This document shows, in pieces, positions 1 through 36,381 of a stretch of 36,381 bases of DNA; position 1 is the first letter of the stretch; every line of letters begins with the position of its first letter. This DNA is from Oscillospiraceae bacterium. GTDB taxonomy: Bacteria; Bacillota; Clostridia; Oscillospirales; Oscillospiraceae. The stretch is taken from contig WQVH01000018.1 of assembly GCA_009781695.1 (NCBI GenBank), forward strand, positions 1-36,381, given 5' to 3'. Made by a program: the position numbers and the translations under genes. The notes beneath the pieces are model-generated. The model was not told the origin of the DNA. It saw nothing but the letters and a program-made list of their open reading frames with translations, and ran no database searches.

Positions 1-115
1 GGTATCTGAAAACTCGCAATGGTTACAGTCACTGAGCACACAATCTTTGGATATGATACAAGTTTAGTATACGTAGACGTGCCTTGGCTGTAACCAACCT
101 GTGTTTTCAGATACC
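1..115. repeat. Imperfect inverted repeat with 28-nt arms
   Basis: The arms are 1-28 and 88-115. The outer 13 bases (GGTATCTGAAAAC) are perfectly complementary to 103-115, and nine inner bases (TGGTTACAG, 20-28) are perfectly complementary to 88-96. The two stems are separated by a 6/6 mismatched block, and the loop is 59 nt. The structure lies 36 nt beyond the stop codon of the minus-strand gene at 152-1186. It does not look like a classical terminator because the loop is long and there is no T run. It could be the end of a small non-autonomous element or a structured RNA. The window starts at its first base, so it may extend further. Confidence 0.6.
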
Positions 116-151
116 CACTGAACAGTAACCACATAATGAAAATCGATTGCT

Positions 152-1186
152 TTACAGTGGCTTAAAGTCATCGAAAAAATATGAAACTTTTGATCCACCG
201 AGCAAAAAGACAGGTATAATATAACCTTCTTTAGCATTTACAAATATATCCTTAATTTTTTTGCCTTTAATTTCCAGATATTTCACCGTCCATGTTTCCA
301 AATCGACCAAATAAAGATAGCTGCATGAATCGTTATACATTGCAATATATCTATCACCTACGGACTTTAGCTCACAAAAAGGAAAATCTTCAGGGCTTAT
401 TTCAAAGTTAAATAACAGTTTGTCACTTTCGGTAAAATCATACCTTAACATTGGGTGATTATATGGATTTTGGCTTTTAAGACAAATATAACAATATGAC
501 CAAATATCGTAAGTTTTGTTATAGAGCCACTTTTGCATTCCACCAAATCGTTTATAATCATCCGGAGTATACATCGGAATGCATTGCGCTTCTTTCGTTG
601 CTATGTTTACCTTTATGCGAAAAGAATCTATTTTTTCTTCTTCTGAAAAAGCATCGTCTTTTTCTAAAGTTATTGGATATTCAAAGATATCTTGACATGT
701 CTGTTGCCAATGCGCAGGCAGATAAAACCTATCATCCCATGTGTAACACCCATTTAATTTAAAATCATCCAGATTCATAATTTTTTCAGCGTCTAAATTA
801 GAGCACTCTATCCTAAAAATCTGCCCGCTGTCATGGATTAGAGTGATATGGCTTTCATCCTCGGAAAGGAACATTGAAATAAACTCAAAACGCACTGGAA
901 GCGATATGCGTTTATATGTGTTACTACTTAAATCCAGAGCGTGCAAATAACATTTTTTATGTGAAGATTCTCCCATCACAGGCGCTGTAAAAAACAGTTT
1001 GTTATGTTTGATACTACCAAAGAAATTATCTGTATATTTTATTTTTATCCTTGTGCGTTCACCTGAGGGTACAGAAATTATGTCAAAAAAACCGCTTTTG
1101 ACATGTATATAGACATTGAGGTCATCGAAAAAATATAATCTATTTCCCCAAGAAATGCCGGAAAAAAAGTCTAATGATATGGGCAT
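152..1186 (-). CDS. Hypothetical protein, possibly beta-propeller-like
   Basis: This encodes 344 residues that I cannot assign to a family. The start is well supported: GAGGAG lies 8 nt before the ATG. There is no signal peptide or membrane segment, so it is probably cytoplasmic. The protein is rich in aromatic residues and has recurring short strands of the type 'F/Y-x-x-D-L-x-T', for example LYLVDLETWTVKYLEI near the C-terminus and LHALDLSSNTYKRISL near residue 85. This pattern is common in WD/kelch-like propellers that hold repeated blades, which is inference only. The DNA is visibly more AT-rich than the glycosylase and trmB genes upstream on the same strand, which may point to separate acquisition. 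The inverted repeat at 1-115 follows it. Confidence 0.6.
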   Translation of the reverse strand: MPISLDFFSGISWGNRLYFFDDLNVYIHVKSGFFDIISVPSGERTRIKIKYTDNFFGSIKHNKLFFTAPVMGESSHKKCYLHALDLSSNTYKRISLPVRFEFISMFLSEDESHITLIHDSGQIFRIECSNLDAEKIMNLDDFKLNGCYTWDDRFYLPAHWQQTCQDIFEYPITLEKDDAFSEEEKIDSFRIKVNIATKEAQCIPMYTPDDYKRFGGMQKWLYNKTYDIWSYCYICLKSQNPYNHPMLRYDFTESDKLLFNFEISPEDFPFCELKSVGDRYIAMYNDSCSYLYLVDLETWTVKYLEIKGKKIKDIFVNAKEGYIIPVFLLGGSKVSYFFDDFKPL

Positions 1187-1290
1187 ACTTTCTACTCCTC
1201 TAAGTTAACAGGTGCAACTCAATTAAAAATACTGTGTGCGACCACCAAATCATTATACCGAAAGCATTGCTTACAAATGCAAGTGTTTTG

Positions 1291-2139
1291 TCAACCAACC
1301 CTCCCATTGCGCACATAATGAAAAATATACTGCTGCGCAATACCGGCATAAGGACTAAATACACTCGGATCAAAACCCTTTCCATAATGCTCAGACACCG
1401 CCCGCTTCATCCACACATCAAGCGGAAAAGCATCCAGCATATTCAGACCAAAAAGAAGCACACAATCGGCAACCTTATCGCCGATTCCACGCAACGACTT
1501 AAGCCCCCTGCGTGCCACCTCAGGCGAGCTATGAGACAATACATCCAAGTCAATATCACCACATGCAACAGCCCTTGCTGCACCAATAATATATGCAGCC
1601 CTATATCCACACCGGAGCGGGGCTAAATCCTCTTCATTGAGTACCGAAATGCGTTCAGCCGTAGGGAAGGTGTGAAACTGTACGCCTTCAAATTCTACAA
1701 CATCTCCAAACGCATGACACAGAGCAGAAACGATCTTCTTTATTCTGGGGATATTATTGCATTGAGAAATGATAAATGAACAAAGCGTCTCCCACTGATC
1801 CTGCCGCAAAATCCTGATACCCACACCGAACTCCGTGGCCTTTCTCATAAAATCATCGATACACAGCTGCGCACGAATCGCCGAATAATCGCGATCGAGG
1901 TCAAAATAATCACGCCACACACGATCAAAGTCATCAAGCGTTCCGGAAATAAACACACGATCCTCAACCTTACGCAGACGCGCAGCAACGCCATGAGCTA
2001 CACCCACATAACTACCATCCGCACAGACACTCCAGCGGAAACACTGACCGCACTCAAATATCCGCTCAAGATCAAAATCCAAGACACCTTGAATTTCAAT
2101 TTCACCGCAATGATCTAAAATCACAAAATCACTTGACAT
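1291..2139 (-). CDS. OGG1-type 8-oxoguanine DNA glycosylase/AP lyase
   Basis: The 282-residue product should excise 8-oxoguanine opposite cytosine and cut the abasic site in base-excision repair. The N-terminal OGG_N beta domain spans about residues 10-110 and includes GQCFRW (31-36). The HhH-GPD domain follows, with SFIISQCNNIPRIKKIV at about 121-137 and the hairpin GIGDKVADC at 218-226. K222 and D241 (LDVWMKRAV) fit the catalytic lysine and aspartate, and their spacing of 19 residues equals that of K249/D268 in human OGG1. The ORF starts 23 nt after the trmB stop, so the two genes probably share a transcript. The C-terminus ends soon after QQYIFHY, as in other bacterial members. Confidence 0.9.
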   Translation of the reverse strand: MSSDFVILDHCGEIEIQGVLDFDLERIFECGQCFRWSVCADGSYVGVAHGVAARLRKVEDRVFISGTLDDFDRVWRDYFDLDRDYSAIRAQLCIDDFMRKATEFGVGIRILRQDQWETLCSFIISQCNNIPRIKKIVSALCHAFGDVVEFEGVQFHTFPTAERISVLNEEDLAPLRCGYRAAYIIGAARAVACGDIDLDVLSHSSPEVARRGLKSLRGIGDKVADCVLLFGLNMLDAFPLDVWMKRAVSEHYGKGFDPSVFSPYAGIAQQYIFHYVRNGRVG

Positions 2140-2162
2140 CTATAATTATGCTCTCCCGTCAG

Positions 2163-2792
2163 CTAAACCCGAACCACGCACTTATTTATCGGCACACCTT
2201 GCTCATGAAACTTCATCTCATATTCGGTCATAATTCCATCAAGACCATTCCTGTGCAAATCACAAGTCTCGCTCAGCACGGTAAAACCCGCTCGTCTAAA
2301 CTCATCTAAAGAATACTCAAAAAGCGGATAATTATCTGTCTTTAATTGAATCTCACCGCCGGGGCGCAGGACTTTGCGATATAAATCCAAAAAAACCGGT
2401 GAAGTCAAGCGGCGCTTGGCATGTCTGAGTGTCGGCCAAGGGTCGCTAAAATTGAGGAAAATCCCGGAGACTTCACCCGGCGCGAAAAACGCATCCAAAT
2501 GATCAGCAAGGCCGTTTATAAAGCGCACATTGCTAATCCCTTCATTCATTGCCCGCTCAAGCGCAATGACCAAAACATTTGCCGCTTTTTCTGCGCCCAC
2601 AAACAGCACATCCGGAGCACATTTTGCCATTTCGGCAATAAAACGCCCTTTTCCGCAACCAAGCTCTATATATACCTCACTAAACTGACCTTCAGCCAGC
2701 CAACTGTCCCGCATGGATGTAGGGTCAGCGACTAAAAAATCAGCGCATTTTTCAATGCGTGAATCTAAATGACGCTTTTTTCTCATTCTCAT
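2163..2792 (-). CDS. trmB: tRNA (guanine-N7)-methyltransferase
   Basis: TrmB uses S-adenosylmethionine to methylate G46 in the tRNA variable loop. The SAM motif ELGCGKGRF is at residues 43-51, the family signature NFSDPWP is at 114-120 and is followed by KRRL, and the C-terminal TEYE is at 189-192. I chose the ATG at 2792 because the product then begins MRMRKKRHLD, as is usual for the family, and CGAGG lies 11 nt upstream. A longer in-frame start at 2819 has no ribosome site. The product is 209 residues. It lies upstream of the glycosylase gene and divergent from the truncated response regulator, with both starts inside about 180 nt. Confidence 0.93.
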   Translation of the reverse strand: MRMRKKRHLDSRIEKCADFLVADPTSMRDSWLAEGQFSEVYIELGCGKGRFIAEMAKCAPDVLFVGAEKAANVLVIALERAMNEGISNVRFINGLADHLDAFFAPGEVSGIFLNFSDPWPTLRHAKRRLTSPVFLDLYRKVLRPGGEIQLKTDNYPLFEYSLDEFRRAGFTVLSETCDLHRNGLDGIMTEYEMKFHEQGVPINKCVVRV

Positions 2793-2899
2793 ATAAATAT
2801 AATCCTCGGTAAAAATCATTCAGCTTGTAAATATCTCGGTCATTTTACAACAAATATCTACTAAAAACAAGCTGACACTCACCGATATGTTTTTTTAAA

Positions 2900-2933
2900 T
2901 TGACACGAAGAATACAAACGCATAGTGTATAAT
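2900..2933 (+). promoter_or_regulatory. Promoter-like block A upstream of the truncated response regulator
   Basis: TTGACA at 2900-2905 and TATAAT at 2928-2933 are separated by 22 nt, too long for an ordinary sigma-A promoter. The block 2902-2933 recurs at 4895-4926 with 29 of 32 bases identical. It contains a rough dyad, ACACGAAG (2903-2910) against CATAGTGT (2921-2928), with 6 of 8 positions matching. A regulator-dependent promoter, for example one controlled by the neighbouring response regulator before it was truncated, is one reading. The start codon at 2971 has AAGGAT 6 nt upstream. Confidence 0.5.
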
Positions 2934-2970
2934 GATACAAATATATTAAATACCAACAAGGATCATAGAT

Positions 2971-3258
2971 ATGGATTGTAAAATACTCATCGTTGAAGAT
3001 GAACCCAAATTGCGTGAAATTTTGAGCGATTATTTTCTCAGCAAAAAAGATATACCATTTGAAGCATCAAATGGAGTAGAAGCACTGGAACTTATCAGTG
3101 AACACGACTTTGACGCAGTGCTGCTGGACATCATGATGCCTGAATTAGACGGCTTTTCCGTATGCCGAGCGCTGAGAAAAAACAGCGATATCCCCATTAT
3201 GTTTTTGACGGCGCTATCCGATGAGGACGACAAGCTTAACTTACACACGTATGAATAA
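2971..3258 (+). pseudogene. Response regulator, receiver domain only, truncated
   Basis: The first 88 residues form most of a CheY-like receiver domain of the OmpR type: acidic pair D10/E11, phospho-acceptor D53 in LLDIMMPELDG, and T80 in MFLTA. The match stops at DEDDKL. The expected conserved lysine near residue 102 and the whole winged-helix DNA-binding domain are missing. Seven foreign codons (NLHTYE and neighbours) lead to a stop at 3256-3258. The frame overlaps the start of cas2 by 8 nt, so a deletion seems to have fused this gene's 5' end to the region just before cas2. The foreign tail could be the end of a lost cas1, which I cannot confirm. No histidine kinase gene is present in the window. 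Confidence 0.8.
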
Positions 3259-3571
3259 ATTTATGAGAATTCTTGTATTTTTTGATTTGCCAGTTAAAAC
3301 AAAAGTCGAACGCCGTGTTGCAACACAATTCCGCAATTTTTTACTCAAAGACGGCTATCATATGTTGCAGTTTTCGTTTTATGCCCGGACGTGTAATGGG
3401 ATGGATGCGGTAGAAAAACACAGAAAACGCCTATATAACTGTCTGCCTAATAATGGGTCTGTTCGTATGCTTGTGATTACAGAAAAACAGTATCAGAGTA
3501 TTGAAATTATGGTGGGTAAGTTGGCTGTTCCTGACAACAGTTTTGAAACAGAGCAGTTGACGTTTTTCTAA
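3251..3571 (+). CDS. cas2: CRISPR-associated endonuclease Cas2, type II subtype
   Basis: Cas2 normally pairs with Cas1 in the spacer-integration complex. The 106-residue product begins MNKFMRILVFFDLPV, with the metal-site aspartate at D12. VERRVATQFRNFLLKDGY follows, and the end is EQLTFF, as in Cas2 proteins of type II systems. The start at 3251 gives the N-terminus seen in that family. No separate ribosome site is obvious, so translation is probably coupled to the truncated response-regulator frame, which it overlaps by 8 nt. Neither cas1 nor cas9 occurs anywhere in the window. A two-repeat array lies 100 nt downstream. The gene looks intact but is probably non-functional for adaptation unless Cas1 is supplied from elsewhere. 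Confidence 0.9.
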   Translation: MNKFMRILVFFDLPVKTKVERRVATQFRNFLLKDGYHMLQFSFYARTCNGMDAVEKHRKRLYNCLPNNGSVRMLVITEKQYQSIEIMVGKLAVPDNSFETEQLTFF

Positions 3572-3613
3572 AAAATCGAATTAATATCCAGAATTTTACT
3601 TAAATGCAGGCAA

Positions 3614-3676
3614 ATAATAAACTCCGCAAAAAGCGTGAATCCATTGATATCACAAGCTTTCTGCGGAGTTTATTAT
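3614..3676. repeat. 21-bp inverted repeat abutting the CRISPR array
   Basis: Arm 3614-3634 and arm 3656-3676 are complementary over 21 positions with a single mismatch that is a G-U pair when transcribed from the minus strand. The loop of 21 nt contains a smaller stem (GTGA at 3635-3638 with TCAC at 3650-3653). The last five bases of the right arm lie inside CRISPR repeat 1. In the crRNA direction the right arm fills much of the 30-nt stretch next to the repeat, where a spacer would sit. It may act as a terminator for cas2 or the array, although no clear T run follows. Confidence 0.65.
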
Positions 3677-3773
3677 ACCATACCAACAATCACCCGGGAA
3701 CTATAACCCATTATAAGTCCTCCAGTTCTACGTTAGCATTATACCATACCAACAATCACCCGGGGACTATAAT
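3672..3773 (-). CRISPR. Minimal type II-C-like array: two repeats, one spacer
   Basis: Two 36-nt repeats (3672-3707 and 3738-3773) differ at only two positions and enclose a spacer of exactly 30 nt (3708-3737). Read on the minus strand, the cas2-proximal repeat begins GTTATAG and ends TGGTATAAT. The start resembles type II repeats, and the end is a perfect extended -10 promoter box (TGnTATAAT). Promoters embedded in repeats are known from type II-C arrays of Neisseria and Campylobacter, so each spacer may be transcribed from its own repeat toward cas2. The other copy has lost the initial G, as terminal repeats often do. No cas9, cas1 or tracrRNA anti-repeat is visible in this window. The Rpn gene stop lies 8 nt away. 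Confidence 0.85.
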
Positions 3774-3781
3774 AGCAATGC

Positions 3782-4621
3782 CTAAGTCATAAATTTATTT
3801 ATGACCGACAAAACATCGTGTAGTGCAAGACCCATAGACTCAGCAATGCGCTCGGGCGACTCTTGCTTAAGATATCTTTTCAATATATCCACGGCCTTTG
3901 CCTCACCCTCAAGCTTCCCTTCAAGCTTTCCTTCGGCTCTGCCTTCCGCTCTCAACTGATTATCATAAGAAAACAAATCATTATACACGGCAGTAAAATC
4001 CTCCTTTTCAACAATCTCGCTCAAATAACCTTTCGTTTCGCATTGCCTGACAGCATACTTAAAAGCCTCTAGCTCCGGAATACGCTCACTGAGCTTTTTC
4101 TCATACTCATACTGCAAATATGAATAACCTGCAAGGTAGTTATCAGTATGCTTGTTCTTTAGTTTGTTGTAACGAATGTTTACAATTGGAACCTTTATTT
4201 GCAAAAATTCCCCACAGTCATAGCATTCATGTCCCCTGCTTAATGGCTTTTTGCCATTGTAAGCCACATAAAGTTCCGGTTTGGGAAACATAGCCTCCTG
4301 CTCCGAGTGAATATTCACACCTTCACGTTCAATCCAAAGCTTCAACAATTCGAAGAAATAAGCCCCAAGCTTGACAGCTAGATTTGATGAAACCGTACTC
4401 TGATGTTCAACCATGTATATCAGACGATTATCGGTGGTAATAAACGACACATCATTATACCGTTCGCGCTGCACAACATCTGAGTCCAGATCAAAACAAG
4501 TGATGTCATCAGCACTTAAACGTTTACCGGAAAAGGCTTCGTACAAATCAACAAAATGTCTACGCTCTTTAAATACATATTTGAAAAGCGTGTCTTTATA
4601 GTTTCTCTTTACCTCGTCCAC
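3782..4621 (-). CDS. Rpn-family PD-(D/E)XK nuclease / putative transposase
   Basis: The 279-residue product belongs to the Rpn/transposase_31-like group, nucleases that promote RecA-independent recombination and are common as mobile-type genes. The PD-(D/E)XK core is visible as NDVSF (D57) and VEHQST (E72, Q74). The C-terminal EGRAEGKLEGKLEGEAK stretch (about 227-243) is typical of the family. The start is GTG at 4621, with AAAGGAAGAG about 7 nt upstream, and a TTGATA-17-TAAATT promoter is suggested at 4643-4671. The gene ends 8 nt from the CRISPR array and is transcribed in the same direction as the predicted crRNAs. It may have taken part in the rearrangement that removed cas9 and cas1. Confidence 0.88.
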   Translation of the reverse strand: MDEVKRNYKDTLFKYVFKERRHFVDLYEAFSGKRLSADDITCFDLDSDVVQRERYNDVSFITTDNRLIYMVEHQSTVSSNLAVKLGAYFFELLKLWIEREGVNIHSEQEAMFPKPELYVAYNGKKPLSRGHECYDCGEFLQIKVPIVNIRYNKLKNKHTDNYLAGYSYLQYEYEKKLSERIPELEAFKYAVRQCETKGYLSEIVEKEDFTAVYNDLFSYDNQLRAEGRAEGKLEGKLEGEAKAVDILKRYLKQESPERIAESMGLALHDVLSVINKFMT

Positions 4622-4642
4622 AGTAACTCTTCCTTTAAATTT

Positions 4643-4671
4643 AATTTACCATACTCCCATGTTTTTATCAA
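4643..4671 (-). promoter_or_regulatory. Predicted promoter of the Rpn gene
   Basis: On the minus strand TTGATA (4666-4671) and TAAATT (4643-4648) are spaced by 17 nt, and TGG directly precedes the -10 box as in an extended -10. The predicted start of transcription would lie just before the ribosome site AAAGGAAG. Confidence 0.4.
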
Positions 4672-4894
4672 TGTAATTTCGATAACTGCCACATCAATTA
4701 TAATACCGCAAGCCCCCTATGTCATTACACATTTGATTCACAATCTAAGCGGACGTTAAGCGTTGAAAACTGTGAAAACTAATCACAAGCTACCGAGGTT
4801 CAACTCTCGGTAGCTTGAAAAATCAGCTAAATATTTTATCTTGGGTTCTCCAAGAACAACTCAACACCGCCGTAACATAACATTTTTTCAAAAC
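4672..4894. other. Intergenic stretch with a perfect 12-bp hairpin
   Basis: No gene was found here. The main feature is a perfect 12-bp stem, CAAGCTACCGAG (4786-4797) with its complement at 4806-4817, and an 8-nt loop. No T run follows on either strand, so a Rho-independent terminator is not well supported. The loop contains GTTCAA, but the stem does not fit a tRNA T-arm. Promoter-like block B follows at 4895. Confidence 0.6.
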
Positions 4895-4926
4895 GACACG
4901 AAGAGTACAAATCCATAGTGTATAAT
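4895..4926 (+). promoter_or_regulatory. Promoter-like block B, second copy
   Basis: This block matches 2902-2933 at 29 of 32 positions, ending in the same CATAGTGTATAAT. T runs precede both copies. The -35-like TTGACA of copy A is not conserved here (ACGACA). No plus-strand gene follows, since the next gene at 4961-5359 is antisense. It is either a left-over promoter from a lost gene, a regulator site, or a duplicated edge of the CRISPR/Rpn island. Confidence 0.5.
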
Positions 4927-4960
4927 ACAAGGGCGTCATCAACGAAGCTGACTGAGGGAG

Positions 4961-5359
4961 TTAAATTTTTGTAACACCACCAAGAATACTGTCTCTACAA
5001 TCACCCATCGAATACCACGCACACTGACCACAAATATCATCCATCACAAACAAAGTCATTTGAGCACTAATTTCACGAACAACATCCTGATAAATATAAC
5101 GCCCTTCCTCAATGCCGAAATAATCACAGACCTTTTGATCAAAACGATTGACCTTCTCATTGTGCTCACACAGATTATCCCCGATCATTTTGGGACACTT
5201 GAAGCAAATATCATCCGTATAAAAGACAACATCAACAGCAGCATCGGTATCACTGCACAAATGCGTTGTGATCGCAGTCATATTTTCAACGAAATCGCTG
5301 CTATATCCCTTGCCGCTATACCCCTGAGTACACAACAAATGGTGTGGACGTAACTTCAT
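4961..5359 (-). CDS. DUF1284 cysteine-rich protein
   Basis: The 132-residue product matches the DUF1284 family: it begins MKLRPHHLLCTQGYSGKGYS and carries cysteine groups CFKCP, LCEHNEKV, CGQCAWYSMGDC. The cysteine pattern suggests binding of a metal or iron-sulfur cluster, but no reaction is established. The ATG overlaps the bioY stop codon by 4 nt (ATGA), so the two genes are co-transcribed from the biotin-controlled promoter at 5934-5987. That linkage hints at a role in biotin or cofactor supply, which is inference. It has no signal peptide and is probably cytoplasmic. Confidence 0.85.
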   Translation of the reverse strand: MKLRPHHLLCTQGYSGKGYSSDFVENMTAITTHLCSDTDAAVDVVFYTDDICFKCPKMIGDNLCEHNEKVNRFDQKVCDYFGIEEGRYIYQDVVREISAQMTLFVMDDICGQCAWYSMGDCRDSILGGVTKI

Positions 5360-5907
5360 ATGGACACACCCGCCTTCCTCAGAGCAAACTTAATACTTCT
5401 GGCCAGAAGCGGCACCACCGCAATCTGAACGACCGTTACGATGAGAAAAGGCGCTACAGAATAAGCAAAAGACAGCGCCAAACTAAACCCTGTAATCCAA
5501 TGAAACCAGAATAAACCGACAGTCAAATTAAACACATTGCCCACCACAAGCGCCGGAAATGACCACGCGATATGGTGTCTGCTCCCGCCCAGACCTGCCA
5601 AAAAAGCCAAAATAGGAAAAGAAAGAATGAAACCTCCGGTCACACCGGCGATAATGCCAAACCCGCCGGTAAAACGGGCAAAAACAGGAACGCCGAAAGC
5701 ACCGAGTAAAATATAGACCACCGTTGCTATGGTGCCATTTTTCGAGCCGAGCACAAGCCCGGCAAGTGAAATCGCCCAAACTTGTAAAGTAAAAGGCACC
5801 CCACCCGGAAGCGGTATATTAATTTGAGCGCAAACAACGATGAGCACCGTAAAAATTCCAATATAGCAAAGCTCACGAACGGACAACTTTTTTGATTGAG
5901 ATCCCAT
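5356..5907 (-). CDS. bioY: BioY biotin transporter, ECF substrate-binding subunit
   Basis: BioY is the membrane subunit that captures biotin, alone or with the shared ECF module (EcfT and two ATPases), which is not encoded here. The 183-residue product has about six hydrophobic segments and the family pattern GGVPFTLQVWAISLAGLVLG, followed by LLGAFGVPVFARFTGG and VTGGF. I chose the ATG at 5907 because GGAGGG lies just upstream and the longer in-frame TTG at 5934 falls inside the -10 box of the promoter. The downstream DUF1284 gene overlaps by 4 nt. Control by the biotin repressor BirA is predicted from the operator at 5956-5987. Confidence 0.93.
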   Translation of the reverse strand: MGSQSKKLSVRELCYIGIFTVLIVVCAQINIPLPGGVPFTLQVWAISLAGLVLGSKNGTIATVVYILLGAFGVPVFARFTGGFGIIAGVTGGFILSFPILAFLAGLGGSRHHIAWSFPALVVGNVFNLTVGLFWFHWITGFSLALSFAYSVAPFLIVTVVQIAVVPLLARSIKFALRKAGVSI

Positions 5908-5933
5908 AAACCCTCCACACATGCGTTTTGCCA

Positions 5934-5987
5934 AGTATACAGAGGAAAAAACAAATTGTCAACCTGTTTAAACTGAAAGGTTGACAA
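5934..5987 (-). promoter_or_regulatory. bioY promoter with overlapping BirA-type operator
   Basis: The inverted repeat TTGTCAACC (5956-5964), N14, GGTTGACAA (5979-5987) has the arm sequence and 14-nt spacing typical of BirA operators, and the dyad extends to 13 perfect bp per arm. On the minus strand the -35 box TTGACA (5957-5962) lies within the operator arm. The -10 box TATACT (5934-5939) follows after 17 nt. Bound BirA-biotinyl-AMP would therefore block RNA polymerase and repress bioY when biotin is plentiful. Confidence 0.85.
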
Positions 5988-6016
5988 TTTGTGAATATAT
6001 TTCTCCCCTTGTGCAC

Positions 6017-6045
6017 TTGCAATTCCCACGCACGTACAATACAAT
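6017..6045 (+). promoter_or_regulatory. Predicted promoter of the DUF2284 / activase genes
   Basis: TTGCAA (6017-6022) and TACAAT (6040-6045) are spaced by 17 nt. A leader of about 145 nt follows before the gene at 6196. It contains a small hairpin, GCGTC-AAGG-GACGC at 6102-6115. Confidence 0.45.
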
Positions 6046-6195
6046 GCTATCTATAAAAAGCACTTAAACCGAACCATAAAAACCGCACATGAACAAGCAG
6101 TGCGTCAAGGGACGCTGCGCCCTACAAGAAGCGCCGATTGCATATCCACTGCAACAACCGATTAACCACCCCCACCAGGAAAGGAAACATAAACC

Positions 6196-6735
6196 ATGCA
6201 AAACTATGAAAAACTATCATCTGCCGCAAAAGAATGCGGCTTTGCCCACATAGCACCGCTCAAAGTCTCCACACTGGAATTCATGCAAGACATACGCAAC
6301 ATGTGCAACGCCGATCAATGTGAACACTTCGGCAAATCCTGGTCATGTCCTCCGGCCTGCGCCTCACTTGAAGACCTGCGGGAGCGGGTGCGCAACTTTG
6401 AAAGCGGCATCCTTTGTCAAACTGTAGGTGACCTAGAAGACAGCTACGACTGGGAAGGCATTATGGAAGCCGGAGCCACGCAAAAAGCAAATTTCGCCAA
6501 ACTTTGGACAAAACTCAAAGAAGAATACAAGCATGTACTCGCCATGGGCACAGGCGTATGTATGCTATGCGAAAAATGCACATATCCGGACAACCCCTGC
6601 CGCTTCCCGGATCGGATGGAAGTATCCATGGAAGCCTGTGGCTTATATGTCAGCAAAGTCTGCACAGACAACGGACTGGCCTATAACTACGGCCCTGAAA
6701 AAATAGCATTCACCTCATGCTTTCTGGTGAAATAA
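6196..6735 (+). CDS. DUF2284 metal-binding protein
   Basis: The 179-residue product matches DUF2284, a family of predicted metal-binding proteins common in strict anaerobes. The conserved cysteine pattern is visible: CNADQCEHFGKSWSCPP near residues 37-53, then CMLCEKCTYPDNPCRFP near 122-138, then MEACG. The eight or nine cysteines could hold one or two iron-sulfur clusters, and the role is not known. AGGAAAGGA lies upstream of the ATG. The stop overlaps the start of the glycyl-radical activase (TAATG), so the two proteins are probably made together and may act together. Confidence 0.88.
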   Translation: MQNYEKLSSAAKECGFAHIAPLKVSTLEFMQDIRNMCNADQCEHFGKSWSCPPACASLEDLRERVRNFESGILCQTVGDLEDSYDWEGIMEAGATQKANFAKLWTKLKEEYKHVLAMGTGVCMLCEKCTYPDNPCRFPDRMEVSMEACGLYVSKVCTDNGLAYNYGPEKIAFTSCFLVK

Positions 6736-7733
6736 TGCTGCATAAAACAGACTCAGGAACACCCTGTGCGCTCATCAGCAACATCCAGCACTACACCATA
6801 CACGATGGACCGGGGATCAGAACAGCCATCTTTTTCACAGGATGCACCATGAGCTGTATCTGGTGCTCAAACCCGGAAACAATCAAGCCCTATGAGCGCC
6901 TTGGAATCTACCCGGCAAGATGCATATCACAACAAAAATGCGGCACATGCATCAAGACCTGTAAGCAAAAAGGCCAGCCGATTAAGTTTGACACAAATGG
7001 GATACTCACCGCACTGCACATGACCGAAACATGCACAAACTGCTTCACATGCGCCCAAAACTGCCCTCCGCGAGCGATAAAACTCTGGGGAGAAAAAATG
7101 ACACTGCCGGAACTGATGAAAGTCATCGAAAGTGACCGAAGCTTCTATGACAAAAGTGGCGGCGGAGTTACGCTCAATGGCGGTGAAGTCATGATGCAGT
7201 GGGCGTTTGCCGAAATGCTACTCAAAACATGCAAAGAATCCGGAATAAACACCTGCGTAGAAACAGCGCTCCACTGTCCGCAAGAGCACATGGAAGCCGT
7301 TTATCAGTACACAGACCTTGTGATTGCCGACATCAAGCATATGGACACAGACGCACACAAAAGATACACCGGCGTAGGCAATGAACGCATACTGAGCAAT
7401 TTGATCCAAACTATCAAACTCGGAAAAAACCTCGTCATACGCACCCCGGTCATACCCGGCTATAATGATGACGAACAAAATATCAGAGCGACTGCCGAAT
7501 TTATAAAAAATAAGCTTAAAAGCGAAATCATTGCATGGCAACTGCTACCATTTAAAAAGCTCGGCACAGAAAAATATGAATCCCTGATGCTCAAATACCC
7601 CATGGAAGACTACACATCTCCGGAAAGAACACAATGGGAGCATAAGCTCATAGAACTCGCCGCAATGATTAAAGCCGATTACGGACTTCCGGTTGAAAAT
7701 GGAACCGGAAAAAAATTAAATATCGTGCTATGA
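6735..7733 (+). CDS. Glycyl-radical enzyme activating protein (radical SAM)
   Basis: This family abstracts a hydrogen from a backbone glycine of a partner glycyl-radical enzyme, using SAM and a 4Fe-4S cluster. From the chosen start, HDGPGIRT is at residues 23-30 and the radical SAM cysteines are C37, C41 and C44 (GCTMSCIWC). Two ferredoxin-like cysteine sets follow, in CISQQKCGTCIKTC and CTNCFTCAQNC, as in PFL-activase-like proteins with an extra cluster domain. GGVTLNGGE is also present. The ATG at 6735 overlaps the DUF2284 stop and has GGTGA upstream. An alternative start is 6717. The length of 332 residues is slightly above the usual 300. No glycyl-radical enzyme gene lies in the window. 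Confidence 0.92.
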   Translation: MLHKTDSGTPCALISNIQHYTIHDGPGIRTAIFFTGCTMSCIWCSNPETIKPYERLGIYPARCISQQKCGTCIKTCKQKGQPIKFDTNGILTALHMTETCTNCFTCAQNCPPRAIKLWGEKMTLPELMKVIESDRSFYDKSGGGVTLNGGEVMMQWAFAEMLLKTCKESGINTCVETALHCPQEHMEAVYQYTDLVIADIKHMDTDAHKRYTGVGNERILSNLIQTIKLGKNLVIRTPVIPGYNDDEQNIRATAEFIKNKLKSEIIAWQLLPFKKLGTEKYESLMLKYPMEDYTSPERTQWEHKLIELAAMIKADYGLPVENGTGKKLNIVL

Positions 7734-7849
7734 TCATGCGTGAAGCGCATGGTGCTTGATGACACAGCGCTTTGGGCAGTTATTTCAAACACGATGCATA
7801 TAAGAACAGAAGTTTGATCCCCCATATAATGTACAGGAGCTGATGAGCC

Positions 7850-8743
7850 TTGCAGACATCAACCACAAAAAAAACAAAACAAATTCTAATTTTCAGTGCA
7901 GCAATGATTTCTTGTTTACTGTGGGCAGCGAACCTGCCCGCAACCAGATTTGTCTTGCAATATTACAGCCCCGGATCGCTTGCATTTTTCAGATTTGCAG
8001 TGGCATCGGTATGCCTCGGTGCAATTGCAGCAGCAAGAAAGACCCCATTGCCCAAAAAGAAAGACCTGCCAATGTTCGCCATATCCGGCATTGTCGGCGT
8101 ATTCTTATTTACGATTTTTCTCAACACCGGAGCGCGTCAAGTATACTCAGGCATTGCCAGTTTTATAATAAATACATCACCAGTCTTTGCACTGCTCTTT
8201 GCAAGACTGTTGCTCAAAGAAACTGTAAAGCCTGCTTGCTGGATTGGCATCATGATCAGCTTTGCAGGACTCATCGGCATGATGCTCAGCCAAATAGCAG
8301 AATTTTCGCTGAACATCGGCATTTTTCTTTTACTGCTCGGTGCGATATCATACAGCTTTTACACGGTCACGCAACGCAGCATACTCAGGAAATATTCATT
8401 TTTTCAAGGCACTACTTATGCGATGATCATAGGCACCGTGGGCTTTTTCATATTTCTACCCGATCTGATTCATGATTGGACGAGCGGGCTACCGTGGTAT
8501 ACACATTTTATTGTTGTAATCATGGGCATTTTACCTGCGGCTGTGGCCAATCTCACTTGGGGATATGCACTTTCAAAAGCAGAAAAAACCGCCCATGTCA
8601 CCGTGTGCCTGTATGCGACGCCATTTTTAGCGGCTCTGCTGGGATTTGTTTGGCTGGGGGAAACTTTTCCGATTTGGTCACTTGTCGGCGGTGTCGTGAT
8701 TATTGGCGGGATGGTTTTTACAAATACGATAGGCAAGCGTTAG
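7850..8743 (+). CDS. EamA/DMT-family membrane transporter
   Basis: The 297-residue protein has ten hydrophobic segments arranged as two EamA repeats, typical of drug/metabolite exporters in the inner membrane. Family marks include ISCLLWAANLPATRF in the first segment, PVFALLFARLLLKETVK at the end of the first repeat and YATPFLAALLGFVWLGE in the second. The substrate is unknown. The start is a TTG at 7850 with AGGAG about 10 nt upstream. The next methionine would remove half of the first membrane segment. TATAAT at 7825-7830 may be its -10 box, with no convincing -35. Confidence 0.85.
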   Translation: MQTSTTKKTKQILIFSAAMISCLLWAANLPATRFVLQYYSPGSLAFFRFAVASVCLGAIAAARKTPLPKKKDLPMFAISGIVGVFLFTIFLNTGARQVYSGIASFIINTSPVFALLFARLLLKETVKPACWIGIMISFAGLIGMMLSQIAEFSLNIGIFLLLLGAISYSFYTVTQRSILRKYSFFQGTTYAMIIGTVGFFIFLPDLIHDWTSGLPWYTHFIVVIMGILPAAVANLTWGYALSKAEKTAHVTVCLYATPFLAALLGFVWLGETFPIWSLVGGVVIIGGMVFTNTIGKR

Positions 8744-8791
8744 TTTTATAACCTTGATACATTTAATAAGCAATCATTGTTTAATTTCGGG

Positions 8792-8821
8792 TTGACAGAG
8801 TGTGCATCATAATGATATGTT
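8792..8821 (+). promoter_or_regulatory. Predicted promoter of the molybdenum-cofactor operon
   Basis: A perfect -35 TTGACA (8792-8797) is followed after 18 nt by TATGTT (8816-8821), and TGA directly before it gives an extended -10. Transcription would begin near 8828. That excludes the upstream in-frame codons at 8802, 8817 and 8823 as starts of moeA. Confidence 0.6.
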
Positions 8822-8846
8822 CATGTTCGATGGGTGGTGGGGTGTG

Positions 8847-10061
8847 GTGTTAAAAAATGTTGATACAGACATGGCGATGAAACTGTTATTTGAACAGCGT
8901 GCTGATCTGCGCACGGAAACGGTCACGCTCGATCATGCGCTGCTACGTATCATCTCACAGACCGTATATGCCAAAATGCCCATCCCGCCATTTGATAGAA
9001 GCCCTTTCGACGGCTACGCTTTTCGTGCCGAAGACACAGTAGGGGCATCGTATGATCACCCTACTATTTTAAAAATCGTTGAAGAGCTTCCCGCAGGCAC
9101 TTTACCAAAACATGAAATCACTGCCGGACTGGCCGCTAAGATTCTGACCGGCGCACCAATACCCAAGGGCGCAAACACCACAATAAAATACGAAGATACA
9201 GAGTTTTCTGATCAGGAAGTGCGTATTTTTTCACCCATTAAACCGAATACCAACTTAGTTTATGCAGGAGCGGATGTAAAAGCCGATGACGTGCTTGCCC
9301 TACAGGGTGCAGTGGTTAGCGCTCCGATGATTTCATCTTTTGCAAATCAAGGCTTTGTCGGTGTCGATGTTTATAAAAAACCTATGATTACAGTGATCAG
9401 CACTGGCACTGAGCTTTGTGAAATAGGCCAGCCGCTTAAAGCGGCATCCATATACAACAGTAATGTACATACGATTTGTGCATATTTAGACAGCTTTGGG
9501 GCAATGCCGATAAACGGTGGCTGTGTTCCCGATGAGTCTGTGGTTATTGCCGAAAAAATCAAATCGGCACTGAGTGTTTCGGACATGGTGATCACAACAG
9601 GCGGCGCATCGGTCGGTGATTATGACTGGGCGGTCACTGCCATGAAGGAATTGGACGCGCAAATACTATTTTGGAAGACCTCATTAAGGCCCGGCGGAGC
9701 TACGCTCGCAGCGGTTGTGGACGGTAAAATCGTGCTGGGACTTTCCGGCAATCCCGCCGCCGCAGTCATTGGGCTTCTGCGTATTGGGATGCCTTATATA
9801 AAGAAACTCTGCGGTAGAGCGGATTGTTTTTTTCAGGAAATATATCTCAAGCTTTGTGAGCCGGTTTCCAAAGATAGTCCCAAGCAGCGTATACTTCGCG
9901 GCACATTGGAAATTGAAGACGCTATAGCATATTTTAAAGAAAGCGGCAGTCAAGGCAGCGAAACCATATCTTCGTTTGATCAGTGCGACCTATTGGGAGA
10001 AATCCCGATGGGATCTCCTCCATTACCCGCCGGGGCAATAATTAAAGCTTATAGGATGTAA
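8847..10061 (+). CDS. moeA: Molybdopterin molybdenumtransferase
   Basis: MoeA inserts molybdate into adenylylated molybdopterin in the last step of cofactor assembly. Recognisable blocks are MPIPPFDRSPFDGYAFRAED, ISTGTELCEIG, VITTGGASVGDYDW and LGLSGNPAAAVIG, followed by the C-terminal barrel (domain IV). I chose the GTG at 8847 because family similarity begins here (VLKNVDTDMAM) and a promoter overlaps the earlier starts. The region before it, GGGTGGTGG, can serve as a ribosome site. The longest frame would start at GTG 8802. It is the first gene of the operon, and moaA begins 3 nt after its stop. Confidence 0.92.
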   Translation: MLKNVDTDMAMKLLFEQRADLRTETVTLDHALLRIISQTVYAKMPIPPFDRSPFDGYAFRAEDTVGASYDHPTILKIVEELPAGTLPKHEITAGLAAKILTGAPIPKGANTTIKYEDTEFSDQEVRIFSPIKPNTNLVYAGADVKADDVLALQGAVVSAPMISSFANQGFVGVDVYKKPMITVISTGTELCEIGQPLKAASIYNSNVHTICAYLDSFGAMPINGGCVPDESVVIAEKIKSALSVSDMVITTGGASVGDYDWAVTAMKELDAQILFWKTSLRPGGATLAAVVDGKIVLGLSGNPAAAVIGLLRIGMPYIKKLCGRADCFFQEIYLKLCEPVSKDSPKQRILRGTLEIEDAIAYFKESGSQGSETISSFDQCDLLGEIPMGSPPLPAGAIIKAYRM

Positions 10062-10064
10062 TGT

Positions 10065-11012
10065 ATGAAAGATAGTTTTGGTAGGGATATTTACTATTTG
10101 CGCATGTCGGTGACCAATCGATGCAACCTCAGGTGTGTGTATTGTATGCCTGAAGGCTGTTCGGACTGGGGTGACAAAGAGGGCATCTTATCTATTGATG
10201 AAATTGTCGAAATTGTACGTGCAGCATCGGTCTGCGGAATAAAAAAGATTCGCCTGACCGGTGGTGAGCCGCTGGTGCGTGCAGATATCGTCGAAATCTG
10301 CCGGAGGGTTTCTGAGACACCGGGCATTACAGAGCTTTGTCTCACGACCAATGGCATTTTACTGCCCAAATTTGTCGACGAGCTTAAGACCTCCGGTGTG
10401 ACACGGCTCAACATCAGTCTGGATTCTCTTGACCCTGTCACGTATAAGGATATTACAAGAAACGGAACGCTTGAAGGTGCGCTCAGCGGTGTTTATGCTG
10501 CACTTGATAGAGGGTTTAAGGCAGTAAAGATCAATGCCGTGCTCATCGGCGGGGTCAATGATAACGAGATACTTTCTCTGCTGGAACTCACCCGAAAGCA
10601 CAATGCGCACGTACGGTTTATCGAGATGATGCCTATAGGTGAAACTGCTGATTGGGCCGAAACCCGGTTTGTCAGCGTAGATAAAGTAAAGGAGATCGCA
10701 TCTGAACTTGTGGAGATTGGTTCAGAGGGTGTGGCTCAGCTTTATCGTTTGCCTGATGGTCTGGGTACGGTCGGGCTGATCAGTCCGATCAGTTCTCACT
10801 TTTGCCCAACGTGTAATCGCATCAGAGTGGCCTCGGATGGGAAGCTAAAGCCCTGTTTGCATTCGCCGGATGAGATTGATTTGCGTGGACTTTCGGGTAA
10901 GGCGCTTGAGGATGCTATTCACTTAGCTATTTATGATAAGCCTTTTAAGCATAAGCTCGATGATGGGCATGTCAGCGAGAGTATGCGTAATATGAACGAA
11001 ATCGGTGGGTAG
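10065..11012 (+). CDS. moaA: GTP 3',8-cyclase MoaA (radical SAM)
   Basis: MoaA converts GTP to 3',8-cyclo-GTP, the first step of molybdopterin synthesis. The N-terminal cluster cysteines are C20, C24 and C27 (CNLRCVYC). The SAM motif GGEPL is at 66-70. The C-terminal cluster cysteines are C247, C250 and C264 in CPTCNRIRV and KPCL. The protein ends in the twin glycine (314-315) that is needed for catalysis in the family. The length of 315 residues is normal. AGGAT lies upstream of the ATG. It sits between moeA and moaC in the same operon. Confidence 0.96.
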   Translation: MKDSFGRDIYYLRMSVTNRCNLRCVYCMPEGCSDWGDKEGILSIDEIVEIVRAASVCGIKKIRLTGGEPLVRADIVEICRRVSETPGITELCLTTNGILLPKFVDELKTSGVTRLNISLDSLDPVTYKDITRNGTLEGALSGVYAALDRGFKAVKINAVLIGGVNDNEILSLLELTRKHNAHVRFIEMMPIGETADWAETRFVSVDKVKEIASELVEIGSEGVAQLYRLPDGLGTVGLISPISSHFCPTCNRIRVASDGKLKPCLHSPDEIDLRGLSGKALEDAIHLAIYDKPFKHKLDDGHVSESMRNMNEIGG

Positions 11013-11036
11013 CAGCGATGAAAGGATTATTTATAT

Positions 11037-11513
11037 ATGTCTAAACTTACACATTTTAACGATGAAGGTCACGCCAGAATGGTGGATGTCAGCTACAAAC
11101 AAGTGACCACACGTGAGGCCATTGCCGGTGCGACTGTACTGATGAATGCCCCTACGTTTAGCCATGTAATGCGTGGTGAAATGAAAAAGGGAGATGTCTT
11201 GGCAGTTGCGCAGGTTGCAGGGATTATGGCGGCCAAAAAGACTTCGGATGTCATTCCAATGTGCCATCCTATTGTCATAACCGGAGTGGATATTTCCTAT
11301 GTTTGTGATGAGATGCGCAATGCGATTGATATTACCGCCACGGTACGTTGCAAGGGCGAAACCGGCGTGGAGATGGAGGCGCTGACCGCAGCGTCTGTTA
11401 CGGCGCTGACGATTTATGATATGTGCAAAGCTGCGCAAAAAGATATAAAAATTACAGATATTCGCTTGCTCAAGAAGACCGGCGGCAAGTCAGGAGATTG
11501 GGTAGCGGAATAA
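11037..11513 (+). CDS. moaC: Cyclic pyranopterin monophosphate synthase
   Basis: MoaC rearranges the MoaA product into cyclic pyranopterin monophosphate. The 158-residue protein shows the family blocks [13 protein letters not shown] (67-79), [10 protein letters not shown] (109-118), YDMCKA and the C-terminal [10 protein letters not shown] (144-153). AAAGGA lies about 11 nt before the ATG. It is 24 nt downstream of moaA. The next gene, encoding a MOSC protein, follows after about 96 nt that hold a small hairpin. Confidence 0.96.
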
Positions 11514-11544
11514 ATAATCTTGCTGTTAAACACAACCTGTGTAG

Positions 11545-11566
11545 GGTGCGCTGTCCGCATCGCACC
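11545..11566. repeat. Short hairpin between moaC and the MOSC gene
   Basis: GGTGCG (11545-11550) pairs with CGCACC (11561-11566) across a 10-nt loop, preceded by TGTAG. No T run follows, so strong termination inside the operon is unlikely. It may tune transcript stability or be a small interspersed repeat. Confidence 0.35.
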
Positions 11567-11609
11567 GCAGTAAAACTTTCAAATAATTATGGATAGGAGT
11601 GTAACGACA

Positions 11610-12047
11610 ATGGCAAAAGTATCAGCAGTATGTATTAGTGATATTAAAGGTGTGATCAAAAAGCCGGTATCCGAAATATTTGTCAAAATAGACCATGGCA
11701 TTGAGGGCGATGCACACGCAGGGCAGTGGCACAGACAAGTCAGTCTGCTCGGAGATGAAAGTGTGGACAAATTGCGTGCGCAAATGCCGAATCTTAAGGC
11801 GGGCGTTTTTGCGGAAAATATTTTGACCAGCGGCATATGTCTTTATGAGTTACCGATTGGTACAAAGTTGCGTATAGGGCAGGCACTTCTGTCAGTGACA
11901 CAAATTGGCAAAGAGTGCCACAATCAAGGATGCGCCATAAAAAGACAAACCGGAGATTGTGTGATGCCGCGTGAAGGCATTTTTGCGCAAGTTATAGAAG
12001 AAGGTGCGATAAAAGCCGGTGATGAGATTGAGGTAGTTCCGCAATAA
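11610..12047 (+). CDS. MOSC domain protein
   Basis: MOSC domains bind and transfer sulfur or molybdenum cofactor through a conserved cysteine. The 145-residue protein covers the whole domain. HGIEGDAHAGQWHRQVSLL lies in the first third, and IGKECHNQGCAIKRQTGDC plus MPREGIFA lie near the C-terminus, as in stand-alone bacterial MOSC proteins. I chose the ATG at 11610 because AGGAGTG lies 8 nt upstream. An earlier ATG at 11589 has no such site. The stop overlaps the next gene (TAATG). A role in maturing the cofactor of a molybdoenzyme encoded elsewhere is inferred from context. Confidence 0.88.
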   Translation: MAKVSAVCISDIKGVIKKPVSEIFVKIDHGIEGDAHAGQWHRQVSLLGDESVDKLRAQMPNLKAGVFAENILTSGICLYELPIGTKLRIGQALLSVTQIGKECHNQGCAIKRQTGDCVMPREGIFAQVIEEGAIKAGDEIEVVPQ

Positions 12048-13072
12048 TGAGGAAAATCAAAGTAGAAGATGCGATTGGCCAAGTCCTCTGCCATGATATG
12101 ACAGGGATTTCTAAAGGGAAAAAAGGCGTGGCATTTCGCCGCGGACATATCATTACGCGGGAGGATATCCCGCTCCTTTTAGATATCGGTAAAAATCATG
12201 TGTTTGTCTGGGAGCCTGATGCGGATGAAGTGCATGAAGATGAAGCCTCGCTGGCTGTTGTGCGTGCGGCTTGCGGCGAGGGCATTACTTATGATGAGAA
12301 GCCTTCTGAGGGCAAGGTATTTCTGTACGCTCGGCAGCGTGGACTTTTTTGCATCAATAGCGGTGTACTTAAGGAGCTTAACAGCGTAGAGGACTATACG
12401 ATTGCCTGTCTTCCGAACCTCACAGATGTCAGCGCAGGGGCAAAGCTTGGCGGCGTGCGGATTGTTCCGCTGGTGACCAAGCTCCAAAATATGGAAAATG
12501 CTGTAAATGTCGCCGAAAAGTACCATCCCATTTTTAAAGTTTTGCCATATGCAAAACTCAAATGCGGTGTTATTATAACAGGTAGCGAGGTTTTTTACGG
12601 ACGCATCGATGATAAGTTTGAGCCAATCATGCGCAAGAAACTAGACAACTTTAACGCCGAGATATTAGGCGTAACAAAATGTCCGGATGATTTAGATGAG
12701 ATACAATCTGCGGTGATGCGCTTTGTGAGTCAAGGAGCGCAGCTTATACTTTTGACCGGCGGCATGTCTGTTGACCCGGATGATTTGACGCCGACCGCAA
12801 TACGCAATTCCGGCGCACGTGTGGTTACCCAAGGTGTGCCTATGCAACCGGGCAATATGCTTATGATTGCATATTTGGATAAAACGGTCTTGATCGGTGT
12901 CCCGGGCGCTTCAATGCATTCGCCGACTACGAGTTTAGATGTTTTCTTGCCGCGCATTTTTGCAGGACTTGATATACGACCGGAAGACATTCCGGGGCTT
13001 GGTGAAGGGGGATTTTGTTCCGGCTGCACAGCATGCACATATCCCCGATGTTATTTTGGAATGAGCAGGTAA
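12047..13072 (+). CDS. Molybdopterin-binding protein, MoeA/Mog-like
   Basis: The 341-residue protein has an unusual N-terminal part (about 1-170) and a MoCF-binding domain of the MoaB/Mog type from about 175. Its marks are GVIITGSEVFYGRIDD, LILLTGGMSVDPDDLTPTAI and LIGVPGASMH. The extreme C-terminus, CSGCTACTYPRC, has four closely spaced cysteines and could bind a metal. Such proteins accompany molybdenum-hydroxylase maturation genes in Clostridia, and the exact reaction is not established. The ATG overlaps the MOSC stop, and hisIE starts immediately after its stop, so translation is probably coupled on both sides. Confidence 0.85.
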   Translation: MRKIKVEDAIGQVLCHDMTGISKGKKGVAFRRGHIITREDIPLLLDIGKNHVFVWEPDADEVHEDEASLAVVRAACGEGITYDEKPSEGKVFLYARQRGLFCINSGVLKELNSVEDYTIACLPNLTDVSAGAKLGGVRIVPLVTKLQNMENAVNVAEKYHPIFKVLPYAKLKCGVIITGSEVFYGRIDDKFEPIMRKKLDNFNAEILGVTKCPDDLDEIQSAVMRFVSQGAQLILLTGGMSVDPDDLTPTAIRNSGARVVTQGVPMQPGNMLMIAYLDKTVLIGVPGASMHSPTTSLDVFLPRIFAGLDIRPEDIPGLGEGGFCSGCTACTYPRCYFGMSR

Positions 13073-13708
13073 ATGATGATGATTATTGATGACTTAAAAT
13101 TTGATAAAGATGGGTTGATTCCGGCGATCATTTTTGATGCATTATCCGGAGCGGTACTGATGCTGGGATATATGAACAAGGAAAGCCTGCAAATCAGCAT
13201 GGATGAAGGGCGGACTTGTTTTTGGTCGCGCTCGCGTAAGACACTCTGGAGAAAGGGCGATACTTCCGGAAATATTCAGCATATCGTAAGCATCAAGACC
13301 GATTGCGACAGAGACGCTTTGCTCATTCGAGTAAATAAAGATGGCCCGGCTTGTCACACCGGCAGTGATTCTTGCTTTTTTGAAACAGTCCATGGCGATG
13401 ACTCGGATTTATTTAGTCTGGACACACTCTATCATATAATCGCCGACCGCAAAGCAAATCGAAAGCCCGGTTCGTATACGACCTACCTCTTTGACAAAGG
13501 TATTGACAAGATACTCAAGAAAGTGGGCGAAGAATCAACCGAGGTGATTATTGCAGCAAAAGGCGATGACAAGAGCGAAACCATTTATGAAATCGCAGAC
13601 TTAATTTATCACGCTATGGTGCTCATGACCCAGATGGGCATAACACCGGAGGATGTGAGACAAGAGCTGGCCTCTCGCTTTGTCAAAGACGCGGAGGAAA
13701 TGGCGTAA
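13073..13708 (+). CDS. hisIE: Bifunctional HisI/HisE, PR-AMP cyclohydrolase and PR-ATP pyrophosphatase
   Basis: The protein carries steps 2 and 3 of histidine synthesis in one 211-residue chain. The HisI half (about 1-115) has [18 protein letters not shown], the metal motif DCDRD and GPACHTG. The HisE half (about 120-211) has [34 protein letters not shown] and [13 protein letters not shown]. Three ATG codons stand in a row. GAGCAGG is best placed for the second or third (13076 or 13079). It begins right after the stop of the molybdopterin-binding gene and overlaps hisJ by one base (TAATG). The other histidine genes are not in the window. Confidence 0.95.
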
Positions 13709-14526
13709 TGAAATTTCAAAATTTACACACGCATACGACATACTGTGACGGCACTTTAACTCCGGAGGGCATGATTGAAGCGGCGCTGAGTAAAGGCTGT
13801 GACTCCATCGGATTTTCTGAGCATGCATGTGTTCCTTTTGATATTTACTACTCTATGGATGCTGAATGTACGCAAGCGTATATCCATGATGTCAATGCAT
13901 TAAAGCAGAAGTATGAAGGGGTGATCGAGGTCTTCTTGGGCTTAGAGCAAGACTACTATTCATCAGAACTGCCAGAGGGTCTTGATTACACTATCGGAGC
14001 GCTGCACTATGTGCAAAATAAGCAGACGGGGGAATTTGTCTCGGTCGATGCCGGTGCTAATCATCAAAAGCAGATGGTCGATGAATGTTTCGGAGGCGAT
14101 TATTATGCTTTGGCAGAGGAATATTTTTCGGTTTTTTCCCATATCATAAAAAAAACCAAAGCCGATATAGTCGGACATTTTGATCTTGTGGCAAAGTACA
14201 ATATTAATAATTACTTTTTTGATGAGCAGCATCCGCGCTATGTTGATGCCGCATTGAGTTGTATGGATGAGATACTTAAGGATTGCAGGCTTTTTGAAGT
14301 GAATTCTGGAGCCATGTTCCGGTTGGGTAAGCTTGAACCGTATCCATCTGCTTTTCTGCTCAAAGCGCTGAAAGAACGCAGGGGAGAGGTCATCTTATCC
14401 AGTGATAGCCATGATGCGGAGTCGATATGTTATAAGTTTGACGAGATTCAGGCGCTGCTTAAGATTTGCGGTTTTGATTATATAAAAAGGCTTACTGCCA
14501 GTGGGTTTGTAGACGTGAGATTGTAG
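13708..14526 (+). CDS. hisJ: PHP-family histidinol-phosphatase
   Basis: The 272-residue protein should remove phosphate from histidinol phosphate. The PHP metal-binding motifs are visible: LHTHTTYCDG (6-15), SIGFSEHACVP (about 34-44), GLEQDY (about 78-83), IVGHFDLV (about 155) and LSSDSHDAE (about 231). The length fits the HisJ/HisK type of Firmicutes. The ATG overlaps the hisIE stop codon, which supports a histidine role rather than that of another PHP phosphoesterase. glnN starts 6 nt after its stop. Confidence 0.9.
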   Translation: MKFQNLHTHTTYCDGTLTPEGMIEAALSKGCDSIGFSEHACVPFDIYYSMDAECTQAYIHDVNALKQKYEGVIEVFLGLEQDYYSSELPEGLDYTIGALHYVQNKQTGEFVSVDAGANHQKQMVDECFGGDYYALAEEYFSVFSHIIKKTKADIVGHFDLVAKYNINNYFFDEQHPRYVDAALSCMDEILKDCRLFEVNSGAMFRLGKLEPYPSAFLLKALKERRGEVILSSDSHDAESICYKFDEIQALLKICGFDYIKRLTASGFVDVRL

Positions 14527-14532
14527 AGGGGA

Positions 14533-16641
14533 ATGGCCATTAATATGATAAATCCTTGTGATATGTATGGATCCATGGTCTTTAGTGACCATGTTATGAA
14601 ACAGCGCTTGCCTGCTGATATTTATGAGGCGTTGCAAAAGACAATCGTGGACGGCAGCCGCTTGAATGTCGAGGTTGCCGCTGTCGTTGCCAAAGTGATG
14701 AAGGACTGGGCGGTTGAGCGGGGTGCAACGCATTACACTCATTGGTTTCAGCCCATGACCGGCATTACCGCAGAAAAGCATGATAGCTTCCTATCACCCA
14801 TCGGTGACGGTCGGGCGATTATGGAATTTTCCGGAAGGGCTCTGGTGCTCGGTGAAACAGATGCGTCAAGCTTGCCGTCCGGTGGCTTAAGGGCAACATT
14901 TGAAGCACGAGGTTATACTGCCTGGGATCCCACTTCTTACGCTTTTGTCCGGGGGAAAACTCTATATATTCCCACAGCTTTTTGCTCATATGGCGGTGAG
15001 GCGCTCGATGAAAAGACTCCGCTACTTCGATCAATGCAGGCGCTGAGTAAGCAAGCGTTGAGGGTCTTGCGATTGTTCGGTGATGCAGAGACCGCTTCGG
15101 TAAAACCTATGGCCGGAGCGGAACAAGAATATTTTCTTATTGATAAGGCCATGTTTGAAAAGCGCAAGGATCTTATGTATACAGGGCGTACACTTTTTGG
15201 GGCAAAATCCCCGAAGGGGCAAGAGCTCAATGATCAGTATTATGGCGCAATAAAGCCGCGTGTGTCGGCATTTATGAATGATCTGAATAAGGAGCTTTGG
15301 GCGCTCGGTGTTCCTGTACAGACAGAGCATAATGAATCTGCACCGGGGCAACATGAACTTGCTGCCATGTACACAACAACCAATATCGCCACAGATCACA
15401 ATCAGCTGATTATGGAGATCATGCAGAGCATCGCCAAAGAACATGGCATGATTTGCGCATTACACGAAAAACCCTTCGAAGGCATCAATGGAAGCGGCAA
15501 GCACAACAATTGGTCTCTTGCCACAAGCACCGGCATCAATTTACTTGAGCCGGGTCTAAGTCCTCATGAAAATGCGCAATTTCTGCTATTTTTGATTGCG
15601 GTCATAAAAGCAGTGGACGACTATCAAGATTTGTTGAGGATTTCAGTTGCAAGCGCAGGCAACGATTGTCGCTTGGGGGGACACGAAGCGCCACCTGCTA
15701 TCTTGTCTGTGTATATTGGAGATGAGCTTATGTCCATGCTTGAGGCCATTGAAAACGGCGCTCAGTATGATGCGGGCAGTAAGGATGAGCAGATGAAGTT
15801 CGGAGCAAAGGTGCTCCCCGGTATTCCTAAGGATACAACCGATCGAAATAGGACTTCTCCATTTGCTTTTACCGGTAATAAGTTCGAGTTTAGAATGGTT
15901 GGCTCGAATATGTCGATTGCTAAGGCTAATATTGTCATCAATACGACTGTCGCTGAGTCTCTGCGTTTATTCGCTGATGAGCTTGAGGGGGCTTTAGATT
16001 TTCCCGCCGCTGCTTCGGCGCTGATTAAGCGGACGATCAAGGAGCATAAGCGGATTATATTTAATGGCAATGGTTATGATGATGAGTGGGTCAGCGAGGC
16101 TCGGTCGCGTGGACTGCTCAACCTACCGGCCACGCCTGATGCGTTGCCCTATATGCTCATTGATAAGAATGTAGCCCTCTATGCGCAGCATAAGGTTTTT
16201 TCGCATACAGAGCTACTTTCCAGATATGAGACAAGCCTCGAAAATTATTGCAAGTTATGCAATATCGAGGCGGTGACGATGTATAAGCTTGTTAAAAAGA
16301 ACATTCTGTTTGTTGCGGCACAGTGTGCCGGGGAGCTGAGCGCTGTGGCGCTGAATAAGTCTCAGTTTTTGCCTGAGGCTGATTGTACTTATGAGCGGGA
16401 TACGGTGCTGCGTTTGTCTGAGATTTCGGCGGCGCTTCATCAGAAGGTCGCTGAGTTGTATGGTGCTTTGTCGGTTGTTGAGGATACTCAAAATTCTTTG
16501 GACAAGGCGCGTGTATATAGGGATATTGTCTTGCCGAATATGGCGCAATTGCGGGAACTTGCTGACGAACTGGAGCTGTTGGTTTCACGCAAACATTGGC
16601 CATTTCCGACTTATGGAGATTTGCTGTTTAGCGTGCGGTGA
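14533..16641 (+). CDS. glnN: Type III glutamine synthetase
   Basis: The 702-residue protein joins ammonia and glutamate with ATP and is of the large type III class found in Bacteroidetes, cyanobacteria and Clostridia. Diagnostic blocks are THWFQPMTG near residue 75, [13 protein letters not shown] near 195, [13 protein letters not shown] near 264, [15 protein letters not shown] near 318, [13 protein letters not shown] near 381 and [13 protein letters not shown] near 445. The length is normal. GAGGGG lies only 1 nt before this ATG, and the second in-frame ATG at 14545 lies 13 nt away, so the start is uncertain by four codons. It is the last gene of the plus-strand train and is followed by the terminator at 16725. 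Confidence 0.95.
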
Positions 16642-16724
16642 TTTTTGGGGGATGTGATCTGTCTGCCGCAATCTTTCTGTGCGCAACGGCATAGTATAAA
16701 TTCTCTTTTTGATTTTTGGATAGA

Positions 16725-16762
16725 AAAAGCGGGCATCCTCTGTTTGGGGAGTACCCGCTTTT
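16725..16762. terminator. Bidirectional Rho-independent terminator
   Basis: AAAAGCGGG (16725-16733) pairs with CCCGCTTTT (16754-16762), with a further inner TCCTC/GGGGA stem. The stem is flanked by A and T runs, so it can stop glnN transcripts from the left and the PIN-partner transcripts from the right. Confidence 0.8.
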
Positions 16763-16772
16763 GCGGTTAGGG

Positions 16773-16967
16773 CTATGCGGTTTTAGTAGTTCGGTTTCCT
16801 GCTGGTACAACCTCAACTTCTTTTCCCCATTTTGCCATTTCTTCAACAAACCATTTTGTTGTTTCTTCGTATTCTTTTGAGATTTCTTCATCTGTCATTT
16901 TTAAGTGCCGTTCTGAATTTTCATCCCTAATTTCCCGGATTTCAAGCATGGCTTTGCTTTCAAACAT
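16773..16967 (-). CDS. Small acidic partner of PIN toxin, putative antitoxin
   Basis: The 64-residue product is helical and charged: it begins MFESKAMLEIREIRDENSER and contains TDEEISKEYEETTKWFVEEM. It resembles small proteins often encoded directly after PIN-domain genes. Their antitoxin function is inferred, not shown. The ATG lies one base after the PIN stop codon, and GAGGTAG inside the end of the PIN gene can act as its ribosome site, which indicates translational coupling. The toxin-first order is the reverse of most type II systems. The bidirectional terminator lies just downstream. Confidence 0.7.
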   Translation of the reverse strand: MFESKAMLEIREIRDENSERHLKMTDEEISKEYEETTKWFVEEMAKWGKEVEVVPAGNRTTKTA

Positions 16968-16968
16968 T

Positions 16969-17445
16969 TTAGTCTACCTCCTCTATTAACATAGTCGGCG
17001 ATATAATTCCAATTTCCTTGTAGCGTTGAATCGTGTTTACAATCCTGACTTTATCAATTGTCTTGAAATTGACAAGGTGCTTAAAATTCCATGACACAAT
17101 GGCATCACAATTTGATATTACTGCAAAAGCAATGTGTTCACAGTCATCTCTGCTTTTTTCATTTAGCACTCCGCTTTTGAGGTATTCGTATGCCAAGTCC
17201 TTTACCTCTTTGGTTTCAGCCAAAACTTGAAGTGCTATTTGGCTTAGTTTTTCAAACATTTGACTTTGCTTTGGCTCTGTGCATCTTTTTATTTCCGCGA
17301 GTACCACAGGCGAAATGTAAACATCATATTTTCCGGCGATCAACTCATTCCATAAGCGGTCTGTATGTCGCATTTTCTCAGGCGTGTCATCGGCAAATAA
17401 ATGACTGATAACTGACGTATCGAGATACAATCTTAGCTTCCGCAT
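16969..17445 (-). CDS. PIN-domain ribonuclease, putative toxin
   Basis: PIN domains cut RNA with a cluster of acidic residues and Mg ions, and many are VapC-like toxins. In this 158-residue protein the likely catalytic residues are D9 (LYLDTSVIS), E51 (SPVVLAEIK), D100 or D101 (SRDDCEHIA) and D114 (CDAIVSWNFKHL). AGGAGGT lies 7 nt before the ATG at 17445, so the longer frame back to 17493 is not needed. It is the first gene of a two-gene unit with the acidic partner at 16773-16967. Confidence 0.85.
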   Translation of the reverse strand: MRKLRLYLDTSVISHLFADDTPEKMRHTDRLWNELIAGKYDVYISPVVLAEIKRCTEPKQSQMFEKLSQIALQVLAETKEVKDLAYEYLKSGVLNEKSRDDCEHIAFAVISNCDAIVSWNFKHLVNFKTIDKVRIVNTIQRYKEIGIISPTMLIEEVD

Positions 17446-17759
17446 TGTATTACCTCCTGTTGTGCGACCAATTTTGTGATAGTTCATTACCATTTTATCT
17501 GTTGTGTGAATAATTCAAGATCACTATACTACAAAGAGAGCCGCTTTTCAATGTGAGCATTTTCTTAGTATTTGTTTTTATTATACTTGATATTCTATGT
17601 GTCGGCAAACTCAATTCCGTGTCACAATGTAAACAGCTTGAAACCTATGCAAAAATCCACCAATAGAATTCTGTGGAATTTAGATAATTTCCATAGGAAT
17701 AAACCTAAAGAGATATGATGAAGTGAGCAGTACGCAAAAGTGGATGACAAGACACATAA
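17446..17759. other. Gene-free stretch with nested short inverted repeats
   Basis: No convincing gene was found. CCTATG (17645-17650) pairs with CATAGG (17693-17698), and within it TCCAC (17657-17661) pairs with GTGGA (17674-17678) around the palindrome AGAATTCT. This lies just beyond the 3' end of the lipoprotein gene and may be a transcript-end structure. No T run follows. The stretch also holds the 5' region of the PIN gene, without a clear promoter. Confidence 0.5.
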
Positions 17760-18752
17760 TCATGAAATCAGATCAAAAACATCAAACACAATTTCCCAAT
17801 CTAAATTTATCCAATTTATTACTTGCAAGTTTGCCACAAGATTGTACTCCGCAATTCGTTCCTTATCTACATCGAAGATGTTCTCAATGTACTCATCATA
17901 AAACAAAGTCATTGCAAATAGGTCAGAAATTTCTTCAATTTCACCGCTTTCATTAATCTTAAAACGAACACCATCTGAAATAGGCCTTACGACTTCACCA
18001 TTAGGGCTGATCACTTTGAATTGTTTAAACGCCGCAGCTATAAATGAATCTTGTGGCAATGCCCTTCTCAGCTCTTGGATATGAATTCTTTCGTCAATCA
18101 CACCAATGCTGGATAAGCTCAGTCCTTGGCTCTCGTCATCATATCTACAAAAACCAATTTCGATATCTTGTAAATTCGGTCGCAAAATAGGAATCCCCTC
18201 TATGAAGCTGTACGGAGTCTGCGGTTGGAGCTCATCAAAGTCAATAGCTATCACATCTTGGATTAGCGTATGGCTGCTCACTATAAAGTGTATTTCTAGC
18301 GTCAGTTCCCCCGATTCAATTGGGTTTCTAAAAACTGTACGGCTATGTATTTCAAAAAGGCTTCCGTCACCCTTTTGAACAATCCCACTCGATTGATCGC
18401 TTGTTAGCCCTAATCCAAAACCCTGATGTATAAGTGAGTAATGTAGTTGGACCTCTTCACCAAACTGTCCGCCAATCATGTCTTCGATGATAAAATGTAT
18501 ATCGACTATATTGTCGTAAACAGCTATGTATGCGATCTCTACCCGAATTCCCACATCTCCGAAATATTTTTTGGTTTCTAAAGAAACTGGTATGGTCTCT
18601 GAAACATTCGCATCGGAATTGGGTTTTGATTCAATACTACATCCACTGTTTGAAGCAGGTAAATTTTCATCAGCAACGCCGCATGCAATAACAGCAATAA
18701 TTGCGAAAAAAACCAAGCTGATACCTACAATCCTTTTCAACACATCATTCAT
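17760..18752 (-). CDS. Predicted lipoprotein of unknown function
   Basis: The product of about 330 residues has a lipoprotein signal: KR near the N-terminus, a hydrophobic stretch GISLVFFAIIAVIA and C24 after VIA. It should be anchored on the outer face of the membrane. The rest is rich in beta-strand-like segments and I recognise no family. A tail-proximal block reads ISDLFAMTLFYDEYIENIF. The ATG at 18752 directly abuts GAGAGGA, so the true start may be the GTG at 18743, which gives 9 nt spacing and still leaves a complete signal. It lies downstream of a broken small gene on the same strand. Confidence 0.65.
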   Translation of the reverse strand: MNDVLKRIVGISLVFFAIIAVIACGVADENLPASNSGCSIESKPNSDANVSETIPVSLETKKYFGDVGIRVEIAYIAVYDNIVDIHFIIEDMIGGQFGEEVQLHYSLIHQGFGLGLTSDQSSGIVQKGDGSLFEIHSRTVFRNPIESGELTLEIHFIVSSHTLIQDVIAIDFDELQPQTPYSFIEGIPILRPNLQDIEIGFCRYDDESQGLSLSSIGVIDERIHIQELRRALPQDSFIAAAFKQFKVISPNGEVVRPISDGVRFKINESGEIEEISDLFAMTLFYDEYIENIFDVDKERIAEYNLVANLQVINWINLDWEIVFDVFDLIS

Positions 18753-18877
18753 TCCTCTCAAATTTTTTATATTGGTTTTCCGCAAGGTTTAAATATCGCT
18801 GCCACTACCTTATTCCATAAGCATCACCGTTCCTCTTCTATGAAAATTTTTTTGACTTCATATTTGCAAAAACGTTT

Positions 18878-18961
18878 TTACACCTGCACAATAAGTAAAA
18901 AATCCGGCACAGAAGTTCCTTTTTTCAGCTTGTACGAATTGAAGAAAACAACATTTGACAT
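18878..18961 (-). pseudogene. Truncated copy of the small protein encoded at 35621
   Basis: A strong AGGAGGG lies 9 nt before this ATG. The 27 codons read MSNVVFFNSYKLKKGTSVPD followed by FLLIVQV and a stop. The intact relative at 35621-35935 begins MSNAVWFISYKLIEGASVPD then FLL, so 16 of the first 23 residues agree. After FLL the frame is lost. Shifting by one base gives a stretch ending NMKSKKFS, which weakly resembles the next part of the relative, so a frameshift followed by decay is likely. Confidence 0.7.
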
Positions 18962-18995
18962 AATAGTATGCCCTCCTAAAAATTTTTGATGTGCA

Positions 18996-19097
18996 TTACC
19001 AGTTAACTATTCTTAGACCAATATCTGAACGAAAAACCCTTGCGATATAGACCAATGTCTTTAAGAGTCGAACGCCCATCGATTTTATCGGGCGCAT
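18996..19097 (-). CDS. Possible 33-residue cationic peptide
   Basis: An ATG at 19097 is preceded by AGCAGGAGGACA, a very strong ribosome site with short spacing. The frame encodes 33 residues beginning MRPIKSMGVRLLKTLVYIAR and ending IVNW, with seven basic residues and one acidic. It could form an amphipathic helix. It lies between mog and the broken small gene on the same strand. The DNA also contains the direct repeat ATTGGTCTA twice, so a non-coding origin is possible. Confidence 0.35.
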   Translation of the reverse strand: MRPIKSMGVRLLKTLVYIARVFRSDIGLRIVNW

Positions 19098-19122
19098 TGT
19101 CCTCCTGCTAGTGTTTTTCTCC

Positions 19123-19611
19123 CTAAACTGCACAATCTCTTTTTGCACCGCGCAACATCTCTAAACCATGCTCCAGAGCGGGCAAGACTGCACCTAAATT
19201 TTCTTTTGCTGCCTTTGGACTTCCGGGCAGATTGATTATAAGGGTCTTACCCCTGATCCCTGCCTGTTGGCGTGCCAAAATTGCGCGATTGGTTATCTTC
19301 AAGCTTTCTGCCCTCATTGCTTCGGGGATTCCGGGTGTGAGGCGGTTGCAGACTGCGATTGTCGCCTCCGGTGTGACATCTCTCAGCGCAAATCCTGTTC
19401 CACCCGTCGTTGCGACAAGCGCGATATCCAGTGCATCTGCACATTTGATAAGCTCCTGCTCAATGAAATTTTGCTCATCAGGAATGATCGTATTATAAAC
19501 AACGTCATACCCTGCATCTTCGAGCATTGCGCTCACTGCCGGGCCTCCGAGATCTTCACGTTCTCCGGTCGAACCCTTGTCACTCACTGTAATAACTGCT
19601 GCTGTATACAT
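19123..19611 (-). CDS. mog: MogA/MoaB-type molybdopterin adenylyltransferase
   Basis: The 162-residue protein should adenylate molybdopterin before MoeA adds molybdate. It opens with AAVITVSDKGSTGEREDLGG, then has LVATTGGTGFALRDVTPEAT near 66-85 and the C-terminal LIINLPGSPKAAKENL. CGGAG lies about 10 nt before the ATG. This step is missing from the moeA operon at 8.8-13 kb, so the two loci complement each other. It is 29 nt downstream of the large membrane protein gene and probably shares its transcript. Confidence 0.92.
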   Translation of the reverse strand: MYTAAVITVSDKGSTGEREDLGGPAVSAMLEDAGYDVVYNTIIPDEQNFIEQELIKCADALDIALVATTGGTGFALRDVTPEATIAVCNRLTPGIPEAMRAESLKITNRAILARQQAGIRGKTLIINLPGSPKAAKENLGAVLPALEHGLEMLRGAKRDCAV

Positions 19612-19640
19612 ATTTGTTTTTCTCCGTTTCTATAATATCT

Positions 19641-21179
19641 TCACCGAAAGCGCACTTCGAGGAAGTAACGCGGCATGTCAGTGGTGAGCGTTACTTTTAT
19701 GACCTCATTATCGGGATCGAAGCCGAAGTTTTGATTGACAACCTCTACGCTTTCTGTCCCGGTAATACTTGCTGATATGGCGTCGAATGTAAGGGCACTG
19801 CCCAGCGATGTCATCATATCGTAGCCCAATACCCTTGAGTTATGCAACCCTTTAACAAAAAAATCGAAGCTTGCCGGCTTAATTCTTTCTGCGAGTATTT
19901 CTACGCTTTCTCCGGCAGGTACTGTGACCTCTGCCATCAAATAAAACACCCTGCTCATAACATATACCTCATGAATCATATCTTCAAGCCATCCTGTCTC
20001 ATATCGCGCAGCGACGTGGTCAGAAAGCACACCATGGTCTTTGAGCAGCTCGGCAACTGCCCGAAATAACATCGCATCCATACGGTCGCAAGAAACACTT
20101 GCCTCAACGCCGAGACTCGGAAAAGCCATTTCAATGAATGCATCAATCAATTCGACCAAAACATCTCCAAGCACGGCTTCGTATCGTCTCATATCTGCCG
20201 ATATATCTGTGCGTTCTTCGCCCGGATGCCATCCGGCATTTGCGTACCCCTGCACGGCGATATCTGTTATATCGTTGCCAACCACGATGAGCTTAAACAC
20301 CCTGCCGTGATGATGATTATTTTCTCTGGGTATAGAAAAACCCTGCCTCATGAAGTTGTTTTCCGGGTCAAATGTTGCGGCATGAAAGCCATAGGAAAGT
20401 ACAGTCGTTTCACTAAAATCAAGCTGAAACGATACCGCCAGTGATGGATTTATTGACGCACTGTGATCGGCTTGTAGATTTGTAAATGTGTAAACGATCA
20501 CCGGCTGATCAAGTACCGGAGCATTACCCAACGCACGCTGTAAATACGTGCCATCGGCAAGCAGCTCCACATAGCTATGCCATGTTTCCGGAAACCTAAG
20601 GTTCATCGCACGGTCATCATCGCCACCCGCACCGGTGAATCCACCGCTATATGCGCCGGAAATAAGCACCGTGTCGAGCGCATCTCCATCTGAAATGACA
20701 CTTGGACGCAGTCTGCCGAGTTCACGAAAGTTGCCTACAAATGGGTAAATGAGTTGAACAGTTTGGTCACTTGCGGTGGGATTTGTCAAAATATAGCGAT
20801 CAGTGACGCGAATGTCTCCGAAATAAAATGTGGAGTCATATATGCGGTCAGATTCATTTTCAAACCCGCTAAAATCGAAAGTCAACTCTCTTTGGGTGGT
20901 CAGCGTAGAGGTGTCACCTAGAGCAGACATAGGTAAAATCGGCCCTGCGTACGACGTAAACAAAGCACTTCCATCAGTGTCTTGCCGTGTGAGTGCACTG
21001 TTGCCAGTGTAGTTTGTACGCAAGTGCGGGTGCTCTAATATGAGCATACTGCCGACAATGATAACTACTATTGCGATTGCTACGATGATGCTACAGCGTG
21101 CTATTATTCTTCGGCGTCTCTTTTTGTTATTTAGCAACGCTTGCGCTTCATTTGATTCAAAAGTTTGCTTATCGTTCAT
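19641..21179 (-). CDS. Large membrane-anchored protein of unknown function
   Basis: The 512-residue protein has a basic cytoplasmic N-terminus (NNKKRRRRIIAR), one membrane helix at about 27-48, and a large outer domain. No family is recognised. The outer part contains YILTNPTASDQTVQLIYPF (about 129-147) and VIVYTFTNLQAD (about 226-237), which look like beta-sandwich strands of domains that meet nonpolar or sugar surfaces. A helical part follows (about 330-400). CGGAG precedes the ATG by 8 nt. It is followed by mog at 29 nt, a link I cannot explain from function. Confidence 0.65.
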   Translation of the reverse strand: MNDKQTFESNEAQALLNNKKRRRRIIARCSIIVAIAIVVIIVGSMLILEHPHLRTNYTGNSALTRQDTDGSALFTSYAGPILPMSALGDTSTLTTQRELTFDFSGFENESDRIYDSTFYFGDIRVTDRYILTNPTASDQTVQLIYPFVGNFRELGRLRPSVISDGDALDTVLISGAYSGGFTGAGGDDDRAMNLRFPETWHSYVELLADGTYLQRALGNAPVLDQPVIVYTFTNLQADHSASINPSLAVSFQLDFSETTVLSYGFHAATFDPENNFMRQGFSIPRENNHHHGRVFKLIVVGNDITDIAVQGYANAGWHPGEERTDISADMRRYEAVLGDVLVELIDAFIEMAFPSLGVEASVSCDRMDAMLFRAVAELLKDHGVLSDHVAARYETGWLEDMIHEVYVMSRVFYLMAEVTVPAGESVEILAERIKPASFDFFVKGLHNSRVLGYDMMTSLGSALTFDAISASITGTESVEVVNQNFGFDPDNEVIKVTLTTDMPRYFLEVRFR

Positions 21180-21274
21180 ATATTGCTCCGATCTGTAGAA
21201 GTTTTAGTCGGGTTGTGTTATATTTAATGCGCTGTATATAATTGGCATACTGTTAAAACTTGTGCGATGCACTC

Positions 21275-21295
21275 ACCGGGCGATCATTCCCCGGT
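21275..21295. other. GC-rich hairpin in the divergent intergenic region
   Basis: ACCGGG (21275-21280) pairs with CCCGGT (21290-21295) across a 9-nt loop, and TTTTCTATTT follows on the plus strand. It could act as a plus-strand terminator or attenuator ahead of the gene at 21372. No plus-strand gene ends nearby. Confidence 0.4.
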
Positions 21296-21371
21296 TTTCT
21301 ATTTCGCTTGCCAACAAGCGTCTTGATATGCACTTGAGTTTATCTTAATCAATTCGGAGGCATTTTAATAA

Positions 21372-22199
21372 ATGATTAATACCAATAGTCCATTTTATAT
21401 TTCGACAATTGCCCAAGACGCTGAAAATATCGCCCGAAAGTACGGACTGGGCCTGGAAATTGCAGAGTTTTGCAGCGCATACAATATGGATCCGGGCGTA
21501 AGCACAGAAGCAACGGAAGCATCAGATGAATCAGCCCATGGAGCGCACGGACTTGCATACGGATTTGAATCCAATGACCGGATCGTCCGTGAAAAAATGC
21601 ATGGCGTGAAACACTGTGTATTTCATGCGCCATTTAACGAACTTTGCCCCGCAGCCATCGACCCGCTGATTGTTGCCGTTGCAAAAAGACGCTACGCCCA
21701 AGCATATGACATCATGAACGGCTATGGCATACACCAGATGGTTGCACACTCAGGATTTGTCCCGCTGATCTATTTCCCGGAATGGTTTGTGGAAAAATCA
21801 GTCATTTTTTGGCGGGAATTTTTAGCCGACAAACCTGAAGGATTTAAGCTCTATCTGGAAAACGTGCTTGAAGATCGTCCGGATATGCTCATAGAAATCG
21901 CATCCAAAGTCGATGACAAACGATTTAAATTGTGTCTTGATGTGGGTCATGCTGCGATTGTCGGAACAGACATTCCGATCACAGCGTGGGCAGAGCAAAT
22001 GCGCCCACATCTGGGTCATGCCCACTTGCACAACAACGATGGACGAAAGGATACGCACAATGCGCCCGGTGACGGTATCATTGATGTCAATGCCGTCATC
22101 CGCACTGTGCAAAACACATCACCCGAGATTACTTTCACCCTAGAGGTCATCGACGCAGTGAAGACGGCAGAGTGGATGACCTCCAATGGGCATATTTAA
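21372..22199 (+). CDS. Sugar phosphate isomerase/epimerase-like TIM barrel
   Basis: The 275-residue protein belongs to the AP-endonuclease family 2 / xylose-isomerase-like TIM barrels, which use a metal ion for isomerisation or endonuclease chemistry. Metal-site motifs are visible: CVFHAPFNE near 82-90, LYLENVLEDRPDML near 160-173, CLDVGHA near 192-198, and HAHLHNNDGRKDTHNAPGDG near 216-235, followed by FTLEV. The substrate cannot be told. CGGAGG lies about 11 nt before the ATG. It stands alone, divergent from the membrane protein gene and convergent with ackA. Confidence 0.85.
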   Translation: MINTNSPFYISTIAQDAENIARKYGLGLEIAEFCSAYNMDPGVSTEATEASDESAHGAHGLAYGFESNDRIVREKMHGVKHCVFHAPFNELCPAAIDPLIVAVAKRRYAQAYDIMNGYGIHQMVAHSGFVPLIYFPEWFVEKSVIFWREFLADKPEGFKLYLENVLEDRPDMLIEIASKVDDKRFKLCLDVGHAAIVGTDIPITAWAEQMRPHLGHAHLHNNDGRKDTHNAPGDGIIDVNAVIRTVQNTSPEITFTLEVIDAVKTAEWMTSNGHI

Positions 22200-22244
22200 C
22201 TTCGCTCCGGTAATAAAACCGATGAGGCTTCGACTCCCGGCAAT

Positions 22245-23501
22245 TTAAGAAATATTCTTAACGATCTCCATCGTATCACGAGCGATAACCAGCTCCTCAT
22301 TGGTGGGGATCACAAGCACAGACGCAGACGATCCGGCCTTGGTGATATCTGTTATTTTATCATTTTCAGCATGACCATTTTTATCTTCGTCAAGATAAAT
22401 ACCAAATCCGCAGAGCCATTCACATATACCTCTGCGTATCGGCGGTGAGTTCTCCCCGACACCGGCAGTAAAGACAATCGCATCAACGCCGCCCAACGCA
22501 ACAATGTAAGCACCTATGAATTTTGCCACCTGATACTTAAACGCGCTCAGTGCAAGCCGCGCCCTTTCAACATCTTTGATGTCTTCGACCTCGCCGACAG
22601 CCCGATCTTCATCAAGATCAAACTCCGCCATATTCATAATATCTCTAAAATCAGACGACACGCCTGAAATGCCTAAAACGCCTGATTTTTTATTTAAAAT
22701 TTCAAGCGTCTCACTCAGCGGTAAGCTTCCTTCTATTTCAGAGATCACATAAACAAGAGCCGGGTCAATTGTGCCTGAGCGTGTGCCCATAGGTAGGCCT
22801 TCCAGTGGTGTTGCGCCCATGGTCGTGTCCACACTTTTGCCGTCACTTATAGCCGCTAGTGAAGCGCCGTTACCCAGATGGCATGTGACTATGCGCAGTC
22901 CGCCCGGCTTGTCTTTTAAAAACTCTATCGCTTTTGAGGATACATATCTGTGTGATGTTCCGTGAAATCCGTAACGTCTGATGTCATATTTTTCATAGTA
23001 TTTGTATGGGATCGGATATACGTGGGCGTAATTGGGAATGGATAGGTGAAATGCTGTGTCGAATACCGCAACGTGGGGCACATCAGGTATTGTTTTTTGA
23101 CAGGCGTAAATGCCCATCAAATTCGCAGGAATGTGCAGCGGCGCTAGCTTTGCGCAGTCCACTATTCCTTTCATCACTTCATCGTCAATCAATACGCTTG
23201 ATGAAAACTTTTTCCCGCCATGTACAACACGGTGTCCGATTGCATGTATTTCTTTCAGGCTGTTTATGACTCCGTATTTTTCACTTGTTAGTGTCTGTAT
23301 GACTATGTTTAGTGCTTCTGAGTGCGATGGCATTGATATCTCATCTTTTAATATGGGTTTGCCATTTGATGGTTCGTGCTTTACATAACCGTCAATGCCG
23401 ATGCGTTCACAGTTTCCTTTTGCAAGTATTTTTTCGGAGCGCATGTCAAAGAGTTGGTACTTAAGGGAGGAGCTTCCTGTGTTTATGACTAAAATGTTCA
23501 A
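22245..23501 (-). CDS. ackA: Acetate kinase
   Basis: AckA makes ATP from acetyl phosphate at the end of acetate fermentation. Blocks seen are NTGSSSLKYQLFD at the start, HRVVHGG, VFDTAFH, RRYGFHGTSHRYV, CHLGNGAS, GTRSGTIDPALV and GVGENSPPIRR. I chose the TTG at 23501 because the product then begins with the family's (M)NILVINTGSSS and GAAAGGG lies 8 nt upstream. Longer frames run to 23558. The length of 418 residues is somewhat above the usual 400. No phosphotransacetylase gene is next to it, which is unusual. A clear promoter lies at 23597-23625, separate from the arg operon upstream. Confidence 0.94.
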   Translation of the reverse strand: MNILVINTGSSSLKYQLFDMRSEKILAKGNCERIGIDGYVKHEPSNGKPILKDEISMPSHSEALNIVIQTLTSEKYGVINSLKEIHAIGHRVVHGGKKFSSSVLIDDEVMKGIVDCAKLAPLHIPANLMGIYACQKTIPDVPHVAVFDTAFHLSIPNYAHVYPIPYKYYEKYDIRRYGFHGTSHRYVSSKAIEFLKDKPGGLRIVTCHLGNGASLAAISDGKSVDTTMGATPLEGLPMGTRSGTIDPALVYVISEIEGSLPLSETLEILNKKSGVLGISGVSSDFRDIMNMAEFDLDEDRAVGEVEDIKDVERARLALSAFKYQVAKFIGAYIVALGGVDAIVFTAGVGENSPPIRRGICEWLCGFGIYLDEDKNGHAENDKITDITKAGSSASVLVIPTNEELVIARDTMEIVKNIS

Positions 23502-23596
23502 TTTCACAACCCTTTCTTTATCCGCGGAGAGTACTCCATTTTTGAAATAAGTGCACAAAAATGAAGTACCAAGTGTTGGCTGTTTTCATCGCTCAC

Positions 23597-23625
23597 ATTT
23601 TATAATGCTATACTATTGATGTCAA
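23597..23625 (-). promoter_or_regulatory. Predicted ackA promoter
   Basis: On the minus strand TTGACA (23620-23625) and TAAAAT (23597-23602) are spaced by exactly 17 nt. The leader before the chosen start is about 90 nt. It lies between the argF stop and ackA, so ackA need not be read with the arg genes. Confidence 0.65.
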
Positions 23626-23648
23626 GATGGGGGGCTGTTTATAAGCAC

Positions 23649-24566
23649 CTATTTATTTTTCATCAGCAGATACATAATCGCTTTTTGGACATGCAGACGA
23701 TTCTCTGCCTCGTCAAATATCTCCTGTGCGTGTGCTTCGAAGACTTTTTCAGTGATTTCCTCGCCTTTGTGTGCCGGTAGGCAGTGCTGAATCATGCATC
23801 CGGGATTCGCTAGCGCCATGATTTCATCGTTCACTTGGTATCCGGTAAACGCTTTTTGGCGCTTTTGTGTCTCGCTTTCTTGTCCCATTGAGGCCCATAC
23901 GTCCGTGAATATGACATCTGCGCCTTGGGCTGCAATTTCCGGCTTGTCTGTGAGTTCAAATTTGCCGGTTGTTGCCGAATGTGCAAAATCCAGAATCTGT
24001 TTGTCCGGTCTATACCCTTCAGGACATGCAACGGATACGTCCATACCGCATTTCAGACATCCGACAATCATAGAGTTTGCAACGTTGTTGCCATCACCAA
24101 TCCAACAGGCTTTCAGCCCTTCGAGCTGTCCTTTGTGTTCTCTGATGGTCATGATGTCCGCAAGCACTTGGCAGGGATGTTCGAAGTCAGTCAGTCCATT
24201 AATGACCGGAATGGTCGCATGTTCGGCAAGCGCTTCGACTTCCGATTGATCGAATGTACGGATCATAATACAGTCACAATAACGGCTGAGCACACGAGCG
24301 GTGTCTGCAATAGGCTCACCTCTGCCGAGTTGACTGTCGGCATTGGACAGGAATATGCCCTGCCCTCCGAGTTGGAAGATACCTACTTCGAAAGAGACAC
24401 GTGTACGTGTTGAGCTTTTTGCAAATATCATCGCGAGAGTTTTGCCGGATGGGAAATCATGTTTTTTATCGGACTTCTGTTCAGACTTGAGCATGTCCGC
24501 AGTGTCCAGAATCAAAGTGATATCATCTGAGGGTAAGTCGAGCAGGTTCAGCAGGTCTTTTTTCAT
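23649..24566 (-). CDS. argF: Ornithine carbamoyltransferase
   Basis: ArgF forms citrulline from ornithine and carbamoyl phosphate. The 305-residue protein has the carbamoyl-phosphate motif SSTRTRVSFE near 51-60, HPCQ in DFEHPCQVLADI, DVWASMGQE near 222-230, and HCLPAHKGEEI near 260-270. Length and motifs are normal. The start lies 2 nt after the argD stop, so it is the last gene of the arg operon. No argG or argH occurs in the window, so the final two steps to arginine are encoded elsewhere if present. Confidence 0.96.
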   Translation of the reverse strand: MKKDLLNLLDLPSDDITLILDTADMLKSEQKSDKKHDFPSGKTLAMIFAKSSTRTRVSFEVGIFQLGGQGIFLSNADSQLGRGEPIADTARVLSRYCDCIMIRTFDQSEVEALAEHATIPVINGLTDFEHPCQVLADIMTIREHKGQLEGLKACWIGDGNNVANSMIVGCLKCGMDVSVACPEGYRPDKQILDFAHSATTGKFELTDKPEIAAQGADVIFTDVWASMGQESETQKRQKAFTGYQVNDEIMALANPGCMIQHCLPAHKGEEITEKVFEAHAQEIFDEAENRLHVQKAIMYLLMKNK

Positions 24567-24568
24567 GA

Positions 24569-25744
24569 TTATATCATTCCTTTCAAAATCGCAAGGCCTT
24601 TGTCGATTTCATCATATGTGATGGTCAGGGGTGGGAGCATTCTCAGTGCATCCGTACCGGCAGTGATGATGAGCAAGCCCTCTTCGATACAGGCCGCAGC
24701 AATATCTTTAGGTACTAAATTGTTGAGGGATATACCGATCATTAACCCTTTGCCGCGAATCTCACCCACGGTGGGCTTATTCCAGCTTTTTATTGTTTCG
24801 GTGATGTATGCGCCCTTTTTGGAGACTTCTTTTAAGGCCTCCTCATCAAGTTGACGCAACACTTCGAGCGCGCCTGCCGCCGCAACAGGATTTCCGCCAA
24901 AAGTCGTTGCATGAGTTCCGGGCGTGAGCACTGCGGAGCATTTTCCACCTGCTATAATGCCACCCATTGGCAAGCCTCCGGCGATGCCTTTTGCGAAACT
25001 GATGACATCGGGCATGATCCCATATTGCTCAAAAGCGAATAATGTTCCGGTTCTGCCCACACCTGTTTGAATTTCATCCACCAATAGCAAGATGTCTTTT
25101 GCGTTGCAGATTTTGGCGACAGCCTGTACATAGTCCTGACAGAGCGGGAGCACGCCGCCTTCGCCTTGGATCAGCTCGATCATAATGGCACAAACATCAT
25201 CCGTCAGTTGCGCATCCAGTGCCGATAGGTCATTTGCGGTGACATGCTTAAAGCCCTCTGTAAACGGAAAAAAGTAATTGTGAAACACATCTTGCCCCGT
25301 GGCAGCGAGGGTAGTTATCGTTCTGCCATGGAAACTTTGAACAAGAGTGATGATGGTGCTCCGGCCTTTGCCATATTTGTCAAAAGAATATTTTCTTGCG
25401 AGTTTTATCATGCCTTCATTCGCTTCGCCGCCTGCGTTTGAAAAAAAGACATTACTCATCCCGGTGCGCATGGTGAGCTGCTTCGCCAGTTCGGCATAGG
25501 GCTGTGAACAATATAGATTGGAAATGTGTTGTAGTTTCATGGCTTGATTTGTGATCGCTTCGACCCATTTTTTATTGCCGTAGCCTATGGAGTTGACGCC
25601 GATGCCACTGGTAAAGTCTATATACACTTTACCTTCAGGACTGTAGAGTGTTGCGCCCTCGCCGCGCTCTATTACGGCATCGAAGCGTCCATATGTTTGC
25701 ATGACATGTTGTTTGTCGAGCGTCTTTATTTCATTACTGGTCAT
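24569..25744 (-). CDS. argD: Acetylornithine aminotransferase
   Basis: ArgD is a PLP enzyme that transaminates N-acetylglutamate semialdehyde. The 391-residue protein shows FSNAGGEANEGMIKLARKY, SFHGRTITTLAATGQ, LLLVDEIQTGVGRTG, and SFAKGIAGGLPMGG with the PLP lysine. THATTFGGNPVAAAGALEVL follows. The second position of the usual SNSGAEANE motif reads AGGEANE here, a small change. It lies 51 nt after argB and 2 nt before argF. Confidence 0.95.
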   Translation of the reverse strand: MTSNEIKTLDKQHVMQTYGRFDAVIERGEGATLYSPEGKVYIDFTSGIGVNSIGYGNKKWVEAITNQAMKLQHISNLYCSQPYAELAKQLTMRTGMSNVFFSNAGGEANEGMIKLARKYSFDKYGKGRSTIITLVQSFHGRTITTLAATGQDVFHNYFFPFTEGFKHVTANDLSALDAQLTDDVCAIMIELIQGEGGVLPLCQDYVQAVAKICNAKDILLLVDEIQTGVGRTGTLFAFEQYGIMPDVISFAKGIAGGLPMGGIIAGGKCSAVLTPGTHATTFGGNPVAAAGALEVLRQLDEEALKEVSKKGAYITETIKSWNKPTVGEIRGKGLMIGISLNNLVPKDIAAACIEEGLLIITAGTDALRMLPPLTITYDEIDKGLAILKGMI

Positions 25745-25795
25745 GTGCGCCTCCTTTATATAGCGTGGACATGAAGCCCGCGCCCCTTGTGATCG

Positions 25796-26662
25796 TTAAT
25801 GTATCATCGTTCCGGCACCTTCATCCGTGAGCATTTCAATGAGAATCGAGTGCGGTATGCGTCCATCTAATATATGCGCCCGCTTTACACCTCCGGCAAC
25901 TGCGCTGACACAACACTCCACCTTGGGTATCATGCCATCGACAACGATGCCTTCCGCTTTAAGCGGTTCAATCTCTTCTGTCTTAATCACCTGAATGAGC
26001 GTCTCGTCCGAATCCTTTTCACGTAATACACCGCGTGTATTTGTGAGCAGGATCAGTTTTTCGGCATTTAGGGCAACGGCGAGTTGCGCAGCGGCAGTGT
26101 CGGCGTTGACATTGTATGAGGTGTCTTCGTCAATACCATAAGCCACTGTGGCGACAACCGGGATATGACCGTCGGCAATCGCTTGCAGCACAACACCGGG
26201 GTTTACATTCACGATGTCTCCGACATAACCATAATCTTCGCCATCGCCTTTGTCCATTTTCTTTGCTTGGAATAATTTTCCGTCCAATCCGCACAGGCCA
26301 ATGGCACTCCCACCTTTTCGGGCTATAGTTGAAACCAAATCCTTATTGACTTTGCCGCACAATATGCCTTGCACAATGCTCATGGTCTCAATATCCGTGT
26401 ATCGAAGTCCGTTGACAAAACGTGACTCGATACCGAGCCGATCAAGCATTTCATTGATTTCAGGCCCGCCGCCATGGACAAGCACCGCATGGATTCCGAC
26501 AAGTTGAAGCATGATGATATCCTCGATGACCGCTTCGAAGAGCTCAGAGCTGATCATGGCATTGCCGCCATATTTTATGACAACGACCTTGCCGGTGAAT
26601 TTTTGAATATATGGTAGCGCCTCAACCAGAGTCTGTACGCGTATATGATTACCGTTTGGCAT
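25796..26662 (-). CDS. argB: Acetylglutamate kinase
   Basis: ArgB phosphorylates N-acetylglutamate. The 288-residue protein has the nucleotide motif VVIKYGGNAM, LVHGGGPEINEML, VNGLRYTD, GLCGLDGKLF, YNVNADTAAAQLAVAL and GGMIPKV-like VDGMIPKVECC. I chose the ATG at 26662 because GTGAGGAAA lies 8 nt upstream and the product then starts in the usual place (MPNGNHIRVQTLVEAL). A frame back to 26737 would overlap the end of argJ. It is third in the operon, 37 nt after argJ. An N-terminal helix before the kinase core suggests a possibly arginine-sensitive form, which is inference. Confidence 0.95.
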   Translation of the reverse strand: MPNGNHIRVQTLVEALPYIQKFTGKVVVIKYGGNAMISSELFEAVIEDIIMLQLVGIHAVLVHGGGPEINEMLDRLGIESRFVNGLRYTDIETMSIVQGILCGKVNKDLVSTIARKGGSAIGLCGLDGKLFQAKKMDKGDGEDYGYVGDIVNVNPGVVLQAIADGHIPVVATVAYGIDEDTSYNVNADTAAAQLAVALNAEKLILLTNTRGVLREKDSDETLIQVIKTEEIEPLKAEGIVVDGMIPKVECCVSAVAGGVKRAHILDGRIPHSILIEMLTDEGAGTMIH

Positions 26663-26699
26663 TGGGGTTTCCTCACTTTTTAGTTCCTTATTTTCTGTT

Positions 26700-27917
26700 T
26701 TACGAACGGTAGTCTCCGTTGATGCGCACATAGTCATAAGTGAGGTCGCAACCCCAACAGGTGCACTGTGCAGTCCCTATTGAAAGGGTGATATTGATCG
26801 AAATATTGCGCTCGGAGAGAATTTTTTTCGCCTGATCCTCATCGAATAAAAGACCCCGGCCATTTTTGCAGACAGCAATGTTCCCCATGCGTGACTCGAA
26901 GAAAACATCGACGTCCTCAGGATCGAAGTTTACGCCGGAGTATCCCATGGCGCACAGCACTCTGCCCCAATTTGCATCAGCGCCGAACATCGCGGACTTA
27001 ACCAGCGATGAAGATATGACTGACTTTGATATCTTCTCAGCATCCGCTTCATCTTTTGTGCCTTGCACATGGCATGTGATTAGATGGGTTGCGCCCTCTC
27101 CATCAGCGGCGATCATCTTTGCAAACTCGATACATAAGGTGTTCAGTGCGTTTGTAAATATGTGATATGCATCGTTAGTTTCTGTTATTTCATCGTTTTT
27201 CGCCAGACCATTTGCAAGCAGGGTGAGCATGTCGTTTGTCGATGAGTCGCCATCGACCGAAACCCTGTTAAAACTTATGTTTGTCGCGCCTATAAGCGCT
27301 TTTTGCATCAGTTCATGACTTATGGCACAGTCGGTGGTCAAAAATGCGAGCATCGTACCCATATTCGGATGAATCATTCCGCTGCCCTTGGCAATGCCTC
27401 CGATTTTAATCAGCTTACCATCTATTTCGAATTCAATTGCAAGCTCTTTCGTGGCGAGATCGGTGGTCATAATGGCTGCGGCTGCGTCATTTGAGCCTTC
27501 GTAGGATAGTTGTGTGTATAGTTTGGCTGCAGCATCTTCTATCACGGTGATGGGCAGTTCCTGACCAATCACGCCGGTTGAAGCCACTACGATTTCAGTT
27601 TCGTTTATACCGAGTGCTTTAGCAATGCTCTGACACATGCGCTTTGCATTTTCTTCGCCGTTGGGCGCACAGGCATTGGCATTTCCGCTGTTTGCAAATA
27701 TCGCTTGCGCTTTGCCGTTTTTCAAATTTTCTTTGGTGACATTAAGCGGTGCGGCTTTTACAACATTTTTTGTATATACAGCCGCTGCATTGCATTCATT
27801 GTCTGAGACAATCAGCGCCAGGTCTTTTTTGTTGACATTCGTGGTTTTGACTCCAACATGCAGTCCCGCAGCTTTGAATCCTTTCGGGGCGCACACTCCA
27901 CCTTCAATAAATTTCAT
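26700..27917 (-). CDS. argJ: Bifunctional ornithine acetyltransferase/N-acetylglutamate synthase
   Basis: ArgJ recycles the acetyl group from N-acetylornithine to glutamate. It cleaves itself before a threonine that becomes the nucleophile. Here the site reads KGSGMIHPNMGTMLAF, so T188 is the nucleophile and the preceding residue is glycine instead of the usual alanine. Other blocks are FANSGNANAC near 75-84, VASTGVIGQELP near 111-122 and FNRVSVDGDSSTNDML. The length of 405 residues is normal. The ATG overlaps the argC stop by 4 nt. No argA or argE is present, consistent with the cyclic acetyl pathway. Confidence 0.96.
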   Translation of the reverse strand: MKFIEGGVCAPKGFKAAGLHVGVKTTNVNKKDLALIVSDNECNAAAVYTKNVVKAAPLNVTKENLKNGKAQAIFANSGNANACAPNGEENAKRMCQSIAKALGINETEIVVASTGVIGQELPITVIEDAAAKLYTQLSYEGSNDAAAAIMTTDLATKELAIEFEIDGKLIKIGGIAKGSGMIHPNMGTMLAFLTTDCAISHELMQKALIGATNISFNRVSVDGDSSTNDMLTLLANGLAKNDEITETNDAYHIFTNALNTLCIEFAKMIAADGEGATHLITCHVQGTKDEADAEKISKSVISSSLVKSAMFGADANWGRVLCAMGYSGVNFDPEDVDVFFESRMGNIAVCKNGRGLLFDEDQAKKILSERNISINITLSIGTAQCTCWGCDLTYDYVRINGDYRS

Positions 27918-28843
27918 ATCAGTAGTCCTTCTTCCTCGTTAAATCCAAGCATGATGTTCATATTTTGAATCGCTGCGCCTGATGCGCCTTTTCCCAGATT
28001 GTCAAATCTGGCGGTAATGACCGTTTGTGCCTCGTTCCCACTCACGGTCAATTCTAATGTATTAGTGCCCACGCCCCAATTGCTTTCAAGCATTCCGCTT
28101 CCAAGCTCCGGGGCAACTATAACGAATCGTTCTTTTGCATAGTAATCGGTCAATATTTTGTGTATGCCTTGCGCAGAGGGTCTGCCGCTCAGATGTGCAT
28201 TGTGTAGGGTTATTGTTGCGGCGATACCTGCATAATAGTCGTCTACAATCGGGCAAAATATAGGTCTTTTCTTGAGGCCGGTCATGGCCATTATTTCAGG
28301 AATGTGTTTGTGATTTAGATCCAGTCCGTACATCCTCGGTGCATACATTTGCGGCGTTTTTTCTTTTTCATAGGCCTGAATCATTGACTTGCCGCCGCCG
28401 GAGTATCCTGTGAGTGATATGCATGTCAGCGGATATTCGAGCGGTAGTATTGAGTGTTCGATAAGTGGTTTTATCGCAGAGATGATTCCGGTCGAATGGC
28501 ATCCGGGGTTTGATACCCGTTTTGCGGTTGCGATCTTTTCTCGTTGGTTTGATAGCTCGGGAAATCCATATATCCAGTCCGGATTTGTCCTGTGGGCAGT
28601 GGATGCATCAATGATTCGTGTGGTTTCGTTTTCTATAAGCGCAACTGATTCACGTGCTGCCTCGTCCGGCAAGCAGAGGAAGACTAAGTCCGCTGCGTTT
28701 ATCAGTTTTTGTCTTTCGGCTTTGTCTTTTCTTTTCGACTCATCTATGTGTAGCAGTGATATGTCGTTTCTGCTTGTGAGCCGGTCGAGAATTTGTAAGC
28801 CGGTTGTACCTTCCCGGCCGTCGATGAAAATTTTTGGTTTCAT
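27914..28843 (-). CDS. argC: N-acetyl-gamma-glutamyl-phosphate reductase, short type
   Basis: ArgC reduces N-acetylglutamyl phosphate with NADPH. The product of 309 residues is of the shorter type 2 class: it begins MKPKIFIDGREGTTGLQIL, has the catalytic cysteine in VSNPGCHSTG, and LTGYSGGGKSMI near 142-153. I chose the ATG at 28843 because GGAGGAAGAG lies just upstream. The longer GTG frame at 28858 would start inside that ribosome site. It is the first gene of the arg operon, with a leader of about 19 nt from the ArgR-controlled promoter. Confidence 0.95.
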   Translation of the reverse strand: MKPKIFIDGREGTTGLQILDRLTSRNDISLLHIDESKRKDKAERQKLINAADLVFLCLPDEAARESVALIENETTRIIDASTAHRTNPDWIYGFPELSNQREKIATAKRVSNPGCHSTGIISAIKPLIEHSILPLEYPLTCISLTGYSGGGKSMIQAYEKEKTPQMYAPRMYGLDLNHKHIPEIMAMTGLKKRPIFCPIVDDYYAGIAATITLHNAHLSGRPSAQGIHKILTDYYAKERFVIVAPELGSGMLESNWGVGTNTLELTVSGNEAQTVITARFDNLGKGASGAAIQNMNIMLGFNEEEGLLI

Positions 28844-28868
28844 GCACTCTTCCTCCACGATTTAGGAT

Positions 28869-28900
28869 ACTATACCAGATATTGCATATTTATGCAATAT
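28869..28900 (-). promoter_or_regulatory. arg operon promoter overlapping an ArgR-type box
   Basis: A perfect palindrome at 28879-28900 (10-bp arms, TT centre) contains TGCATATTTATGCA, which fits the ARG-box pattern TGnATwwwwATnCA. On the minus strand the -35 box TTGCAT (28892-28897) is inside the palindrome. TATAGT (28869-28874) follows after 17 nt and has an extended TGG. Arginine-bound ArgR/AhrC would therefore block the promoter. Confidence 0.8.
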
Positions 28901-29072
28901 GTTATATTTCGGGAAATTATATGCTGTTAATATCGTTTTCTTGTGCATCTTTGTTATAGAATGCTGTTTTTGAATGTGTTCGCCTATTCGTTTTTGCATG
29001 TTATTCGCTTTATTGCTGCATATTATACGCATGGATTTAATGAATATTGGGTTGCTGTGTAGAGGAAATATC

Positions 29073-29102
29073 TTGACATATTGTATATACAGGATATACA
29101 AT
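29073..29102 (+). promoter_or_regulatory. Promoter and operator of the first mazEF pair
   Basis: TTGACA (29073-29078) and TACAAT (29097-29102) are spaced by 18 nt. Between and over the -10 lies a perfect inverted repeat, ATTGTATAT (29080-29088) and ATATACAAT (29094-29102) with a 5-nt centre. It is a likely site for autorepression by the antitoxin. Confidence 0.65.
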
Positions 29103-29133
29103 ATACATAAGTTATGTGGGGGAGTTGATATCA

Positions 29134-29403
29134 ATGGAAGTGGTCGTGTCAAAATGGGGCAATTCGTCAGCAGTAAGACTGCCCAAGCCTTATTTGCAAA
29201 AACTAGGTATTGAAAATAACGATACTGTAAAGGTGGAAGTTCGAGGCAATATGATTACGATAGAAAAGTCACTTAAAGTAACCACTTTTCGTGAAATGGC
29301 TTTAGCAGAGACAGGGCTTAGCCTAGAGGATTATGCGCAAGCAAATCCTTATGATGCCTCTAATTATGTTGAATTTGGCCGGAGTGGGAGTGAGGAAATA
29401 TGA
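29134..29403 (+). CDS. MazE/AbrB-type antitoxin
   Basis: The 89-residue protein has an N-terminal SpoVT/AbrB swapped-hairpin fold: VVSKWGNSSAVRLPKPYLQK, then DTVKVEVRGNMITIEK. The acidic C-terminal half should wrap the toxin. The ATG at 29134 has GGGGGAG about 10 nt upstream. The longer GTG frame at 29116 would start inside that site. The stop overlaps the toxin ATG by 4 nt. It probably represses its own promoter at the palindrome 29080-29102. Confidence 0.9.
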   Translation: MEVVVSKWGNSSAVRLPKPYLQKLGIENNDTVKVEVRGNMITIEKSLKVTTFREMALAETGLSLEDYAQANPYDASNYVEFGRSGSEEI

Positions 29404-29744
29404 TAACCCAGGGTGATGTCGCATGGTTGGATTTAGACCCTCAATCTGGACACGAGCAAAAAGGGCGCAGGCCAGTTATTGTCGTTAGTAATAGCGATTT
29501 TCATTTATTAACAGGAAGCAAGTTAGCTATGGTCTGTCCGATTACAAACACAAGCAGAACAAATTTGCTTCATGTGCCGCTTGACCGCAATACGCAAACG
29601 ACAGGCTTCATAATGTGCGAACAGGTAAAAGTGCTAGATATAACTACACGAAATTATAAATTTATAGAAAAAGCATCACCAGCTACACTTACGAAAGTTT
29701 TAAGCAAGGTACAGGCAATCAGTCTTCCGGACTCAGAGCGCTAA
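29400..29744 (+). CDS. MazF/PemK-type mRNA interferase toxin
   Basis: The 114-residue protein has the SH3-like toxin fold. GDVAWLDLDPQSGHEQKGRRP at the N-terminus contains the conserved RRP turn, followed by VIVVSNSDF, MVCPITNTSR and TGFIMCEQVKVLD. The last holds the conserved residues around the RNA site. It would cut mRNA at short sequence motifs when the antitoxin is degraded. The start overlaps the antitoxin stop (ATGA). The second pair at 31396-31982 shows the same order and motifs but clearly differs in sequence. Confidence 0.92.
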   Translation: MITQGDVAWLDLDPQSGHEQKGRRPVIVVSNSDFHLLTGSKLAMVCPITNTSRTNLLHVPLDRNTQTTGFIMCEQVKVLDITTRNYKFIEKASPATLTKVLSKVQAISLPDSER

Positions 29745-29891
29745 CGTTCCGGAGTCGGATATCAAGGGTGGTAGGATTGCGCAAGAGGGAGTGCTTTTGT
29801 ATTTCGGCTAATAAAATAGGCAGAAATACGATGTCGCCCCTGCACAATAATGGGGTAAACCCAAACGTAGATTCCCAAACATGCATTCTCC

Positions 29892-29920
29892 TTGCAAGAT
29901 TCAAGGTGGCATCGTATAAT
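29892..29920 (+). promoter_or_regulatory. Predicted promoter of the DUF3791/DUF3990 trio
   Basis: TTGCAA (29892-29897) and a perfect TATAAT (29915-29920) are spaced by 17 nt. The predicted leader before the ATG at 29975 is about 48 nt. Confidence 0.65.
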
Positions 29921-29974
29921 AATACAAATTGATGATTTTGGTGATTGGCACATTTGTCTGAAAGGCTTTTAATC

Positions 29975-30202
29975 ATGGATACACAGAATATGAACACAGA
30001 AATTATGGAATATATGGTGTGGGTAATAGAATTAGTTGCCAGTGAGTTTTTTGACGGCAGCAAATCGCTTGCTTACAATGTGCTCAACGAACAGGGCGTG
30101 TGGGAGTTATATATTCAAAATTATGATACCACTCATTCGGTTGGCGCAAATGCCATTATAGATGAGATCCGAGAAATTCTGACGGTTAAAGGAGTTTTGT
30201 GA
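29975..30202 (+). CDS. DUF3791 family protein, putative antitoxin component
   Basis: The 75-residue protein fits DUF3791: a helical start (IMEYMVWVIELVASEF), a central block LAYNVLNEQGVWELYIQNYD, and HSVGANAIIDEIREIL at the end. AAAGG lies about 9 nt before the ATG. It is the first of three tightly packed genes, followed after one base by a DUF3990 gene. DUF3791 and DUF3990 genes are often neighbours, and a toxin-antitoxin relation is inferred from that pairing and from the mazEF genes on both sides. Confidence 0.8.
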   Translation: MDTQNMNTEIMEYMVWVIELVASEFFDGSKSLAYNVLNEQGVWELYIQNYDTTHSVGANAIIDEIREILTVKGVL

Positions 30203-30203
30203 T

Positions 30204-30731
30204 ATGCTGCTTTATCATGGCTCCTACACTGAAATCAAAATTCCGGATTTAAACTATGGCAGATTTAATTTGGATTTTGGTAGTGGTTTTTATGTCACAG
30301 GCTTGAAATCACAGTCAGAAAAATGGGCTCAGCGGCGTTTCGCTATGGCCCAATTAATTCAAACTGTCGCAGACCCCAAGCCCATAGTCTCTGTCTACAA
30401 CTTTGATTTGGACAGCACAGATTTGAGCATACGCATATTCGATGGATACTCAGAAGAATGGCTTGACTTTGTTGTTAGCAATAGGGCGTTGTTAAAGCCA
30501 ATGACTGAAAGCAAGTTCGATGTGATTTTTGGCAACGTTGCTGATGATGACGTTGCGGCTGTGGTTGACGATTATATGAGGCTACTTTCTAAAGGTCGGC
30601 TAGATTCGGATGGCAAGCGATTTTTCTTGAATCAATTGCAATTTTCAAAGCCAAATGATCAGTACTGTATTGCTTCTCCAAAGGCGATCAATGCGCTTGA
30701 GTTTGTAAAAAGCTACATAGTGGAGGGTTGA
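30204..30731 (+). CDS. DUF3990 protein, ADP-ribosyltransferase-like
   Basis: The 175-residue protein fits DUF3990, a family related in fold to ADP-ribosyltransferases. It begins LLYHGSYTEIKIPDL and has NLDFGSGFYVTGLKSQSEKW near 25-44. A late block QYCIASPKAINALEF near 152-166 sits where the third active-site element is expected. H5 and Y32 could be the NAD-contacting residues by analogy, which is inference. AAAGGAG lies about 10 nt before the ATG. If toxic, it might modify a cell target with NAD, controlled by one or both small neighbours. Confidence 0.8.
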   Translation: MLLYHGSYTEIKIPDLNYGRFNLDFGSGFYVTGLKSQSEKWAQRRFAMAQLIQTVADPKPIVSVYNFDLDSTDLSIRIFDGYSEEWLDFVVSNRALLKPMTESKFDVIFGNVADDDVAAVVDDYMRLLSKGRLDSDGKRFFLNQLQFSKPNDQYCIASPKAINALEFVKSYIVEG

Positions 30732-30734
30732 GTT

Positions 30735-30950
30735 ATGCTAAACGATACTTCTTTGGTCAGAATGGTTATTGATGCTCTGGCGGAGCGCAATAGTTGGTCG
30801 TATGAAGAGGCTTTTGAAAAATTTTATAATTCAAAAATATGTAAGGGTTTGTCTGATAGACGCACAGGCATGTTCACTTTTGCTCCGAGGGAGATTGTTG
30901 AGCTCGTTGAGTGGGAGGTTGGGGGGCGAGGCGCTTATCCGTACATGTAG
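30735..30950 (+). CDS. Small helical protein, third member of the DUF3791/DUF3990 set
   Basis: The 71-residue protein has LVRMVIDALAERNSWSYEEA near the start and the pattern FYNSKICKGLSDRRTGMFTF in the middle. I do not assign a family, though similar short proteins with 'FYnS...LsD..TG' occur beside DUF3990 genes. GGAGGG lies about 8 nt before the ATG, which is 3 nt after the DUF3990 stop, so the three are translated from one message. It may be an additional antitoxin or a targeting partner. Confidence 0.7.
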   Translation: MLNDTSLVRMVIDALAERNSWSYEEAFEKFYNSKICKGLSDRRTGMFTFAPREIVELVEWEVGGRGAYPYM

Positions 30951-31276
30951 TAAATTTGGGATGGCAACACACTAAAGTGATTACGAAATTGAAATTCCCA
31001 CAGTTTCCGGCTCGCCCATTGCCTTATAAAAACGGGTTTTAATCCATGTCGAACAATTATGGCAAGAAAATTATCTCACCGCATCAGGCAGAGTTTTGCA
31101 TAGCAAAGCCCATGACGGATTGTCTTGGAGTACGTTGCTTTTTCAATTCTATATTCACTCAACTTCATAGCCTTGAGCGATAATCTGCATCTTTTGACAA
31201 CCTATTGCGCTAACTCAAAACGAAAACGTTTGCCTTCTGCTTTGGCTTTTTCGTTAAAGGTTGCTTAATTGTACGC
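30951..31276. other. Gene-free stretch, possibly decayed coding DNA
   Basis: No intact gene was found. On the minus strand around 30985-31070 a frame reads CHNCSTWIKTRFYKAMGEPE before a stop. It looks protein-like but has no start and is broken by stops upstream. It may be the remnant of a lost gene between the DUF3990 set and the CRISPR-like repeat. Confidence 0.35.
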
Positions 31277-31308
31277 ATATGCCCTGTATGGGGGGCGTGG
31301 ATTGAAAT
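31277..31308 (+). repeat. Solitary type I-C-like CRISPR repeat, 5' end degenerate
   Basis: The last 18 bases (31291-31308) read GGGGGCGTGGATTGAAAT, the characteristic 3' end of type I-C repeats, and the stem GCCC...GGGC is kept. The 5' end lacks the usual GTCGC start at the right place. No second copy occurs within the next 80 nt and no type I cas gene is in the window, so this is a single orphan or terminal repeat. Confidence 0.65.
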
Positions 31309-31344
31309 GCAGAGATGGATCCATGAGTTTGGCAAAACTTATCG

Positions 31345-31373
31345 TTGACATTCGTATCTACATTGTATACACT
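31345..31373 (+). promoter_or_regulatory. Predicted promoter of the second mazEF pair
   Basis: TTGACA (31345-31350) and TACACT (31368-31373) are spaced by 17 nt. The antitoxin ATG follows at 31396. Unlike the first pair, no long palindrome covers the -10 box. Confidence 0.45.
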
Positions 31374-31395
31374 GGGTGTGGAAGGGGCTGATGAA

Positions 31396-31656
31396 ATGCT
31401 TACAACTATTCAAAAATGGGGCAACAGCCAAGCCATACGCTTGCCTAAAGCCATACTTGAAACTGCAAGCATACAGGAGAATGAGCAGGTTCAAATTTTG
31501 GCAGAACAAGGCAAGATAGTAATTGTAAAACCAAGAAAAAAAAGGGAGCATATACCCCTTGCAAAGCGCTTGGGAGACTGGAACGGTCAGCCCTACGAGT
31601 TGAGCGATGAAGACAAAGCGTGGATTGAGGCAGAGCCCATTGGTGATGAAGTATGA
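31396..31656 (+). CDS. MazE/AbrB-type antitoxin, second pair
   Basis: The 86-residue protein begins MLTTIQKWGNSQAIRLPKAI, a clear AbrB-type DNA-binding hairpin, followed by NEQVQILAEQGKIVIVKPRK. The C-terminal part is acidic (SDEDKAWIEAEP). GGAAGGGG lies about 9 nt before the ATG at 31396. A longer in-frame start at 31345 overlaps the promoter. The stop overlaps the toxin ATG by 4 nt. Confidence 0.9.
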   Translation: MLTTIQKWGNSQAIRLPKAILETASIQENEQVQILAEQGKIVIVKPRKKREHIPLAKRLGDWNGQPYELSDEDKAWIEAEPIGDEV

Positions 31657-31982
31657 TAAAGCAAGGGGATATATTAAAGCTTGACTTGGATCCGACAAAG
31701 GGGCATGAACAAGCAGGGTATCGCCCTGTTTTGGTGGTTAATAATATGTCCTTTTCAAAGGCAAGCAACATGGTAATCGTTTGCCCAATCACAAACACCG
31801 ACCGCAATAGCCCATTGCACGTTAAGCTAGAGGGATTGACAACGACAGGCTTTGTGATGTGCGACCAGATAAAGGCCGTTGACATCAGAGTGAGAACGTA
31901 TAGAGTAGTCGAAATGGTTGATGAGGATACGCTTTGGGAAGTGACAGACATTATTTGTGGTTCTGTGGATATTGAGCGTTAA
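31653..31982 (+). CDS. MazF/PemK-type mRNA interferase toxin, second pair
   Basis: The 109-residue protein has GDILKLDLDPTKGHEQAGYRP then VLVVNNMSF, VCPITNTDRNSPLHV, and TTGFVMCDQIKAVDIR, all standard MazF blocks. Relative to the first toxin, the RRP turn reads YRP, and the C-terminal part diverges, so the two probably have different cut sites or partners. It ends before a bidirectional terminator at 32054. Confidence 0.92.
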   Translation: MIKQGDILKLDLDPTKGHEQAGYRPVLVVNNMSFSKASNMVIVCPITNTDRNSPLHVKLEGLTTTGFVMCDQIKAVDIRVRTYRVVEMVDEDTLWEVTDIICGSVDIER

Positions 31983-32053
31983 ACGACCGACTTTGCGGTG
32001 TCTCCGCTTGTCTGCAAACTCGATTTCGGGTCAATAAACACAAAGGCAAAAAA

Positions 32054-32082
32054 ACAGTCAAAGTGATTTTCACCTTGACTGT
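32054..32082. terminator. Bidirectional Rho-independent terminator
   Basis: ACAGTCAA (32054-32061) pairs with TTGACTGT (32075-32082), and GTGA (32063-32066) pairs with TCAC (32070-32073), with one mismatch between. A runs precede and TTTTT follows. It separates the second mazEF pair from the convergent stalk-domain gene. Confidence 0.85.
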
Positions 32083-32111
32083 TTTTGGAAATTGATGTGC
32101 GAGATTATCGC

Positions 32112-32909
32112 CTATCTGACAGTTGGCGTGAGCACAAAAACATAGTTGCCGGAACCGCCAAATCCACCCGTGCCACGATTAGTTCTAAAACTTATATTTG
32201 TCGCACCAAATAGCTCCACAGAAATATCTTCGACCACTTCTCCTGCCTCTATAACGCGTTCGAATAACACAGCACCCGTGTCTGCGTTTTGGATTGCAAC
32301 ATTTGCAGATTGATTATCACGGCCATCACCCGTACTCGCGGCCAAAGTGAACTCTAAAAACTCAAAAGACTCATCCAGACGAAATGTCCTATTGTTCGTT
32401 CCGGCTCCTGCGCCAACTGTTCCACCTCTAAGTCCAATAGTTGCACCATGAGGAAGATTAGCGGCGCCTTGAACGGTCTCCCAACGCCCCCCTAATGTCC
32501 ATTGTCCGGCATCTAATAGTGACATAGGAAGTGTTCCAATCGGAGGAACAGGCGTTGTTACAGGCGGCGTTGCAGCAGCGCCGCCACTGGTATCATCATT
32601 AATAGTTACGGTTTGGGTGTTCGGATCCCACTGAACATCAAGACCAAGACCATCAGCTATTGCTCTGACAGGAAGAAATGTGCGTCCATCAATGACTACT
32701 GCTTGATTTTCAGGAGTTAACTCCATTGCGTTGCCATTGAGGATGATTGTGATTCCATCTCTGATTCCGGTGACAGTTGTTCTTGCAGCATTTGCCAGCG
32801 CAGAATCAGGATTCAGCGATGCACCAAGGCTAAACACCAGTACGAGCACAACCAAGGATGCGATAATCTTACCTACCACTTTTCTTCTGTTTGATTTTGA
32901 ATTTTGCAT
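32112..32909 (-). CDS. Secreted copper-amine-oxidase N-domain (stalk) protein
   Basis: The 265-residue protein has an N-terminal signal (RRKVVGKIIASLVVLVLVFS, cleavage likely near ALANAA). One copper-amine-oxidase N-terminal-like stalk domain follows (about 50-105), with GITIILNGNAMELTPENQAV, VIDGRTFLPVRAIADGLGL and WDPNTQTVTI. These stalk domains are structural surface modules in Clostridia and do not bind copper. A proline/threonine linker leads to a C-terminal beta-rich domain. I chose the ATG at 32909 because GGAGAGGAAA lies upstream. A clear promoter is at 32987-33015. Confidence 0.85.
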   Translation of the reverse strand: MQNSKSNRRKVVGKIIASLVVLVLVFSLGASLNPDSALANAARTTVTGIRDGITIILNGNAMELTPENQAVVIDGRTFLPVRAIADGLGLDVQWDPNTQTVTINDDTSGGAAATPPVTTPVPPIGTLPMSLLDAGQWTLGGRWETVQGAANLPHGATIGLRGGTVGAGAGTNNRTFRLDESFEFLEFTLAASTGDGRDNQSANVAIQNADTGAVLFERVIEAGEVVEDISVELFGATNISFRTNRGTGGFGGSGNYVFVLTPTVR

Positions 32910-32986
32910 AGTAAATTTCCTCTCCACATATAAAGTCGCAAGGCGCATTTACACCTCGTCTTTAGTGGTGTGCACCAAACAGGGGA

Positions 32987-33015
32987 ATTATACATCACTG
33001 CTCTAAATAATGCAA
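32987..33015 (-). promoter_or_regulatory. Predicted promoter of the stalk-domain gene
   Basis: On the minus strand TTGCAT (33010-33015) and a perfect TATAAT (32987-32992) are spaced by 17 nt. A short palindrome, TGGTG-TG-CACCA, lies in the leader at about 32966-32977. Confidence 0.6.
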
Positions 33016-33138
33016 TATATTCATATATGTCAAGCTGTTTTCGAAAATTTACTCAGATTTTACGTGACGAACACCTGACATTTACCTAAGCCGATTATGC
33101 TTCATCTTGTCAAGTAAAAATAATGGAGGGAATACTTA

Positions 33139-34086
33139 ATGCGCAGAAGATATGCAAAGTCCATCATCGGACTGACAATGACAGCAGTGATCGGATTGTC
33201 GTTAGCGGGTTGTAACAGCAATGGCAACGGTAATGACGGAGGATATGTCACCGGTAACGACAACAATAGCCATATATCAAGCGACGCAACAGACGCAGCA
33301 CACACAACAGGCCTCATAACCGTAATCACCCGCGAAGAAGGCAGCGGAACACGCAGCGCCTTTGTCGAGATCGTCGATATCACACAAGAAGGTAACGACA
33401 ACATCACCATGGAAGCCGTAGTCGCACCCGGCACCAGCGTCATGATGACCAACGTAGCAGAAAACCCGCTGGCCATAGGCTACGCCTCAACCGGCGTGGC
33501 TCTGGGAGACAGCCGAATCAAAGTATTAAGCATAGACGGCGTTTTACCTACCGCCGACAATATGCTCAACGGCACATATGCGATCCAAAGACCATTTATC
33601 ATCGGCAAAAATACCGAAGCCGGACTGACAGCCCTTGCGCAAGACTTTGTAGACTTCATCTTCTCCGCCCAAGGACAAGAAGTGGTCTCAGACAGAGGCT
33701 ATGTACCATTTACCCCGCAAGGCGCACCACAATATACCCCAAGCGGCATGACCGGCACCATCGTAGTCAACGGATCATCCTCCGTATATGCTCTGATGCA
33801 ATATCTCAGCGCAGCTTACCGTGAGATAAACCCCAATGTCACCATAGATGTGCACGGCGCAGGCACAGGCCATGGCATCAGTGCAGTGCGAGATGGACTT
33901 GCAGACATCGCCATGTCCAGCCGTGACCTGAGATCAGGCGAACTGGAATTCATGACACCCATGACCATAGCCATTGACGGCATTGCAGTCATTGTGCATC
34001 CGAGCAGTGCCATAGAAGACTTATCACTGAATCAAGTCAGAAACATTTTCCTAGGGGAGACACTGAGATGGGAAGACATGCGCTAA
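33139..34086 (+). CDS. PstS-like substrate-binding lipoprotein, circularly permuted
   Basis: The 315-residue protein has a lipoprotein signal with C25 after SLAG. The two halves of a PstS fold appear in reversed order. The part that is normally C-terminal comes first (LITVITREEGSGTRSAF, near 59-75, through DFVDFIFSAQGQEVVSDRGY). The part that is normally N-terminal follows (GTIVVNGSSSVYALMQYL, DIAMSSRDL, IAIDGIAVIVHP, FLGETLRWEDM). Proteins with this permuted order are, to my recollection, common in Clostridia, so the apparent truncation at the end is probably natural. It may bind phosphate or another oxyanion. No PstC, PstA or PstB gene is nearby. GGAGGG lies 8 nt before the ATG. Confidence 0.8.
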   Translation: MRRRYAKSIIGLTMTAVIGLSLAGCNSNGNGNDGGYVTGNDNNSHISSDATDAAHTTGLITVITREEGSGTRSAFVEIVDITQEGNDNITMEAVVAPGTSVMMTNVAENPLAIGYASTGVALGDSRIKVLSIDGVLPTADNMLNGTYAIQRPFIIGKNTEAGLTALAQDFVDFIFSAQGQEVVSDRGYVPFTPQGAPQYTPSGMTGTIVVNGSSSVYALMQYLSAAYREINPNVTIDVHGAGTGHGISAVRDGLADIAMSSRDLRSGELEFMTPMTIAIDGIAVIVHPSSAIEDLSLNQVRNIFLGETLRWEDMR

Positions 34087-34103
34087 TGCGTATGAATAGT
34101 AGT

Positions 34104-34138
34104 GTAGGAGGTCACTCGGTTAATGGGTGACCTCCTAC
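34104..34138. terminator. Perfect 12-bp hairpin between convergent genes
   Basis: GTAGGAGGTCAC (34104-34115) pairs with 34127-34138 across an 11-nt loop. It lies 18 nt after the PstS-like gene stop and 6 nt before the stop of the ATPase gene. No T run follows, so it is either a weak terminator or an mRNA-protecting structure. Confidence 0.5.
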
Positions 34139-34143
34139 CCGAT

Positions 34144-35442
34144 TCAAGGCGTTAAACAGAACAATGCGTATAAAGGTATGCTCTTAATTCCGTTTTCATG
34201 GCCAAAGTTTTTTGCGGATACTCTAACGGCATATTCAGGCGTATATAATGATGTATACTGACGCAAACTCTTTGACCTTACGTTGTCGGCAGACTTTCCT
34301 TCAAGCGGAATGATATTACCCTGGCTATCCTGAAATACAAAATCCAATTCCGCTTTGCCGGGGCTACTCCAATAAAATGGAGAAAACCCATTAGCTGCAA
34401 GACATTGGCAAATATAGTTTTCCGCAAGTGCGCCTTTGAAGCCATCAAAAGAAGGTGGGCTGTTGCGCACGACATTGGCGGCAATGCCGAATTTGGAACA
34501 AAGAAGCCCTGTGTCCATCATATAGACCTTAAACGAATCATTATCAGCATAAGCCGTGAGTGGCATTTTTCCTTCTGACACACGGACACATTTATAAATG
34601 ATACCCGCAAACCTTAGCCAGTCAAGCGGTGTTTCATATTCATAAGCCCTTGCCCCGGATTTTATGACCTTGTATTGAAACTTTCGATTTTCCTTTGATA
34701 ACTGCGCCGGTATGCTTGCCCACGCTGCCATGATCTTTGTTGTTTCCTGTGGCGTAGCGTATTTTGCCATATCCGCAATGTAAGCATCATTGATATTCTT
34801 TTGTGCTGCTAAAACAAAATTGAAATCCTTTGTGTTGACATACTCCAGAACAGCTTTTGGCATACCGCCGACAACAAGATATGTTTTATACAGATCTAAA
34901 GCTGTGTCATGTAGAGACATCTCGCTAAACTCAGAATACGCATCCCTAATAAGCCCAAGGAGTGCAGTATTACCGGATGCCATAAGAAACTCCTCAAAGT
35001 CAAGCGGATACAACGTAATCATATCAACCTTACCGACAGGAAATGAATATGCTTCACGGTTCATGGCTACACCAAGCAAACTGCCTGCCGCTATGATGTG
35101 ATATTCCGGCGCATTTTCACAGAAATATTTAAGTGATGTTAATGCTCTTTCGCAGGATTGTATTTCATCAAAGATGATTAACGTGTCGCCGGGGAAAATA
35201 CTCTGACCCGATAGCGCCGACAACTCACGCACAATGCGTTCGGGATTCAGATCACGTTCAAATATAGCCTTTGTTGCCATTGAATCTTCTAAATTGAAAT
35301 ACACCGTGTTTTTGTAAAATTCTTTCCCAAATGTCAAAGCAGAATAGGTTTTACCTACCTGACGTGCGCCCGATATGATGAGTGGGTTTCGGCGGGAGCT
35401 GATTTTCCATGCTTTCAACTGCCTAACAATTTTACGTTCCAT
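34144..35442 (-). CDS. AAA ATPase with DUF4143 domain
   Basis: The 432-residue protein has an AAA_14 ATPase domain with Walker A GARQVGKT (25-32) and Walker B TLIIFDEIQSCERA near 86-99. It is followed by a DUF4143 domain ending in ELDFVFQDSQGNIIPLEGKS, which resembles a PD-(D/E)XK nuclease core (D, then E-x-K). Members are widespread, often in mobile regions, and their cell role is unclear. GAGGTGAT lies about 10 nt before the ATG. It is transcribed alone, convergent with the PstS-like gene. Confidence 0.9.
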   Translation of the reverse strand: MERKIVRQLKAWKISSRRNPLIISGARQVGKTYSALTFGKEFYKNTVYFNLEDSMATKAIFERDLNPERIVRELSALSGQSIFPGDTLIIFDEIQSCERALTSLKYFCENAPEYHIIAAGSLLGVAMNREAYSFPVGKVDMITLYPLDFEEFLMASGNTALLGLIRDAYSEFSEMSLHDTALDLYKTYLVVGGMPKAVLEYVNTKDFNFVLAAQKNINDAYIADMAKYATPQETTKIMAAWASIPAQLSKENRKFQYKVIKSGARAYEYETPLDWLRFAGIIYKCVRVSEGKMPLTAYADNDSFKVYMMDTGLLCSKFGIAANVVRNSPPSFDGFKGALAENYICQCLAANGFSPFYWSSPGKAELDFVFQDSQGNIIPLEGKSADNVRSKSLRQYTSLYTPEYAVRVSAKNFGHENGIKSIPLYALFCLTP

Positions 35443-35539
35443 AATATGTTATCACCTCACATTTATTGTAACCAATATATGTGAATTTTACAAGAGTAAT
35501 TTCATTACAAAATATTTTAGAAAATATTTATAAAGTGGA

Positions 35540-35568
35540 CATACCGATGTCACATTACCCATGGTATG
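35540..35568. promoter_or_regulatory. Dyad near the start of the small-protein gene
   Basis: CATACC (35540-35545) and GGTATG (35563-35568) are inverted, with further ATG/CAT matching inside. TATGAT (35565-35570) may be a -10 box. TGGACA lies 23 nt upstream of it, too far for a standard promoter. It could be an operator for the gene at 35621. Confidence 0.35.
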
Positions 35569-35620
35569 ATATGCTTGAAGAAACGAAATGTAAAATAATT
35601 TTTGAAAGGGGATCATTATC

Positions 35621-35935
35621 ATGTCCAATGCTGTCTGGTTCATATCCTATAAACTTATAGAGGGAGCATCTGTACCCGATTTTCTGCTTGCATCAGAAAA
35701 ATGCAATAATGAAGTCTTGTCTAAGAAAAAAGGGTTTATCTCTTGGGATGTCCTTGTTGACGGTGATACATGGGTAGACTTGGTGACTTGGGAAACAATG
35801 GAGGATGCCTTAGACGCTGAAAAAGATAGTGCTACTTCAAATCATGTCGCCCAAGAATTTTACTCTTTTATAGACTTCAATAGCATTACATCTCAGAAGT
35901 ATTCTGTTGAAAAAAGATACCAAATAAAATGCTGA
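35621..35935 (+). CDS. Small protein, ferredoxin-fold (ABM-like) type
   Basis: The 104-residue protein begins MSNAVWFISYKLIEGASVPD and has GFISWDVLVDGDTWVDLVTW near 38-57, followed by MEDALDAEKDSATSNHVAQE. The pattern of strand, helix, strand, strand and helix fits a dimeric alpha-beta barrel of the antibiotic-biosynthesis-monooxygenase kind. I cannot name a substrate. AAGGGG lies about 9 nt before the ATG. A broken relative of its first 23 residues sits at 18878-18961. The QueG-like gene begins 19 nt after its stop and may share the transcript. Confidence 0.75.
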   Translation: MSNAVWFISYKLIEGASVPDFLLASEKCNNEVLSKKKGFISWDVLVDGDTWVDLVTWETMEDALDAEKDSATSNHVAQEFYSFIDFNSITSQKYSVEKRYQIKC

Positions 35936-35954
35936 AAGCAAAGGTAACAATAAA

Positions 35955-36314
35955 ATGTCAAACGGACTAACCAGCGAAACGATAAAAGAATATGGCATAA
36001 ATGCAGGAGCAAGTGTAGTGGGAATAGCCGCTTCCAAAGATTTGATTTTGGCACCGGACGGCTTTAAGCCTACTGATGTACTCCCTGAATGTGTTTCCGT
36101 TATCGTTTTGGGTGCTGCATTTTCACAAGAAGTCTTTAAGGGCATACCGGAATATTCTGAGAGCCGCAATACAATGCTTACCGCAATGACAGATATGGCT
36201 AAAAAAGTCGCAAAGCAAATAAAGGCCAATGGGTACAAAACAAAAGCCGTAAGTGCAGCGTGTCGCTTGCCGCGTTGGCTGACCGCAAGTGAGCCTGACA
36301 CGCTGACCGCATGA
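35955..36314 (+). pseudogene. QueG-like iron-sulfur protein, truncated
   Basis: The first 100 residues resemble the N-terminal part of epoxyqueuosine-reductase-like proteins: TSETIKEYGINAGASVVGIA, then LPECVSVIVLGAAFSQEVFK and MAKKVAKQIKANGYKTKAVS. The family continues with cobalamin-binding and ferredoxin domains of more than 100 further residues, which are missing. From about 36256 the frame reads unrelated residues (CRLPRWLTASEPD) and stops at 36314. The break coincides with the left arm of an inverted repeat at 36256-36305, so an insertion is likely. AAAGGT precedes the ATG. Confidence 0.65.
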
Positions 36315-36336
36315 ATTGGCATAGAGAATGACCGCA
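36256..36336. repeat. Inverted repeat with three TGACCGCA direct repeats
   Basis: CAGCGTGTC (36256-36264) is perfectly complementary to 36297-36305, and CTTGC (36266-36270) to GCAAG (36285-36289). TGACCGCA occurs at 36280-36287, 36304-36311 and 36329-36336, at spacings of 24 and 25 nt. The set begins where the QueG-like reading frame breaks. This looks like the end of a mobile element that continues beyond the window. Confidence 0.6.
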
Positions 36337-36381
36337 AAAATTATTACCACGAGAGCTCACCATCGATTAACAGAGCGACCA

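Follow-up and report, generated by a model that had tools for sequence, protein, structure and literature searches.

In the window analysed here, which is the whole of contig G000:C18 (36,381 nt) from an Oscillospiraceae assembly of 2.2 Mb in 106 contigs (estimated 98.4% complete and 2.2% contaminated), an intact cas2 gene lies directly behind the beginning of a response-regulator gene. We consider this locus, with a probability of roughly 0.78, to be a deletion scar, left when a type II-C CRISPR-Cas locus was destroyed, cas2 being a recent leftover that has not yet mutated. Such a reading is supported by the switch of homology from regulator to cas1 within 3 nt, by the shortening of the array to a single spacer whose second flanking repeat deviates, and by the worn-down state of a related locus in G016:C45. 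In this scenario, one break would have fallen at regulator codon 88 and the other in the last cas1 codons, the ends being sealed probably at about 3 shared nucleotides. The deletion would have taken cas9, almost the whole of cas1, the regulator end and a partner kinase if there was one, with the regulator frame left, by chance, open to the cas1 stop. The upstream element, the regulator stub, the cas1 tail and cas2 might then constitute one transcription unit, in which the surviving cas1/cas2 overlap could couple the translation of cas2 to that of the stub. We infer an earlier position of the regulator upstream of cas9 in this lineage, a single deletion event, and transcription from the old promoter. 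A regulator upstream of cas9 was not seen in any genome we examined, and this counts against the deletion reading.

Parts of PMC6882279 describe type II loci that were partially lost, with some of the locus left behind, in at least 8 of 21 systems. The window resembles those systems in the partial loss of cas genes, whereas the fusion with a regulator frame is a peculiarity of the window genome among the cases compared. The locus may be regarded as a snapshot of the death of a type II-C locus, in which the effector and the integrase are lost, while cas2 and one spacer are kept.

Table 1. Features of the region around cas2 (window positions; a dot marks features given no strand)
Feature	Position	Strand	Basis
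Upstream element P1 of the regulator, promoter-like by position (putative role)	2902..2933	+	32-nt repeat with 4895-4926
Truncated response-regulator receiver, codons 1-88	2971..3234	+	Pfam Response_reg, profile 1-86 of 111
Joint regulator/cas1	3234..3237	.	blastn ends 3236 and 3234; sequences aligned side by side
Last seven cas1 codons and stop, in frame with the receiver	3235..3258	+	Cas1 C-termini of L012 and L013
Intact type II cas2, 106 aa	3251..3571	+	Pfam CRISPR_Cas2 and NCBIfam cas2
Hairpin between cas2 and repeat 1	3614..3676	.	24-nt arms, paired changes in relatives
CRISPR repeat 1	3672..3707	+	identical to 12 repeats of L013; 1 mismatch to 13 of L012
Single spacer, 30 nt	3708..3737	+	repeat-spacer-repeat layout
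CRISPR repeat 2	3738..3773	+	2 mismatches
P2, second copy of the upstream element	4872..4931	+	88% over 60 nt to G016:C45 (L083 9383-9442)

The joint between regulator and cas1

The 95-aa product of the ORF at 2971-3258 matches Pfam Response_reg over residues 5-89 (E 1.5e-20) and, reaching profile position 86 of 111, is incomplete as the receiver of an OmpR-type regulator. No Trans_reg_C match for a C-terminal DNA-binding domain was found in the stub, while the regulator of L081 carries both Pfam domains. The closest counterparts are OmpR-type two-component systems of two members of the same genus, G016:C38 (L081) and G015:C118 (L082), to which the first 88 codons are 81% and 76% identical, respectively, and in which the upstream element is alike. 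There, the regulator is full length and a histidine kinase gene comes next, whereas in the window the receiver end and the DNA-binding domain are missing and no kinase is found. Elsewhere in the window's own genome, the regulators found at E 1e-12 do not exceed 44% identity to the stub, and a query made of the kinase sensor half gave no match.

Similarity to the intact regulators of L081 and L082 stops in blastn at 3236, and similarity to the complete CRISPR loci L012 and L013 starts at 3234; the cut near residue 88 that the earlier note had read from the letters alone is thereby confirmed. In the alignment, the window follows the regulators with GACGACAAG and then continues with CTTAACTTACACACGTATGAATAAATTTATG, as found at the end of cas1 and the start of cas2 of L012. 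The GCT at the joint fits the regulator and cas1 sides alike, leaving about 3 nt ambiguous. The earlier note had the regulator frame run seven codons into the start of cas2. The seven codons and the overlap are real, but the residues LNLHTYE that follow the receiver are the end of Cas1, which reads LSLHKYE in L012 and LKLHTYE in L013; the first Leu may be assigned to either gene. The stub ORF and the cas2 ORF (3251-3571) overlap by 8 nt, and the overlap ATGAATAA is the usual cas1/cas2 form, present in 8 of the 9 relatives compared (the ninth, L016, reads ATGAATAG). With this overlap surviving, translational coupling, as also proposed in the earlier note, is plausible.

One might suspect an assembly chimera, with the assembler having linked a regulator and a cas2 of separate genomic or even organismal origin; the window makes up an entire contig in an assembly of 106 contigs whose contamination is estimated at 2.2%, which would favour such a suspicion. 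However, no more than about 3 nt are common to both flanks of the joint, and the word lengths used by assemblers are far above 3 nt. Nor is either flank duplicated elsewhere in the genome, the sole other match to 3080-3571 being 39 nt at 85%, and G016 too has such a kinase inside a CRISPR relic. We therefore regard a chimera as unlikely. A search of viral_contigs for the 40-nt joint was negative, which says little, this being a viral collection.

A probable leftover cas2 and its array

The earlier description of cas2 as an intact type II gene holds: the ORF matches CRISPR_Cas2 of Pfam (E 7.3e-15) and cas2 of NCBIfam (E 7.6e-21), and its product is 90% and 88% identical to the Cas2 proteins of L012 and L013. 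It is the only Cas2 match in the genome. The loss of cas9 and of most of cas1 and of the regulator agrees with the genome searches, which yielded no intact copy of this regulator, no PF01867 match for cas1 (controls detected in 9 of 14), of which only the last codons are left, and, in a search that had no positive control, no match to the Cas9 protein of L013. Used as a tblastn query, this protein did detect cas9 in all 35 of the related loci. Of the components of a type II-C locus, cas2 and an array with a matching repeat were found in the window, cas9 and cas1 were not.

The comparison with relatives called for in the earlier note supplied both ancestral-type arrangements: full regulators in L081 and L082, and cas9-cas1-cas2-array in the type II-C loci L012 (G011:C20, same genus) and L013 (G027:C23, same family). 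The last two share with the window the cas1/cas2 overlap and the place of array and hairpin; in L012 and L013, where type II-C would imply neither csn2 nor cas4, the array directly follows cas2. They possess complete cas9 and cas1 genes and 12 to 13 repeats, in contrast to the seven cas1 codons, cas2 and two repeats of the window. Among 35 related cas2 loci, all from close relatives and found by short patterns, a cas9 match lies beside cas2 in every one and a cas1 match in 34; both genes are lost in none. The single locus without a cas1 match, L032 (4400-4960), is a decaying type II locus with cas9 present, cas1 lacking its middle and cas2 interrupted by two in-frame stops. The host codes of relatives L012-L017, L020 and L024 (Emb289, Lab288, Co191, Th196) appear in parts of a study of genomes from higher-termite guts (PMC7024585), and judging by these relatives the window's organism would be a gut bacterium.

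The earlier note omitted the repeat-spacer-repeat array at 3672-3773, which is the mark of a CRISPR relic and begins 100 bp behind cas2. These two repeats are the only such repeats in the genome, and none was seen one period to either side of them. The spacer had no exact match in viral_contigs and no match in phages. Cas2 requires Cas1 to add spacers, and an array requires Cas9 for defence; as neither Cas1 nor Cas9 was found, Cas2 and the array should be idle. The hairpin in front of the array reaches into repeat 1. In 8 sequences chosen from 10 aligned, 9 of its 19 predicted pairs changed on both sides, while pairing at some positions is disrupted in as many as 3 of these sequences. It is possibly a bidirectional terminator; a terminator scan of 2820-3800 gave 1 site against 0.6 expected, the hairpin not being listed.

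A different view of cas2 is that it was domesticated, i.e., that after the deletion it came under selection as a nuclease with a new task, driven by the old regulator promoter. A non-immune role of a Cas2 has been reported in Legionella, as parts of PMC3798603 describe, and would provide a precedent. The gene itself is well preserved: none of 45 conserved columns is violated, and its leave-one-out profile score ranks 8th of 33 (the comparison comprised the window and 32 of the 35 loci, without L042, L044 and L046; the window itself contributed to the count of conserved columns). The translation overlap is kept as well, and in L032, where cas1 has lost its middle, cas2 already carries stops. 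Nevertheless, the non-functional stub is just as intact and not accelerated, its branch showing an amino-acid change of 0.049 versus 0.067 and 0.112 (difference from L081 with a 95% interval of -0.075 to +0.051) and no stops. An unselected cas2 at 0.05 substitutions per site would, moreover, be free of stops about half the time (probability 0.53). The Cas2 branch shows a change of 0.048 versus 0.021 and 0.025 in its two nearest relatives, a difference that is not significant (95% interval -0.004 to +0.060); this roughly twofold change leans towards relaxed constraint, and plain tree shape would fit it too. The branch and stop tests on cas2 and stub have little power, and synonymous sites are near saturation, hence no dN/dS ratio is given.

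Since the stub is equally undamaged, the loss looks recent, and the intactness of cas2 is explained without selection. In other words, an intact cas2 is what a recent loss predicts and is not evidence of domestication. The undamaged stub beside cas2 serves here as an internal clock, illustrating that an intact leftover gene alone is no proof of domestication. It also speaks against domestication that the promoter scan yielded nothing above shuffles, that this is the sole Cas2 copy in its genome, and that no second species among the relatives compared has the same arrangement. In the literature searched, we found nothing on isolated, solo, stand-alone or orphan cas2 or on cas2 remnants, which is no proof of absence in print. 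Overall, we hold domestication to be very unlikely; with no positive evidence for it, decay is clearly the more likely fate, and the equal odds given to the two in the earlier note should be abandoned.

The upstream element and the relic of a related species

Upstream of the stub, blastn similarity to the two-component systems begins at 2899 (L081) and 2897 (L082) and takes in the element we call P. By pattern, P occurs in 2 of the 19 genomes of the genus, with two copies each, and the G015 blastn match extends across a weaker form of it. Both copies of the window's own genome lie in the window and flank cas2 and the array, P1 and P2 being alike over 32 nt only. No regulator or kinase stands behind P2, whereas the L083 copy at 9383-9442 precedes a kinase. 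We are inclined to see in P2 a remnant of another two-component copy that lay behind the array.

A promoter scan of 2820-3800 returned 3 sites against 3.7 expected, not above shuffles, so that a promoter role of P is argued only from its position and conservation. The proposal of the earlier note that cas2 may be read from the regulator promoter is compatible with the layout but gains nothing from the scan. It may be that cas2 is still transcribed from P1.

A related locus of another species of the genus, G016:C45 (L083), is also decaying, its cas9 and cas2 being reduced to scraps. There, a Cas9-like piece is joined to a cas2 scrap, behind which come the leader and a perfect repeat; next is P with a complete 680-aa histidine kinase, and then another repeat. 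The Cas9-like piece reads TEEQLKTLYEHSNSDIYQIR and was compared by eye with L012; tblastn at 1e-4 did not report it. The repeat at 11629 has 32 of 36 matches. One 66-nt period before and after it, the repeat is matched at 17 and 18 of 36 positions; such or higher scores occur at 0.35% and 0.13% of positions elsewhere in the L083 locus; with position disregarded, they stay within the maxima of shuffled sequence from that region. We conclude that, over L083 9324-11730, the kinase with its upstream element sits between a perfect repeat and degenerate repeats that keep the 66-nt register. The G016 locus thus indicates that a CRISPR array can be split by an ordinary gene. The kinase in G016 stands behind cas2 and not before cas9. 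In a sample of 400 family genomes searched with the kinase sensor, 11 had distant matches (25-40%), G015 and G016 not being among the matches of that sample.

The order in G016:C45 allows another history for the window, in which the ancestral arrangement was cas9-cas1-cas2-array-P-regulator-kinase and a tandem duplication, or the reinsertion of an excised circle, joined the regulator to the cas1 of the next unit, with losses to follow. Consistent with it, P and kinase in G016:C45 stand behind cas2 and a repeat, and in the window cas2 and the array are flanked by P at either end. However, the likeness of P1 and P2 is limited to 32 nt, and P2 is closest to the copy in the G016 array, while the stub is closest to the system of G016:C38, a separate one; this points to two distinct copies and not to a single duplicated unit. 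Given also that no duplicated cas2 or array is left in the genome, we find a duplication or circle junction unlikely.

Control of CRISPR-Cas by two-component regulators appears to be treated in PMC8523701 and PMC12216829. A more far-reaching proposal would be that a two-component system and the type II-C locus became physically linked in this genus, so closely in G016:C45 that a complete kinase came to lie within the array, and that the solo cas2 of the window, under the regulator promoter and coupled to the stub, is kept for a non-immune task; to this we attach very little credence.

Genomic surroundings

The position of the scar was compared with the trmB loci of the genus, trmB being present in 12 of 19 genomes, the window's own included. 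In the 11 other trmB loci, an OGG-type glycosylase directly adjoins in 9, lies about 2 kb off in 1 and is missing in 1, where a contig end is close by. To the right of trmB, none of the 36 window proteins tested had a match in these 11 loci; conserved gene order therefore breaks off where the scar lies, and an empty site could not be read.

Between the array and P2 lies an ORF of 279 codons (3782-4621) with no Pfam family above the cut-off, which we take to be similar to Rpn-type transposase-like nucleases. Rfam gave 0 matches at the gathering cut-off. Further along, window positions 16762-17472 are 87% identical in DNA to L083 8270-8979, a stretch just upstream of the G016 CRISPR relic, and the protein encoded at 16969-17493, presumably resembling a PIN-domain toxin, is 91% identical. 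Could this be a shared mobile piece? An inverted repeat at the contig end (1-115, with 31-nt arms that are 81% complementary) is perhaps a small transposable element. Finally, genes at 8802-11513 match MoeA-like molybdopterin proteins and MoaC, which suggests that the organism may make molybdenum cofactor.
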